Positions 1 through 64,000 of a stretch of DNA of 64,000 nt are shown piece by piece. The stretch is from Ligilactobacillus faecis (lineage in GTDB: Bacteria > Bacillota > Bacilli > Lactobacillales > Lactobacillaceae). The stretch spans positions 1,407,501-1,471,500 of the forward strand of contig NZ_CP123639.1 in NCBI RefSeq assembly GCF_029889745.1. The letters run 5' to 3'. The translations under genes and the position numbers were made by a program. Each line of letters starts with the position of its first letter. The stretch's first letter is position 1. A model generated the notes under the pieces. The model worked only from the letters and a program-made list of their open reading frames with translations, was not told where the DNA came from and did not search any database.

Positions 1-1606
<1,606 letters not shown>

Positions 1607-1675
1607 AGTCAAAAACGCAGTTTTCGAGAAGAGAAGATATTGTCTAGTTTTGAGAGAACAAGGTTCTCAAAAATA

Positions 1676-1795
<120 letters not shown>

Positions 1796-1799
1796 TTAT

Positions 1800-1870
1800 G
1801 CGGAAGTAGTTCAGTGGTAGAACACCACCTTGCCATGGTGGGGGTCGCGGGTTCGAATCCCGTCTTCCGC
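1800..1870 (+). tRNA. tRNA-Gly (anticodon GCC)
   Basis: Cloverleaf folds by eye: acceptor GCGGAAG/CTTCCGC, anticodon loop TTGCCAT giving GCC, T-loop GTTCGAATC. No CCA is encoded. It sits between two 5S genes in the rRNA operon and is presumably processed from the same transcript. Confidence 0.96.
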
Positions 1871-1872
1871 TT

Positions 1873-1992
<120 letters not shown>

Positions 1993-1997
1993 TTAAG

Positions 1998-2024
1998 AAG
2001 TCATGCGATGAGCATGGCTTTTTT
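1998..2024 (+). terminator. Terminator of the rRNA operon
   Basis: Stem AGTCATGC/GCATGGCT with a short loop followed by a run of six T. It lies directly after the second 5S gene and before helD. Confidence 0.8.
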
Positions 2025-2066
2025 GATATTTAAAGCTTTTGTGCTTTCAGAAAGGAGCGATCTTTT

Positions 2067-4331
2067 TTGGATAAGGATAAAAAAGTTGAACAAAAACATG
2101 TCAATGATGTTATTAAAGAGATCGAAACGCAACTAGCATTTAATGAGAGTGAGTATCAAAAAGCACAACTCGAAACAACATTAGTTGAAAAAAACTATGG
2201 GCAAAATGCTAAGATCAATACTTTTGAAGTCGATGACCAAATGGAGACAAATGCTGAAGTACAGCAACAAAAGCAGTTAGTTGCCAAGAACCTTGAAAAT
2301 GAACAGATCTTAAAAAAGCAACTTGAAACTTTAAAGCAACTGAAAAAATCACCGTATTTTGGTCGGATCGATATCCTTGATCCGGACGAAACAACGCCAG
2401 AAACACTTTATATCGGAACGGCGTCATTAGTTGATGATGAGCAAAATTTTTTGATCTATGATTGGCGTGCCCCGATCTCTTCGATCTATTATAACGGAAC
2501 TTTAGGAAAAGTTTCATATGAGACACCAATGGGGACATTAGAAACAGAACTCAAAAAGAAAAGACAATTTACGATCGTCAATGGTCAGATCAAAAATATG
2601 TTTGATACAAATGAAACTGTGGGTGATGAAATGCTCCAACAGATCTTAGGCGAACATAGTGATGAATATATGCATAATATCGTTGCTACGATCCAAAAAG
2701 AGCAAAATGATATTATTCGTGATACGACGCATGATCTTCTATTAGTTCAAGGTGTAGCAGGATCGGGAAAAACATCAGCGATCTTACAACGGATCGCATT
2801 TTTACTTTATCATAGTCGCGATAAGCTTTCAGCTGAGCAGATCGTTTTATTTTCACCTAATCTTTTGTTCAGTCACTATATCTCTGAAGTTCTTCCAAGC
2901 TTAGGGGAGCGGAACATGCGCCAAGTAACGCTTGCCGAATTTTTAACTCAACGTTTTCAAGGTTTAAAAGTAGAAACTTTATTTGATCGTTATGAGAAGC
3001 AAAATGCGTTGACTACTAGAGAGCAAGAAATACGCGCTAAAAAAGAACAAGCTTCTTTTATGGAACAAGTCGAAAAGTACGTTGCTGCATTAAGTCCCTC
3101 ACAGCTTTATTTTAGTGAGATCCGTCTCAATGGCGGTGAGATCTTTTTTGAGCGCAGTGAGATCGAAGCGATCTATGCAGCTTTACCGCAAAATATGCGA
3201 CCAGAGCAACGTTTTTTAGAGACTAAAAATACTTTGATCAAACGTCTAAAACAACGGATCGAAGAGGAAATAACGGCACCATGGGTCTTAGAAAAGTTAG
3301 AGACACTAAGTGACGAAGAATATTATACCCTTTTGGGCAATAAACGACGTGCAGCTTTTCAAGCTCTAGCTGATGAAGAAAAATATTTAGCCAAGAAACT
3401 TGTGAGACAAAAGTTTGAAAAAGTCTATGATGCGCTATATAATGATTATTTTTTAGATATTTACGCACAATACCAACATTTTTTGAGTTTAGTTCTTCCA
3501 GAAAGCGTTTTGACTTTTACAAATGATATCGAGTATCATCGGATCGCTTTAGAGGATTGTGCTCCCTTACTTTATTTACGTGATCTTTTAACTGGGAGTG
3601 GGCAAAATCAGGCGATCGCACATCTTTTTATCGATGAGATGCAAGATTATACGCTCCCACAATTGATCTATTTAAAATATATTTTTCCAAATGCTAAATT
3701 GACGTTGTTAGGCGATAGTGAACAGGCATTATTCAATCCTTTGATGACACCAGATAAATTACTAGCGCGTTTAGAAAAACATTTACGTGCTAAGAAAAGT
3801 AAATGTATCAAGTTGAATACGAGTTATCGCTCGACTGCCCAGATCACAGATCTGATGAAAGCTTTATTACCAGATGGTGAACAGATCAATTCATTCACGC
3901 GACCAGGAAAGCTTCCAAAGATCGTTTTTGCTGGCTCAGAGCAAGAACACTTTATGTTAAAACAACAACTGGAAAAAAGTTTAGAACAAAATGAGACAGT
4001 TGCGTTGATCACTAAAGATCTGGCAACAGCTGAAGCTCTATATCCTAAGTTGCGTAAAACTTTCAAGACAACTGTTTTAGGAAATGAAGATCGTGCTTTA
4101 CCTAAAGGAGTGGTGATCTTACCGATCTATCTAGCTAAAGGACTTGAATTTGATGCGGTCATCGCGTATGATATCTCAGAAAATTACCAAGAAAAAGACT
4201 TAGGGATCTTATATACGATCTGTTCCCGGGCGATGCATGAGTTGACTTTATTTGTAAAGCAAGAGCCTTCACCACTATTGGCTAAATTACCACCTGAGTT
4301 ATATACCGTTGAAAGAACTTTAAAATTATAA
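2067..4331 (+). CDS. helD: HelD-like superfamily 1 helicase / RNA polymerase recycling factor
   Basis: SF1 (UvrD/Rep-like) ATPase of 754 residues, close to the usual length of HelD (about 770). HelD binds RNA polymerase and uses ATP to release it from stalled or terminated complexes. Seen: a long coiled-coil N-terminal arm (residues 1-100), Walker A GVAGSGKTS near 229, Walker B FIDEMQD near 521, GDSEQ, the TSYRST motif, KGLEFD near 691 and a C-terminal SRAMHELTLF motif. The start is TTG with AAAGGAG ten bases upstream; no better ATG lies nearby. It is monocistronic between the rRNA terminator and its own terminator. The helicase family is certain; HelD rather than another UvrD-like protein rests on the coiled-coil N-terminus and length. 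Confidence 0.88.
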   Translation: MDKDKKVEQKHVNDVIKEIETQLAFNESEYQKAQLETTLVEKNYGQNAKINTFEVDDQMETNAEVQQQKQLVAKNLENEQILKKQLETLKQLKKSPYFGRIDILDPDETTPETLYIGTASLVDDEQNFLIYDWRAPISSIYYNGTLGKVSYETPMGTLETELKKKRQFTIVNGQIKNMFDTNETVGDEMLQQILGEHSDEYMHNIVATIQKEQNDIIRDTTHDLLLVQGVAGSGKTSAILQRIAFLLYHSRDKLSAEQIVLFSPNLLFSHYISEVLPSLGERNMRQVTLAEFLTQRFQGLKVETLFDRYEKQNALTTREQEIRAKKEQASFMEQVEKYVAALSPSQLYFSEIRLNGGEIFFERSEIEAIYAALPQNMRPEQRFLETKNTLIKRLKQRIEEEITAPWVLEKLETLSDEEYYTLLGNKRRAAFQALADEEKYLAKKLVRQKFEKVYDALYNDYFLDIYAQYQHFLSLVLPESVLTFTNDIEYHRIALEDCAPLLYLRDLLTGSGQNQAIAHLFIDEMQDYTLPQLIYLKYIFPNAKLTLLGDSEQALFNPLMTPDKLLARLEKHLRAKKSKCIKLNTSYRSTAQITDLMKALLPDGEQINSFTRPGKLPKIVFAGSEQEHFMLKQQLEKSLEQNETVALITKDLATAEALYPKLRKTFKTTVLGNEDRALPKGVVILPIYLAKGLEFDAVIAYDISENYQEKDLGILYTICSRAMHELTLFVKQEPSPLLAKLPPELYTVERTLKL

Positions 4332-4337
4332 AGATAA

Positions 4338-4360
4338 AACAGGGTTCGCCCTGTTTTTTT
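4338..4360 (+). terminator. Terminator of helD
   Basis: Perfect stem ACAGGG/CCCTGT with loop TTCG and a run of T, six bases after the helD stop codon. Confidence 0.88.
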
Positions 4361-4361
4361 A

Positions 4362-4390
4362 TTGCACAAATTTCATTGATACTGTATACT
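4362..4390 (+). promoter_or_regulatory. Promoter of tRNA-Thr
   Basis: TTGCAC, 17-base spacer, TATACT; start expected about 13 bases before the mature tRNA. Near-consensus sigma-A promoter. Confidence 0.75.
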
Positions 4391-4410
4391 TATTTATGTA
4401 TTTGAGTAAT

Positions 4411-4483
4411 GCCATTTTAGCTCAGCAGGTAGAGCACCACCATGGTAAGGTGGGGGTCACCGGTTCAAGTCCGGTAAGTGGCT
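4411..4483 (+). tRNA. tRNA-Thr (anticodon GGT)
   Basis: Cloverleaf by eye: acceptor GCCATTT/AAGTGGC, D-arm GCTC/GAGC, anticodon stem CCACC/GGTGG with loop ATGGTAA giving GGT, T-arm ACCGG/CCGGT. CCA is not encoded. It stands alone with its own promoter and terminator. Confidence 0.95.
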
Positions 4484-4490
4484 GACTGAT

Positions 4491-4532
4491 AAAAGTGTCA
4501 AGTGGTCTTTTAGACTACTTGACACTTTTTTT
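4491..4532 (+). terminator. Terminator of tRNA-Thr
   Basis: Long stem AAGTGTCAAGT.GTCT / AGAC.ACTTGACACTT with a TTT loop and T run. Confidence 0.88.
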
Positions 4533-4618
4533 ATTATTTTGTTATGTGACCAGATTCTGACAAATAAAAAAACTTCGCCCTGCTATATTTTAGCTACTAC
4601 AAAGAAAGGGGCAGTTTT

Positions 4619-5206
4619 ATGCAAGACGAAGCCACATTAACTACATTATTGACAGAGGTCAAACAAAATCAAGATAGCTCATGTTTAGAGCTTATTTTAC
4701 AAAAATATCGGCCGATGATCATCACAACTGTAAAACGCTATCACTTAGAATTACACGATCAAGACGACCTTTTGCAAGAAGCATCGATCATTTGTTATCA
4801 GACCGCGTGTGCGTTTGATCCTCAAAATGCGACGACGACATATGGTTCATTTTTCAAAAAAAGTTTGATCAACCGCTATCGAACTCTTTTACGTAAAGAA
4901 CAAGCATTAAAGAGACGTGGAGCAAGAGCGCAACTTTCACTCGAGACTTTTTTAGAGGAAAACGGGGATGTGTTTAGTGATAATGCTAAAAGCGAAGGGA
5001 CTTTGATCGATAAATTGACTTTTATAAACGAACTTCCGCTTTTGCTTTCAAACAGTGAATATGCAGTCTTACTAGCAAAATTAGAATGTAAGACAGTCAA
5101 AGAGATCGCAGGCAAATTAGATCTGAGCCTTTCTCAAACGTACAATACTTTAGCGCGTTGTCGTGAAAAAATCGGGCAATTAGCTAAAAAGTTGTACGGG
5201 ATATAA
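4619..5206 (+). CDS. Sigma-70 family RNA polymerase sigma factor (SigH/ComX-like)
   Basis: A 195-residue small sigma factor. Region 2 is visible around residues 30-95 (QKYRPMI, DDLLQEASI, FFKKSLINRYR) and a region 4 helix-turn-helix at the C-terminus (CKTVKEIAGKLDLSLSQTYNTLARCREKI). Such alternative sigma factors in lactobacilli are annotated ComX or SigH and can drive late competence genes. That role is family knowledge and is not shown here. The ATG follows GAAAGGGG by seven bases, and an extended -10 (TGCTATATT) lies near 4581. It is a single-gene unit; the following export operon has its own leader. Confidence 0.75.
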   Translation: MQDEATLTTLLTEVKQNQDSSCLELILQKYRPMIITTVKRYHLELHDQDDLLQEASIICYQTACAFDPQNATTTYGSFFKKSLINRYRTLLRKEQALKRRGARAQLSLETFLEENGDVFSDNAKSEGTLIDKLTFINELPLLLSNSEYAVLLAKLECKTVKEIAGKLDLSLSQTYNTLARCREKIGQLAKKLYGI

Positions 5207-5334
5207 GCGGAAACAAGGTGATTGTTTAAGGACAAATATTATGAGATAATTAAGCAAATGTTCTCCTATTTTAGACTAGAGGGGATAATATGGAATTAAA
5301 GTAGGACGATCGAGCGTGATCAGATCAGCATAAG

Positions 5335-5401
5335 AAAGGAGAAGCTATCTCTCTCTAGAAAATAGAACTTGAGCTATTTTCCATATTGATAGCAAATAAA
5401 A
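5335..5401 (+). promoter_or_regulatory. Leader with Shine-Dalgarno separated from start codon by a hairpin
   Basis: AAAGGAG (5335-5341) is a strong SD but lies 60 bases before the ATG at 5402, and no other SD is present. The intervening bases fold: GCTATC (5344-5349) pairs with GATAGC (5388-5393), enclosing GAAAATAG/CTATTTTC (5358-5365/5374-5381). Removing the hairpin leaves about ten bases between SD and ATG. The same architecture occurs before purR (35625) and at 33303. Confidence 0.6.
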
Positions 5402-6454
5402 ATGAAAAAAGGGAAATTTAAATGGTGGCAACTACTATTAGGCTTAGTTGTAGTTATCATGGTAGTCAACTTAGTCATTGGACTCTTCGTTCGAAAAGAA
5501 AAGACTGCCAAAGTTGAAAAAGTATATACGGTTGTAACAGTCAAAGAAGCACCTCCACTAACATATTCTGGAAAAGTCGAAGCTGTTAGGACACAGATCT
5601 TAGTACCAACAACCGGTAAAGCTCAAAGTGTGACAGTTCAAAATGGTGACCAAGTTGCTCAAGGACAAGCAGTCATGACAACTTACAGTCAATCTTATGA
5701 AGAACAGGCAACTGAAGCTAGACAAGCATTAGAAAAGGCCAAACGTCAAGTGGCTCAGCAAGAACGCGCCTTGACTCAAGCACAAAATCAAGCCCGCAAT
5801 ATCTCAAATGAAGATCCAAGTTACGCTGAGGTACAAAATCAAGTAACAACAGCACAAAACCAAGTTGCGGACGCACGCGCTGAAGTGAGTGATGCGCAGA
5901 CAAAATTAAACGATCTAAATAGTCGTGTGAACGGGAGCGTCCTTGCCCCATTTGCAGGAAATGCGACTGTTGAATATGATAAAACTGGGCAACCATCAGT
6001 TTCGTTAAGCTCAAATGAACTACAACTGACAACACAGATCTCAGAATATGACTATGCTAAGATCAAAGTTGGGCAAGCAGTTGATGCAAAAGCTTTAGCT
6101 ACCAAAAAACAACAGAGCACACAAGTGAATTATTTAGCTAAAGTTCCAGATCAAGCAAGTAAGGCTAATGATGCTAAGTACACTTTGACTGCTCCACTTG
6201 ATCCAGGTCAATTTATGGCTGGGCAAACATTGACGCTTTCGTTTCCGCAAACAGGTCTAGCAGTTCCTATTACAAGCGTTAAAAATGGAGCTGTTTACGT
6301 TGTCGAAGATGGAAAAGCTAAAAAAGTCAGCGTTTCAGGAACTGATTCAAATGGAAGTTTCATCGTTAATAATGGGCTTCGAAAAGGGCAAAAGGTGATC
6401 GCTGAGCCTGATCAAGCTTTAAAAGATGGAAAACGGGTCAAGACCAATGATTGA
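5402..6454 (+). CDS. Membrane-anchored periplasmic-adaptor-type protein of an ABC exporter (MacA/HlyD-like)
   Basis: A 350-residue HlyD/MacA-family adaptor, one per tripartite-like ABC exporter. Residues 10-30 (WWQLLLGLVVVIMVVNLVIG) form one membrane anchor. A biotinyl-lipoyl-like half motif follows (VPTTGKAQSVTVQNGDQVAQGQAV, about 70-95), then a long Gln/Ala-rich coiled-coil hairpin (about 105-180) and the second half-motif with the barrel domain. In Gram-positives such adaptors sit outside the membrane and work with MacB-type permeases. The next two genes are exactly that ATPase and permease, with coding overlaps. The substrate (peptide, drug or bacteriocin) cannot be read from sequence. 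Translation probably depends on the hairpin leader at 5335. Confidence 0.85.
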   Translation: MKKGKFKWWQLLLGLVVVIMVVNLVIGLFVRKEKTAKVEKVYTVVTVKEAPPLTYSGKVEAVRTQILVPTTGKAQSVTVQNGDQVAQGQAVMTTYSQSYEEQATEARQALEKAKRQVAQQERALTQAQNQARNISNEDPSYAEVQNQVTTAQNQVADARAEVSDAQTKLNDLNSRVNGSVLAPFAGNATVEYDKTGQPSVSLSSNELQLTTQISEYDYAKIKVGQAVDAKALATKKQQSTQVNYLAKVPDQASKANDAKYTLTAPLDPGQFMAGQTLTLSFPQTGLAVPITSVKNGAVYVVEDGKAKKVSVSGTDSNGSFIVNNGLRKGQKVIAEPDQALKDGKRVKTND

Positions 6455-7151
6455 GTTGAAAAATATTAATAAATCATATATCCAAGGTAAGAATAAGTAC
6501 CATGTTTTACATGACATTAATTTAAAGATCGAACAAGGTGAATTTTTGGCGATCATGGGCCAATCTGGTTCTGGGAAATCAACTTTGATAAATATCATTG
6601 GCTTTTTAGATGATCAATTTGAAGGTATCTATAATTACTATGAGCATCCGATCCACGAATATCGCCGCGCTCAATTTTCTAAATTACGTAATCAAAATGT
6701 TGGTTTTGTTTTTCAAAACTTTAAGTTGATCCAAAATATCACGATCGCAGATAATGTCGCCTTACCACTATTATATGCAGGTGCAAAAAGAGCCTTTATC
6801 AAAGAAAGAGTCAGTGAAGTTTTAAAAGCTGTTGGGTTAGCTGGCTATGAGAAACAACTTCCTAAAAATCTCTCTGGTGGGCAACAGCAACGGGTCTCGA
6901 TCGCCCGTGCGATCGTGACTGCTCCTAAATTTTTGATCGCAGACGAGCCAACGGGGGCTTTAGATAGTAAAACGTCAGCTGAGATCATGGAATTATTTAA
7001 ACACTTAAACCAAGATGATCAAACAACGATCATTATCGTAACGCATGATCCAAAAGTTGGTGCTCAAGCAGACCGACTCGTGCATATTCTAGATGGACAT
7101 TTGACTGAAGATCAAGATCATCATAAAAGGAAAGTGAGGGAGAGGCAGTGA
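6447..7151 (+). CDS. ABC transporter ATP-binding protein (MacB/LolD type)
   Basis: About 234 residues. Walker [11 protein letters not shown]-loop FVFQNFKLI, signature [15 protein letters not shown], Walker [13 protein letters not shown] and H-loop VTHD are all intact, so an active ATPase is expected. The ATG at 6447 overlaps the end of the adaptor gene and matches family N-termini ([11 protein letters not shown]); an upstream in-frame ATG at 6426 is possible. The C-terminus overlaps the permease start by four bases, indicating translational coupling. It powers the exporter formed with 5402 and 7148. Confidence 0.9.
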
Positions 7152-8344
7152 AAACGATCGAATTATTTAAAGCAGCTTGGCAATCACTACATGCCAATCC
7201 AAAACGAAGCTTTCTGACGATGATCGGGATCATTATCGGGATCGCTGCAGTTATTACGATCATGGCTCTAGGTAACGGAGTCAAACAAAAAATGATCGAA
7301 AGTTTTAAAACGACTGAAGGTGGCGAACAAACAACGACGATCAATTTTTTGAGCGATGATCCGCAAAAGGTCGGCTTTACGCAGCAAGATATTTTAGCGA
7401 TCGAGCAGAATTTTTCTGGACAAGTCAAAAATGCGAAGCTTGAACAAAAAGATAGCGAGATCACAGCAACAGCTGAGTTTGGCAATTCGGCTGCCCAAGC
7501 AGTCTCTTTAGGGTTAATGAAGGATCCGATCAAAGATCTTAAACTTGTAGCTGGAAAAGAGCTGACCAAAACGGCTATTGCTACAGGAAAAAATGAAGCT
7601 TTAGTCGCAAAAGAAGTTGCTAGATCCCAATATGGCAGTCTTGAACGAGCTTTAGGGACACCGGTTTTTATCAACAATACTAGCTATACGATCGTTGGGA
7701 TCTATGAAAAAAATATGAACGTCGAAGGTCCAGCTTTAAATGATGTGATCGTACCTAAAGCCCTCTACCTTACAACCGTGGATACGACGACTGGGAGCAA
7801 CAGTTTGAAATTAACGATCACGAAAGGGAAAAGTGCTTCGACTGTCAGCAAAAAAGTTGTTAAGTACCTGAAGAAAAATGGATCTGCTAAAAATAACGGG
7901 CAATATGAATACTTTGATGCAGGAGCGATCTTACAAAGTATTTCTAATGTTTTTGATATGCTGACTTACTTTATCAGCGCGATCGCAGGGATCTCACTTT
8001 TTATTGCAGGGATCGGTGTGATGAATATGATGTATATCTCAGTTTCTGAACGGACCCAAGAGATCGGGATCCGCTTAGCGATCGGTGCAACGCCACGCAA
8101 TATAATGAATCAATTCCTTCTCGAAGCTATTATGCTGACAGTTGGTGGAGGTCTCTTAGGATTTCTTTGTGGTTGGGGCTTAGCTAGCTTGATCTCGACC
8201 TTTTTACCATATGGGATCAAAGCGGCTGTAACGCTTTCTTCATTCTTATTGGCATTTGGTGTCTCAACTGCCGTGGGGATCATTTTTGGGATCTTACCAG
8301 CTAAACAAGCAGCCAATAAAAACTTGATCGATATTTTACGCTAA
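7148..8344 (+). CDS. ABC transporter permease (MacB/FtsX family)
   Basis: A 398-residue MacB-type permease. One N-terminal membrane helix (about 20-42, FLTMIGIIIGIAAVITIMAL) is followed by an extracytoplasmic MacB periplasmic-core domain (about 45-260). Three C-terminal helices form the FtsX domain, including the SERTQEIGIRLAIGATPRNI coupling motif. The GTG start overlaps the ATPase gene. It is the last gene of the three-gene export operon and is followed by a strong terminator. The substrate is unknown. Confidence 0.9.
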   Translation: MKTIELFKAAWQSLHANPKRSFLTMIGIIIGIAAVITIMALGNGVKQKMIESFKTTEGGEQTTTINFLSDDPQKVGFTQQDILAIEQNFSGQVKNAKLEQKDSEITATAEFGNSAAQAVSLGLMKDPIKDLKLVAGKELTKTAIATGKNEALVAKEVARSQYGSLERALGTPVFINNTSYTIVGIYEKNMNVEGPALNDVIVPKALYLTTVDTTTGSNSLKLTITKGKSASTVSKKVVKYLKKNGSAKNNGQYEYFDAGAILQSISNVFDMLTYFISAIAGISLFIAGIGVMNMMYISVSERTQEIGIRLAIGATPRNIMNQFLLEAIMLTVGGGLLGFLCGWGLASLISTFLPYGIKAAVTLSSFLLAFGVSTAVGIIFGILPAKQAANKNLIDILR

Positions 8345-8350
8345 AACATC

Positions 8351-8388
8351 AAAAAAACCTTACTGACTGTTGAAGTAAGGTTTTTTTT
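8351..8388 (+). terminator. Terminator of the MacAB-like operon
   Basis: AACCTTAC/GTAAGGTT stem with an 11-base loop, flanked by A and T runs. Confidence 0.88.
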
Positions 8389-8494
8389 GATGAGAATTTT
8401 ACTTAATGTGAATATAACTAACTTCTAACTTATGTGATACTAGGAAATTTTGCTAAGATAAGTTTTGTCGTTGATCAAGAAAGGAATTTTTAAC

Positions 8495-9889
8495 ATGAAA
8501 AATATTTCAGACAAAACTACTAAACCATTTTTGGCCTTAACAAGCGTGTTGATCGGGGCGTTTATCGGGATGTTTTCCGAAACTGCTTTGAATATTGCCT
8601 TACCGCAACTTATGCATGTTTTTAACCTTAATGCTGGCACAGCTCAATGGCTAGTTACTGGCTATATGTTAGTTATCGGGATCATTTTACCTTTTTCTAG
8701 TTTATTGACGAAATGGTTTTCAACGCGTCAACTTGTGATTTTTGGTTTAAGTGATTTTATCATTGGGATTCTCATTGCGGCCTTAGCTCCAAGCTTTGGG
8801 ATCTTACTAACTGGGAGAATGCTTCAAGGCATCGCAACCGGCATTTTGTTGCCTTTGATGTTTACTTTAGCGTTGCAACTTTTTCCACCAGAAAAATTAG
8901 GTAGTGCGATGGGGATCTGTGCGCTTGTTATTATGTTAGCTCCTGCGGTGGGGCCAACGGTGACAGGGATGATCTTAGGTAAATTATCTTGGCATTGGAT
9001 CTTTTGGAGTTTTCTACCTTTTTTAGCGCTTGCTTTAGTGGCCGCATATTTATATTTGCCAAATATCGGACAGATCACGCGCCAAAAAGTCGATCTGCCG
9101 TCACTTTTTAGCTCGATCATCGGTTTTTCGACTTTGATCGCGGGTGTCAGCTTTGCTACTGAATTTGGATGGACTTCGCTTCAAGTGCTCATAACATTAG
9201 CGCTTGCATGTGTAACTTTATGTTTTTATGTTCACCGTCAAGTCAAATTAAAGACGCCAATTTTAAATTTACAGATCTTTACACTTAAAGCATTTCGTCT
9301 AGGGACATTCCTTGTAATGCTTGATTTTGCGATCATCTTGTCAGCGATGTATCTATTACCACAATACATGCAAAAGGGACTCCTTCTTCCGGTTGCTTTG
9401 ACAGGGATCGTAATGTTACCAGGGGGAGTGATCAATGCTTTGATGTCTGCGATAGCTGGGCGACTTTATGATCATTTTGGAGTCAAGATCTTGACGCAAG
9501 CGGGTTTTATGATCGCTTTGTTAGGGACTACGATGTTTGCATGCACTACAACGCATTCAACGATCGCATATGTGATCACGGCACATGTGATCTTGATGAT
9601 CGGTTGTCCTTTGGCAATGTCTCCAGCGCAAACGTATGCGTTAAATGCTTTAAGCAAAGAGTATTCTGCTGATGGAAGCACGGTCATGAACACGCTACAA
9701 CAGATCGTCGGTGCCTTGGCAACGGCTCTGACCACAAGCTTTTTGGCTTTAGGTCAAAAGAATTATCCAGGAAGTGATCCGGCAAGGGCGTTTACACAAG
9801 GAATGCATTATGGAAGCTACTTTACGATCGGATTAGTTATTATAGCGCTTTTGCTCTCATGGACGATCAAAGAACAAAAACACGCTTAA
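8495..9889 (+). CDS. MFS drug/metabolite exporter, DHA2 (14-helix) type
   Basis: A 464-residue major facilitator with about 14 hydrophobic helices, the length expected of the DHA2 (EmrB/QacA) proton-antiport family. The antiporter motif C is seen as LAPAVGPTVTG near residue 150. The chosen ATG at 8495 has AAAGGA nine bases upstream; a TTG at 8465 in frame lacks an SD. It is monocistronic after the MacAB terminator. No substrate can be assigned. It could equally be annotated as a multidrug or lincomycin-type efflux protein. Confidence 0.85.
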   Translation: MKNISDKTTKPFLALTSVLIGAFIGMFSETALNIALPQLMHVFNLNAGTAQWLVTGYMLVIGIILPFSSLLTKWFSTRQLVIFGLSDFIIGILIAALAPSFGILLTGRMLQGIATGILLPLMFTLALQLFPPEKLGSAMGICALVIMLAPAVGPTVTGMILGKLSWHWIFWSFLPFLALALVAAYLYLPNIGQITRQKVDLPSLFSSIIGFSTLIAGVSFATEFGWTSLQVLITLALACVTLCFYVHRQVKLKTPILNLQIFTLKAFRLGTFLVMLDFAIILSAMYLLPQYMQKGLLLPVALTGIVMLPGGVINALMSAIAGRLYDHFGVKILTQAGFMIALLGTTMFACTTTHSTIAYVITAHVILMIGCPLAMSPAQTYALNALSKEYSADGSTVMNTLQQIVGALATALTTSFLALGQKNYPGSDPARAFTQGMHYGSYFTIGLVIIALLLSWTIKEQKHA

Positions 9890-9929
9890 GCTCTCAATAA
9901 TTAAGATCTTAAGCGTATCTTACAATAAA

Positions 9930-10451
9930 CTAATTTTGCCAGTATTTTTCAATAAAAGCTTTCCGCCCGCTGTTTTCTTCTAGTTCAAAGCGCACAGGAT
10001 CTTTTTTATAAAAATCTTGGTGATAGTCTTCAGCGGGATAAAAAGGTTTTGCTGTTTCGATCTGTGTTACGATCGGTTTCTCAAAGCGTCCACTTTCTTG
10101 CAGTGCTTTTCGTGAAGCTAGGGCGATCGCGCGTTGCTCTTCATTTTGGACAAAGATCACAGGACGGTAACTATCGCCACGGTCTTGAAATTGCCCCATG
10201 GCATCTGTTGGATCTGTTTGATTCCAATAGATCTCAACTAGTTGTTCATATGAAACGATCGTTGGATCAAACTCGATCAAAACGGCTTCTGTATGTCCAG
10301 TTGTCTGGGTCTTGACTTCTTCATATGTTGGAGCGACTGTGTGCCCTCCGGTATAGCCTGAGATAACTTTTTTGATCCCAGGATAGGTATCAAATGGTTT
10401 GACCATGCACCAGAAGCAACCACCAGCAAAGATCGCAGTTTCTGTTTTCAT
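9930..10451 (-). CDS. msrA: Peptide methionine (S)-S-oxide reductase MsrA
   Basis: A 173-residue MsrA that reduces methionine-S-sulfoxide in oxidised proteins. The catalytic motif GGCFWC is at residues 10-15, followed by the family blocks SGYTGGH, PTYEEV, GHTEAV and the [14 protein letters not shown]-terminus. It is read from the minus strand, convergent with the MFS gene and separated from the upstream CDF gene by about 60 bases. No MsrB domain is fused. Confidence 0.96.
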
Positions 10452-10513
10452 AAAATACTACCCCCATTTTACTTGTTGTTCTGATGATAGCACTTGGAGC
10501 TATAAAAGAAAAG

Positions 10514-11581
10514 CTATTTAGAACGTGGACGAAGCAATGTCCAGCGTCTTGAGCGTTGAGACAGACGTTTGGTCGTGGCTTCAGTGATCGTTTTAGTATC
10601 GGGTAGAAAAGAAACATCAGTATCAATGACTCCAAATTTAACGCGCATCAAACTTTCGATCCGTTCTGCTAGATGATAGCTTTCTAAAATGTTCATATTC
10701 GCATCAACAACGATCACGACATCTAGTGTAACTAGATTTCCATTGTAGTGAGCTTTGAGTTCATCAACAGCACTTACTTCAGGCAAAGTGGCGATCGTTT
10801 GGCGAAAAGTTTCTTCAACTTTTGGATCAAAGTAATCAGCTAGATTCAAGCTACTTTCCATGAAGATCCGAGCCCCTGAATAAAGAATAAAGCCCCCAAC
10901 GATGATACTCGTTGCTCCATCGAGCCAATCAAGTTCAAAAAATAGCGCACCAGAGATCGAGATCAAAGTCCCGATACTGGTCAAGGCATCGCTCAAACTA
11001 TCTTGAGCCGAAGCGATCAAAGAGGCATTTTGTAATTTACGGCCAGCATGTTTGTTATAACGCCAAACTAAAAGCATGATCACACTTGCGATCAAGGCCC
11101 CGACTAAGGCGATCGGTTGAGGGACGACACGCTTAGCTGGATTTAAAAGGCCGACGATCCCGCTTACGATAACGCTCAGTGAGATCGCGATCATAACGAT
11201 CCCAGTTACTAAAGTAAAGATCGTTTCATAACGAAAGCGGGTAAATTGCACACGTTGATCATTGCCAGTCTTATGTAAAGACAGTTTTGGCATCGGAACG
11301 ACTCCGGCAATATCATCATCATCGATATCGCGCGCGATATGGATCCCGACCATCAAAAGGAGCGTTGAAATGATCCCTGATAAATTATTGAACGCGTCTG
11401 CTCGTAAAGTCTGAGAATGACTGAGTGAAGCTAAAAACCATTCAATGATCGAGATCAAAAGATAAGCTAAAATATTTACGCTCAGATGTCGCATCGCAAC
11501 GCTCAATTTATTTAGCTCATTTTTTTGGACTCGTTCCCAATCCTCATATTCTCGTTGAAGATGTTTGTTGATATCTTTCAT
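10514..11581 (-). CDS. Cation diffusion facilitator metal transporter
   Basis: A 355-residue CDF-family exporter of divalent metals (Zn, Mn, Co or Fe). It has a membrane domain of about six helices with RADAFNNLSGIIS (helix II metal motif) and SAQDSLSDALTS (helix V), then the cytoplasmic dimerisation domain (AHYNGNLVTLDVVIVVDANM). The N-terminal 40 residues are polar (NKHLQREYEDWERVQKNELNKL). The Asn-Asp/Asp-Asp metal motifs suggest Mn or Fe specificity, but that is inference. Its promoter region lies before the divergent trpS T-box. Confidence 0.9.
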   Translation of the reverse strand: MKDINKHLQREYEDWERVQKNELNKLSVAMRHLSVNILAYLLISIIEWFLASLSHSQTLRADAFNNLSGIISTLLLMVGIHIARDIDDDDIAGVVPMPKLSLHKTGNDQRVQFTRFRYETIFTLVTGIVMIAISLSVIVSGIVGLLNPAKRVVPQPIALVGALIASVIMLLVWRYNKHAGRKLQNASLIASAQDSLSDALTSIGTLISISGALFFELDWLDGATSIIVGGFILYSGARIFMESSLNLADYFDPKVEETFRQTIATLPEVSAVDELKAHYNGNLVTLDVVIVVDANMNILESYHLAERIESLMRVKFGVIDTDVSFLPDTKTITEATTKRLSQRSRRWTLLRPRSK

Positions 11582-11698
11582 GCGCTGATTCCCCTAATTG
11601 TTTTTTATTCAAATCAAAAACTAATTATAATTATAGTACAGAAAAGCGTAAAAAAGGTAGGACTTATCACGAGAACAAATATTTTCTAAGATAGATAG

Positions 11699-11727
11699 TT
11701 TACAATTGTTAAATTCTCGCTTACAAT
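11699..11727 (+). promoter_or_regulatory. Promoter of the trpS T-box transcript
   Basis: TTTACA, 17-base spacer, TACAAT; the only strong promoter upstream of the T-box. Confidence 0.75.
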
Positions 11728-11734
11728 AAGATTA

Positions 11735-11922
11735 AACTTCAAGTTGACGGTAAAAAGTAGTGTCCATCCAGAGAGACATCGGGAGCTGAAAAGGTGTCAG
11801 TGATACGAAGTGGATGTCAAGAGAAGACAAATGCATATCATTAAAAGAGCGGCATTTTTGCAAATTAGGTGGCACCACGGTAACTCGTCCTAATATCCTT
11901 AGGGGTATTAGGACTTTTTTAG
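11735..11922 (+). promoter_or_regulatory. T-box leader, Trp-specific, with attenuator
   Basis: A T-box RNA senses uncharged tRNA and prevents termination. Seen: stem I landmarks AGAGAG (11770) and GGAGCTGAAAAGGT, a specifier loop GAAGTGGATG with codon TGG (Trp) at 11811-11813, the T-box core AGGTGGCACCACGG at 11867-11880, and a terminator GTCCTAATA/TATTAGGAC followed by T6 ending at 11921. The specifier fits the downstream trpS. Confidence 0.93.
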
Positions 11923-11951
11923 CGTCTTTAGTTTAAGAAAGGAAGATTTAG

Positions 11952-12968
<1,017 letters not shown>

Positions 12969-12975
12969 GCGCGTT

Positions 12976-13023
12976 AAAAAGTTTTGAGCAAGAAAAAATT
13001 TTCATTTAGCTCAAAGCTTTTTT
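12976..13023 (+). terminator. Terminator of trpS
   Basis: AGTTTTGAGC / GCTCAAAGCT stem with an A/T-rich loop and a T7 tail. Confidence 0.75.
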
Positions 13024-13092
13024 TGTTTGATTAATACTTGCTTAGAGTAATATGATAGAATAAGAATAATTATCGATAGGTAGGTGTTGAAA

Positions 13093-14025
13093 GTGAAAAC
13101 TTTAGTAATGCTTGATTTTGGGTCTAATTCGACCCGCATCTCGATCAATCGGATCGAAAAGGATGGAACTTTCACGGAAATTAAGCGAGCTAAGGAAATG
13201 ACTCGTTTAGCTGAAGGCATGGGAAAACCCGATGGTCGGAAAGTATTGCAAGAAAGTGCGATCGCACGAACGATCGAAGCTTTATTGAAATTTAAAAAGA
13301 TGTATCGTGATCTACCAAATGTGAGCGTTCATGGGATCGCAACTGCAGCTGTGCGGGAAGCTGAAAATAGTGAGGCCTTTTTAGAAAAAGTCAAAGCTGT
13401 TACTGGAGTAGATGTCGAGGTTCTTTCAGGAAATGCTGAAGCATATTATGATTACGTAGCGGTCGTTAGATCACTTGATATTGAAGATTGTGTGATCTGT
13501 GATATGGGTGGAGGCAGCTTTGAGTTGATCGTTGTACGTGAAAAGAAGGCACAAAACTATGTCTCTATTCCATATGGAGCGGTCAGTTTATCAGAAAAAT
13601 TCAATTTAAAAGACAAAGTGAGTGCCCGTGATCTCTTTTCTTTTTACCGTTTTTTGAATTTCAAATATCACCAATTGCCGTGGTTAGAAGAAGGCAAGCG
13701 TCTACCACTCGTTTTACTTGGTGGGGCAAGTCGGACAGTAGCGCGACAAGAGCTTTTACGTATCGGTGAAAATGATCTTCGGCAGATCCATGGACTGAAA
13801 ATGTCTGCTTATATGTTTTTAGGTACGTATACTGATTGGTTGAGCAAAGATGCCACTCAGCGACGCGCGCTCTTAGGACCCGAAGAAGCAGCGCGGGCAG
13901 ATATCATTTTAGGTGGTCTGACACCATTAGCCTTTTTAGTCGAATATTTGCGCACTCCAGAGTTGATCTTTTCGGAAAGTGGCGTGCGTGAAGGGGTTTT
14001 GTATAGCATGATGGAACAAAAGTAA
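13093..14025 (+). CDS. Exopolyphosphatase / (p)ppGpp phosphohydrolase-like protein (Ppx/GppA family)
   Basis: About 310 residues of the ASKHA fold Ppx/GppA family, which degrade polyphosphate or pppGpp. The phosphate-1 motif is LDFGSNSTRISI at the N-terminus and the phosphate-2 motif is ICDMGGGSFELIVV near 140; GGASRTVARQ near 220 is the adenosine-type motif. The GTG at 13093 is chosen because AGGTAGGTG lies six bases upstream, while the GTG at 13084 is part of that SD. No polyphosphate kinase is adjacent. Which of the two activities dominates cannot be read. Confidence 0.85.
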   Translation: MKTLVMLDFGSNSTRISINRIEKDGTFTEIKRAKEMTRLAEGMGKPDGRKVLQESAIARTIEALLKFKKMYRDLPNVSVHGIATAAVREAENSEAFLEKVKAVTGVDVEVLSGNAEAYYDYVAVVRSLDIEDCVICDMGGGSFELIVVREKKAQNYVSIPYGAVSLSEKFNLKDKVSARDLFSFYRFLNFKYHQLPWLEEGKRLPLVLLGGASRTVARQELLRIGENDLRQIHGLKMSAYMFLGTYTDWLSKDATQRRALLGPEEAARADIILGGLTPLAFLVEYLRTPELIFSESGVREGVLYSMMEQK

Positions 14026-14062
14026 AAAAACCTTGTTGAGTCAGCGACTCGACAAGGTTTTT
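14024..14062. terminator. Bidirectional terminator between ppx and the solute-binding protein gene
   Basis: AAAAAACCTTGTTGAGTC / GACTCGACAAGGTTTTTT: A run on one side and T run on the other, so it serves the two convergent genes. Confidence 0.88.
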
Positions 14063-14841
14063 TACTTGAGTGAAAGGTCTTGGGTGAAATACTTTTGTGA
14101 AAGTGAACTTAATTGCCCCGTTTCTCTAAGCTCAGAAACTACATCTTCAATGCGATCAGCAAGCTTTTTATTGTGGTAAGTAGCAAAAACGATCTGTTCA
14201 GAAGTAAGTTCTGGCGCCTTTATCTGTTTAAACTGGTGGGCTAGGAGCTTTTTATCAGTTTGTGAGGTTTCTTTTTGTCGTTGGGGGCGAGTTGCTAAAA
14301 AATATTGGTAACGGTTATCATCAAGGACGCCAGCTTGGATCTGTTTGTCATCTAAAGCTTTGACTAAAGCCATGATATTTGGATAAGCAGTAACTTTTAG
14401 GCCTATATCTTGTAACAAAGCTGTTTGCACTCCAGGAGAGACGACGCCAACTTTTTTATGTTCAAGTTTTTCCAGATTTTTGACTTTACTGTCATTTAGT
14501 GTGAATAAAACGTTTCTTGGATAAAGAACGGTACTTGAAAGCGTCATTGATGTGGTAAATAATGATCGATCGCTTAAAGCAAGCTGGACTTGTTTGTTTT
14601 TTAAGGCAGCATCTAGTTGTTTGGCTGAAGTATATGTTTTGATCTTGATCTTTTGGTCAAGTTCGGTCTGTAATTTCTGTGTCATTTCTCGATAAAAACT
14701 AAGATTACCGTTATTGCGCGTATAAGGCGCATCGTTTTTTAAGATCCCTAAAGTCAAAGGTGCTGAAGCTTGGACTTGTTTAGGGCTTAAAAAAAATATG
14801 CTTAAAAGTAAGCTGATAATAAGCGCTAATGATTTCTTCAT
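14062..14841 (-). CDS. Extracellular solute-binding protein, family 3 (amino-acid type)
   Basis: 259 residues. The Sec signal peptide is KKSLALIISLLLSIFFLSPKQVQASA, cleaved probably after QASA. It is followed by a bilobed family-3 binding fold (LTLGILKNDAPYTRNNGNLSFYREMTQKL, LEKLEHKKVGVVSPGVQTALLQ, GVLDDNRYQYFL). No lipobox cysteine is present, which is unusual for a Gram-positive binding protein. No permease or ATPase gene is adjacent, so it is an orphan or an HAMP/sensor partner whose ligand is unknown. GAGGAT precedes the ATG. Confidence 0.75.
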   Translation of the reverse strand: MKKSLALIISLLLSIFFLSPKQVQASAPLTLGILKNDAPYTRNNGNLSFYREMTQKLQTELDQKIKIKTYTSAKQLDAALKNKQVQLALSDRSLFTTSMTLSSTVLYPRNVLFTLNDSKVKNLEKLEHKKVGVVSPGVQTALLQDIGLKVTAYPNIMALVKALDDKQIQAGVLDDNRYQYFLATRPQRQKETSQTDKKLLAHQFKQIKAPELTSEQIVFATYHNKKLADRIEDVVSELRETGQLSSLSQKYFTQDLSLK

Positions 14842-15169
14842 TGTATATTATCCTCAAAATAAAACTGCTTTTGGCAGGACATGAGTGTCCTTAGTACTAG
14901 AATCAAGTGCTCGCATATTTATGCATTACGAGCCTGTTTCTATCTTATCACAGATCTTCAATGAGGAGGGTGCTCGAACCTTGGATGAAGCGCTTTAAAA
15001 AAGATAAAAAAATTTTTAGAAGGTAAACAAATTTATAAGTGAGCAATTCATACCAAGATCTTATTTTGGCCAGTTTGTTATCTAGCTATTGCTAAAAGAA
15101 CTTTTAGCAGCATCTGAGCAGTAGTCGTGTATAATGGAAAGTGATAAATCTTGATAAAGGATGTTAGTG
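14842..15169. other. Intergenic region between divergent solute-binding protein gene and mvaA
   Basis: Holds the mvaA -10 element (TATAAT at 15130) and an SD AAAGGA at 15156-15161. A GGAGGG near 14963 is followed only by ORFs of 6 to 14 codons. Nothing else is recognised. Confidence 0.5.
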
Positions 15170-16438
15170 ATGGAAGGTTTTGAAAAATATTATCAAAAAG
15201 ATCATCAGACGCGTTTAGATATTTTAAAACAAAAAAAATATTTAGACCAAACGCAACTCGATAAATTACAGGCTAGTGCAAGTGAAGTCAAGATCAGTGA
15301 TGCAATGATCGAAAATTTTATCACTGAATATCATTTGCCTGAAGGTCTGGCTTTAAATTATGTGGTCGACGGGCAAGAATACTTGATCCCTTTTGTTACA
15401 GAAGAACCTTCAGTGGTCGCAGCTGCTAGCCATGGAGCAGCTTTAGTCAAACAAGCTGGTGGTTTTAAGACAACAGTCACTGAGAGATTGATGATCGGAC
15501 AGATCATTTTAGAAAACGTCGTTCATCCTGAGCAAGTTGCGTCTTTCTTAGAGAGTCAAGCCGAAAAATTATTGGCTTTAGCTAATGCAGCGCATCCTTC
15601 GATCGTCAAACGTGGTGGCGGAGCGCAAGCACTAAAAGTGCGAGTTTTAGCACCTGATCTGATCTCACTTGATTTGATCGTTGATGTCAAAGAAGCGATG
15701 GGCGCCAATATGTTGAATACGATGCTTGAAGCATGTGCGACCTATTTACAAACGAAATTAGGACTTGATGTTTTGATCAGTATCTTATCAAATTATGCGA
15801 CGCGTTGTTTAGCTAAAGCAACATGTGCGCTACCAGTCGAGCTCTTAACTCGAAATGGGCTATCTGGCGCAAAGATCGCGCAAAAGATCGCAACCGCAAG
15901 CCGAGTTGCCCAACTTGATCCTTATCGAGCAACGACGCATAATAAAGGGATCATGAATGGGATCGATGCAGTCGTTTTAGCAAGTGGCAATGATTGGCGC
16001 GCGATCGAAGCAGGCGCGCATGCTTATGCAGCCCGTGACGGTCAATATCGAGGCTTGAGTACATGGATCGTTAAAGACGATATTTTATACGGTGAACTCG
16101 AACTTCCATTACCATTAGGAACAGTTGGTGGTTCGATCGGGATCGTTCCGTTAGTCAAAATAAACCAGCAGCTTTTACGCTTAAAAGATGCTCGTCAATT
16201 AGAAGCGATCGTAGCGGCAGTTGGTCTCGGACAAAACTTAGCAGCTCTTTATGCTTTAGTAACTGATGGGATCCAAAAGGGGCATATGCGCTTACAGCTA
16301 AAGAGCTTGGCTTTAAGTGTTGGTGCAACTAAAGCCGAATTAGAGCCAGTCGTCTCACGCTTAGAAGCATTACAAGCGCGCGACCAAGCGACCGCTAAAA
16401 AAGTATTAGAAGAATTGAGGAATAAGCAAAGTGAATGA
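15170..16438 (+). CDS. mvaA: Hydroxymethylglutaryl-CoA reductase, class II (mevalonate pathway)
   Basis: About 422 residues. It reduces HMG-CoA to mevalonate, the committed step of isoprenoid synthesis in Gram-positive cocci and lactobacilli. Class II features are seen: EGLALNYVVDGQEYLIP-like N-terminus (PEGLALNY), EEPSVVAAASHGAAL, VDVKEAMGANMLNTMLE near 180, NKGIMNGIDAV and GTVGGSIG. The ATG at 15170 is preferred over the ATG at 15161 because AAAGGA overlaps the latter. The last eight bases overlap the next gene. The pathway matters because an ispE homologue of the alternative MEP route is also present at 34382. Confidence 0.95.
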   Translation: MEGFEKYYQKDHQTRLDILKQKKYLDQTQLDKLQASASEVKISDAMIENFITEYHLPEGLALNYVVDGQEYLIPFVTEEPSVVAAASHGAALVKQAGGFKTTVTERLMIGQIILENVVHPEQVASFLESQAEKLLALANAAHPSIVKRGGGAQALKVRVLAPDLISLDLIVDVKEAMGANMLNTMLEACATYLQTKLGLDVLISILSNYATRCLAKATCALPVELLTRNGLSGAKIAQKIATASRVAQLDPYRATTHNKGIMNGIDAVVLASGNDWRAIEAGAHAYAARDGQYRGLSTWIVKDDILYGELELPLPLGTVGGSIGIVPLVKINQQLLRLKDARQLEAIVAAVGLGQNLAALYALVTDGIQKGHMRLQLKSLALSVGATKAELEPVVSRLEALQARDQATAKKVLEELRNKQSE

Positions 16439-17384
16439 AGTAGAACTTAGTCAAACAACAAAGGAATTGATCCAAGAAGTCGAAAAAAAGATCCAAGCCC
16501 CGCTCGAACTCGAATTTAGAGATAAAGCAGTAGGCTATTTACGTCATGATCAAGCACAACATTACTTACATGGAGGCAAATTAAAGGTCGAAGTTTATGA
16601 TAAAACGGCCCCAGATTACACGATCACACATGAATTGCTCCACTTTTTACTTTTATTAGAACAAACGCCTAAGATCGCTTTCAATTTGACGACAGGAAAG
16701 ATCGAAAGAGATCATAAGTTTATGCTGGCTGGCGTTGAATTATACGATACCGTCTTGCATTTTAAAGTCTATGAGCGCCAACGTGAGCTTGCAGTCATCA
16801 CAGATGAGATCGAAGAACTTTATTTTAAAGGGCTCTTGGCAGTTTTAGAACCTGAGCCCCGAGAAAGCCGCGATCAATGGATGGTTCTTAGAACGTTGAC
16901 GTTATTAGATGCGCTTGTCTTTTTTAAAGATCAACAAGCAAGCGTTTTGCCTAAATTGCAAGAGCTTTATCCACAAGCGACCGCTGCAGCCCAAAAACTT
17001 TACGCTCTTTTGACAGAAAAGAAACTTGAGACTGCCTTTGAATTAAGGCGGGCAGTTGTCCGACTTTGGAAAGCTTTTGATGAACAATTGCGCGCTTGGC
17101 AACTTTTACCGATGCAGTTGAATGATTTTATCACTTTGACACCTGTTTTGAGTGCCCGCCAATTGCGGTTGCCAGTCAATAGTTTATTTGAATTCTATCA
17201 CTCACCTTGGCAAGAAAATCTCGAATTTACTTCGGCGTACATCGGAAGAGCAAAAGTTGATCAACAAAATACTTTTGTTTTGCCAACTCCAAAAGAGGAA
17301 GCCAAAACATATTTCCAAAAGCTCTACTCTTTGTCGACAAAAGAGCTTTTAGAACGATTAGGGATCGAATATCTCGTCCGTTAA
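16431..17384 (+). CDS. Uncharacterised protein with HELLH motif (annotated IpaB/EvcA family in lactobacilli)
   Basis: A 317-residue soluble protein with no signal peptide or membrane helix. I recall similar proteins carrying the vague label IpaB/EvcA in lactobacilli; no function is established. Residues near 66-70 read HELLH inside YTITHELLHFLLLLEQTP, which fits the HExxH zinc-protease helix. A conserved Asp/Glu-rich region follows (RDHKFMLAGVELYDTVLHFKVYE). The GTG start overlaps the mvaA end by eight bases, implying co-translation. The motif makes a peptidase plausible, but two-motif matches of this kind can be chance. Confidence 0.6.
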   Translation: MNEVELSQTTKELIQEVEKKIQAPLELEFRDKAVGYLRHDQAQHYLHGGKLKVEVYDKTAPDYTITHELLHFLLLLEQTPKIAFNLTTGKIERDHKFMLAGVELYDTVLHFKVYERQRELAVITDEIEELYFKGLLAVLEPEPRESRDQWMVLRTLTLLDALVFFKDQQASVLPKLQELYPQATAAAQKLYALLTEKKLETAFELRRAVVRLWKAFDEQLRAWQLLPMQLNDFITLTPVLSARQLRLPVNSLFEFYHSPWQENLEFTSAYIGRAKVDQQNTFVLPTPKEEAKTYFQKLYSLSTKELLERLGIEYLVR

Positions 17385-17409
17385 TTTTTAAATAAAGAAG
17401 GTCAAAATA

Positions 17410-17907
17410 ATGGATCATAAAAATTTTAAATATCCAGATACAAAGGCCCATGAATTTGTTGTGGCCCGTTTAAAAGAGCGCGGTGTCAGTTTAGATGATC
17501 TAGCTCAGCTCGTCTATGAGACGCAAAAAGATTATGAACCAAAGCTCACGCTAGAAGAATGCCAAAAAGAGATCAACGATGTGATGTATAAACGTGAACT
17601 ATTGAATAATGCGATGGTCATGTTAGAACTTGATCGTTTGACTGAAGCGGGGCAGGTCAAACAACCATTAGCAGATATCATTCGTTATGATTCAGGCGTT
17701 TTTGGCGTTGATGAGACATTAGCTTTGCAGATCGCTAATATTTATGGCACGATCGGGGCGACCAATTTTGGATATTTTGATCGCGTAAAATCAGGGATCA
17801 TCAAGCACTACGATACACGACCAGATCACGTAAATACGTTTATCGATGATCTTTTAGCAGCGATCGTCGCTGCAGCTTGTGGTAAGATCGCACACAAATA
17901 CGCCTAA
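17410..17907 (+). CDS. pgpA: Phosphatidylglycerophosphatase A-family protein
   Basis: 165 residues matching the PgpA/YutG family of Gram-positives. In the family this domain dephosphorylates phosphatidylglycerophosphate or acts in related lipid metabolism. Blocks seen: ELLNNAMVMLELDRLTE, PLADIIRYDSGVFGVDETLALQIANIYGTIGATNFGYFDR and VNTFIDDLLAAIVAAACGKIAH. It follows the HELLH gene by 25 bases and probably ends the mvaA operon, since a terminator-like palindrome follows. Confidence 0.82.
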   Translation: MDHKNFKYPDTKAHEFVVARLKERGVSLDDLAQLVYETQKDYEPKLTLEECQKEINDVMYKRELLNNAMVMLELDRLTEAGQVKQPLADIIRYDSGVFGVDETLALQIANIYGTIGATNFGYFDRVKSGIIKHYDTRPDHVNTFIDDLLAAIVAAACGKIAHKYA

Positions 17908-17926
17908 AAACAGGATTTTTTATTGA

Positions 17927-17953
17927 GAACAGCTAATATTAGCTGTTTTGTTA
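17927..17953 (+). terminator. Probable terminator after pgpA
   Basis: Perfect palindrome AACAGCTAAT/ATTAGCTGTT followed by TTGTT. Confidence 0.55.
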
Positions 17954-18018
17954 TGGTATACTGATTTTATTGAAAAATTGACGATAAACTCGGGATCATT
18001 TATTAAATAAGAGTTTAA

Positions 18019-20064
<2,046 letters not shown>

Positions 20065-20070
20065 AAAAAC

Positions 20071-20104
20071 ACAGGCACATGGCACTCCCGTGTGCCTGTT
20101 ATAT
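20071..20104 (+). terminator. Terminator-like hairpin after metG
   Basis: ACAGGCACA/TGTGCCTGT stem with an imperfect T tail (TATATT). It is probably partial, since tatD begins 15 bases later. Confidence 0.6.
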
Positions 20105-20119
20105 TATGGAAAGGAAAAA

Positions 20120-20893
20120 ATGATGGAGATCTTTGATTCGCATACACATATCAATGGCCCAGAGTTTAAAGATGATCTTTTTGATGTGATCGTACGCGCG
20201 AAAGCTCTTGATGTGACTTCGATGTTACTTGTCAGTTATGATCGTTTGAGCACAGAGCAAATGCTTGCGTTGATCACAAAATACCCAACTTTATACGGTG
20301 CTCTTGGTTGCCACCCTGAAAGTGCCTCAAGTTATGATCAGGAGTTTGAGCGTTTTCTACGACAAACGTTAGCCCATCCCAAAGTCAAAGCTTTAGGTGA
20401 GGTCGGACTCGATTATCATTGTGAGGTCTCTAAAAAGCTCCAGCGTCAAGTCTTTGAAAAGCAGATCGCATTGGCACATGAATTGAACTTACCACTTGTG
20501 ATCCATGATCGCGATGCGATCGCTGATTGCTATGCGATCTTAAAAGGTGCTGATATCCAAAAAATCGGTGGGATCATGCATAGTTTCAATGGGGATGCAA
20601 CTTGGGCCGAAAGATTTTTAGAGTTAGGGATGGAACTGTCATTTAGTGGAGTCGTAACGTTTGGAAATGCTAAAGAAGTCAAAGAAGCAGCTTTAGTGAC
20701 GCCACTAGAGCACCTCTTAGTTGAAACTGACGCTCCTTATTTAACGCCACAACCGTTTCGTGGTATGATCAATGAACCCGCAATGACACGTTATACTTTA
20801 GAATTTCTTGCTAAACAACGTGAGCTTGCGCCAACTAAATTAGCTCAGATCACTAAACAAAATGCAGAAAGGGTATTGAAGATCAATGACTGA
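20120..20893 (+). CDS. TatD-family metal-dependent hydrolase
   Basis: 257 residues of the TatD TIM-barrel DNase family. Motifs: FDSHTHINGPEF (metal ligands HxH), GCHPESA, ALGEVGLDYH, LVIHDRDA, GIMHSFNG and LVETDAPYLTP. The family has 3'-exonuclease activity on DNA. AAGGA lies just upstream of the ATG pair at 20120/20123. The 3' end overlaps rnmV by eight bases, and the metG-tatD-rnmV-rsmA order is widespread in Firmicutes. Confidence 0.93.
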   Translation: MMEIFDSHTHINGPEFKDDLFDVIVRAKALDVTSMLLVSYDRLSTEQMLALITKYPTLYGALGCHPESASSYDQEFERFLRQTLAHPKVKALGEVGLDYHCEVSKKLQRQVFEKQIALAHELNLPLVIHDRDAIADCYAILKGADIQKIGGIMHSFNGDATWAERFLELGMELSFSGVVTFGNAKEVKEAALVTPLEHLLVETDAPYLTPQPFRGMINEPAMTRYTLEFLAKQRELAPTKLAQITKQNAERVLKIND

Positions 20894-21455
20894 AAAAATG
20901 AAGCTCCGTGAAGTTATCGTTGTTGAAGGAAAAGATGATACAAAGCGGATCAATTTAGCGGTTAATGCCGATACTTTAGAAACAAGAGGCTCAGCGATCA
21001 GTGATGAAACTTTAGCACAGATCGAAGAACTGCATGATAAACGTGGAGTGATCGTGTTTACCGATCCTGATTTTTCAGGGGAAAAGATCCGTAAGATCAT
21101 TCAAGAAGCTGTTCCAGGTGTTAAACATGCTTTTTTAAATAAACGCGATGCAACTCCAGATCATAAGGGGAGTTTAGGGGTCGAACATGCTTCACCAGAA
21201 GCGATCCGCGAAGCTTTACGGAATCTGTATACAGAAGAACCAGATGCTCTTCCTGTGATCAGTCAACAAGAGCTTCTGGAAGCTAACTTGATCTCAGGTC
21301 CAAGAGCCAAGATCAGGCGCCGTCTTCTAGGCGAATATTTACGGATCGGATATGTTAACGGAAAGCAGCTCTATAAACGGCTCAATCTTTTCCAGATCAC
21401 TTCCGCCCAATTTAAAGAAGCACTGGACTATGTCAATAAACATGAAAAAGAATAG
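20886..21455 (+). CDS. rnmV: Ribonuclease M5
   Basis: A 189-residue Toprim-domain RNase that matures the 5S rRNA precursor. Toprim motifs: VVEGKDDTKRINLAV near 10-25, VIFTDPDFSGEKIRK near 55-70. The C-terminal part (ISGPRAKIRRRLLGEYLRIGYVNGKQLYKRLNLF) is the M5-specific domain. It is translationally coupled to tatD and followed after 13 bases by rsmA. Confidence 0.95.
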   Translation: MTEKMKLREVIVVEGKDDTKRINLAVNADTLETRGSAISDETLAQIEELHDKRGVIVFTDPDFSGEKIRKIIQEAVPGVKHAFLNKRDATPDHKGSLGVEHASPEAIREALRNLYTEEPDALPVISQQELLEANLISGPRAKIRRRLLGEYLRIGYVNGKQLYKRLNLFQITSAQFKEALDYVNKHEKE

Positions 21456-21468
21456 AGAGGATGAGTTT

Positions 21469-22365
21469 ATGAGTAATGAGATACCAGCGATCGCTTCCCC
21501 GGCACGAACAAGGGCGATCATGGAAGCTTATGGTCTAACTTTTAAAAAGAGTTTAGGTCAAAATTTTTTAACTGATATCAATATTTTAAATAAGATCGTT
21601 GCAGCAGCCGAGGTCACATCTGAAGATGATGTGATCGAGATCGGTCCAGGGATCGGAGCCTTGACTGAACAATTAGCTAAAAAGGCCCATCAAGTGTTAG
21701 CACTTGAGATCGATACACGGTTATTGCCGGTATTAGCTGAAACGTTAGCTCCATACGATAATGTGCAAGTCGTTCATCAAGATGTTTTGCAAGCTGATTT
21801 AAAAGCGTTGATCGCTAAACATTTTGATGGAAAGCATAACTTGAAGATCGTAGCTAATTTACCATACTATATTACGACGCCGATCATTTTACATCTATTA
21901 GAGACAAAGATCGATTTTGAAAGGATCGTCGTGATGATGCAAAAAGAAGTTGCTGACCGTTTAGCGGCTACACCAGGAACAAAGGATTACGGTTCTTTAT
22001 CAGTGGCTGTCCAATATGAAATGGCAGCTAAAGTGGCTTTTATCGTACCTAAGACAGTCTTTATCCCACAACCAAAAGTCGATTCAGCGATCATCGTTTT
22101 AGAGAAAAAACAAGTCAAAGAGTATGAACCGCTAGATGAAGCTTTCTTTAATAAAATGGTCAAGGGCATCTTTTTGCACCGGCGAAAGAGTTTATGGAAC
22201 AACTTGCAAGGTTTTTATGGTAAGACACCTGCGATCAAAGAAAAATTGGCACATGCTTTAGGAAAAGCGCAGATCGAACCTGGGATCCGTGCTGAAAAAT
22301 TATCGATCGCACAAATGGTTGCTTTGGCTGATGCCTTAGTTAGTGAAAAAATCAATGAGAATTAA
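21469..22365 (+). CDS. rsmA: 16S rRNA dimethyladenosine transferase (KsgA/RsmA)
   Basis: 298 residues. It dimethylates two adenosines in the 3' hairpin of 16S rRNA. SAM-binding motif IEIGPGIGALTEQLA near 55, catalytic NLPYYITTPI near 130. The ATG at 21469 has GAGAGGA eight bases upstream; longer in-frame extensions run back into rnmV and are not supported. It is the last of the metG block and is followed by veg with a separate promoter region. Confidence 0.96.
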   Translation: MSNEIPAIASPARTRAIMEAYGLTFKKSLGQNFLTDINILNKIVAAAEVTSEDDVIEIGPGIGALTEQLAKKAHQVLALEIDTRLLPVLAETLAPYDNVQVVHQDVLQADLKALIAKHFDGKHNLKIVANLPYYITTPIILHLLETKIDFERIVVMMQKEVADRLAATPGTKDYGSLSVAVQYEMAAKVAFIVPKTVFIPQPKVDSAIIVLEKKQVKEYEPLDEAFFNKMVKGIFLHRRKSLWNNLQGFYGKTPAIKEKLAHALGKAQIEPGIRAEKLSIAQMVALADALVSEKINEN

Positions 22366-22456
22366 CCTATAATTGTTGAAGTGAATCTTTGAGTGTGGTA
22401 TAATTGCGTTTTTTGGAAATTTATGTTACAATTGCACTCACAGAGGGGTGAAGCGC

Positions 22457-22693
22457 ATGCCAACATCATTATTAAAAATCAAGAGCAAGCTCGACAATTG
22501 TATTGGCGCTGGTTTAACGGTAACGTCGCATGTTGGACGTAAAAAAGTTACAAAACGTCATGGGATCTTGCGGGAAACGTTTCCTGCGGTCTTTATCGTT
22601 GAATTAAGTCACGAAGAAAATGCCGTTGAACGTGTTTCCTATAGTTATACCGATGTTTTGACGAATAATATCATTTTGGATTTTGATAATTGA
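22457..22693 (+). CDS. veg: Veg protein (DUF1021)
   Basis: A 78-residue Veg-family protein. Conserved core IKSKLDNCIGAGLTVTSHVGRKKVTKRHGILRETFPAVFIVEL. In Bacillus subtilis Veg stimulates biofilm matrix gene expression; here that role is only family knowledge. The ATG at 22457 follows AGAGGGG; the GTG at 22448 is too close to it. Its position just after rsmA is the usual one in Firmicutes. Confidence 0.92.
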   Translation: MPTSLLKIKSKLDNCIGAGLTVTSHVGRKKVTKRHGILRETFPAVFIVELSHEENAVERVSYSYTDVLTNNIILDFDN

Positions 22694-22762
22694 GCTTGGA
22701 AAGTTGAAAAGGCTATTTCATTGTAGCAGGTAACTTTTTAAGTAAGTAGTGAATAATTAAGA

Positions 22763-22811
22763 TTCAAATAGCCTGATCTTAGATAGATATCTGAGACCAG
22801 GCTATTTGAGT
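22763..22811. terminator. Hairpin between convergent veg and CPBP protease genes
   Basis: TTCAAATAGCCTG / CAGGCTATTTGAG, a 12-13 bp stem with a 22-base loop that itself contains AT-rich pairing. No long T run, so termination is only likely, not certain. Confidence 0.5.
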
Positions 22812-22841
22812 TAAATAATGTTGTTTCTAGTAAGATGATCA

Positions 22842-23504
22842 CTAAGCTAAGATCATAGGGATAAATAAGATCACATCATAGAGAATATGAGCGATGGCAG
22901 CAGGCCACAAGCTGTCAGCCTTGAACCAGAGCCAGGTCAAAGGTAAGCGTCCAAGACCGATCGGAAATAACATTTGGTAAAGATTCCAATGATAAACTTT
23001 GAAATGCAACATCCCAAAGAGCAAAGCACCGATCAGAGAGGCGAGCAATAGGGCCTGTTTATTTGACAGTTTTTTGTTCAATAAACTATAAAAAGGAAAA
23101 GTCAAAGCCGCCGTGATCAACTCTTCTCCAACTAAAGAAAGACAGATCCATAGAACACGAATGACTTTTTGAGATGTTGTTCCTGTTCCAAGTGCCCCAT
23201 TTTCAGCCATGGATTGCCCCAAGAGACTTCCTAAGAAACTAAAGAAAAATGAAAGTATCAGTGTTATTAAAATGATAGGGATGACCCATTTCCATGAGTT
23301 TCGTTTAGGGGTGTTAAAGGCAGCAGACAAGACTCCTTTGCCGTATTGCAGATAAAGCGAAAGTCCCCCAAAGAAAAGGAAGACAAAATAAACTAAAATT
23401 CCAGGTAAGATCTGGCTCGTAGCAAAGTATGCTGCTAAAAGTAACGAGATGATAGAAAGAGGCCAAAATTTTGTAAGCGGGTGCTGTTTAAAAAAATTTA
23501 GCAT
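22842..23504 (-). CDS. CPBP (Abi) family intramembrane metalloprotease
   Basis: About 220 residues with seven or so hydrophobic helices. The three CPBP motifs are seen: EEL at GEELITAALTF, FGMLHFKVYHW (FxxxH) and AHILYDVILF (HxxxD). The usual Arg of EExxxR is absent, which may affect activity. Such proteins are linked to bacteriocin self-immunity or prenyl-type processing, but no bacteriocin gene is near. The ATG at 23504 has AAGGAGAG upstream. It has its own unit on the minus strand. Confidence 0.78.
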   Translation of the reverse strand: MLNFFKQHPLTKFWPLSIISLLLAAYFATSQILPGILVYFVFLFFGGLSLYLQYGKGVLSAAFNTPKRNSWKWVIPIILITLILSFFFSFLGSLLGQSMAENGALGTGTTSQKVIRVLWICLSLVGEELITAALTFPFYSLLNKKLSNKQALLLASLIGALLFGMLHFKVYHWNLYQMLFPIGLGRLPLTWLWFKADSLWPAAIAHILYDVILFIPMILA

Positions 23505-23589
23505 AATTACTCTCCTTAGAAATTTTAAATTAATTTTACACAATCAAAAATAAGAAGGCAATAAAAAACTAGGATCGAGCAGCTTGATC

Positions 23590-24243
23590 CTAGTTTTGGT
23601 AAAGTTCATAGGGGACTTCAACGTATTTTTCTTGACCTTCTTTGATCGTTACTTGCCCGTTCATCAGATCGATCACTTGGTCGCTGAATTCTTTGACTTG
23701 AGGAGTATCGATCGCAACAAGAGCAGTCACCTCGGTGGCAAAGTGTGTATCTAATAAGTTGATCTGTTTGTTTTCTAAGTAGTTTTGTAATTTTCCAAAA
23801 GCAGAATAACTGACAGTTAATGCAAGTTCAGTTTGAACGACTTTTTTGACGATCCCAACAGTTTCGATCGCGTGAGAAGTGGCATTGCTATAAGCTCTGA
23901 TCAAGCCTCCTGCTCCTAATTTGATCCCACCAAAGTAACGTGTCACGACTGCACAGACGTTATGCAATTCCAAATTTTTCAAGACTTCGAGGATCGGGAC
24001 ACCGGCTGTCCCTGAAGGTTCTCCATTGTCGCTTTCTCGTTGGATCTCATCATTTAGGCCGATCATATAAGCAAAGCAATTATGTGTTGCCTTGCGGTGT
24101 TTGGCCTTGATCTCAGCGATAAAGGCTTTGGCTTCAGCTTCTGTTTCAGTTCGGGCTAAAGTACAGATGAATTGTGATTTTTTGATGATCAACTCAGCTG
24201 TCCCATTCTCTTTTAAAGTTAAATAAGGGCGCATTTTTTCCAT
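23590..24243 (-). CDS. YigZ/IMPACT family protein
   Basis: 217 residues. The N-terminal IMPACT domain (KKSQFICTLARTETEAEAKAFIAEIKAKHRKATHNCFAYMIG, DNGEPSGTAGVPILEVLKN, VTRYFGGIKLGAGGLIRAYS) and the C-terminal YigZ ferredoxin-like domain are both present. The family is related to eukaryotic translation regulator IMPACT; the bacterial role is unsettled. The SD GAGGTA precedes the ATG. It lies 18 bases downstream of the HAD phosphatase, so the two are probably cotranscribed. Confidence 0.9.
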   Translation of the reverse strand: MEKMRPYLTLKENGTAELIIKKSQFICTLARTETEAEAKAFIAEIKAKHRKATHNCFAYMIGLNDEIQRESDNGEPSGTAGVPILEVLKNLELHNVCAVVTRYFGGIKLGAGGLIRAYSNATSHAIETVGIVKKVVQTELALTVSYSAFGKLQNYLENKQINLLDTHFATEVTALVAIDTPQVKEFSDQVIDLMNGQVTIKEGQEKYVEVPYELYQN

Positions 24244-24261
24244 AAAATACCTCGTTTGATA

Positions 24262-24924
24262 TTAATGAGTAGTGATAAAGGATCTAACGGCATTTAGGTC
24301 ATCTAGGATCGCTAAAGTTTGCTTTTCTTGTGTTGGAGTCGGTTCGATAACATCTGGGACCATGATGACTGGAAGGTTGGCGCGGTTAGCAGCTAAGATC
24401 CCGTTAGCTGAATCTTCGATGACTAGGGCTTTATTTTTGTCTTTTGCGCCACCTTTTTTGAAAGCGGTCAAAAAGATCTCAGGCGCTGGTTTAGTTTCAT
24501 GGACATCTTCAGCTGAAATTATTTCCTTAAAACCGTTTTTATCAACTGGAGTATGATCTAAGAAAAATTCGATCTCACTGCGATAATTACTTGAAGCAAC
24601 TACATAAGGGATCTCTTTAGCTCTTAAATAGTCAGTCAAAGCAATAAAACCAGGTTTAACAAGGAGTTCACCACGTTCTACTAAAGGATGGACGTATTGA
24701 CCACTTAGCTTCAAGAAATCTTCGATCAAAGTCCGATCGTTACCATAGTCTTTGATCATTTGTTCTTTCATTGGTTCTGTGCCAGCGCCGATAAATTGTT
24801 TATAGTACTCAAGTGAGTAGTCCATCTTTAATTTTTCAGCTGCTAGTTTATTTGCATGGTAATAAACTTTTTCTGAGTCAAAGATCACACCATCCATATC
24901 AAAGATCACAAGTTCTAGATCCAT
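24262..24924 (-). CDS. HAD-superfamily hydrolase (beta-phosphoglucomutase/YcsE-like subfamily)
   Basis: 220 residues. HAD motif I DMDGVIFDSE at the N-terminus, motif II VVASSNYR, motif III KPAPEIFL, motif IV VIEDSANGI. The cap is of the small helical type found in beta-phosphoglucomutases and sugar phosphatases. Substrate unknown. It is the first gene of a two-gene minus-strand unit with the YigZ gene. Confidence 0.88.
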   Translation of the reverse strand: MDLELVIFDMDGVIFDSEKVYYHANKLAAEKLKMDYSLEYYKQFIGAGTEPMKEQMIKDYGNDRTLIEDFLKLSGQYVHPLVERGELLVKPGFIALTDYLRAKEIPYVVASSNYRSEIEFFLDHTPVDKNGFKEIISAEDVHETKPAPEIFLTAFKKGGAKDKNKALVIEDSANGILAANRANLPVIMVPDVIEPTPTQEKQTLAILDDLNAVRSFITTH

Positions 24925-24989
24925 ATTCTATCCCCACATTCTAAAAATTCATTACTTTAATTATAGCATTATTCGTTTATGGAATAAAA

Positions 24990-25022
24990 AACACTGGGAC
25001 GAAAACGCCTCAGTGTAAAAAT
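24990..25022 (-). terminator. Terminator of the 38-residue gene
   Basis: Minus-strand stem ACACTGAGGCG / CGTCCCAGTGT around loop TTTT, followed by a T6 tail. Confidence 0.75.
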
Positions 25023-25024
25023 CA

Positions 25025-25141
25025 CTATTTTTCAGCTTTTTTAGCTTCTTTAGCCTTTGTTTCGGCTTCTTTGCGTTTAGCGTCAGCTAATTTTTCTTCG
25101 GCTAAACGATGTTCAAGCTTTGAATCATTTCTACGTGTCAT
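25025..25141 (-). CDS. Small, highly charged hypothetical protein (38 residues)
   Basis: Too short for routine ORF calls but well supported. The ATG at 25141 is preceded by AAAGGGA at proper spacing and the stop is followed directly by a strong terminator. The protein begins MTRRNDSKLEHRLAEEK and continues as an Ala/Lys/Glu-rich helix, predicted as a single amphipathic or coiled-coil segment with net positive charge. No family is recognised. Confidence 0.75.
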   Translation of the reverse strand: MTRRNDSKLEHRLAEEKLADAKRKEAETKAKEAKKAEK

Positions 25142-25321
25142 CAAAAGACATCCCTTTCTAATACGCCCATATTATAGTCTTCTTTTGCGATTTAAACAAG
25201 TGATATGACTTTCTTTGTGATAAAGGTAACATTAAATAATTTCTAGGAGAAATTTTTAAATATTTTTTAGTAAATGTTGTGCAAAATCAATGACTTCTAG
25301 CGAAATGAATAAAGTTAATAA

Positions 25322-26538
<1,217 letters not shown>

Positions 26539-26539
<1 letters not shown>

Positions 26540-27516
26540 TGGCTAAAACGACGATGATCAAAGCGATCAATCAAGCATTGGAAGAAGAATTGAAACGTGA
26601 TAAAAATGTTTTGGTATTTGGTGAAGATGTAGGCCAAAACGGTGGTGTTTTTCGGGCGACTGACGGTCTTCAAGCTAAAGTAGGCAAAGAACAAGTCTTT
26701 GATACTCCGTTGGCAGAATCTGGGATCGGTGGACTAGCTTTAGGACTAGCTTTAACTGGTTTTCGTCCAATACCTGAGATCCAGTTTTTTGGGTTTGTTT
26801 TTGAAGTTATGGATGAGATCGCCGCCCAGATCTCGCGGACTCATTTTCGCCTTGGAGGTACACGTAAGATGCCAGTGACGATCAGAGCACCGTTTGGTGG
26901 GGGAGTCCACACGCCCGAACTCCACTCAGATAGTTTAGAAGGGTTAGTGGCACAAACTCCAGGTCTGAAGGTCGTGATCCCCAGTGATCCTTATGATGCC
27001 AAAGGTCTTTTGATCGCAGCGATCCGTTCAGATGACCCGATTGTCTTTTTAGAACATATGAAATTGTATCGTTCTTTCAAACAAGAAGTCCCAGCTGAAG
27101 CTTATACAGTTCCGTTAGATAAAGCAGCTGTTAAACGTGAAGGCCATGATGTAACGCTCATCACGTATGGTTACATGGTCCATGAAAGTTTACGTGCCGC
27201 AGATGAGTTGGCTAAAGAAGGGATCGAAGCAGAAGTGGTCGATCTCCGAACTATTTCACCGTTAGATGAAGAAACGATCTTAGCCTCGGTCAAACGAACA
27301 CACCGAGTTGTTTTAGTGCAAGAAGCGCAAAGACAGGCAGGTGTCAATGGGCAAGTTGCAGCTTTGATCGCTGAAAAAGGGATCTTAGAACTAGAAGCCC
27401 CGATCGGTCGTGTCGATGCCCCAGATACGCCATATCCATTTAGTGAAGCCGAAGAAAGCTGGTTACCAAATAAAAATGATATCGTAACAAAAGTCAAAGA
27501 GATCGTTAATTTCTAA
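26539..27516 (+). CDS. pdhB: Pyruvate dehydrogenase E1 component, beta subunit
   Basis: 325 residues. Transketolase-like beta chain: [58 protein letters not shown], and [15 protein letters not shown] of the C-terminal domain. It pairs with pdhA, to which it is coupled by a one-base stop/start overlap. Confidence 0.97.
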
Positions 27517-27577
27517 CAAGAATAGCAAAAGGAAAGGATATCTAACGCAAAGCATCTGCGGTAGAGTAGGTGAAGTC

Positions 27578-28870
27578 ATGAGTAAATATCAATTTAAATT
27601 ACCAGATATCGGAGAAGGGATCGCCGAAGGAGTCATTGGTGAATGGCATGTCAAAGTTGGTGATGAAGTCAAAGAAGATGGTGATCTTGTGCAGATCGAG
27701 AATGATAAATCGGTCGAAGAGATCCCAAGTCCGATCGCAGGCAAAGTTACAGCGATCTTAGTTCAAGCAGGAGAGACAGCAGAGGTCGGCGATCCTTTGA
27801 TCGAGTTAGAAGTAGCTGAAGGTAAAGGAAATGTCACAGATGATCAAACTCCAGTCGCAAAAGTAGGCTCAGCCACAGAGGATGCAAAGACTCAAGTGCC
27901 AACAAAAGAAGAGATACCTGCAAAAGAAAGTACTAAAGCTTTTCCAGTCTTAGCGATGCCGGCTGTGCGTAAATATGCGCGCGAAGTAGGGGTCGATCTA
28001 GCTACGCTCAAAGGGACTGGACGTCACGGGCAGATCTTACGGACAGATGTTGAGCAAGCGTTAACGAATACGCCGACAAATCCAGTAACAAAAGAAGTAG
28101 CACCGGCAATGGAAACAAAAGTAAAAACTGCTATTGTGTCGAGTGTTTTGAACGGTGGCAGTTCAGAATGGCCTGAAACAAGTGAAAAGATGTCGCCAGT
28201 CCGTAAGGCTACTGCTAAAGCGATGACACGCTCGGTCTCACAGATCCCACATGTCCATGTTTTTGATGAAGTTAATGTCGATAAACTATGGGATCATCGG
28301 CAAAAATATAAGGCTTTGGCTGCCGAACGGGGCGTACATTTGACCTTTATGGCATATGTGGTCAAAGCTTTAGCGATCGTAATGCGTGAATTTCCAGTCT
28401 TTAATAGTTCTGTCGATATGCAAGCCCAAACGATCAATTATAAAGATTACATCAATGTCGGGATCGCTACTGATACAGAGCATGGACTGTTTGTTCCTAA
28501 TGTCAAGCATGCGGATCATTTGAGCCTTTTTGGGCTCGCAAAACAGATCAGTGAAAATACGGCTAAAGCAAAAGAAAATAAATTATCGCGTGCTGATATG
28601 GAACATACTGGGATGTCGATCACCAATATCGGTTCTGTCGGGGGCGGTTTCTTTACGCCGATCATCAATTGGCCTGAAGTTGCGATCTTAGGGATGGGCA
28701 AGATCATGCCTGAACCAGTCGTTGTTGACGATGAGATCAAGGTGGCACGGATCTTGAAATTATCGTTAGCTTTTGATCATCGGGCGATCGATGGTGCTAC
28801 TGCACAAAAGGCAGTCAACCGTTTAAAGGAATTATTAGAAGAACCAGAATTATTATTGATGGAAGGATGA
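27578..28870 (+). CDS. pdhC: Pyruvate dehydrogenase E2, dihydrolipoamide acetyltransferase
   Basis: 430 residues with domains in order: a single lipoyl domain (1-80, lipoylated Lys in ENDKSVEE near 46), an Ala/Thr-rich linker, a peripheral subunit-binding domain (AMPAVRKYAREVGVDLATLKGTGRHGQILRTDVE, about 127-160), a second linker, and the catalytic domain with the HRAIDG active site (AFDHRAIDGATA near 405). It transfers acetyl to CoA and forms the complex core. The 61-base gap after pdhB holds the SD. Lipoylation is presumably by the lplA at the operon end. Confidence 0.96.
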   Translation: MSKYQFKLPDIGEGIAEGVIGEWHVKVGDEVKEDGDLVQIENDKSVEEIPSPIAGKVTAILVQAGETAEVGDPLIELEVAEGKGNVTDDQTPVAKVGSATEDAKTQVPTKEEIPAKESTKAFPVLAMPAVRKYAREVGVDLATLKGTGRHGQILRTDVEQALTNTPTNPVTKEVAPAMETKVKTAIVSSVLNGGSSEWPETSEKMSPVRKATAKAMTRSVSQIPHVHVFDEVNVDKLWDHRQKYKALAAERGVHLTFMAYVVKALAIVMREFPVFNSSVDMQAQTINYKDYINVGIATDTEHGLFVPNVKHADHLSLFGLAKQISENTAKAKENKLSRADMEHTGMSITNIGSVGGGFFTPIINWPEVAILGMGKIMPEPVVVDDEIKVARILKLSLAFDHRAIDGATAQKAVNRLKELLEEPELLLMEG

Positions 28871-28876
28871 GATCAG

Positions 28877-30283
28877 ATGGTAGTGGGAGATTTTGCGATC
28901 GAATTAGATACAGTTGTTGTTGGCGCTGGTCCAGGGGGCTATGTCGCTGCGGTCCATGCAGCCGAATTAGGACAAAAAGTAACGGTCGTTGAACGCGAAT
29001 TTATCGGGGGCGTTTGTTTGAATGTTGGTTGTATCCCTTCTAAGGCTTTGATCGAAGCGGCACACCACTATCAACATGCGATGCATTCACAAGAGATGGG
29101 GTTACAAGTAACAGCTGCTAAACTTGATTTCAATAAGACGATCGAATGGAAAAATAGTGTTGTTTCAAAATTGACTGGAGGCGTAGCTACGCTCTTTAAA
29201 AAACATCAGATCGATGTTGTTTGGGGTGATGCTTTCTTGAAAGATGATCATAGCCTACGGGTGATCGATAAAGAAGGACATGCGCAAACGTATAGTTTCA
29301 ATAACTTGATCGTTGCTACTGGGAGCCACCCGATCGAGATCAAGAATTTTAAATTCAAAGGTCGCGTGTTAGACTCGACTGGGGCCCTTGATCTAAGAGA
29401 AGTGCCGAAAGAATTAGTCGTTGTTGGTGGGGGATATATTGGTTCTGAATTAGCCTCAGCCTATGCTAACTTAGGTTCACACGTAACGATCTTAGAAGGT
29501 GGACCGATGATCTTAGCTAACTATGAAAAAGATCTCGTGAAAGTCGTTGAACATCATTTTAGCAAGCAAGGTGTCGATATTTATACCAATGCTCTAGCGA
29601 AAAAAGCTGAGCAAACAGACGACGAAGTCAAAGTCACGTTTGAGATCGAAGGTAAAGTGCATGAAGTGACTGCTGACTATGTGATCGTTTCAGTCGGACG
29701 TCGCCCCAATACAAGTGAGATGGGCTTAGAACAAGCAGGAGTAAAATTAGATGAACGTGGTCTGATCCCAGTTGATAAACAATGTCGGACCAATGTCTCA
29801 CATATTTATGCGATCGGCGATGTCGTCGCTGGTTATGCTTTAGCACATAAAGCTAGTTATGAAGGTAAAGTTGCAGCTGAAGCGATCTCTGGGATGAAAA
29901 CGATCGTTGACTATCGTGCGATGCCAGCTGTTTGTTATACAGATACTTCGATCGCAACGACAGGTCTGACTTTAGCTGAAGCCAAAGCAGAAGGATTTGA
30001 TGCGAAAAAAGCTCAATTTCCATTTGCAGCCAATGGACGGGCGATCTCGATGGGGAAAACAGATGGTTTTGTACGTCTAGTATTTGAAAATAAAACAAAT
30101 GTCTTACTAGGAGCGCAGATCGTTGGGGCTCATGCAAGTGACCTGATCAGCGAATTGACACTTGCGATCGAAATGGGTGCAACGACAGAAGATATCGCCT
30201 TGACGATCCACCCACATCCATCTTTAGGCGAAGCTGTGATGGATGCGGCTGACGTTGCCTTGGGGTTTCCGACAAATATTTAA
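28877..30283 (+). CDS. pdhD: Dihydrolipoamide dehydrogenase (E3)
   Basis: 468 residues. FAD site VVGAGPGGYVAAVHAAELG, redox disulfide GGVCLNVGCIPSKAL near 42-56, NAD site VVVGGGYIGSELASAYA near 180, second FAD site YAIGDVVAGYALAHKA near 310, and catalytic His-Glu (HPHPSLGEAV) at the C-terminus. It reoxidises lipoamide. It begins six bases after pdhC. Confidence 0.97.
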   Translation: MVVGDFAIELDTVVVGAGPGGYVAAVHAAELGQKVTVVEREFIGGVCLNVGCIPSKALIEAAHHYQHAMHSQEMGLQVTAAKLDFNKTIEWKNSVVSKLTGGVATLFKKHQIDVVWGDAFLKDDHSLRVIDKEGHAQTYSFNNLIVATGSHPIEIKNFKFKGRVLDSTGALDLREVPKELVVVGGGYIGSELASAYANLGSHVTILEGGPMILANYEKDLVKVVEHHFSKQGVDIYTNALAKKAEQTDDEVKVTFEIEGKVHEVTADYVIVSVGRRPNTSEMGLEQAGVKLDERGLIPVDKQCRTNVSHIYAIGDVVAGYALAHKASYEGKVAAEAISGMKTIVDYRAMPAVCYTDTSIATTGLTLAEAKAEGFDAKKAQFPFAANGRAISMGKTDGFVRLVFENKTNVLLGAQIVGAHASDLISELTLAIEMGATTEDIALTIHPHPSLGEAVMDAADVALGFPTNI

Positions 30284-30302
30284 AATGGACGGTGGGAAAA
30301 GG

Positions 30303-31322
30303 ATGCAATATGTTGTAATGCCGTCTGACGATATCAGAACAAATTTAGCAACAGAACAATATTTGATGAAAAGTGGCAAGTTAGAGGCGCCGTTTATGTT
30401 GTTTTATATCGAAAGACCATGTATCATCGTGGGTCGCAACCAAAATACGTTAGAAGAGATCGATCAAAAGTACTGTGAGGAGCACCAGATCACAATTACT
30501 AGGCGGTTATCTGGTGGTGGCGCGATGTATCAAGATCTAGGAAACTTATGTTTTAGTTTTGTCGTTTCTGCCAAAGATCAAAAATTTGGTGACTTTAAAA
30601 CTTTAGTCAACCCAGTCGTTAAAGCTCTTCATGCGATGGGAGCGACTGGTGCCAAAGTGACAGGGCGAAATGACATCGTGATCGAAGGAAAGAAATTTTC
30701 TGGTAATGCGATGTACACTAAAGGAGATAAGACTTTTTCACATGGAACGTTGATGTTTGATGTTGATACTGAAGCGGTCACAAATGCACTTAAAGTGCCA
30801 AAAGATAAGATCGAATCAAAGGGGATCAAGTCAGTGCGTTCACGGGTGACAAATATCAAACCTTATTTAGCACCTAAATATCAAGAGTTAGACACATATG
30901 CTTTTCGAGATGAATTGATCAAACATATTTGGGGCGTAGCTTCGCTTAAAGAAGCTCAAGCCTTTGAATATCATTTAGATGAAGCTGATCAAGCTGCGAT
31001 CAAACAGCTTGAACAAGAACTTTACAAAAATTGGGATTGGGTCTACGGACGCTCGCCTAAATTTACCGTCCAAAAACGGAAACGTTTCACTGGCGGAACA
31101 CTCGATGCACGCTATTTCATCGAACATGGGAAGATAACTTTTTGTAAGATCTACGGTGACTTCTTTGGAAAGGGTGACGTGAGTGATGTTGAGCAAGCTT
31201 TAGTCGGATGTAAATATACCCCTAAAGCGCTTCAAGCAGCATTAGCAACGTTCGACTTGGAGCACTATTTTGCAGGAATAGATCAAAAACAAGTCAGAGA
31301 ACTGCTGACAGTTCAAACTTAA
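30303..31322 (+). CDS. lplA: Lipoate-protein ligase A
   Basis: About 339 residues. Lipoate ligase motifs RRLSGGGAMYQDLGNLCFSFV, GRNDIVIEGKKFSGNAMYTKGDKTFSHGTLMFDVD, and a C-terminal lipoate-accessory domain. It attaches scavenged lipoate to E2. The most likely starts are ATG 30303 or ATG 30285 just after the pdhD stop; neither has a strong SD, so coupling to pdhD is probable. A terminator follows and ends the operon. Confidence 0.93.
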   Translation: MQYVVMPSDDIRTNLATEQYLMKSGKLEAPFMLFYIERPCIIVGRNQNTLEEIDQKYCEEHQITITRRLSGGGAMYQDLGNLCFSFVVSAKDQKFGDFKTLVNPVVKALHAMGATGAKVTGRNDIVIEGKKFSGNAMYTKGDKTFSHGTLMFDVDTEAVTNALKVPKDKIESKGIKSVRSRVTNIKPYLAPKYQELDTYAFRDELIKHIWGVASLKEAQAFEYHLDEADQAAIKQLEQELYKNWDWVYGRSPKFTVQKRKRFTGGTLDARYFIEHGKITFCKIYGDFFGKGDVSDVEQALVGCKYTPKALQAALATFDLEHYFAGIDQKQVRELLTVQT

Positions 31323-31325
31323 AAG

Positions 31326-31364
31326 AAAAATATCGGATCGGGCTTTAGCTGATCCGATATTTTT
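31326..31364 (+). terminator. Terminator of the pdh-lplA operon
   Basis: AAAAATATCGGATC / GATCCGATATTTTT, a perfect 14 bp stem with a T tail. Confidence 0.9.
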
Positions 31365-31444
31365 GGGAGAAAATAACTGTTAATTAAAATATAATCAAGT
31401 GCGATATAATATCTACAAGAAAGATAAAATGTGAGGTAGATATT

Positions 31445-32114
31445 ATGGCGATATTAAAACCAAAAGAAATGGCTGAAAGATTGGGCGTTACTGTTCTGAC
31501 CCCTACAACGCTGGGATAATAATGGGATTTTAAAAGCTTATCGTACTCCCACTAATCGAAGATATTACACAGAAGAACAATACTTAAAATACATCGGTCG
31601 ATCAACCAATAATGATCGTAAGAATGTTGCTTATGCTAGAGTCTCAACATATGGGCAGAAAGATGATTTAAAAAATCAAATTGCTTTTATTAGACAATAT
31701 GCTAATGGAAAAGGCATTATTCTTGATGAAACATTTACTGATATTGGCAGCGGGCTTGATTATAACCGTAAAAAATGGAATCGATTACTAAAAGAAGTAA
31801 TGGATAATCAAGTCGATGCGATCTTTATTACCTATAAAGATAGATTTATCCGCTTTGGTTATGAATGGTTTGAAAGATTATGTAAGATGCACAATACGGA
31901 AATTGTAGTGTTAAATAACATTGAAACTAGTCCTACTCAAGAAATGATCGACGATATGATAAGCATTGTACATGGATTTTCTTGTCGCTTATATGGTTTA
32001 CGTAAATATAAAAGTAAATTAAAAAATGACAAGTCTTTGAAAGCGGGCGAAAATAATGATTCGAGTTCAAAAAGTAAGGCTTTATCCAAACAAGACCATG
32101 AAAAAGGTGATTGA
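31445..32114 (+). pseudogene. tnpA: IS607-type serine recombinase TnpA, frameshifted
   Basis: The reading frame opens MAILKPKEMAERLGVTV (MerR-like helix-turn-helix), then hits a stop at about 31518. One base too many in the ACCCCT run near 31500 explains it. Removing one C restores TLQRWDNDGILKAYRTPTNRRYY and the resolvase domain, including the catalytic Ser in NVAYARVSTYGQ near 31637 and the end LYGLRKYKSKL. Without functional TnpA the element cannot mobilise itself, unless slippage rescues it. The last 59 bases overlap tnpB. The domain order and family are clear; the frameshift is read directly. Confidence 0.85.
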
Positions 32115-33210
32115 TGATTTGTGTGATTATCGCAGATATTGTTGGAATCAAGGTTTAGCTTTATGGAATGATATATACGATAGCTCGTTGATTTTAGACG
32201 ACAAGTTGCTTAGACCTAGTGAACGTAAAGTTCGTGATGAATTAGTAACCAATAAAGAAGATTGGCAATATTTGTTATCAGCTCGTTGTTTACAATTAGC
32301 GATCTCTGATCTAGGTAAGGCTTGGAAAAATTTCTTTGATAAGGCACAACCAGATTGGGGCAAGCCCAAATTTAAGTCTAAGAAAGCTCCTAGACAAGGT
32401 TTTAAAACGGATCGGGCTAAGATCATCAATGGGAAATTACGCTTAGACAAACCTCGAGGGATCAAAATTTGGTATGATATTAGATTCAAAGGCGCTAAGA
32501 ACTTAGAAGGTGAATTAAAAGTTGTTTCAATTTACCGTGAAAATGGTAAATATTGGGCGAGTTTGCCTTTTGAGATCAAGATAAAAAAGAAGATCAAGAC
32601 GGGTAAGAACTCAGCCGTTGACGTCAATGTCGGACATCTAAACTACACAGACGGTAAGACCAATACTTTGCCCGATAATTTGAAACGACTTTATAAACGT
32701 ATCAAGTATTATCAAAGAAAATTAGCTAAAAAACGTGTGGTTAATGGTACAAAAGCTAACAAAACGAGTAATTACGTTAAAACGAGAGCCAAGTTACAAC
32801 GTGATTATCGTAAAGTAGCTAACATTCAACATGACATCATCCAAAAATTTACCACTGAGTTAGTCACTAATTACGATCAGATCATAATAGAAGATCTAGA
32901 TGTCAAGAAAATGCAAATGACACATGTTGCCTCTAAAGGGCTTCACCGTTCATTATTTGGCTACTTTAGACAAGCATTAACTTATAAGTGCAACTGGTAT
33001 GGTAAAAAAGTAGTTTTGGCTGATAAATATTATCCAAGCACGCAACGTTGTTCTAAGTGTGGCTTCGTTAAGACAGGTGAAGATAAAGTCGGTCTCAATG
33101 GTAATGAAAAGCACAGAACTAAGCATAACGAATATATTTGTTATGAATGTGATGCGATCATGGATCGAGATGAAAATGCAGTAGCTAATCTTTTAGCTTT
33201 ATTAAATTAA
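32056..33210 (+). CDS. tnpB: TnpB RNA-guided nuclease (IS607/IS605 group)
   Basis: 384 residues. N-terminal helix-turn-helix region (MIRVQKVRLYPNKTMKKVIDDLCDYRRYCWNQGLALWN). The RuvC acidic residues are all present: Asp in SAVDVNVGHL near 192, Glu in QIIIEDLDVKKMQ near 280, Asp in MDRDENAVANLL at the C-terminus. The zinc ribbon is CSKCG/CYEC. It is therefore expected to be an active, Cas12-like single-RuvC DNase guided by RNA made from its own 3' region. The ATG start lies inside tnpA. The gene is full length although tnpA is broken. Confidence 0.9.
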   Translation: MIRVQKVRLYPNKTMKKVIDDLCDYRRYCWNQGLALWNDIYDSSLILDDKLLRPSERKVRDELVTNKEDWQYLLSARCLQLAISDLGKAWKNFFDKAQPDWGKPKFKSKKAPRQGFKTDRAKIINGKLRLDKPRGIKIWYDIRFKGAKNLEGELKVVSIYRENGKYWASLPFEIKIKKKIKTGKNSAVDVNVGHLNYTDGKTNTLPDNLKRLYKRIKYYQRKLAKKRVVNGTKANKTSNYVKTRAKLQRDYRKVANIQHDIIQKFTTELVTNYDQIIIEDLDVKKMQMTHVASKGLHRSLFGYFRQALTYKCNWYGKKVVLADKYYPSTQRCSKCGFVKTGEDKVGLNGNEKHRTKHNEYICYECDAIMDRDENAVANLLALLN

Positions 33211-33302
33211 AAAGATAACGGGGCGGGCTACACCCTAAAGCTATCAGAGCTAGTCAATGTCATTACCCTCTAGTTAGGATATGGGAATACTAGCGTTGAC
33301 GG
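33211..33302 (+). ncRNA. Putative TnpB guide-RNA (omega RNA) scaffold 3' part
   Basis: Inference from element layout: guide RNAs of TnpB span the 3' end of the gene to the element's right end. Here a nested hairpin is visible: GTCAATG pairs with CGTTGAC, enclosing CTAGT/ACTAG, ending at TTGACGG (33302). No expression evidence can be seen. The guide would be the bases following 33302. Confidence 0.45.
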
Positions 33303-33412
33303 TAGTAAATAAAATTAGGAAAGGAAAAGCTATATTTCTTTCTCAAATGTAATCATTCGACACGTTTGATTGCATTTGTTCAAATTTTATATAGCAGAAA
33401 ATGAGTCTGTAA
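33303..33412 (+). repeat. Repeated leader element (copy 1) with orphan MSL mini-ORF
   Basis: The first 35 bases match 35625-35659 with one difference. The SD GGAAAGG is followed by GCTATAT (33329-33335) that pairs with ATATAGC (33389-33395), enclosing a 12 bp hairpin CAAATGTAATCA/TGATTGCATTTG. After AGAAA comes ATG AGT CTG TAA, a three-codon ORF. The same architecture precedes real genes at 5402 and 35671. Here no long gene follows it directly. Confidence 0.65.
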
Positions 33413-33475
33413 GTTGAAAATCGCCTAAAAAAGACTATAATTAATTCACAGAAAAGCGGGAAAGAAGGTCAGAGT

Positions 33476-34348
33476 TTGAAAAAATTGCTCTTTGCTTTGG
33501 GGATCTTTCTCATCGTTTTAGGCTTAGGCTTACAGCTTTTTTTCTTACGAGGTACTAAAGGACAAGCATTACGTCCAAATGAATTGCGATCAAATATTGC
33601 GTATAATGATGTTCCAACGCTCTTGATCCCGGGGTGGGGCGGAAATGGCTGGACGTATAGCAAGTTGATCAAGCATTATCAAGCTGAAAATATTGCTCAA
33701 AAAACAATGACGATCCACGTTTCACCAACTGGAAAAGTCAAAGTTAAAGGAACTGTGGCTCATAAAAAGAATGCTTTGATCCAACTGATCTTTGATTGGA
33801 ACTACACTAAAGATTACGTGCCACAAACGAAGTGGCTCAAAAAAACGATCACACTTTTACATGAGCGTTACCATGTTGATAAGCTCAACATCATCGCTCA
33901 TTCTTGGGGTGGAAGTGCATTTGTTCATGCTGTTGCTGATTCAAAAATACTTCAAAAACAAGTAGCTTATCCGAAAGTGATCTTATTAGGGACACCGATC
34001 GACGAAAGTTTTGATGAGAATATCAGTTATCGTCAAGCTCAAAAACAAGGCTCAAACGATGAAAATTATAAACAGCTAGTTAAAAAATTTAAAAGATTTG
34101 CCCCCCAAAGCAATATTACTTTTTATAATTTGATGGGGGCTGTCGCTGGAGAAAAGACTGATGGTTCAGTACCAAACGTCCAATCAAAATTTTTGCAAAA
34201 ATTACTGCGACCAGCATGGTCTAAATACTACCAGGCTGTATATCAAGGGGTCGACCATACTGGATTGCATCAAAATGTACGTGTCTTAGATACGATGGAT
34301 AAGATCTTATGGAACAAAAAAACGATCGCATTGAAAGAACAACAATAA
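33476..34348 (+). CDS. Membrane-anchored alpha/beta hydrolase (DUF915-like)
   Basis: 290 residues. Residues 3-22 (LLFALGIFLIVLGLGLQLFF) form a signal or anchor helix. The hydrolase fold follows: oxyanion region LLIPGWGGNGWTYSKLI, nucleophile IIAHSWGGSAF near 140, and a probable catalytic His in DHTGLHQN. DUF915-type proteins are secreted or cell-wall-associated esterase-like enzymes of lactobacilli with unknown substrate. The TTG start follows AAAGAAGG. The repeated leader at 33303 ends about 60 bases upstream and is not joined to this start. Confidence 0.82.
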   Translation: MKKLLFALGIFLIVLGLGLQLFFLRGTKGQALRPNELRSNIAYNDVPTLLIPGWGGNGWTYSKLIKHYQAENIAQKTMTIHVSPTGKVKVKGTVAHKKNALIQLIFDWNYTKDYVPQTKWLKKTITLLHERYHVDKLNIIAHSWGGSAFVHAVADSKILQKQVAYPKVILLGTPIDESFDENISYRQAQKQGSNDENYKQLVKKFKRFAPQSNITFYNLMGAVAGEKTDGSVPNVQSKFLQKLLRPAWSKYYQAVYQGVDHTGLHQNVRVLDTMDKILWNKKTIALKEQQ

Positions 34349-34382
34349 AAATAGAGCTTACGTAAAGTAGGCTCTATTTTAT
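34348..34382. terminator. Bidirectional terminator between hydrolase and ispE
   Basis: AAAATAGAGCTTAC / GTAGGCTCTATTTT stem around GTAAA, usable in both directions by the convergent genes. Confidence 0.85.
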
Positions 34383-35242
34383 TAGCTCATACTATAAGGG
34401 CTAACGATATAAACTTCTTTACAAAAACCCCGCAAACTATTGTAGACATGTTGTGCGCGGGATGCTTTTTGACAGATCCCAAAGACAGTTGGTCCACTAC
34501 CACTCATTTGTGCCACATCACAACCAAAAGTGAGCATTTTTTGTTTGATCTTTAAGATCTCGGGGTGACGATCAGCTGTGATCGGTTCAAGCGCATTACC
34601 CATTTTTTCGATCATCTGAGAATAATCTTTTTGTTTGATCGCCTCAACAACACCTTCAACATCCTGATGCTCGATCGCGTTATAATCGATGCGGCGCAAA
34701 ATACTTGGAGTCGAAACACTATCGCGGGGCTTAGCGATGATCAGTTTAAGTGGGGGCAAAGCTCCGATCGGAGTAACGACTTCACCTTTTCCAGTAACTA
34801 GAGCGGGCTCACTATAGACACAAAAAGGAACGTCAGAGTCGATCTCAAGACCGATCTTTGCCAGTTGAGCTTTGGAGAGTCCAAGATTCCAGAGAGTATT
34901 CAGGCCGCGTAAAACGGCGGCCGCATCTGAAGAGCCACCGCCCATTCCAGCAGCGACAGGGATCTTTTTATCGATGACGATCTCGACCCCTGCGTCGATC
35001 TGATAGCGTTCTTTGAGTTTTTTAGCCGCTTGGTAAGCTAGATTTCGTTGATCGATCGGTAAAAAACCAGAGTCTGTTTTTACAGTGATCTCTTTGAGCT
35101 TTTTGGAAGTTTTGATATGCACATAATCTGCGAGGTCAACTGCGATCATGACCATCTTCCATTCTTGCTCGCCGTTTTGATGACGAAATGGGGTATCTAA
35201 GCTGAAGTTTAGTTTAGCCGGAGCTTTTTCCGATATCTCCAT
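34382..35242 (-). CDS. ispE: 4-diphosphocytidyl-2-C-methyl-D-erythritol kinase (IspE)
   Basis: About 286 residues of the GHMP kinase family. Motif 2 PVAAGMGGGSSDAAAVLRGL near 95, N-terminal KAPAKLNFSLDTPFR and C-terminal MSGSGPTVFGI. The canonical substrate belongs to the MEP route of isoprenoid synthesis. The window also encodes the mevalonate enzyme MvaA, and lactobacilli are known to keep an orphan ispE next to purR. The actual substrate here is therefore uncertain. The ATG at 35242 follows CAGGTG; the GTG at 35251 is part of the SD. Confidence 0.9.
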   Translation of the reverse strand: MEISEKAPAKLNFSLDTPFRHQNGEQEWKMVMIAVDLADYVHIKTSKKLKEITVKTDSGFLPIDQRNLAYQAAKKLKERYQIDAGVEIVIDKKIPVAAGMGGGSSDAAAVLRGLNTLWNLGLSKAQLAKIGLEIDSDVPFCVYSEPALVTGKGEVVTPIGALPPLKLIIAKPRDSVSTPSILRRIDYNAIEHQDVEGVVEAIKQKDYSQMIEKMGNALEPITADRHPEILKIKQKMLTFGCDVAQMSGSGPTVFGICQKASRAQHVYNSLRGFCKEVYIVSPYSMS

Positions 35243-35624
35243 TTGATTCACCTGTCTATCATTACAGTTATTTAGTTTAATTATACTTAACTAGACCATA
35301 TTTTAAAAGGGTGAACCATAGTTAGCTAAGAAAATGCCGTTATCAGTACGAGAGTAGGGAAAAAACGGTTGACGTGATCGACTGTCAGTGATAATCTATA
35401 ATAGTTTGTTTCAGAACCGAACGTTAACTTGTTAGCTCTAGATCCCAGATATATTTTTTTAAAATTTCTTTATCGATAGTAAATTGCGAACTATTTGTTT
35501 TAAAATGAGTTAAATATCTAGGAAAAAGCTGATCAATACCGTATAATGTAACTAAATTTTGTGATCAAAATATTGTACTGATCTCAAATAGGTTAGAAAA
35601 AACTAGTCTAGTTTGCATAATTCA
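35243..35624. promoter_or_regulatory. Intergenic region ispE/purR with promoter-like elements and a PurBox-like site
   Basis: TTGACG (35369) with GATAAT (35390) and TATAAT (35397) form an imperfect plus-strand promoter. CCGAACGTT (35417-35425) resembles the PurR PurBox (CCGAACAAT). A further TATAAT lies at 35542. The purR leader is therefore long, up to 250 bases. No known riboswitch is recognised. Confidence 0.4.
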
Positions 35625-35670
35625 TAGTAAATAAAATTAAGAAAGGAAAAGCTATATTTTTGATATAGCA
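35625..35670 (+). promoter_or_regulatory. purR leader: SD, perfect hairpin, GTG start (repeat copy 2)
   Basis: TAGTAAATAAAATTA, then AAAGGA (35642-35647), then GCTATAT (35651-35657) pairing with ATATAGC (35663-35669) around TTTTG, then A and the GTG at 35671. The only SD is 23 bases away from the start codon, but 4-5 bases if the hairpin is closed. The first 35 bases repeat 33303-33337 with one mismatch. Confidence 0.7.
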
Positions 35671-36516
35671 GTGGACTTAAATTTGAAGACAAGAAGAAGT
35701 GATCGCCTGATCGATATGACAAGATATCTCTTAGAATCGCCCCATACATTGATCTCCTTAACTTTTTTTGCCGACCGCTATGAATCAGCTAAATCTTCGA
35801 TCAGTGAAGATCTAGCGATCATCAAGCGCACTTTCAAACTACGCGGGATCGGTATTTTAGAAACGATCCCTGGAGCAGCTGGGGGCGCGCGCTTTATCCC
35901 TTCGATCTCAGAGCATGAGGCGCGTGAATTTATCGCAGAGATGACGACAGAACTTTCAGAACAAGATCGTCTCTTGCCAGGAGGTTATGTCTATCTTTCC
36001 GATCTATTAGGACGTCCTGACGTTTTACGTAAAGTTGGACGCGTGATCGCTCGCCAATATATCGATAAAAAGATCGATGCAGTGATGACTGTTGCTACGA
36101 AAGGTGTGCCGATCGCACAAAGTGTTTCGAGCTATTTGAATGTTCCCTTTGTGATCGTGCGGCGTGATTCAAAGATCACTGAAGGTTCGACAGTCTCAGT
36201 GAATTACGTTTCTGGATCAAGTGAGCGGATCGAAAAGATGGAATTATCAAAAAGGAGTTTAAAGCGAGGCTCACACGTTCTTGTTGTCGATGATTTCATG
36301 AAAGGTGGCGGTACCGTCAACGGGATGAGATCAATGATCGAAGAGTTTGAATCTGAATTAGTTGGGATCACAGTTTTTGCTGAAGGATCTTTTGACGGAC
36401 AACGAATGGTCGAAGATTATACTTCACTTTTGAAAGTCGATCAAGTCAATACGATCGATAAGACGATCAAAGTTAGTCCTGGAAATTACTTAGAAAAAGT
36501 CTTTGATAAAAATTAA
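35671..36516 (+). CDS. purR: Purine operon repressor PurR
   Basis: 281 residues, the Gram-positive PurR. N-terminal winged helix (RRSDRLIDMTRYLLESPHTLISLTFFADRYESAKSSISEDLAIIKRTF) and C-terminal phosphoribosyltransferase-like domain with PRPP-binding loop VLVVDDFMKGGGTVNGM. It senses PRPP and controls purine synthesis genes. The start is GTG; the reading frame has no better initiator and the protein begins as in the family (MDLNLKTRRSDRL). It is transcribed between ispE (divergent) and glmU; prs, which makes PRPP, is two genes downstream. Confidence 0.95.
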   Translation: MDLNLKTRRSDRLIDMTRYLLESPHTLISLTFFADRYESAKSSISEDLAIIKRTFKLRGIGILETIPGAAGGARFIPSISEHEAREFIAEMTTELSEQDRLLPGGYVYLSDLLGRPDVLRKVGRVIARQYIDKKIDAVMTVATKGVPIAQSVSSYLNVPFVIVRRDSKITEGSTVSVNYVSGSSERIEKMELSKRSLKRGSHVLVVDDFMKGGGTVNGMRSMIEEFESELVGITVFAEGSFDGQRMVEDYTSLLKVDQVNTIDKTIKVSPGNYLEKVFDKN

Positions 36517-36521
36517 TAATT

Positions 36522-36547
36522 AAAGCTACGGGAGACCGTGGCTTTTT
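36522..36547 (+). terminator. Terminator of purR
   Basis: AAAGCTACGG / CCGTGGCTTT with GAGA loop and T5. Confidence 0.85.
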
Positions 36548-36559
36548 AGTTTAGCTAGC

Positions 36560-36588
36560 TTGAAAGAAGCTAACTGCTGGGGTATCAT
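36560..36588 (+). promoter_or_regulatory. Promoter of glmU
   Basis: TTGAAA, 17-base spacer, TATCAT, immediately after the purR terminator. Confidence 0.65.
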
Positions 36589-36649
36589 GAATAGTGTTAT
36601 AAGATATGAAAGAAAGGAATGCCGACCGTTTGGGAGGCAAGATCTCAAA

Positions 36650-38056
36650 ATGACAGCAAAATATGCGATCATCTTGGCTGCTGGCCAAGGGACTAGAATG
36701 AAGTCTAAATTATATAAAGTATTACACCCAGTTTGTGGAAAGGCGATGGTCGATCACGTTTTGACACAACTTGAACAAGATAACTTAGATGAGATCGTGA
36801 CGATCATCGGTCACGGAGCTGATAAAGTTCAAGAAACGTTAGGAACACGGACTAAATATGCTTTACAGGCTGAACAGCTCGGAACAGGTCATGCAGTTTT
36901 ACAAGCTGAAGATATCCTAGGTGATAAAGAGGGGATGACTTTGATCACGTGTGGTGATACGCCACTCTTTACGGCTGAGACCTTTGCTAAACTTTTTGAA
37001 CATCATGAACAAACTGGTGCGAAAGCGACTGTTTTGACGGCTAAAACAGATGCTCCTTTTGGTTATGGTCGGGTCGTTCGTGACAGCCACGATGAAGTCG
37101 AAAAGATCGTTGAACAAAAGGATGCAACTCCACAAGAACAAGCGATCAACGAGATCAATACTGGGGTCTATTGTTTTGACAATCAAGCTCTTTTTAAGGC
37201 GCTACATGAAGTGACAAATGATAATGCTCAAGGTGAATACTATTTGCCAGATGTGATCGAGATCTTAAAGAATGCCGGGGAAGTCGTCAGTGCGTACTGT
37301 ATGGACGATTTTGAAGAGTCAATGGGTGTTAATGATCGCGTCGCTTTAGCGAAAGCAACTGAGATCATGCAACGACGGATCAATGAAAAACACATGCGAA
37401 ATGGTGTGACATTAGTTGATCCAAAGGCAACTTACATTGATGTCGATGTTGTGATCGGACAAGATACTGTCATTGAACCTGGAGTAGTTTTGAAAGGAAA
37501 CACAGTGATCGGTAGTGATTGTGTGATCGGGGCTCATTCACAACTAAACGATGCACTCTTAGCAGATGGGATCACAGTTAAAGCTTCTTACCTTGAAAAG
37601 GCGCAAATGGCCAAGAATTCAAATATTGGACCATATAGTCACTTGCGCCCAGAAGCACAGATCGGTGAGGGTGTGCATATTGGTAATTTTGTTGAAGTCA
37701 AAAAAGCACAGATCGGTAAAAATACTAAAGTTGGGCATCTGACTTATGTTGGTGATGCTACGCTTGGACAAGAGATCAATGTAGGTTGCGGAACTGTTTT
37801 TGTAAACTATGATGGTCAAAATAAACACCATACGACAGTTGGAGATTATTCTTTTATCGGTAGTGGTTCAAACATTATTGCTCCAGTTGAGATCGCAGAC
37901 CATGCTTACGTAGCTGCTGGTTCAACGATCACAGAAGACGTAGCTTCGCGTGCGATGGCGATCGCGCGGGGACGCCAAGTCAACAAAGAAGGTTACTATG
38001 ATCGTTACCCAGTTGCTAAAGCAGCCGCTGAAACAGAAGAAAAAAATAAGTCATAA
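36650..38056 (+). CDS. glmU: Bifunctional UDP-N-acetylglucosamine pyrophosphorylase / glucosamine-1-phosphate acetyltransferase
   Basis: 468 residues. N-terminal pyrophosphorylase with [29 protein letters not shown] (1-40) and [11 protein letters not shown], then a left-handed beta-helix acetyltransferase from about 250 ([63 protein letters not shown]). It makes UDP-GlcNAc for cell wall precursors. The ATG at 36650 lies 12 bases after GGGAGG; upstream in-frame codons run into the promoter. Confidence 0.97.
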
Positions 38057-38141
38057 AAACGCAAAAAATCATGAAACTGCTTGATTTTAGCTGTTCAAAT
38101 GAATATATTATAATTAGATAAATTTGTTTTTGGAGGATACT

Positions 38142-39116
38142 ATGTCTGAACACTATAATAGTTCAAAGATCAAGATCTTTGCTTTGAACTCTAATAAGCC
38201 TTTGGCTGAAAAAATTGCTGCTTCTGTTGGTGTACCATTAGGAAAAACCTCGGTCGACCGCTTTAGCGATGGTGAGATCCGGATCAACATCGAAGAATCG
38301 ATCCGTGGGGACGAGATCTTTATCGTCCAATCGACTTCTGCTCCGGTCAACGATAATTTGATGGAACTTTTGATCATGATCGATGCGTTACGGCGTGCAA
38401 GTGCCGAAACGATCAATGTCGTGATCCCATATTATGGTTATGCACGCCAAGATCGCAAAGCCCGTTCACGTGAACCGATCACAGCTAAATTAGTTGCTGA
38501 TATGGTTGAAAAAGCTGGAGCAGATCGTGCGATCATGTTAGATCTGCATGCTGCGCAGATCCAAGGTTTCTTCGATATTCCAGTCGATCACTTGATGGGC
38601 GCACCTTTATTGGCAGATTACTTCTTAACTCAAGGTTTGGACAAAGATGCAGTTGTTGTTTCGCCTGATCATGGTGGTGTGACACGTGCACGCAAATTAG
38701 CTGAATTCTTAAAAGCACCGATCGCGATCATCGATAAGCGCCGTCCACGTGCTAATGTTGCTGAGATCATGAACATTATCGGTTCAGTTGATGGTAAACG
38801 TTGTATTTTGATCGATGATATGATCGATACGGCTGGAACGATCACGTTAGCTGCGCAAGCTTTGATGGATGCTGGTGCGATCGAAGTTTACGCTTCAGCT
38901 ACTCATCCAGTTTTATCTGGTCCTGCGATCGAACGGATCGAAAAATCTCCGATCAAACAGTTAGTTGTAACAGACTCTATCCAACTTCCGGAAGAAAAGC
39001 AGATCGATAAGTTAGTTCAAGTTTCAGTTGGACCACTTATCGGTGATGCGATCAAACGTATTCACGAAAACAAACCGGTCAGTCCGTTATTTACGACGCG
39101 CTTCCGGCGTAACTAA
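38142..39116 (+). CDS. prs: Ribose-phosphate pyrophosphokinase (PRPP synthetase)
   Basis: 324 residues. ATP/ribose-5-P motifs [58 protein letters not shown] and the PRPP loop [18 protein letters not shown]. It supplies PRPP, the effector of PurR, from the adjacent operon. The ATG at 38142 follows GGAGGA. A weak hairpin (AAATCA/TGATTT, 38067-38088) and TATAAT at 38109 lie between glmU and prs, so it may be expressed both from glmU and separately. Confidence 0.96.
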
Positions 39117-39119
39117 AAG

Positions 39120-39149
39120 AAAGCCTCGCTCAAAATGCGAGGCTTTTTT
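39120..39149 (+). terminator. Terminator of prs
   Basis: AAGCCTCGC / GCGAGGCTT stem with TCAAAAT loop and T6. Confidence 0.9.
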
Positions 39150-39160
39150 AGATGTTTTTA

Positions 39161-39385
39161 TCACTGTAAACGATGAACGACTTCAAAACGTTTAGCTTCA
39201 GCTTTTTCTTCAGCTAAAGCAGCAGCTTCATCAAAAACAAAGTATGGTTTGCCATCCTTTTCGCGGGTGATCAAGATCGGGCGCTCGATCTTTTTACGGT
39301 AGATCTGAGCTGCCACATAGGCACTGTCAAAATCGTATTCACTAGCGATCGAATCGCCAGGATTAAAGAAAAAATTCTCACTCAT
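39161..39385 (-). CDS. Hypothetical protein (74 residues)
   Basis: Small soluble protein. MSENFFFNPGDSIASEYDFDSAYVAAQIYRK then a likely beta hairpin (RPILITREKDGKPYFVFDE) and a Glu/Ala-rich C-terminal helix. The ATG at 39385 has AAAGGA at good spacing, and it has its own unit on the minus strand against the prs terminator. I do not recognise a family. Confidence 0.7.
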   Translation of the reverse strand: MSENFFFNPGDSIASEYDFDSAYVAAQIYRKKIERPILITREKDGKPYFVFDEAAALAEEKAEAKRFEVVHRLQ

Positions 39386-39519
39386 CAGATATCTATCCTT
39401 TCTATCTATCCTCATATAGCCTTATTTTAGCACTGATCGATAAGCGTGGCGAAACTTTCGAACTGATTGACAAGCTTTTACATCTAGCTTATGCTTTTTA
39501 AGATGTAGAGGTGAATATA

Positions 39520-40188
39520 GTGGAAGAAAAAACACCAACGACAATGGCGTTATTAGGTTATTTTAGTTTGTCGATCTTTTTAAATAGTTTAGGTAATGCG
39601 TTGACTGTCGCGATCAATTTAGGTAGTGCTTTATGGACAGCTGCAGCGGTCAACCTATCCAATGTCTTTCCGATCACTTTGAGTGTGATGTTATTTATTT
39701 CAGGCGCACTTGTGATCTTGACGAATACATTCATTTTAAGACGTTTTGAAATAAAACGCATTTTAGGCAATTTGATCTTTATGGTACCGTTTGCGTGGTT
39801 AGTCGGCGCATTTGAAAATTGGTTAGTTAAGCTTGGGATCACGACTTTACCGCTGATACTCCAAGTTGTTTTAGATTGTTTTGGAGTCATTTTGATCGCT
39901 TTAGCAATTTCGCTATATCAAAGAGTCAATTGGATGCTCCATCCAGTCGATGATCTGATGCAGATCATTCGTTTTAAATATTTTAAAGGGAACGCGACTT
40001 TAGCACAATTAGTCGTCTTTAGTCCCCCGATCGTTGCGATCTTGATCTCAGTTTTGGTGACACATCAGATCTATGCGATCAACATTGGAACTTTATTTGC
40101 TTTATTGTTTCAAGGGACACTAGTTGGCTTTTTTGATAAATATGCCTTTTCTAAATTAAAACACCAAAAACTTGACGAAAAACTGTAA
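39520..40188 (+). CDS. YczE/YitT-like multi-pass membrane protein
   Basis: About 222 residues with five to six hydrophobic helices (GYFSLSIFLNSLGNALTVAINLGSALWTAAAVNLS, ITLSVMLFISGALVILTNTFIL, LPLILQVVLDCFGVILIALAISLYQ, VVFSPPIVAILISVLV). The start LFLNxxGxAL..G.xxW and the HPxDDLM motif resemble the YczE/YyaS/YitT proteins, of unknown transport role. The GTG at 39520 follows AGAGGTG; the upstream GTG at 39511 is within that SD. It is a stand-alone gene upstream of the ABC-F protein. Confidence 0.6.
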   Translation: MEEKTPTTMALLGYFSLSIFLNSLGNALTVAINLGSALWTAAAVNLSNVFPITLSVMLFISGALVILTNTFILRRFEIKRILGNLIFMVPFAWLVGAFENWLVKLGITTLPLILQVVLDCFGVILIALAISLYQRVNWMLHPVDDLMQIIRFKYFKGNATLAQLVVFSPPIVAILISVLVTHQIYAINIGTLFALLFQGTLVGFFDKYAFSKLKHQKLDEKL

Positions 40189-40259
40189 TGCTGTTGCGCA
40201 ATAGTAAGAGAATATGATACATTTAGTGGACTAGACTAAAAGAATGTGAGGAACGATCA

Positions 40260-41882
40260 TTGATCACAGTAAGCGATGTAAGTTTAAACTTTTCAGGCCG
40301 TTTGTTATATGATGATGTCAATTTAAAATTTACCCCAGGAAACTGTTATGGGGTGATCGGAGCTAATGGCGCAGGTAAATCAACTTTTTTAAAATTACTT
40401 GAAGGTAAATTAGCCCCAACGACTGGAACGATCACGACTGGACCTAATGAACGGATCTCAAGTTTGAACCAAAATCACTTTGGATTTGAAGAATTTGAAG
40501 TTTTAGAGACCGTGATCCAAGGTTACGAAGAACTCTATGCGATCATGAAAGAAAAAGACGCCCTTTATGCTAAAGCTGATTTTACTGAAGAAGATGGGTT
40601 AAAAGCAGCTGAGTTGGAAGCACGTTTTGCTGAATTAGACGGCTGGAATGCTGAAGCAGATGCTTCCCAACTTTTACAATCTTTAGGGATCAAAGAAAGT
40701 ATGCACACCCAAAAGATGAGTGAGCTAGCTGAAAGTGAAAAAGTCAAAGTTTTACTGGCGCAAGCGCTTTTTGGAGAGCCCGATATTTTACTTTTAGACG
40801 AACCGACAAACGGTCTAGATGTTCAGACTATCAGCTGGTTAGAAGACTTTTTAGCTGATTATCCTAAGATCGTGATCGTCGTTTCGCACGACCGGCACTT
40901 CTTGAATCAAGTATGTACAGAAATGTGTGATGTTGACTTTGGTAAGATCAAACTTTATGTTGGAAATTATGATTTCTGGCTTGAATCAAGCCAATTAGCA
41001 GCGAAACTTCAAGCCGATGCGAATGCAAAAAAAGAAGAAAAGATCAAAGAATTACAAGATTTTATCGCGCGTTTCTCGGCTAATGCCTCTAAATCAAAGC
41101 AAGCGACTTCACGGAAAAAACAATTAGAAAAGATCACATTAGACGACATCAAACCATCATCTCGGAAATATCCGTTTGTTAAATTTGAGATGCAACGTGA
41201 ACTTGGAAACGATCTAGTCCGTGTTGAAAACGTCTCTAAAACGATCGACGGCATCAAGATCTTAGATAACGTCAGTTTTATGATCCGACCTGGCGAAAAA
41301 GCAGCGCTTGTCTCGCGAAACGACTTAGCGACAACGACTTTGATGCAGATCTTAGCCGGCAAATTAGAGCCAGATACAGGCAGTGTGACTTGGGGGCAAA
41401 CGGCGATCCCAAGTTATATGCCACGTGACTTAGATGGCAACTTCAATAACGACGAATTATCGATCTTAGATTGGTTACGCCAATACGCTAATAAAGAACA
41501 AAATGATAATACTTTCTTGCGTGGTTTCTTAGGTAAGATGCTCTTTTCTGGCGATGATATCCAAAAACAGATCAAAGTTCTGTCTGGTGGTGAGAAAGTT
41601 CGGTGTATGCTCTCAAAGATGATGCTCGAACAAGGAAACGTCTTGCTTCTAGACGATCCTACGAACCACTTAGATCTTGAATCGATCACAGCTTTAAACG
41701 ATGCCTTGATCGATTTTAAGGGTTCTTTGATCTTTACGTCACATGATCATCAGTTTATTCAAACGATCGCTGATCATATCATTGAAGTTTCCGATAAAGG
41801 GATCGTTGATCGGGCGGAAACGACATACGATGAATTTTTACAACACGAGACAGTTCAGGCTCAAGTAAAAGAACTTTACTAA
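40260..41882 (+). CDS. ABC-F family ATP-binding protein (YbiT/YkpA-like)
   Basis: 540 residues with two fused ABC domains and no membrane segment. First domain: Walker A GANGAGKSTF, signature region MSELAESEKVKVLLAQAL, Walker B ILLLDEPTNGLD. Second domain: signature LSGGEKVRCML and Walker B VLLLDDPTNHLD, but the Walker A region reads ALVSRNDLATTTLM, missing the canonical GxxGxGK[ST]. The linker (about 245-290) is the ABC-F type. ABC-F proteins act on ribosomes (EttA, YbiT types). The degenerate second P-loop suggests asymmetric ATP use. TTG start with GAGGA upstream. Confidence 0.88.
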   Translation: MITVSDVSLNFSGRLLYDDVNLKFTPGNCYGVIGANGAGKSTFLKLLEGKLAPTTGTITTGPNERISSLNQNHFGFEEFEVLETVIQGYEELYAIMKEKDALYAKADFTEEDGLKAAELEARFAELDGWNAEADASQLLQSLGIKESMHTQKMSELAESEKVKVLLAQALFGEPDILLLDEPTNGLDVQTISWLEDFLADYPKIVIVVSHDRHFLNQVCTEMCDVDFGKIKLYVGNYDFWLESSQLAAKLQADANAKKEEKIKELQDFIARFSANASKSKQATSRKKQLEKITLDDIKPSSRKYPFVKFEMQRELGNDLVRVENVSKTIDGIKILDNVSFMIRPGEKAALVSRNDLATTTLMQILAGKLEPDTGSVTWGQTAIPSYMPRDLDGNFNNDELSILDWLRQYANKEQNDNTFLRGFLGKMLFSGDDIQKQIKVLSGGEKVRCMLSKMMLEQGNVLLLDDPTNHLDLESITALNDALIDFKGSLIFTSHDHQFIQTIADHIIEVSDKGIVDRAETTYDEFLQHETVQAQVKELY

Positions 41883-41884
41883 CT

Positions 41885-41918
41885 AAAAAGATCCAGCTTT
41901 GCTTGCTGGATCTTTTTT
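41885..41918 (+). terminator. Terminator between abc-F gene and birA
   Basis: AAAAAGATCCAGC / GCTGGATCTTTTTT with a seven-base loop; bidirectional use is likely because birA ends in the opposite direction at its edge. Confidence 0.88.
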
Positions 41919-42879
41919 ATTTAGGTCTGATCTTGGTGACTTCGCCAGATGCTAGACATGTCCCGTCTTGTAAGACGAGTTCGCCTTTGGTATTGATATC
42001 GCTGACAAAAGCGCTAAATTCTTTTTGCCCTTGTGTGATCGTGACGTGATGCCCGATCACATTGCTATGAGCTTTATATTCTGCCATAAAAGACCCTGTA
42101 TAGTAATCAGCGTAAAGGCTAAAAAAGTTGTTCAAAAATGTAGCGATAAATCGATTACGTGAGAGTTCAGTTTGTAAGACGTAAGACCGCAACGATCCAG
42201 CCCGTTGTTGTAATTCTGAAGGGAAAGTTTTAGGATCAGTCAAAAAATTGATCCCACACCCGACGACTACTTGGTTCAAACTGCGAGTCTCTAGATCTGT
42301 GATCCCTTCCGTTAAGATCCCACAAACTTTCTTGTCGGAAACGATGATATCATTGACCCATTTGATCTGTGGAGATAGCTCAAAGAGTTGTTCGAGCGTG
42401 CGCGTCAAAGCGACTGCGGTAGCTGTTGTTAAAAGGCCAGGATCAAAATCTAGGCGTGAGTTATCTAAAAGCAAACTCAAGTAGATCCCAGTCCCTTTAG
42501 GTGAAATAAATTGACGCCGATAGCGGCCATAGCCTGCGGTTTGCTGATCGGCAAGTACGACGAGTGGTCTTTTGTTAGTCGTTAAACTGAGTTCTTTAGC
42601 TTTTAAATTCGTTGAAGGCAAACTGTCAAAGAGCAAAAGATCAAGATCAATCTGGGGAGCAAGATAATATTTGATCCGAGCACTGTTTAACGTGTTGCTA
42701 TCAAGATAACGATAGCCTTGATGTGGGCGGCTTTCGATCATATGTCCTTGCTCTTGTAAAGATTTGACAGCTTTCCAAACAGCAGTGCGTGAGATGTTTA
42801 GACGTTTGGCGAGCTCTTGGCCTGAAAAGTAGTTTTCGTGCTGTGAAAGTAAGGTCAAGATCTGGTCTGTATTTTTCAT
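41917..42879 (-). CDS. birA: Bifunctional biotin ligase / biotin operon repressor BirA
   Basis: 320 residues. N-terminal winged helix (ENYFSGQELAKRLNISRTAVWKAVKSLQEQGH) followed by a biotin-protein ligase domain (LPSTNLKAKEL, DQQTAGYGRYRRQFISPKGTGIYLSLLL, IKWVNDIIVSDKKVCGILTE, VVGCGINF) and the C-terminal SH3-like domain. It biotinylates acceptors and may repress biotin uptake genes. The glycine-rich biotin loop reads GRYRR, as in functional ligases. No acceptor gene is adjacent. Confidence 0.94.
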   Translation of the reverse strand: MKNTDQILTLLSQHENYFSGQELAKRLNISRTAVWKAVKSLQEQGHMIESRPHQGYRYLDSNTLNSARIKYYLAPQIDLDLLLFDSLPSTNLKAKELSLTTNKRPLVVLADQQTAGYGRYRRQFISPKGTGIYLSLLLDNSRLDFDPGLLTTATAVALTRTLEQLFELSPQIKWVNDIIVSDKKVCGILTEGITDLETRSLNQVVVGCGINFLTDPKTFPSELQQRAGSLRSYVLQTELSRNRFIATFLNNFFSLYADYYTGSFMAEYKAHSNVIGHHVTITQGQKEFSAFVSDINTKGELVLQDGTCLASGEVTKIRPK

Positions 42880-43041
42880 ATTTAAAATTCCTTTCAGTTG
42901 AGCTAATCTTATCTTACGTTATTTGCTGTCAGAGTACAATTTTAGCTAAAAAGATAGTTTTTCTTTTTGCTTGTTATTTTGAAGCATGTGTTATGATTAT
43001 GAAGTAGAACTTAGAATTTTAGATCTAGGAAGTGATAAGAG

Positions 43042-44157
43042 ATGCGGATCAGTAAAAAAACATGGCTGACGTTACTAGGTTTTCTTGTGAGTGGGGTATT
43101 CCTTTTTATTTTTATTCAAAATGATGCTTTTTTATATCAGCGACCACTTGGAAAAGTGACGGCAGTCAAAACTGAAAGTACTGAAAAAACAACCGATGTC
43201 TATAATAATACTGATCAAGTGACGCGCCAAAAATTGACTTTTGAGATCCTAAACAGCAAATATAAAGGACGCAAGCTTCAAGTTACGAATACATATTCAA
43301 ACTCAGGTGCGCTCGATCAAAAATATCGTGTTGGCCAACAAGTTTTTTTAGATATTCATGAAAGAAAAGGTGAACTCGACGCTAGTATCGCCGATTATAA
43401 ACGCGACATTTACCTATTTATGTTGAGTTTTCTTGTGATCTTTTTACTGTACTTGACGATGCAGTTTCAAGGGATCAAAACCTTGCTGAGCGTTGTACTC
43501 AACTTTGTCTTATTTTTGCTAGCTGTTGAATTAGATGTTCGTTTGAATTTGACGAACTTCTTTTGGATCTTTGTCGTTTTTGCGGTGATCTTTACAGCAC
43601 TTTCCTTAACATTAGTGATCGGATTGAACCGCCAGTGTTTGATCACATTTAGTGCGATCATTTTGAGTACGACTTTAGCTTTAGTGATCGGATGTGTGAC
43701 GCTTTATTTGACTAAAAGCCACGGGATCCATTACGAAGCTTTGGATTATGCGACGCAGTCACCTAAGCAACTCTTTTTGGCTGCGACTGTGATCGGATCA
43801 TTGGGGGCCGTGATGGATGCAGCGACTGATATCGTTGCGACACTTTTTGAAATGAAAAAAAGCCAACCTAAGACATCTAAAAAACAGCTCTTTTTATCTG
43901 GACGCGCTGTGGGACGTTCGATCATGGGACCTTTGATCAATGTTTTGTTATTGATCTTTTTTGCTGAAACGATCGCACTTAGCGTTGTATATTTCAAGAC
44001 TGGTAATAGTATTGCCTATACATTTGAATGGACGATGGCCCTTGGCGTTGTTCAAGCTTTGATCAGTGGGATCGGGATCGTCTTAACGATCCCGGTTGCG
44101 AGTTTCTTAAGTGCATATAGTTTGAGTTTAGGGGGCAAAGAACATGTCAGCGATTAG
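43042..44157 (+). CDS. YibE/F-family membrane protein
   Basis: 371 residues. One N-terminal helix, an extracytoplasmic OB-like segment (VTAVKTESTEKTTDVYNNTDQVTRQKLTFEILNSKYKG) and about seven C-terminal helices. The YibE/F signature AATVIGSLGAVMDAATDIVATLFEM is seen around 250. Function unknown; the family is a predicted exporter. It overlaps the second YibE/F gene by 14 bases, so the two probably form a heteromer. Confidence 0.85.
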   Translation: MRISKKTWLTLLGFLVSGVFLFIFIQNDAFLYQRPLGKVTAVKTESTEKTTDVYNNTDQVTRQKLTFEILNSKYKGRKLQVTNTYSNSGALDQKYRVGQQVFLDIHERKGELDASIADYKRDIYLFMLSFLVIFLLYLTMQFQGIKTLLSVVLNFVLFLLAVELDVRLNLTNFFWIFVVFAVIFTALSLTLVIGLNRQCLITFSAIILSTTLALVIGCVTLYLTKSHGIHYEALDYATQSPKQLFLAATVIGSLGAVMDAATDIVATLFEMKKSQPKTSKKQLFLSGRAVGRSIMGPLINVLLLIFFAETIALSVVYFKTGNSIAYTFEWTMALGVVQALISGIGIVLTIPVASFLSAYSLSLGGKEHVSD

Positions 44158-44911
44158 TTTACTAGCTTTGATCTTATTTGTTTTGATGCTCTTAGTTGGA
44201 GGTAAAGAGGGGATCGCAGCTTATTTTAGTGTGATCTTGAATTTTTTGATCTTATTTTTAGTTGTGATCTTGATCACTGGTGGCTTACCAGCGGTTTGGG
44301 TCGCCTTTTTTGCCGGGATCTGTATCTTAGCGACGACGATCTATATGGGAACTAAAGATGAAAAAACAGCTAATATTGCTTTTAAAGCGACCTTGATCGT
44401 CTTAGTCTTACTGTTGTTATTTGTGATCCCGCTAGACCATTTTGCCCAGATCAAAGGCTTTGCTAACGAACAGTCTGAAGCGATCGAAGCGTTTGACCTT
44501 TTGATAGGTGCAAATTTTGAAGAGATCTTGATCGCAACGACTTTGCTCAGCACTTTAGGGGCAACCGCTGAAGCTTCGATCGCGGTTGCGAGTGGTCTAA
44601 ACGAACTGATCGAAAATGATCCTCAGATCACAGTGGCCCAGATCTTTAAAAGTGGCAAAACGATCGGCTTTCAGATCATGGGAATGACATTTAATACACT
44701 CTTTTTTGGAATGTTTGGGAGCGATCTGGCACTGTTTATCTTGCTATATAAACTTGAAGCAGGGCTTGGTTATTATTTGAACTCAAAGATCTTTGTCAAA
44801 GAATGCTTGGCTGTTTTGTATTCGGCACTTGCAGTTATTTTAGTGATCTGGATCACGACATATCTGGTCGGCAAAAAGCTCGATCAAAGCCAACGAAAGA
44901 TCGATAATTAG
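44144..44911 (+). CDS. YibE/F-family membrane protein, second subunit
   Basis: 255 residues, all-helical membrane protein matching the C-terminal half of the YibE/F fold (ATTLLSTLGATAEASIAVASGLNELIEN, the same position as the signature in the first subunit). It lacks the N-terminal extracytoplasmic domain. The ATG lies 14 bases before the end of the first gene, indicating coupled translation. Paired YibE/F genes of this design occur widely in lactobacilli. Confidence 0.85.
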   Translation: MSAISLLALILFVLMLLVGGKEGIAAYFSVILNFLILFLVVILITGGLPAVWVAFFAGICILATTIYMGTKDEKTANIAFKATLIVLVLLLLFVIPLDHFAQIKGFANEQSEAIEAFDLLIGANFEEILIATTLLSTLGATAEASIAVASGLNELIENDPQITVAQIFKSGKTIGFQIMGMTFNTLFFGMFGSDLALFILLYKLEAGLGYYLNSKIFVKECLAVLYSALAVILVIWITTYLVGKKLDQSQRKIDN

Positions 44912-44985
44912 ATCTTAAAAATGGTATAATTCAAATATAAAGATCAACTTATCCTTAAAAGCAAAAAAGATGTTAGGTGATGATC

Positions 44986-46038
44986 ATGAAGATAAGAAAA
45001 ATATTTTTGACCAGTTTTATTGCGCTCATATGTCTTTTGAGCCTTGGTGGTTGTAGTCATAGTAACGATTCCGCGTTAACTACCAAAGAAGCAACAACTA
45101 AAAAAGCTGATCAAAAGATCGAAGAACACTATCAAAATGCGCTATCGTATTTAGAGTCAGGTGAAAATAAGCAAGCTTACGAAGAATTAGGTCAGATCAA
45201 GCAACTAAAAAAAGCTCCTCACAAAGTTAGGACTTTGTATAAAGAGCTAGGTTACTTATTATCTGCCAAAAAAGCTGTGACGACTAATGATCTGGAAAAA
45301 GCACAGAATAATTTAGCTAAGTTAGAAAAGATCACAGCACCGACGGCATTAGTGACGCAGATCAAAGCGGTACAAAAGGAATATCAAACTGTCAAATTGG
45401 CAGATCATTATAGTGATGAAGTAAAGAACTACTACGCTGCGGGAAATTATGCGGCAGCTGGTGGGAGTTTACAAGCTCTTGATTCATTATCTAGTCGCTA
45501 TCAGGCTGTTGCTTTATTGCAAGAAGAGGTAGCAGAATATGAGACAAAGATCGCAGCTGCTCAGGCAAGTAGTCAAGTAGCTGTCTCTAGTCAAGAGCAA
45601 ACTCCAGCTAAAACAGAGGGCGACTTTAAAACGACTTCAGGCCAAACTGAACAAAGTATGAGTGGGGCAAGTACAACTGTTGAAACAAGTGGCTACACTA
45701 ATGCACGAAACTCAAAGATCTTAGGTGCTGAATATAAGAAAGAGACAGGAAGTGAATTGACAAATGCGCCAAACGAAGTTGTCTCTTCGATGTCAGCCAA
45801 AATGTCAAATCAAGATGTTTTGAGTGCCTTTAGAAGTGCAACAACGATCCCTCAAGAAGTTGGTGATCAGTATTATGTACAAGATCTAGGGGCAGGATTA
45901 TATCAGATCGAGATCCGGCATACGAGTTCAAGTCAGCCACAAGTCTCAAACTTAAAAGGAATGTATCGGTTCAATGTCGATACTAAAGTGGCTGAGAAAT
46001 TAAATGAGATCTCAGGTCAATATGAAAAGGTGAATTGA
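44986..46038 (+). CDS. Lipoprotein with TPR-like repeats, unknown function
   Basis: About 350 residues. Lipoprotein signal IRKIFLTSFIALICLLSLGGCSHS with lipobox LGGC. A helical TPR-like region follows (HYQNALSYLESGENKQAYEELGQIKQL, YSDEVKNYYAAGNYAAAGGSLQALDSL), then a Ser/Gln/Thr linker (about 200-245) and a C-terminal globular part with a conserved YYVQDLGAGLYQIEIRHTSS. It is exported and anchored to the outer membrane face. The ATG at 44986 fits AGGTGA; GTG 44977 is within the SD. The stop overlaps the next gene. No known family. Confidence 0.72.
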   Translation: MKIRKIFLTSFIALICLLSLGGCSHSNDSALTTKEATTKKADQKIEEHYQNALSYLESGENKQAYEELGQIKQLKKAPHKVRTLYKELGYLLSAKKAVTTNDLEKAQNNLAKLEKITAPTALVTQIKAVQKEYQTVKLADHYSDEVKNYYAAGNYAAAGGSLQALDSLSSRYQAVALLQEEVAEYETKIAAAQASSQVAVSSQEQTPAKTEGDFKTTSGQTEQSMSGASTTVETSGYTNARNSKILGAEYKKETGSELTNAPNEVVSSMSAKMSNQDVLSAFRSATTIPQEVGDQYYVQDLGAGLYQIEIRHTSSSQPQVSNLKGMYRFNVDTKVAEKLNEISGQYEKVN

Positions 46039-46415
46039 AAAAAGTGAAAGAAACGTTTAAAGAACGACTTTGGTTAAAGGGAGATCTTTTGATCTTAGGT
46101 TTAGCTTTGATCAGTGGGATCTTTGCCCGCTTAAGTGGTTTTCATGTTTTAGTGTCAGATGTTTTATTTATGAGTGGCTTAGTTTTGCTCTGTATTATGA
46201 TGGTCGATATTTTGTTACATGCAGGGTTGATGGCTGGCTGGTTCCAAAAACAACGTAAGGGTGAAAGCGATGAGGAATTTGCCAAACGAAAGATCGATAT
46301 CAAACGTGTTGCTTCAGAAAAGAAGAATGCACCGATCCACTTTGAAAAACTTGGCGTAAATTGCTTAGTTTTAGGGTGTGGTTTGATCGTGATCGCGATC
46401 TTGATCACAGTGTAG
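46035..46415 (+). CDS. DUF3899-like membrane protein
   Basis: 126 residues with three hydrophobic helices (GDLLILGLALISGIFARLSGF, VSDVLFMSGLVLLCIMMVDILLHAG, CLVLGCGLIVIAILITV) and a charged loop (QKQRKGESDEEFAKRKIDIK). I match it by pattern to DUF3899 proteins. The TTG start overlaps the lipoprotein stop, with AAGG upstream; a GTG nine bases on is an alternative. It is the last gene of the lipoprotein unit, followed by a terminator. Confidence 0.68.
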   Translation: MKKVKETFKERLWLKGDLLILGLALISGIFARLSGFHVLVSDVLFMSGLVLLCIMMVDILLHAGLMAGWFQKQRKGESDEEFAKRKIDIKRVASEKKNAPIHFEKLGVNCLVLGCGLIVIAILITV

Positions 46416-46416
46416 C

Positions 46417-46455
46417 AAAAAAGAGCTTGAGGAGAGATCCTCGAGCTCTTTTTTA
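46417..46455. terminator. Terminator after the DUF3899 gene, shared with the HD-domain gene
   Basis: AAAAAAGAGCTTGAGGA / TCCTCGAGCTCTTTTTT: a long stem with A and T tails. Confidence 0.9.
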
Positions 46456-47763
46456 AATGATCTTATCATTTTTGATATGTTGCGAAAATTCTTGATAAAC
46501 GGGTTCAAATAGATCTTTTTGTTCATCTGGTGAAAGCATTTGTTTTGGAAAAAAGAAACGTTCGTCACCAAGTTCTTTATCTGTAACTGCACGAACGAGT
46601 TCGGAGTTTTCAGATAATTCAGTCAACTCGCCATTTTGTAGACTTAAAAGGATCTTTGCTTTTGAATCATATAAAGCATATGGTAAATTGTAACTGTCAT
46701 TTGTAGCCGTATAGTAAGTCGCATCGTAACCGGCTTGGGTGACGAGCTCTTCTAGAGTTGGCAGTAACTCTTTTTTATCGGCTGGAACGCGGACAGATTT
46801 TAAAGGTTTGCGATCTAAAAAACGTATCACTAGGTCGCGTAAGATCGGATCTTCACATGTGCGCCAGAGGGCAAAGCAAGCATTTAATGTGCCGTCATCT
46901 AAAGCAAGATAAGCTTTGAGATCAAAATCACCCTCAAAAAAGGGAGCTAAAAGGCGCGAAGCAAAATTGACAGGTAATTTTTGCTGTTGGTAGAGATCTT
47001 TAGCGCGTTTTAAAAGATGAGCTAAGATCACTTCAAAAGAGCGGGAAACAGGGTGAAAATAAACTTGTTGATACATTTGCAAGCGGCTGATGATATAGTC
47101 TTCGACTGCGTGCATCCCGCTATAATCAAATGTTATCCCCCCAGAATATGGGCGCATCACGCGTAAGATCCGCGTTAGATCAAAAGTCCCATAATCAGTA
47201 CCTGTAAAATACGAGTCGCGGAGAAGATAATCCATTCGGTCAGCGTCGACTTGACTGGAGATCATCTGAACGACGCGCGGATCAGGATAAGTTTTTTCAA
47301 TGACACTTGCGACTTTCTCAGGAAACTCAGGTGCAACTTTTTGTAAAACAGCATTGATCTCTGTCGTTTCAGAAGTAATGATCTGACGTGTCATCTTTTC
47401 ATGATCAGTCTTAAAAATATGTTCAAAGGTATGGGAGTATGCTCCGTGACCAACGTCATGTAAAAGAGCAGCACAAAGAACAACTAGACGTTCTGAATCA
47501 TCCCACAAGCCATCCCCGACCTGTTTAGTTGGATAATTGCGTAAAAAAAGATCGCAGATCCGGCGTGTGATCTCATAAACACCGACTGAATGTGTAAATC
47601 GTGAGTGTTCGGCTCCGTGAAAAGTCAAATTTGTCGTCCCAAGTTGTTTTATCCGACGCAAACGTTGAAATTCTTTAGTATTTATCAAGTCTAAAATAAC
47701 TTCATGCTGGATATAGATATAGTCGTGGATCGGATCACGGAGCACTTTTTCCCTTGGAAGCAT
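46453..47763 (-). CDS. HD-domain phosphohydrolase (YwfO-like)
   Basis: 436 residues. The HD superfamily motifs are seen: EHSRFTHSVGVYEITRRI (first His), LHDVGHGAYSHTFEH (HD pair) and VDADRMDYLLRDSYFTGTDYG (third Asp). This domain order is that of dNTPase-like YwfO proteins, which hydrolyse dNTPs. SD on the minus strand: AAGGAGG 14 bases before the ATG. It is divergent from the DUF1934 gene. Family secure; precise substrate not. Confidence 0.87.
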   Translation of the reverse strand: MLPREKVLRDPIHDYIYIQHEVILDLINTKEFQRLRRIKQLGTTNLTFHGAEHSRFTHSVGVYEITRRICDLFLRNYPTKQVGDGLWDDSERLVVLCAALLHDVGHGAYSHTFEHIFKTDHEKMTRQIITSETTEINAVLQKVAPEFPEKVASVIEKTYPDPRVVQMISSQVDADRMDYLLRDSYFTGTDYGTFDLTRILRVMRPYSGGITFDYSGMHAVEDYIISRLQMYQQVYFHPVSRSFEVILAHLLKRAKDLYQQQKLPVNFASRLLAPFFEGDFDLKAYLALDDGTLNACFALWRTCEDPILRDLVIRFLDRKPLKSVRVPADKKELLPTLEELVTQAGYDATYYTATNDSYNLPYALYDSKAKILLSLQNGELTELSENSELVRAVTDKELGDERFFFPKQMLSPDEQKDLFEPVYQEFSQHIKNDKII

Positions 47764-47874
47764 TTTTGGTGTATAATTTGTTGCGATGATAAAGCCTCCT
47801 TGCTTTAGTTGATTACTTTTAGTATAGCATGAAGTAAGGAAGTCAAAGTTAAAATTTAAAAAGGTGGATCAAAG

Positions 47875-48300
47875 ATGGTAGTAAAAGCACAAGAAGTAAC
47901 GATCACTTTAAAAACGATCCAAACGCAAGCAAACGACGTCGAGGAATATGACTTAGAAACAAAGGGTGAATTATTTCAAAAAGGCGAGACACTTTATTTG
48001 CGTTACGAAGAAGAACTTGAAGGACAGAGTATCAAGACGACATTTAAAATAAAAGATGAGCAACTACTTTTGACAAGAAGAGAACGCGCTTTGAGCTCTA
48101 GTTTAGATCTACGACCAGGCCAACTAACAACAACGCGCTATCAGACACAATATGGCGCGCTTTATTTAGAAGTGAATTGTTTGGAATATACATTCAAGCG
48201 TGTGGATGAAAAAACGGGTCAGCTCAAAGCAACTTATGAACTTTCAAATGGTCAAGAAATACTCGGGAAATATAAATTACGATTGCAATTCAAAGCTTAA
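47875..48300 (+). CDS. DUF1934 domain protein (YwiB-like)
   Basis: 141 residues, lipocalin-like beta-barrel by pattern (VTITLKTIQTQANDVEEYDLETKGELFQKGETLYLRYEEELEG ... YELSNGQEILGKYKLRLQFK). YwiB-type proteins precede rpoE in many Firmicutes, and rpoE follows here by 44 bases. Role unknown. ATG with AAAGGTGG upstream. Confidence 0.85.
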   Translation: MVVKAQEVTITLKTIQTQANDVEEYDLETKGELFQKGETLYLRYEEELEGQSIKTTFKIKDEQLLLTRRERALSSSLDLRPGQLTTTRYQTQYGALYLEVNCLEYTFKRVDEKTGQLKATYELSNGQEILGKYKLRLQFKA

Positions 48301-48344
48301 TATTGTAAGATGAAGAATAGACTGTGGAAAGGACGTGTACCAGT

Positions 48345-48920
48345 TTGGAGCTAGAAAAATTCAAAGACGCTGATAGAGATGAATTATCAATGGTCGAAGT
48401 CGCACATGCGATCTTGGATCAACATGGTGATGTGATGGCATTTGCCGATCTAACAAATGCGATCCAAGAATACCTTGGCAAAAGTGACCAAGAGATCCGT
48501 GATCGTTTGCCACAATTTTATACGGACCTAAACGTCGATGGTAGTTTTATCTCTTTAGGCGATAATCTTTGGGGCTTGCGTTCATGGTATCCATTTGAAT
48601 CGATCGACGAAGCGCTCGTTCACTCTGAAGATGAAGAAGAAGAAAGTCGTCCACGTAAAAAACGCAAGAAAGTCAATGCTTTCTTGGCAGATGCGGCTGA
48701 CGATGATGATGTCATTGACTATAACGATGATGATCCAGAAGACGTCGACCTTGATGATGAATATGATGATGAAGACGATGATGAAGAAGATCACGAATTA
48801 AAAGCATATAGCACTGATTTAAGTGATATTGATGATCCAGAGGATGCAGAAGACGATCTTCCTGACGGTATCGAAGGTCAGTTGACAGAGTTATCTGACG
48901 ACGACTTAGAAAATGAATAA
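48345..48920 (+). CDS. rpoE: DNA-directed RNA polymerase delta subunit
   Basis: About 191 residues. N-terminal globular HARE-HTH domain (DELSMVEVAHAILDQHGDVMAFADLTNAIQEYLGKSD, LPQFYTDLNVDGSFISLGDNLWGLRSWYP) and a very acidic Asp/Glu tail (about 95-191) typical of delta, which displaces nucleic acid from RNA polymerase. The TTG at 48345 is chosen because the family starts MELEKFK at this point, and AAAGGA lies 12 bases upstream. It is the usual neighbour of pyrG. Confidence 0.93.
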   Translation: MELEKFKDADRDELSMVEVAHAILDQHGDVMAFADLTNAIQEYLGKSDQEIRDRLPQFYTDLNVDGSFISLGDNLWGLRSWYPFESIDEALVHSEDEEEESRPRKKRKKVNAFLADAADDDDVIDYNDDDPEDVDLDDEYDDEDDDEEDHELKAYSTDLSDIDDPEDAEDDLPDGIEGQLTELSDDDLENE

Positions 48921-48928
48921 TTTACCCC

Positions 48929-49042
48929 TTGACGTTTTACAGTGATTTATGTAGAATTTGATATGGGCGCTTCACGTGATATGTGAAGTCAGATGTACGG
49001 CAAGACAAGCTCCCTATTCTAGTGTGAGAATAGGGAGCTTGT
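48929..49042 (+). promoter_or_regulatory. pyrG promoter and CTP-sensing leader with terminator
   Basis: TTGACG (48929), 17-base spacer, TAGAAT (48952), then transcript start GGGC at 48965. A hairpin CTTCAC/GTGAAG follows, then a terminator whose 5' arm reads AAGCTCCCTATTCT (49007-49020) and 3' arm AGAATAGGGAGCTT (49027-49040). In Bacillus subtilis pyrG, low CTP makes polymerase add extra G after GGG, and the G tract pairs with the CU-rich arm to prevent termination. All needed parts are visible here. Confidence 0.82.
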
Positions 49043-49054
49043 TATTTTTGTTAG

Positions 49055-50689
<1,635 letters not shown>

Positions 50690-50698
50690 TTATTAATA

Positions 50699-50734
50699 TT
50701 AAAAGGGCTGACTAGAATAGATCAGTCCTTTTAG
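50699..50734 (+). terminator. Terminator of pyrG
   Basis: AAAAGGGCTGA / TCAGTCCTTTT stem with a 10-base loop and T run. Confidence 0.8.
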
Positions 50735-50853
50735 TGCTGTAGAGGTGATTTTGTGCATATGTTTTTTGATGGATATTGATTTCTTAAGTCAGAGTGCGAT
50801 AATAAGGGTGTAAACAAAATTTTAGTCGGTAGACTAAATTGGGGGCGGAAAAA

Positions 50854-51042
50854 TTGGAAAAACAAGAATTGACCCCGCTAGCTGAAGCGATCATTGCTTT
50901 TGAGGAAGCTAAGGGTCTGACAGATAATGAGCTTTCATTGATGACCCATATTTCGGTCGAACGTTTACACGATCTAAAGTCATTGCCACTTGAGGCAACA
51001 GCTAGTGAAGTACAAGAATTGGCCCAGATCATGGATATTTAG
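50854..51042 (+). CDS. Small helix-turn-helix-like hypothetical protein (62 residues)
   Basis: About 62 residues: LTPLAEAIIAFEEAKGLTDNELSLMTHISVERLHDLKSLPLEATASEVQELAQIM, the pattern of a short XRE-like four-helix DNA-binding fold. The TTG at 50854 follows GGGGGCGG by about six bases; an upstream TTG (50839) precedes that SD. Its terminator hairpin is the target of the IS1182-like insertion. I do not know a name for it. Confidence 0.68.
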   Translation: MEKQELTPLAEAIIAFEEAKGLTDNELSLMTHISVERLHDLKSLPLEATASEVQELAQIMDI

Positions 51043-51047
51043 TAAAA

Positions 51048-51071
51048 AAGCTGCGAGTGTGCTCGTAGCTT
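51048..51071. repeat. Left target duplication of the IS1182-like element (terminator stem-loop)
   Basis: 24 bases, AAGCTGCGAG... to ...CTCGTAGCTT, that fold on themselves. The same 24 bases are at 52590-52613. This copy lost its T tail; the right copy keeps it. Confidence 0.85.
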
Positions 51072-52589
51072 CAGAATGTAGACTAAGTCATCAGAGTATG
51101 TGCTCTGGTGACTTTTTTTTGTATAATTAAAGAAAACGGTTACGGAGGTGCTCATTATGCTTCACAAAAGTGATCCCAATCTCAAACGCTGTGAATATGC
51201 TCGTACTTCTCTAGATGATTTGGTCCCAAAAGATCATTTACTCCGTAAAATTGATCAAATTATTGATTTCTCTTTTATTTATGATCTTGTCGAAGATTCC
51301 TATTGTAAAAATAATGGTCGTCCTAGTCTTGACCCTGTACTACTCATAAAGATTCCTTTGATCCAAAATCTATTTGGTATTCGTTCTATGCGTCAAACGA
51401 TCAAAGAAATTCAAGTTAATGTCGCTTATCGATGGTTTCTAGGACTAGGTTTAAATGATCCTGTTCCTCATTTCTCTACCTACGGTAAAAATTATAAAAG
51501 AAGATTTGCTGAAAGCCATGTAATAGAAGCTATTTTTGCTCATATTTTGAAACTCTGTTTAGAAAATGATCTTATCGACACAACTGATATCTTTATTGAT
51601 GGAACTCATTTGAAAGCTGCTGCTAACAGCCGTAAATATACTACTGAAGTTATTGAAACTAAGTCAAAATTTATGAGTGAAGATCTCGAAAAAGAAATAA
51701 ATGTAGATAGAGCTAAACATCAAAAGAAACCCTTAAAAGAAGAAAAACCTAAAAAAAAACTAGACAAGTAAAAATATCTAAAACTGATCCTGATAGTGGA
51801 TGGTTTCATAAGGGTGAACACAAACAGGTTTTTGCCTATAACGTTCAAGCTGCCTGTGATAAAAATGGGTGGCTCTTAGCTTATGTGGTCGGTGCGGGAA
51901 ATATCCATGATACGCAACTTTTTCCTGAAATATTTGAAAAAGTACGGAAGTACGACCCACAATATATTATCGCTGATTCTGGCTATAAAACACCCACGAT
52001 CGCACACTTTTTACTATCTCAAGGCATAATTCCCATTCTTCCTTATAAACGCCCAAGGGGCAAAGTTGGTACGCTTAGACCCAAAGATTTTGTTTATGAT
52101 GAATATTATGATTGTTATTTATGTCCTGGCGATCAAATCTTAATGTACTCCACAACTAATCGAAGTGGTTATCGTGAATATAAAAGTGATCCTACAATCT
52201 GTGAAAAATGTCCTTTACTGCACAAATGTACACAAAGTAAAAATCATCAAAGAGTTATCGCTCGTCATGTTTGGCAAGATAGTATGGAAAAATGTGAGGA
52301 TATCAGGCATCAAACTGGCTCAAAATTAAAGTATGAAGCGCGAAAGGAGACGATCGAAAGAAATTTTGGTTCGGCAAAAGAATATCACAACTTGAGATAC
52401 GCCCGAGAAGTAGGAATTGATAAAATTCTAGCTAAAGTTGGGTTGATATTTGCGTGCCTAAATCTAAAAAAATTGGTAAAAATACTGGGGAAAAACCCTG
52501 TTATATTCGTATATTTCAAAGTATATAGTTATAAAAATACATAAAAAAACAAACTCTATCCGATTTGAATAGAGTTTGTCTACGTTCTG
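51072..52589 (+). mobile_element. IS1182-like insertion sequence, 1518 bp
   Basis: Terminal inverted repeats CAGAATGTAGAC (left) and CAGAACGTAGAC (right, read inward) with one mismatch. It is flanked by an identical 24 bp direct repeat that is a terminator stem-loop. Just inside the left end, GTCATCAGAG/CTCTGGTGAC plus T8 (51087-51120) forms a terminator that blocks incoming transcription. At the right, ACAAACTCTAT/ATAGAGTTTGT does the same for minus-strand reads. The single gene is the transposase. Confidence 0.88.
51157..52544 (+). pseudogene. IS1182-family DDE transposase, split by a -1 frameshift at an A9 run
   Basis: The first frame (51157-51771) starts MLHKSDPNLKRCEYARTSLDDLVPKDHLLRKID. 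It carries the first catalytic Asp (FIDGTHLKAAANSRKYTTEV) and ends after KPKKKLDK. The second part, read in the -1 frame from the A9 tract at 51751-51759, continues TRQVKISKTDPDSGWFHKGEHKQVFAYNVQAACDKNGW. It then has YIIADSGYKTPTIA (second Asp) and the Glu region KYEARKETIERNFGSAKEYH. Joined length is about 462 residues, normal for the family. A9 could be a programmed slippery site or an indel. ATG with GGAGGTG upstream. Confidence 0.82.
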
Positions 52590-52613
52590 AAGCTGCGAGT
52601 GTGCTCGTAGCTT
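52590..52613. repeat. Right target duplication, functional terminator copy
   Basis: Same 24 bases as 51048-51071, here followed by a T run, so it still looks like the terminator of the interrupted unit. Confidence 0.85.
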
Positions 52614-52838
52614 TTTTTACTAAATATATCTAAAATTTGCTTTTCTAACTTAGATAAAGATCATAATTGATAAAACTAAGAAAATCTTAGGGGTAAAAAC
52701 ACCTACTCATTATTGAAACATTGCATTTTATACTGTAAAATTCAGTATGGCGCTTTATTTACTTTTTACATAAAAGCGCGTTTACTCGATGGTGATTCGA
52801 AAGTATGTAATTAATAATTAGTGAGGATTTTTAGAAAA

Positions 52839-54119
52839 ATGAAAAAGATGATTGTCAAGGGATCACAAAAACTAGCCGGTGAGGTCACGATCGGTGGAGC
52901 TAAAAATAGTACGGTAGCATTGATCCCTGCTTCGATCTTGGCAGATACTCCAGTCGAATTTGATTCTGTACCAGATATTTTAGATGTGCATAATTTGATG
53001 CTCATTTTAAAATCGATGCACGTTGATTCATTTTATAATCGAGGAAAATTGACCGTTGACCCAACAAAGATCGAATCCACTCCTTTACCAGGCGGGGCGA
53101 TCAGAAGTTTACGTGCTTCTTATTATTTTATGGGAGCTTTATTAGGTAAATTTGGTGAAGCTGTTGTTGGTTTTCCTGGTGGAGATAATATCGGCCCTCG
53201 CCCGATCGACCAACATATCAAAGGGTTTAAGGCACTTGGGGCTAAAGTCGTTGAAAAAAATGATACGGTTTATATCACAACAGGACCAGAAGGACTCCAA
53301 GGAGCTAGGATCTTTTTTGACCTCGTTTCAGTCGGGGCGACGATCAATGTGCTCTTAGCTGCTGTTAAAGCTAAAGGGACAACGATCATGGAAAACGTAG
53401 CTCGTGAACCAGAGATCGTTGATCTAGCTACTTTTTTAAATAATATGGGTGCTAAGATCAGAGGAGCTGGGACAGATGTGATCCGAGTCCAAGGTGTTGA
53501 CTCACTACGTGCGCAAAATGTGCATACGATCATCCCAGATCGGATCGAAGCTGGCACATATTTGTCGTTTGCAGCCGCAAATGGAAATGGTGTGCTCGTT
53601 AAAAACGTGATCACAGAACACTTAGATCCGTTTATTGCTAAAATGCAAGAAATGGGCGTGACACTTGAGATCGATGAAGATAAGATCTATGTTCCTGGGG
53701 GGGATCTTTTAGCACCAGTTAGTGTAAAAACTGCGCCTTTCCCAGGACTGGCAACAGATCTACAACAACCATTGACTCCGCTTTTGATGAAAGCAAAAGG
53801 AAGCTCGACGATCATCGATACTTTATATCCAGAAAGAACAAAACATATCCCAGAAATGCAAAAGATGGGGGCCAAGATCGCAAGTAAAGATGGTGTGATC
53901 ACGGTTGGACATGCTCAGCAATTAGTAGGGACAACTGTTGAAGCAGGGGAGATCCGTGCAGGGGTCTCCTTACTGGGGCTTGCTTTGATGGCTGAAGGAA
54001 CGACAACGATCACAAAAGCAGACAATATTTTACGGGGGTATGATCGGATCGTTGAAAAATTCCGTGGACTTTCGGTCGACTTAAAAGTTATTACGGAAAG
54101 TGATGAATTAGTTTTTTAA
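52839..54119 (+). CDS. murA: UDP-N-acetylglucosamine 1-carboxyvinyltransferase (MurA), Asp at the fosfomycin-cysteine position
   Basis: 426 residues. First committed step of peptidoglycan synthesis. Motifs: GSQKLAGEVTIGGAKNSTVALIPAS, RASYYFMGALLGKFGEAVVGFPGG near 100 and IGPRPIDQHIKGFKALGA. The reactive-Cys loop (GGCxxG in most bacteria) here reads GGDNIG, so residue 116 is Asp. This change is known to give intrinsic fosfomycin resistance in other bacteria. The ATG at 52839 follows GAGGAT. It is upstream of rho as in other lactobacilli and downstream of the IS element. Confidence 0.95.
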   Translation: MKKMIVKGSQKLAGEVTIGGAKNSTVALIPASILADTPVEFDSVPDILDVHNLMLILKSMHVDSFYNRGKLTVDPTKIESTPLPGGAIRSLRASYYFMGALLGKFGEAVVGFPGGDNIGPRPIDQHIKGFKALGAKVVEKNDTVYITTGPEGLQGARIFFDLVSVGATINVLLAAVKAKGTTIMENVAREPEIVDLATFLNNMGAKIRGAGTDVIRVQGVDSLRAQNVHTIIPDRIEAGTYLSFAAANGNGVLVKNVITEHLDPFIAKMQEMGVTLEIDEDKIYVPGGDLLAPVSVKTAPFPGLATDLQQPLTPLLMKAKGSSTIIDTLYPERTKHIPEMQKMGAKIASKDGVITVGHAQQLVGTTVEAGEIRAGVSLLGLALMAEGTTTITKADNILRGYDRIVEKFRGLSVDLKVITESDELVF

Positions 54120-54191
54120 GAAAAGAGCTAGCTTTGCCAATTAAGATCGGGCTTAGGTGTCAAAAAATAAATAGATGATAGAGGCGATTTC

Positions 54192-55481
54192 ATGTCTGAG
54201 AATGTAACTTTAGAGGATCTACAAAAAAAGACATTAAAAGAATTATATGAATATGCAAGAAAGTATAAGATCAAATACTATAGTCAAATGAATAAAAAGG
54301 AGCTCTCTTTAGCAGTTATTCGAGCTCAAGCAGAAGAATCAAGTTTTGTGATGAAAGGTATTTTGGAGATCTTTTACGATGATGGCGGCTATGGCTTCTT
54401 ACGTCCTCTAAATTACAGTCAGTCAAAAGAAGATATCTATGTTTCAGCTTCCCAGATCAAGCGCTTTGGTTTGCGCAACGGAGATGAAGTCATCGGTAAA
54501 GTACGTCCGCCACGACAAAATATCGCTAATGACCGTTATGGAATGCTTTATATCGACTCAGTCAATGGTAAGAGTCCAGAAGAAGCTAAAGGTCGACCAC
54601 ATTTTCCGGCTTTAACAGCCAAATATCCTGAAAAACAACTTATCTTAGAAAACGATCCGCGCAAACTATCGACTCGTGTTATTGATCTATTTGCTCCGAT
54701 CGGCTATGGGCAACGGGGATTGATCGTTGCGCCCCCTAAAGCTGGTAAAACTACTTTTTTAAAAGATATCACGGCTGGGATCTCAAAATTACATCCACAA
54801 GCTAAATTGATCGTTTTATTGATCGATGAGCGTCCAGAAGAAGTGACTGATCTTGAAGAATACTTGGCAAAGATCAATCCGACAGGCGAGGTCGTGTACT
54901 CGACTTTTGATCAGCGCCCAGAAAATCATGCGCATATTTCAGAACTTGTACTTGAACGGGCTATGCGGTTAGTTGAAGATAAACAAGATGTGATCATTTT
55001 ACTTGATTCATTGACACGTCTGGCGCGTGCATATAATCTCGTCGTTCCTGCAAGTGGCAAAACTTTATCTGGTGGTCTTGATCCAACTGCACTTTATCGT
55101 CCTAAGAAATTCTTTGGGGCAGCGCGAAATGTAAAAGAAGGTGGGAGTTTGACGATCATTGCAACGGCTTTAGTTGATACAGGAAGTCGGATGGACGACA
55201 TCATCTTCGAGGAATTCAAAGGAACTGGGAACCAGGAACTTCAATTAAGTCGAACATTAGCTGAAAGAAGGATCTTTCCAGCTGTAGATCTCAAACGTTC
55301 AGGAACACGAAAAGAAGAGCTCTTATTAGCCCCAAGCGTGCTGGAGTCAGTGTGGAAACTACGCCGGGCTATGGGAGATGATCCTTTGAAAGATACCGAA
55401 CAAATTTTGAAGATCTTAAAGCAAACAAAGTCCAATACTGATTTTTGTGAACAGATCGATTATTTGGAAGTAACGAAGTGA
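54192..55481 (+). CDS. rho: Transcription termination factor Rho
   Basis: 429 residues. N-terminal helix bundle, cold-shock-like RNA-binding domain ([45 protein letters not shown]), ATPase P-loop [12 protein letters not shown] near 183, Walker [13 protein letters not shown] and Q/R-loop region [20 protein letters not shown]. It terminates transcription and silences untranslated foreign DNA. It has a 72-base gap after murA and is the last core gene before the mobile-element-rich region. Confidence 0.97.
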
Positions 55482-55589
55482 AATATGGATTAATTTTTTT
55501 GAGCTAAAATATAAGTTGAAGATAAATTTTATCTCTATGCTAGGTGTCTACACCTAAACCAAATAGAAAACTTAAAAAATTTTGCTATA

Positions 55590-56019
55590 AAGAATGTTAA
55601 GCTAACGGTTTAGATCAAGGTATAACTAGTGGCACTTCTTTTGAAAAGAGAAAGAAGTTTTTTGGATTACTTGATCTTGTAATTGACGTAAAATAGCAAA
55701 GATCATCATTACTCACAAAGATAGAACAAGTCGTGTATGTTTCGACTTGTTCGAGTACTTAGTTGCCAAATATCACACTGAAATTATTCTGATGTCAGAA
55801 TTAACTGACAAAAAGACAGATCAACAAGAAGTTTTTGAAGAGATCACTAGCTTGTTACATAGAACGTATGCAAGTAGGAGAAAGAAGAGAAAACAAAAGT
55901 CCAAGAATATGCAAGCTTTTAAAAACTTAAGAACTGAAAAAACTAAACTTCAATATGAATACTTGGTAGAAAGATATGTGGTCAGAAGTAATGACAAACG
56001 TTATGCTATACCTAGATGA
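55590..56019 (+). pseudogene. Remnant of an IS607-type serine recombinase gene
   Basis: Joining two frames gives a clear C-terminal recombinase piece: DQGITSGTSFEKRKKFFGLLDLVIDVK from about 55613, then a frame change, then AKIIITHKDRTSRVCFDLFEYLVAKYHTEIILMSELTDKKTDQQEVFEEITSLLH to about 55860. The N-terminus with the catalytic Ser is missing. It is a different copy from the one at 31445. Confidence 0.75.
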
Positions 56020-56268
56020 GTATGCTCATTTGGCTAATAACATTTACAATTAAGCTTTGTACCGTTTTAGACAGTCCTTATTCAAAGGAAAGCTGCTAAA
56101 TTATGAAGCATTATACAAGTAGTTTAAACAGTCTTATAAATAAAAAGACAGTAATGCTTTATTGTTCTATGGGAAGCAGGCATTTAGCTCAACAAATCTT
56201 GAGAGAAGTAGTACCGATGATCTTTAAAAAACTAGAAAAGTATTAATCTACTCTACCTTTTATATATT
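55915..56268 (+). pseudogene. Remnant of the N-terminal part of a tnpB gene
   Basis: After the recombinase remnant, the frames read LRTEKTKLQYEYLVERYVVRSNDKRYA and then, in the +1 frame, LDEYAHLANNIYN-stop-ALYRFRQSLFKGKLLNYEALYK-stop. This is the N-terminal pattern of TnpB with several stops, and no RuvC region is found. With the preceding fragment it forms one decayed IS607 element. Confidence 0.6.
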
Positions 56269-56351
56269 AATAAAAACTACCACTAAAGCATTATTATTCG
56301 TTACTTCCTATTACAAAGTCTAAAAAAAATTAGTATTTTCAGGATAAAGAA

Positions 56352-56395
56352 AGACCTCTTCAAATTCCAACGTTCGGAATTTGAAGAGGCCTTTT
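56352..56395 (+). terminator. Strong hairpin terminator left of the IS4-like element
   Basis: CCTCTTCAAATTCC / GGAATTTGAAGAGG stem with a seven-base loop and T5. Confidence 0.8.
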
Positions 56396-56409
56396 TACTC
56401 ATATCACAG

Positions 56410-56419
56410 CCTCTCTAGG
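56410..56419. repeat. Left target duplication (10 bp) of the IS4-like element
   Basis: CCTCTCTAGG, repeated exactly at 57986-57995. Because the duplicate ends in GG and begins with CC, the true IS border is ambiguous by up to two bases each side. Confidence 0.75.
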
Positions 56420-57985
56420 CAATGTCATTAAGTTAAGCCTACAGTACTAAAGATTAGATATTGAAAAAGAGATCAGAAACATATTTTGTAGTTATCTGAT
56501 CTCTTTTTATCACGACAAATAAGCTGATAGTTAATCAAATTTTTTTATCAGCACGTTCTTTTATGTTATTCTGTAGTTGAATCCTGATGCTTTTCTTCTG
56601 CTGGATGATCTTTTATAATGCCGACCATTCCTGATTGGAAGAATATTTTTAGAAATATAGGATTCTAACCGTTTTGGTGGGGATTTTCCTCTAATAAAAG
56701 ATCTACACAGTCTCACAGCGACTGTAAAATTAACTTTATATTGATATGATCGAGCCTTTTCTTGGAGTGATACATGATCTATGATCATTTGGGTGAAATT
56801 GTACACTATAAGTTTAGCGTAGATCTCTTGAAGGATCCCCACTATTTTTTTAGCGTGAAAGTTCAATAATCCCAAGGTATGTTTCAATGTCCTGAATGCT
56901 GTTTCTATCCCCCAACGTAAATGGTAAAGCTTTTTTAGTTTCCAAGCTGGATATGAACTTTGATTTAGATTAGTTACTACAGTCACATCCTTGTCTTCGG
57001 ATACAGAAAAACGTACTATTCTAAATTCAAGTGAATAAAATTCAGTTGGGTCAGCTTTCTTGGTTTTTTGTGATAAAAAATCGAAGGTCACATTGGCCGG
57101 TATAAATCTATAAGAATTACGTTCTCTAAATAATTCCTTAGTTTCTCTAGTTTGTTTACGTGTTAATTTTAGTGTGAAATGTTTATCGAATTGGCGTTCA
57201 TCTGGAAGTGCTATTCCACTGATCACGCCATTGTTGTTTCGTACTCTGATCAAGAAAGACCAACCTTTTTCTTGGATGTGCGCTAAGGTATTATAAGATT
57301 CATATCCTCTATCGCCAATAATGAGCGCCTTAGGGATTTTAGAACGAGCGATCATTTTATTCAAGGCATTGCGCTCATTATCCATACCTTTTTGGACGAT
57401 CACATCTGTATAAATTTGTTTGTCTAAGTCAAAGAGTGCGTTAAGGTGAAGTAAATTATAAGCTTTGCGACCATTTGGAGATGGAAAATAAGAGCTTTTA
57501 TCAGTTGGATCAGTTGGGATATGAATACTAGAGCCATCGATAGCTAGGATCCTGATTTGACTTTGAGTGTTTTGTGATAATCGATCGGAAAACAGATGGA
57601 AGAATTTTTTAAACGCCTCAGCTTTTACTTTATATCTTTGTTGTGTAAAAGCTGAAACAGTGAGTTCCGGTATACCTCCTGTTAGTTGTGATAATTCACT
57701 TAGAATAGTCCCGCCACCCATTGATAGAATATAAAGTAGCGTGTCTTTAAAAACAAGTTTTCTCTGACGTATAAAATCACGTTTGGGATCGACAACATAT
57801 TTTTCTTTTTCTTGGTCGATCGAGTCAAGGGTAGTTAAAAATAACTTTTTCAGTTGTGCTATATTCATAATGCTCACCTCCGTACATTAATAATCTCTAT
57901 TAACGTCATAGATGTCAAAAAAGAGAGCTTGTATCAAATTTCTAAATTGAAATTTGATACAAGCTCTCTTAACTTAATGACATTG
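56420..57985 (-). mobile_element. IS4-family insertion sequence, about 1566 bp, apparently complete
   Basis: Perfect terminal inverted repeats of at least 18 bp (CAATGTCATTAAGTTAAG at the left, its complement at the right), a 10 bp target duplication and one intact transposase gene. Inside the right end, a 22 bp perfect hairpin (57923-57970) lies upstream of the transposase; inside the left end, AAAAAGAGATCAGA/TCTGATCTCTTTTT is a terminator. Both shield the element from outside transcription. Confidence 0.9.
56561..57868 (-). CDS. IS4-family DDE transposase
   Basis: About 435 residues, full length and undisrupted. DDE residues in context: IRILAIDGSSIHIPTD (first Asp), ALIIGDRGYESYN (second Asp), and the YREK signature YHLRWGIETAFRTLKHTLG (Glu). 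GGAGG precedes the ATG at 57868 at good spacing; a GTG nine bases earlier is possible. The element is recent, judging by its perfect ends and intact gene. Confidence 0.92.
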   Translation of the reverse strand: MNIAQLKKLFLTTLDSIDQEKEKYVVDPKRDFIRQRKLVFKDTLLYILSMGGGTILSELSQLTGGIPELTVSAFTQQRYKVKAEAFKKFFHLFSDRLSQNTQSQIRILAIDGSSIHIPTDPTDKSSYFPSPNGRKAYNLLHLNALFDLDKQIYTDVIVQKGMDNERNALNKMIARSKIPKALIIGDRGYESYNTLAHIQEKGWSFLIRVRNNNGVISGIALPDERQFDKHFTLKLTRKQTRETKELFRERNSYRFIPANVTFDFLSQKTKKADPTEFYSLEFRIVRFSVSEDKDVTVVTNLNQSSYPAWKLKKLYHLRWGIETAFRTLKHTLGLLNFHAKKIVGILQEIYAKLIVYNFTQMIIDHVSLQEKARSYQYKVNFTVAVRLCRSFIRGKSPPKRLESYISKNILPIRNGRHYKRSSSRRKASGFNYRIT

Positions 57986-57995
57986 CCTCTCTAGG
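57986..57995. repeat. Right target duplication (10 bp) of the IS4-like element
   Basis: CCTCTCTAGG, exact copy of 56410-56419. The intact target (GCCTC...GGGGC) would have been a short hairpin followed by T7. Confidence 0.75.
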
Positions 57996-58007
57996 GGGCC
58001 TTTTTTT

Positions 58008-58287
58008 ATGTCTAGAAGAACTACTAAACATATACTCGAGGAAAAGATATGAAGTAGTCTTTATATCATCTTAGTGGACATATAGTAAGTACTTTATCTG
58101 GCCTAAATGTTGTATCTCTAAGGATACATTTGATAATTGGGTCAGAAAATACAAAGTTGGTGGTCAGATGGCTTAAAAGTGTTTAGAGTCTGGAAAATAT
58201 CCAGCCGAATTAAAATTAGCTACGGTTCTAGAATATCGGACTCTAAATGTGTTTATTTTTGTGGATTGGATATTAGTGGGAAAATAG
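58008..58287 (+). pseudogene. Decayed IS3-family orfA-like (helix-turn-helix) remnant
   Basis: Starts ATG TCT AGA AGA (MSRRTTKHILEEK). Across one frameshift it reads YEVVLYHLSGHI, then, after further frame changes and a stop near 58172, NWVRKYKVGGQM and ESGKYPAELKLATVLEYRT. These fragments match the shape of IS150/IS3 OrfA proteins. No orfB follows. The identification is by pattern only. Confidence 0.45.
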
Positions 58288-58637
58288 AATAATGCGACAA
58301 AAATTGTACTATTTATTAATGGTTAAGTTTTTTAAAAAAAGTTATTAAAAAAATATTCCAAAAATATTGATATATAACATTGTATAAAAGTTCACGAATG
58401 CTGGTTTGAGTTTAATCAATAGAATAAAACGTTTAGAATTGTGTTTTTTTAATGAATTTTTCAAAAAATAATAGTCTTTTTTCGATGGGATGAAAATGTT
58501 AAAATACAAAAATAAAAATATTCTAATGGAATCACAAAGTTAATGAACATGGACATACATAGCTATAAATTTTTGATTGTTATTAGTTAAGTGGATAGTT
58601 TGAAATTTTGGCAATTAGCGAAAAAGGGGTATTATAA
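58288..58637. other. AT-rich intergenic region before the accessory island
   Basis: About 350 bases, markedly AT-rich with many A and T runs. AAAAAGGGG (58621) is the SD of the next gene. No clear promoter or terminator is recognised. Confidence 0.5.
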
Positions 58638-59198
58638 ATGGTATTAAAAAAAATAACAACTACCATAGTAGTAGAATTTATTACTCCATTAGGACAACAA
58701 ATATTAGAACCGCAGACGTTGCTTAAACCGATCGGTGAACGCTATCAAGTGAAGATTCCCACAGTGATCGGTTATGTTCTAGTTGGACATCAAGGTGACC
58801 TTAGTGGAGTCGCAGATACAAAAAAAATAGTGCGATTGATCTACAAAGAATTAGGAGAGCTCGTCATAAGAAAAGGTTTGGCTGGAAACTACACATTAGT
58901 AGAACCTTTTCAAAATTCATCTGATGCGTTGAAAATAAAAAAAATCAAATTGCCTAAATTAGAGGAAAAGGAGGCTTATTACTTTGTTGAAGAAAAAGCT
59001 GGAAAACAGGTACTTGGTGCTCGTGTGGCTGACACCAACAATTTCATTCCTAGTGATCCAACTAAAAAAGTCTATTTATTTTGCTTGACCCCAGCACAAT
59101 ATAAAAAGTTGAACGGAGATTGGGGAGTACCTGAAATTCAATTGGGTGAGGAAGTAATTATTAAGCCTATATTTAATGAAGACAGCAGGAGCATTTGA
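58638..59198 (+). CDS. MucBP-like domain protein without export signal
   Basis: 186 residues. Residues 8-80 (TTIVVEFITPLGQQILEPQTLLKPIGERYQVKIPTVIGYVLVGHQGDLSGV...VRLIYKELGELVI) follow the MucBP pattern, here with no signal peptide, lipobox, membrane helix or LPXTG. Residues 100-175 (KLPKLEEKEAYYFVEEKAGKQVLGARVADTNNFIPSDPTKKVYLFCLTPAQYKKLNGDW) form a second conserved module. The protein at 61302 has the same two modules in the same order, so they are paralogues. It should be cytosolic. Base composition is AT-rich compared with the core. Function unknown. Confidence 0.62.
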   Translation: MVLKKITTTIVVEFITPLGQQILEPQTLLKPIGERYQVKIPTVIGYVLVGHQGDLSGVADTKKIVRLIYKELGELVIRKGLAGNYTLVEPFQNSSDALKIKKIKLPKLEEKEAYYFVEEKAGKQVLGARVADTNNFIPSDPTKKVYLFCLTPAQYKKLNGDWGVPEIQLGEEVIIKPIFNEDSRSI

Positions 59199-59365
59199 TT
59201 TTTTTTTAATGTGAATTTTGTTAGAATATATTATGTGTAATTTGTTAATATCGAGAATATCTATGTAGAAAGGTACAAAATGTGGAGTGGGCATTGTTTA
59301 ACGAAGAGTTGTTATCAATGCAGGTACAATAAAAAGAGGGGGATTTTATAACTTCACATTTTATT

Positions 59366-60772
59366 ATGATGGCAATGAAAAAGATGAAGATTGTTATTGT
59401 AGGAGCTAACCATGCAGGTTTAGCTGCTGTGCGACAGCTAGTTCAAAATGGAAATGGTGATTTTGAGATCACAGTTATTGATAGAGAAAATTCACTGGGA
59501 TATATTAGTGGAGCAACACCTCTTCTAATAAGAGGTGCTGTTTCAACATATAAAGATTTTTTCTCAATTGATATTAAAGAATATCTTGATGGAATTGACC
59601 ATTTTTATGCACATTCTACGGTAACTAGAGTGGATTTCGACCAAAGAAGAGTCTTCGTAGAAAGTGAGAATAAAGAGCGAAAACATTCATTTGTAGTCGA
59701 TTACGATAAGTTAGTTTTGGCAACAGGTTCGTTTCAACAAAAGTTACAAATTAAAAATAGTGAGTTATCAGGGATATATACGATAAAGAATTTGCGAGAG
59801 GGGCTGTTAGTCAACCAAAAAATCGATAGTGACCGTATCAAAAATGTAGCGATCGTTGGTGGAGGCTCTATTGGAGTGGAGCTTTCAGAAGCAATTAGTA
59901 AACGGCGAAAGAAAGTTACTTTGTTTGAGATCGATAAACACTTACTTGGTAGGAATTTTAGCAAAGAATTTAGTAAAATTGCTGAAAGACAATTATTAGG
60001 GTATGGAGTAGAACTTGAGCTAGATAGTGAAATTATTGGATTTGAAGGACGTGCTGGTAAAGTAAGCAATGTGATCACCACGAATGGGAGTTTTCTTGCA
60101 GATATGGTGATAATAACAACAGGTTTTTTACCTAATACAAATTTAGGTGGTTTTCATCTGGATAAGTATACGAATGGAGCCTATATTGTGGATGATGAAC
60201 AAAGAACTTCTGATCCAGATGTCTATGCAGTTGGAGATTGTGCGACTGTGAGTGATAGTGTGTTAAGCGATCTGACAGTTGATTTCTCAGTAGCAAATGC
60301 ACTTCGGAGTGGCAAAATTGCTGCCAAAAGCATTATGGGTATAGCCAAAAGTATAGGTGAGATGGTCACAACTAGGGTGATTCGAATTTTTGGTCTAAAT
60401 TTTTTTGCAACAGGGATCACGGAGAAAATAGCTGATGCATATCGTATAGGATACGGCTATGTGGATGATGAAGTGTATAATTTACTTCCTGCGATCAATA
60501 GTGGGGGAGAGAAAGTAAAACTTCGAATTATTTATCGCAACGATGATCATAGGATCATTGGAGCGCAAATTTGTTCAAAAGGTGATTTTTCAGGAATAAT
60601 AACGTTTCTTTCTTTAGCTGTGCAAAAAAAGGTGACAATTGATGAACTTGAAGATTATCGTTTCTTTTTTTATCCGTACTTTAATACGCCAGACAATATT
60701 TTGTCAAATATAGCCCAAAAAGGGATCAAAGAACTTGGTGATGAGACTGCAGGAGATCGGAATAAGTACTAG
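59366..60772 (+). CDS. NADH-oxidase-like flavoprotein lacking the redox cysteine
   Basis: About 468 residues of the pyridine nucleotide-disulfide oxidoreductase class related to Nox/CoADR. FAD site KIVIVGANHAGLAAVRQL, NAD site VAIVGGGSIGVELSEAI, second FAD motif YAVGDCATVSDSV and C-terminal FFFYPYFNTPDNILSNIAQKG are intact. The segment that normally carries the peroxidatic Cys (FLSCGIAL in Nox) reads YISGATPL; Gly replaces Cys near residue 49. It cannot do the standard water-forming cycle. The start has no adjacent SD: GAGGGGG lies about 25 bases before the first ATG. It sits between the two MucBP paralogues. Confidence 0.8.
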   Translation: MMAMKKMKIVIVGANHAGLAAVRQLVQNGNGDFEITVIDRENSLGYISGATPLLIRGAVSTYKDFFSIDIKEYLDGIDHFYAHSTVTRVDFDQRRVFVESENKERKHSFVVDYDKLVLATGSFQQKLQIKNSELSGIYTIKNLREGLLVNQKIDSDRIKNVAIVGGGSIGVELSEAISKRRKKVTLFEIDKHLLGRNFSKEFSKIAERQLLGYGVELELDSEIIGFEGRAGKVSNVITTNGSFLADMVIITTGFLPNTNLGGFHLDKYTNGAYIVDDEQRTSDPDVYAVGDCATVSDSVLSDLTVDFSVANALRSGKIAAKSIMGIAKSIGEMVTTRVIRIFGLNFFATGITEKIADAYRIGYGYVDDEVYNLLPAINSGGEKVKLRIIYRNDDHRIIGAQICSKGDFSGIITFLSLAVQKKVTIDELEDYRFFFYPYFNTPDNILSNIAQKGIKELGDETAGDRNKY

Positions 60773-60811
60773 GGTAGAGGGGAAAATAAAAAACGAATAT
60801 AACTATTTTCG

Positions 60812-60855
60812 GTAGCTTGATACCTGTTCTAGGCAGGGGCAAGCTACTTTTTTTG
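60812..60855 (+). terminator. Terminator of the Nox-like gene
   Basis: GTAGCTTG / CAAGCTAC with an inner CCTG/CAGG helix and T7. Confidence 0.82.
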
Positions 60856-61301
60856 GCACTTGAGATTTTTGAGAGTATTTGGCATGTACTACTCAGTGTG
60901 GTTTGTTTAAAAAATAAATGTACAAAACGATATAATTTGAACAAAATTAAAGGTGCTTAATTTTTTGGCGGAAAAATTATATATAATTAATAATTTATAG
61001 TTTCTAGTAAATGAAGAAAAGAATGAATAGCAAAATTTTCCGTATTATAGCGAAAAAGCCTTAGAATTGCTAAAGATATAATAACGTTATTTTTTTTGAT
61101 AGTATCAATTTTTGAAATTGAATATTCAAAATTTATAGTAGATACGGTTTACACAATTTAAATATAGCTTTAATATAAACTATGATAAGATGTTGGAAAA
61201 ATTAAGATATTCCAATGTCTTAGAACAAAGACCGTACCATCTTAAAAAAGATAGTGTGGTTCTTTATGGAAGTTTAAATATTTTTGGAGGTGAGAAGAAT
61301 A
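60856..61301. promoter_or_regulatory. AT-rich promoter region of the accessory operon, with 5' hairpin
   Basis: TTTACA (61148), 17-base spacer, TAATAT (61171) is the best promoter; TATGAT at 61181 is a second option. A long imperfect hairpin (AAAGACCGTACCATCTT / AAGATAGTGTGGTTCTTT, 61227-61265) precedes GGAGGTGA of the first gene. The hairpin lacks a T tail, so it is a leader structure rather than a terminator. Otherwise the region is empty. Confidence 0.5.
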
Positions 61302-62114
61302 ATGTTGGACAATGAGACACAATCTTTAAATTATGTGGTAGTTAATTTCATCACACCTGATCGAAAAAAGATAACAGATTCTTTGAAAATTTTTAAAACT
61401 GTTGGGGAACCTTATCGAGTAAATACGCCAAGTCTAGATGGTTATATTCTTGACGGATATCGGGGAAATTTAGAAGGGGTAATGGGAGAAAAAGTCGAAC
61501 AAGTAGAATTAGTCTATGAACGCCTCGGTAAACTGACGATTCAATCAGGGCTTGATGAAACAAATATTGGAACGAAGCAATTTAAGATATCCAGACATGC
61601 TAACCGAGTTCAAGTAATAGAGCTACCTAAAATTCAAGGAAGTGAAGATTACTATTACCTTGAAGAAAATGATGGAGAAAAGCGTATTGGTAAGAGGGTC
61701 GTTGATCCAGATAATTTTCTGCCAGATGATCCTACGCAAGATGTGCATTTACTCAAGCTGACTTTGGATCAGATAGATGAACTGACAAAGCTTTGGAGCA
61801 AGGATAAAAAGGCTGCTGTTTCAGAAAAGACTACTACCGAGATCGAAGAAGTTGAAAATCCAAAAGAAGATATTGCATATTCTGCGATAGTTGAGGAAAG
61901 TGAGATTCCAGAGGAAGTTGAACAAGTGCAAGTAATAGGAGGGGACACAGATATGAGTTTAACAGAACCAACAGTGCTATTACTAAATGCGTTTAAACAG
62001 GTTATGACAGCTCTTGTTGAGTATGAGAAACAAGGAAATTTGACACGTTCACAAAGAACTCGTTTGATCAAGCATGCTAAGTCATTACTAACAGCTGTTG
62101 AACGTTTGAATTGA
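61302..62114 (+). CDS. MucBP-like domain protein without export signal, with acidic linker
   Basis: About 270 residues. Residues 5-80 follow MucBP (LNYVVVNFITPDRKKITDSLKIFKTVGEPYRVNTPSLDGYILDGYRGNLEGVMGEKVEQVELVYERLGKLTIQSG). The second module (LPKIQGSEDYYYLEENDGEKRIGKRVVDPDNFLPDDPTQDVHLLKLTLDQIDELTKLW) mirrors the 58638 protein. An acidic linker follows (about 170-215, SEKTTTEIEEVENPKEDIAY), then a C-terminal helical segment (PTVLLLNAFKQVMTALVEYEKQGNLTRSQRTRLIKHAKSLLTAVERLN). No signal peptide or LPXTG. It has GGAGGTGA at correct spacing and is first in the operon. Function unknown. Confidence 0.62.
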   Translation: MLDNETQSLNYVVVNFITPDRKKITDSLKIFKTVGEPYRVNTPSLDGYILDGYRGNLEGVMGEKVEQVELVYERLGKLTIQSGLDETNIGTKQFKISRHANRVQVIELPKIQGSEDYYYLEENDGEKRIGKRVVDPDNFLPDDPTQDVHLLKLTLDQIDELTKLWSKDKKAAVSEKTTTEIEEVENPKEDIAYSAIVEESEIPEEVEQVQVIGGDTDMSLTEPTVLLLNAFKQVMTALVEYEKQGNLTRSQRTRLIKHAKSLLTAVERLN

Positions 62115-62138
62115 TAAGTATTTATGGAGGAAAAGGTT

Positions 62139-62321
62139 ATGGAAGAGGCAAAATTAGAAGAATTATTGAATTTGACACCAGCAATTATCTTAGGCAAAAG
62201 CGTAGTTGATGGTGCTGAAAAGTTGGTCAATGCAGTTGAAAAAAATGATCAGGAACTAGTGACTCGAATAATCGCTAAAGAAAAGCAACTATTAGATGCT
62301 TTAGAGATCATTGAGCAGTAG
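62139..62321 (+). CDS. Small helical hypothetical protein (60 residues)
   Basis: MEEAKLEELLNLTPAIILGKSVVDGAEKLVNAVEKNDQELVTRIIAKEKQLLDALEIIEQ: almost wholly helical by residue pattern, probably a small bundle or adaptor. The ATG at 62139 has GGAGG at the right distance; the ATG at 62124 precedes that SD. Flanked by operon partners at 61302 and 62339. Not recognised. Confidence 0.6.
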   Translation: MEEAKLEELLNLTPAIILGKSVVDGAEKLVNAVEKNDQELVTRIIAKEKQLLDALEIIEQ

Positions 62322-62338
62322 TAGATGAGGTGAGATCA

Positions 62339-63193
62339 ATGCAAGAAGCAGAGGTATATGAAAAAGAAGCTGATAAGGTCGTTACTAAAACGGAGGAAAG
62401 AACGCAAGTTATTCCGTTAAAGAAGGTGCGATTTGAAAAAGCGCTTAGTGAATTTATGGTCAAACCACTTGATTCGAGCTTAGAACTAAAATTCGTAAGT
62501 GCACTCTATACAATGCTATTTTATGTACCCGTCCAAGTTGGCGAACAAGTAATTTCTGCCAAAAATCGTAAACCTGGGCTTAAATTAGACATTGCAACTA
62601 TGACATATTTAGCGGATGGAAGTGAATATGTACCTGTATTTAGTAGCCCAGAGCGGATGGAGAGTTTCTTGCGTGGTATGGGAAAAAATACAGAGTTACG
62701 TCCTATGGTTTTATCAGCTCAAGAGTTAATGTTTCAAGCGCGGAGAGTCAATGTGGCAGGAATTTTAGTCAATCCGGGAGAACATAATTTTCCTCTCACA
62801 AATGAATATTGGAGCTATGTGAAACAGATTCGTCCGATCGATCTAGGAGATGGACGAAGTTTTAAACTAAAAATCATGCCACGTGATCCTGCAGCAAGGA
62901 TCGAAAACAAACTGAAGAACGTACTAAAAAGAATGCGTAGTGTAAAGCGAGCATGGCTCTTGGGGGTCAAACTGCCGGAACACGAAGATTACGAATATGT
63001 GGTGATCGTTGATTATACAGGAGATAAGAAAAAATTTGAAGAGAGTGTGGCACGTAAGTTGGCAATAGGTATTCGTAGTCAGTTACCTTATCGTTCAGAT
63101 GTTTTGATCGGGACGACTAATGATTTAGTTGGACGTTCGGCCGATAAAAATTTCACGCCTTTTTATGAACGGCGTATTGGCTTATTTGGATGA
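62339..63193 (+). CDS. SseB-domain protein (N- and C-terminal SseB modules)
   Basis: About 284 residues. The N-terminal part carries an SseB-like module (SALYTMLFYVPVQVGEQV...YVPVFSSPERMESFLRGMGKNTELRPMVLSAQELMFQARRVNVAGILVNPGEHNFPLTNEYW, about 40-160). The C-terminal part (MRSVKRAWLLGVKLPEHEDYEYVVIVDYTGDKKKFEESVARKLAIGIRSQLPYRSDVLIGTTND) matches the SseB_C type. SseB proteins (enhanced serine sensitivity) have poorly known roles and sometimes occur near secretion genes. A cytosolic protein with no export signal. ATG at 62339 fits AGGTGAG. Confidence 0.68.
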   Translation: MQEAEVYEKEADKVVTKTEERTQVIPLKKVRFEKALSEFMVKPLDSSLELKFVSALYTMLFYVPVQVGEQVISAKNRKPGLKLDIATMTYLADGSEYVPVFSSPERMESFLRGMGKNTELRPMVLSAQELMFQARRVNVAGILVNPGEHNFPLTNEYWSYVKQIRPIDLGDGRSFKLKIMPRDPAARIENKLKNVLKRMRSVKRAWLLGVKLPEHEDYEYVVIVDYTGDKKKFEESVARKLAIGIRSQLPYRSDVLIGTTNDLVGRSADKNFTPFYERRIGLFG

Positions 63194-63205
63194 GAGGTGA
63201 CTGAA

Positions 63206-63403
63206 ATGTATCGAATAGTAGTTGATGATCATTTGAAGAAAAAGGAGATTCGAAGAGGTAAAGGAGAGTTACCACTAGCAATCGAAGCAAGTAAACAAAA
63301 AGAGGAGTCAACATTTGCCAGTGCTATCGAAGTGGGTGAGTTCGAAGGCAAGATATCGCTAGGAACGCTCCCACTTTTTTTCGAACATAAGGGGGAGACA
63401 TAG
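63206..63403 (+). CDS. Small hypothetical protein (65 residues) directly before the adhesin
   Basis: MYRIVVDDHLKKKEIRRGKGELPLAIEASKQKEESTFASAIEVGEFEGKISLGTLPLFFEHKGET: a basic first half and acidic second half, no membrane segment. ATG at 63206 follows GAGGTGA. Its stop TAG touches the ATG of the adhesin (63401-63404), so translation is probably coupled. Not recognised. Confidence 0.55.
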   Translation: MYRIVVDDHLKKKEIRRGKGELPLAIEASKQKEESTFASAIEVGEFEGKISLGTLPLFFEHKGET

Positions 63404-64000
63404 ATGATCAGATATAACGCTAATTCCCGGTTATTTAAATATACGACCGATGAGAAAAAACGTTATAAACTTTATAAAAGAAAGAAAATGTGGGTCGTAG
63501 CTGGGATGTCGATTTTTAGTACTGCCTCACTGGTACAGCAAGTTTCTGCTGATGAAACGTCAGCGACAAATACACCCGTACAAAATGAGACAAAAGAAGC
63601 TGATAAGTTAGACAAGACTACAGATGTCAGTGAAGTAGAGGAAAGTGTTTCGTTAAGTCAAGAAGTTGATCTTTTAGACGATAAAAGAGAACAGGCTAGT
63701 GAAGTAAGTGGGCAAGTCGCTATTGATGAAACTCAAACGACATCAGGGCAGACGCAAGGCACTGAAGAAAGCGTAGATGTGAGTAAAGTAGGACAATCTC
63801 AAGAAGAGGCTACGAATCAAGAAATTACTGAAACAGAGACTGCAGTATCCGATGAGCAAAGTGTCCCAAAAGATCAAGGTGAGAGCGTTCAAGTTCAGGC
63901 AGATACTGTTGCAAAAAAAGTTAGTGAGCCTACTGAAGAGCCCAAAGCCAAAAAAGATGAGGTAGCAGAGCAAAGCTCAGAATCTCGATCTTCTGATAAT
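63404..64000 (+). CDS. Large surface adhesin with KxYKxGKxW-type signal (5' part, truncated by window end)
   Basis: 199 codons with no stop before the window ends. N-terminus MIRYNANSRLFKYTTDEKKRYKLYKRKKMWVVAGMSIFSTASLVQQVSADE: KLYKRKKMW fits KxYKxGKxW with Gly replaced by Lys, followed by a hydrophobic stretch and a cleavage site near QQVSA-DE. The following 150 residues are Glu, Ser, Thr, Gln-rich and low complexity, as expected in serine-rich repeat or other accessory-Sec adhesins. An LPXTG anchor and the repeat region would lie outside the window. SD GGGGGAG precedes the ATG. Confidence 0.82.
   Translation, partial: MIRYNANSRLFKYTTDEKKRYKLYKRKKMWVVAGMSIFSTASLVQQVSADETSATNTPVQNETKEADKLDKTTDVSEVEESVSLSQEVDLLDDKREQASEVSGQVAIDETQTTSGQTQGTEESVDVSKVGQSQEEATNQEITETETAVSDEQSVPKDQGESVQVQADTVAKKVSEPTEEPKAKKDEVAEQSSESRSSDN

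Follow-up and report, generated by a model that had tools for sequence, protein, structure and literature searches.

The window analysed here is a stretch of 64,000 nucleotides of the Ligilactobacillus faecis genome, at the right-hand end of which four genes on the forward strand lead directly into the gene of a giant surface adhesin. The cassette encodes, in this order, a MucBP-like protein of 270 aa (gene 1, positions 61302..62114), an acidic protein of 60 aa, p60 (62139..62321), a two-domain SseB-like protein of 284 aa (gene 3, 62339..63193) and a protein of 65 aa, p65 (gene 4, 63206..63403). The adhesin N-terminus, with a KxYKxGKxW signal of the RYNxNSRLF subclass, follows on the same strand (63404..64000) and runs on past the window. 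The intergenic gaps along the cassette and into the adhesin are 24, 17, 12 and 0 bp, the stop of p65 abutting the adhesin start. The initial annotation described five genes with gaps of 0 to 24 leading into the adhesin; its coordinates and gaps are retained, but the partner genes number four, and five are reached only by counting the adhesin. Gene starts were chosen by our own reading of Shine-Dalgarno spacing; the alternatives are ATG at 62124 for p60 (65 aa), GTG at 62330 for the SseB-like protein (287 aa) and GTG at 63197 for p65 (68 aa). A promoter-like site, TTGAAA-16-TATAGT, precedes the cassette on the same strand (61112..61139) as a consensus match only, and the region holds 15 such sites against a shuffle mean of 9.3, which lends weak support to this one. 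Outside the cassette, a 186-aa head-only paralog of gene 1 (58638..59198, forward strand; PF06458, 26.7 bits) is 39% identical to it across gene 1 residues 11-166.

The adhesin signal matches PF19258 (KxYKxGKxW_sig) with 45.3 bits against a curated cut-off of 23.6. The full protein, of 5025 aa, closes with LPQTG, a hydrophobic stretch and a basic end, and thus combines the signal with the C-terminal sortase motif of KxYKxGKxW/LPXTG surface adhesins. The DNA right of position 64000 had been singled out as the place to look for secA2, secY2, asp and gtf genes; directly beyond the adhesin, a second KxYKxGKxW/LPQTG adhesin of 3252 aa begins after 72 bp. The repeats of the window adhesin are Muc_B2 and MucBP_2, and serine makes up 6.6% of the protein and at most 12% of any 300 aa, so that the long serine-rich repeats of serine-rich repeat adhesins are absent; by composition and domains it is of the mucus-binding type, not serine-rich. 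Because, in addition, the great majority of family genomes (329 of 397) contain KxYKxGKxW, the motif alone is no marker of SecA2 substrates, contrary to the initial annotation, which had read it as the mark of a serine-rich adhesin exported by SecA2/SecY2.

Full-length SseB-like proteins of the cassette type were found in 13 of the 397 family genomes, spread over six genera. The order muc–p60–sseB–p65–KxYK adhesin is kept at 13/13 loci as far as contigs allow, with the adhesin start within 260 bp of p65 at 12 of them and 4.8 kb away at one. The co-occurrence that the initial annotation had predicted is therefore tight, and the small genes were not seen without adhesins, p60 and p65 having been sought beside sseB only. 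In any one genome, a gene has a 0.4-1.5% chance of falling on the same strand as a KxYK gene and no more than 5 kb ahead of it; multiplied over one genome per genus, these odds give about 1e-12. Pairwise distances correlate between cassette genes, with rho values of 0.64-0.88 that no more than 7 in 1000 permutations matched or exceeded; they come from 12 of the 13 loci (11 for p60) and retain the effect of shared host ancestry. The cassette is not universal among KxYKxGKxW genomes, being absent from 316 of the 329, and it is not strictly required, since G090 and G295 have adhesins of the same head class without it. When 395 genomes from the order were searched, no cassette-type SseB turned up except that of L. 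faecis, the sole one of the 13 carriers appearing in its output; SseB relatives at 26-61 bits were found in nine other genomes, together with a short copy in L. faecis itself.

The adhesins next to the cassette are only loosely uniform. A long head is common to those of genera g1, g14, g21 and g24, while in the adhesin of g12 (L077) the match is confined to some 200 aa, which also occur in the neighbouring second adhesins of g14. The adhesins of g33 (L027, L028) have another signal, do not share the head and are richer in serine and alanine (18% Ser, 34% Ala). The NSRL signal subclass exceeds 90 bits in 11/13 carriers, a count that is circular for 10 of the 11, whose own signals built the model. 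A model from g14 alone was run on 79 hand-picked genomes (seven carriers outside g14, one training genome and 71 non-carriers of the same genera); it recovered five of the seven carriers and also matched 14 of the 71 non-carriers, of which G295 ranked above three of the carriers thus recovered, and G179 scored about the same as L. faecis (53.3 vs 53.4 bits).

Gene 1 consists of a MucBP domain (PF06458, 32.9 bits, curated cut-off 23), a further stretch, an acidic linker and a helical tail related to p60 (hhalign probability 96.9%, E 1.6e-10). It resembles the MucBP repeats of lactobacilli in this one domain but differs from them in having a single copy, no evident signal or anchor and a helical tail of its own; with no anchor motif and no signal-like stretch by hydropathy, it carries the domain of a MucBP surface protein and not the features of an exported, anchored one. 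Relatives of gene 1 are present at 12 of the 13 loci, the 13th (L026) being interrupted by a contig end, although none of three scanned from other genera reaches the MucBP cut-off. Gene 1 could be regarded as a detached adhesin repeat; however, it scores 58-235 bits with its own counterparts, whereas its family scores at most 4.3 bits per repeat with one L. faecis adhesin (34.6 bits summed over twelve) and had no match in the repeats of the remaining adhesins tested. This candidate was set aside, and by these scores the MucBP-like family stands apart from the repeats of the adhesins. In a profile search of solved structures, the MucBP part matched chain 2kvz, deposited as IspE, with E 1.4e-5.

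Gene 3 contains the SseB (PF07179, 43.5 bits, curated cut-off 21) and SseB_C (PF14581, 33.3 bits, curated cut-off 22.5) domains in the order typical of the family, and both are above cut-off in the window protein as well as in the three other cassette proteins that were scanned (L027, L073 and L075). The protein is basic (pI 9.4). With the NCBIfam model of Escherichia coli SseB ('enhanced serine sensitivity') it reaches just 27.7 bits, far below the cut-off of 295, and it also differs in its location in an adhesin operon at the 13 loci read. In a tree of SseB rows, which has long branches, the branch that sets the cassette rows apart has a support of only 64/92. The SseB-like profile had no match at E 10 among solved structures, and a plasmid search with the protein gave none. 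Neither did p65 match Pfam or NCBIfam; it evolves fast, with a G and a P conserved near the C-terminal end.

The small ORFs p60 and p65 look like real genes, because relatives are kept at the same position across loci: p65 at 13/13 and p60 at 12/13 as open frames, the p60 of L077 being recognised by eye and interrupted by TAG. The profiles behind these counts were built with many of the counted rows, although first profiles from fewer rows were also used. Rough dN/dS values between the window and L. murinus are 0.14 for p60, 0.04 for sseB and 0.07 for p65, with dS near saturation, and p65 gives 0.22 within g14. For dN/dS, as for the PADLOC, PHROGs, distance-correlation and tree analyses, the SseB-like frame was taken from 62342, minus the first residue.

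All four cassette proteins are apparently cytosolic, as the initial annotation had proposed for the partners, and three of them have no signal-like stretch. Within their first 60 residues, the products of genes 1, 3 and 4 have a lower 15-residue hydropathy than any of the 13 KxYK signals, but p60 reaches 1.57 and 1.35 in two of seven loci, the window included, which is within the range of those signals (1.35-1.97). With a 19-residue window, p60 and p65 have no clear membrane segment, and the adhesin N-terminus is no higher than the SseB-like protein, both at 1.26.

GspB-type adhesins carry KxYKxGKxW-type signals, and the cassette might then be a variant component of accessory Sec (SecA2/SecY2/Asp), the nearest known system. 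In the export of one large adhesin, Streptococcus gordonii GspB, the preprotein is bound by the intracellular factors Asp2 and Asp3, and its association with SecA2 seems to be strengthened by Asp1-3 (PMC5578698); the cassette would resemble them as a set of intracellular factors for a single large adhesin. SecA2 is indeed above cut-off in the carriers G024 and G254, and Asp2 in G024. However, the remaining 11 of 13 carriers, L. faecis included, have a single full-length SecA that is below the SecA2 cut-off, Asp2 is above cut-off in only one of six carriers tested, and the window substrate, unlike GspB, is not serine-rich. L. faecis thus lacks a second SecA; a genome-wide search for Asp2 gave it only a weak match at E 0.006, below cut-off, and its cassette proteins do not match the Asp models. 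No Asp protein, SecA2, SecY2 or glycosyltransferase was found among the cassette proteins in Pfam or NCBIfam, in agreement with the initial annotation, whose SecA2/SecY2 frame does not apply to this genome. Two other small proteins of an adhesin locus, Asp4 and Asp5, were purified in complex with the channel SecY2 (PMC5076819), but p60 and p65 have no clear membrane segment and no match to them. Membership in the accessory Sec system was accordingly rejected; this reading is mostly refuted and hardly credible. Modification of the adhesin in the cytosol, by glycosylation, acetylation or otherwise, is very improbable: partner enzymes beside such adhesins do exist, as in the glycosyltransferase pair immediately upstream of another KxYKxGKxW adhesin of L. 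faecis (L088), but a catalytic domain was found in none of the four proteins (Pfam, NCBIfam), and the suggestion that they are glycosylation factors was dropped for this reason.

The main rival to a role in adhesin biogenesis is regulation, in which the cytosolic proteins would respond to a backlog of adhesin, or to the state of the cell, by adjusting downstream transcription or translation. The common strand and tight spacing up to the adhesin start would suit it, as would two regulator genes, one of MarR type within the cassette of G024 and one of HTH type that separates cassette from adhesin in G303; yet these are just two of 13 loci, and Pfam and NCBIfam assign none of the four proteins of the window to a family that binds DNA or RNA, which makes regulation rather unlikely. 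Still less likely is that the genes are passengers, with a cytosolic role in metabolism, stress or defence that has nothing to do with the adhesin, and share their operon with an adhesin island that is mobile. The SseB name refers to serine sensitivity, shorter or divergent SseB relatives (L081-L085) lie in unrelated contexts, the distribution is patchy, and a transposase is located 3.4 kb upstream. Against this, none of the 13 copies is without a KxYK adhesin, and the adjacency is kept in six genera despite SseB-like identities of only 30-37% outside the genus of the window. A defence origin was discarded, PADLOC having no match for the four proteins and one weak match (14.5 bits) for a neighbouring oxidoreductase, and so was a phage origin, with two weak PHROGs matches of 22.6 bits on a 20-residue SseB-like stretch and 14 bits for gene 1.

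The reading that we prefer, at a probability of about one half, is that the four genes make up one conserved operon module, given over to biogenesis of the giant KxYKxGKxW adhesin encoded immediately after it. Its main evidence is the gene order and the absence of SecA2 from most carriers, alongside the parallel divergence, the low dN/dS, the lack of a signal-like stretch in genes 1, 3 and 4 and the loosely defined substrate class. Cassette-free adhesins, the head and signal differences of g33, the limited match of the g12 adhesin, the signal-like hydropathy of p60 and the regulators at two loci are points against it.

In such a module, the proteins would engage the adhesin in the cytosol, while it is nascent or still awaits export, keeping the very long chain export-competent and handing it over to canonical SecA/SecYEG, as holding or targeting factors with a logic like that of Asp1-3 and unrelated sequences. 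The MucBP-like protein and p60 may assemble via their common helical segment, the MucBP-type domain may act as an adhesin-like bait or contact, and the basic SseB-like protein and p65 would touch the signal or head of the preprotein. Since L. faecis has a single cassette alongside three more adhesins whose signals belong to this class, the module may also serve those in trans. Put most specifically, and tentatively, this could be a dedicated SecA2-independent system of cytosolic chaperoning and targeting, with a MucBP-like/p60 scaffold, an SseB-like receptor and a p65 adaptor, that recognises the KxYKxGKxW signal subclass and head and routes adhesins of 2000-5000 residues via canonical Sec. 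Models built with AlphaFold on alignments of two sequences were of too low a quality to inform this picture (mean pLDDT 39.8 and 42.5), only the gene 1 tail helices reaching about 70.

Literature searches on KxYKxGKxW, SseB, MucBP and Asp1-3 returned no title linking SseB to adhesins, and one on mucus binding with a dedicated chaperone found none at title level, which is not proof of absence in print. To our knowledge, no dedicated factor explains giant adhesin export in Gram-positive bacteria without SecA2. As judged from its sequence, the four-gene set ahead of the giant adhesin suggests a dedicated route of making or exporting such proteins without the known accessory secretion machinery. 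It would offer an adhesin-linked role to examine for SseB-domain proteins, and a direct genetic handle in lactobacilli on how adhesins of several thousand residues are exported without SecA2.

The window lies at G000:C1:1407501-1471500 in the 2.38-Mb genome of Ligilactobacillus faecis (G000), and the gene set that the initial annotation described as leading into a KxYKxGKxW adhesin is present there, with four partner genes instead of the five proposed. The cassette, all on the forward strand, comprises gene 1 (muc, 61302-62114, 270 aa) with a MucBP domain over the Pfam cut-off, gene 2 (p60, 62139-62321, 60 aa), gene 3 (sseB, 62339-63193, 284 aa) with both SseB domains over their cut-offs, and gene 4 (p65, 63206-63403, 65 aa); p60 and p65 have no Pfam match above cut-off. 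The adhesin gene starts at 63404 on the same strand, and its KxYKxGKxW signal is over the Pfam cut-off. With start codons of the cassette genes picked by Shine-Dalgarno spacing, the successive gaps from gene 1 to the adhesin are 24, 17, 12 and 0 bases. The SseB-like protein is 80% identical to that of Ligilactobacillus murinus DSM 20452. The region just upstream of the cassette (58638-60772) contains a gene 1 paralog that consists of the head only, followed by an NADH-oxidase-like gene, a pair not found at the other cassette loci examined, except that the L. murinus locus L017 begins too close to tell; a transposase gene (PF01609, 56561-57877) lies 3.4 kb upstream.

A profile search for SseB-like proteins (E 1e-5) gave matches in 22 of the 397 family genomes. 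Full-length cassette-type SseB is encoded by 13 of them (G000, G024, G068, G097, G180, G199, G221, G254, G264, G303, G316, G326 and G336), belonging to six genera (g1, g12, g14, g21, g24 and g33); L017 and contig G254:C63 agree in length and genes and are counted once, as G254. The surroundings of all 13 were examined. SseB and p65 occur at every locus, p60 is matched by profile as an open frame at 12, and gene 1 is found at 12, the thirteenth (G024) being truncated at a contig end. The later p60 and p65 profiles were built partly from many of the same 13-locus rows; earlier ones, from fewer rows, matched both proteins at loci outside their building set. All 13 loci continue on the same strand with a KxYKxGKxW gene, which lies no more than 260 bp after p65 at 12 and 4.8 kb after it in G303; the chance of a gene lying within 5 kb upstream of such a gene on the same strand is 0.4-1.5% per genome. 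The suggested co-occurrence of the SseB-like and small proteins with this adhesin type is supported.

The remaining nine genomes contain short or divergent SseB relatives only, and the cassette is absent at the seven contexts examined (L029, L080-L085; G049 and G232 were left out). No further cassette-type SseB was found among 395 genomes of the order. The genomes of L. faecis and G254 additionally carry a short SseB copy (L030 and L079). In this second adhesin-linked locus (L030:147-9859), the short SseB-like gene (231-236 aa) lies after an NADH-oxidase-like gene and before a sortase gene, and a MucBP-repeat LPXTG surface gene precedes the set; domains were tested in L030 alone, where those of SseB score under the Pfam cut-offs, and inspection by eye showed this gene order in three further genomes of that genus (L079, L080 and L029).

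Individual cassettes show peculiarities. That of G024 has two p60 copies flanking a MarR-type regulator gene (L026:129-909). In G303 (L077:7145-14037) p60 was recognised by eye, with a TAG stop within its frame; 1.4 kb beyond p65 there is another, divergent sseB gene, and the adhesin is preceded by an HTH gene. In G326 (L073:1-7051) a break interrupts the adhesin frame soon after the signal, the cassette genes have open frames, and two further signals of the same class are found on other contigs.

The gene 1 protein consists of a MucBP-type domain, a further stretch, an acidic variable linker and a helical tail. By hhalign (96.9%, E 1.6e-10) and by single profiles this tail is related to free p60, and because this segment is common to both, the sequences suggest that gene 1 and p60 may assemble through it. 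That gene 1 is a stray adhesin repeat is unlikely: it matches its counterparts far more strongly (58-235 bits) than the adhesins of its own genome, one of which reached 34.6 bits as the sum of twelve stretches of at most 4.3 bits each, and the others tested gave no match. Gene 3 is basic (pI 9.4), and genes 1 and 2 are acidic (4.8 and 4.4). Within the first 60 residues, 15-residue hydropathy of genes 1, 3 and 4, taken from six or seven loci each, is -0.29 to 1.05, under all 13 KxYKxGKxW signals (1.35-1.97), whereas p60 (1.57 in the window, 1.35 in L. murinus) overlaps their range. Since p60 is not separated from the signals, the cytosolic location initially proposed for all partners is likely for genes 1, 3 and 4 and assumed for p60. 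A cruder 19-residue measure fails to set apart the adhesin signal (1.26, equal to SseB).

The window adhesin extends past the window and reaches a total of 5025 aa; it carries Muc_B2/MucBP_2 repeats, with LPQTG at its end. After a further 72 bp comes another KxYKxGKxW/LPQTG adhesin (3252 aa), which has MucBP repeats. Serine makes up only 6.6% of the first, which does not match the serine-rich type assumed initially. A second copy of the pair (5035 aa with a 2072-aa KxYKxGKxW partner, L086:13751 to L095:3175) occurs elsewhere in the genome without a cassette. Repeats of cassette-adjacent adhesins vary: those of the window and L. murinus adhesins are Muc_B2, and the two adhesins scanned from g14 have MBG and MucBP. 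A long head (about 700 to 1400 residues in the alignments, as one stretch or two) is common to adhesins of g1, g14, g21 and g24, and the signal subclass RYxxNSRLxxD to these and g12. In the g12 adhesin (L077) the match to the head covers only about 200 aa; it is not counted, because second adhesins of g14 share this stretch. The g33 adhesins are exceptions, with a different signal, no shared head, 34% Ala and 18% Ser.

Three more large adhesins of L. faecis belong to this signal subclass (RYxxNSRLxxD) and a fourth carries the head, all without an adjacent cassette, which fits cassette action in trans. The head class without a cassette in G090 and G295, and KxYKxGKxW in 329 of the 397 family genomes, speak against a strict cassette-adhesin link. 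A signal model trained on g14 alone recovered five of the seven carriers outside g14 and also matched 14 of 71 non-carriers. Among these 14, G295 outscored three of the five recovered carriers and G179 was level with L. faecis. Another giant KxYKxGKxW gene of L. faecis has two glycosyltransferase genes directly upstream (L088:3651-6712; best NCBIfam matches SdgA/SdgB, under cut-offs), so the signal type also occurs with another set of partners.

Between-locus distances correlate for all pairs of muc, sseB, p60, p65 and the first 60 adhesin residues, with rho between 0.64 and 0.88, matched in no more than 7 of 1000 permutations for any pair. Twelve of the 13 loci (11 for p60) entered this comparison, whose figures still contain, and partly mirror, host ancestry. 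Rough dN/dS values, with dS near saturation, are 0.14 for p60, 0.04 for sseB and 0.07 for p65 between the window and L. murinus, and 0.22 for p65 within g14; muc was not computable. The genome of L. faecis encodes one full-length SecA, under the SecA2 cut-off. SecA2 is over cut-off in only two of the 13 carriers (G024 and G254) and Asp2 in one of six tested (G024). Since 12 of these 13 genomes are drafts or split over several contigs, single absences could be gaps. On the SecA2 and Asp2 results, the SecA2/SecY2 export originally envisaged is not supported.

The most economical reading, with a probability of about 0.5, is that the cassette forms a module dedicated to the biogenesis of a single class of adhesins and feeding canonical Sec. 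Its observed basis is gene order, parallel divergence, low dN/dS, three proteins devoid of a signal-like stretch, the substrate class and the lack of SecA2. We further infer the location of p60 and a route in which the cassette proteins would bind the adhesin preprotein, keep it unfolded and deliver it to canonical Sec, the SseB-like protein and p65 possibly supplying the preprotein contacts. Regulation of adhesin expression by the cassette is the main alternative and appears rather unlikely; it is favoured by the MarR-type gene inside the G024 cassette and by the HTH gene that separates the G303 cassette from its adhesin. Structure models are too poor to choose between the two.

Asp1-3 are described as intracellular proteins that seem to help the adhesin preprotein bind SecA2 (PMC5578698). 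The biogenesis module proposed here would resemble them in logic, but shares no sequence with them and in most carriers has no SecA2 partner. A literature search at title level found no published tie between SseB and adhesins. Adhesin-linked accessory gene sets are a known kind, within which the cassette is newly described, with a real chance that it represents a new kind.
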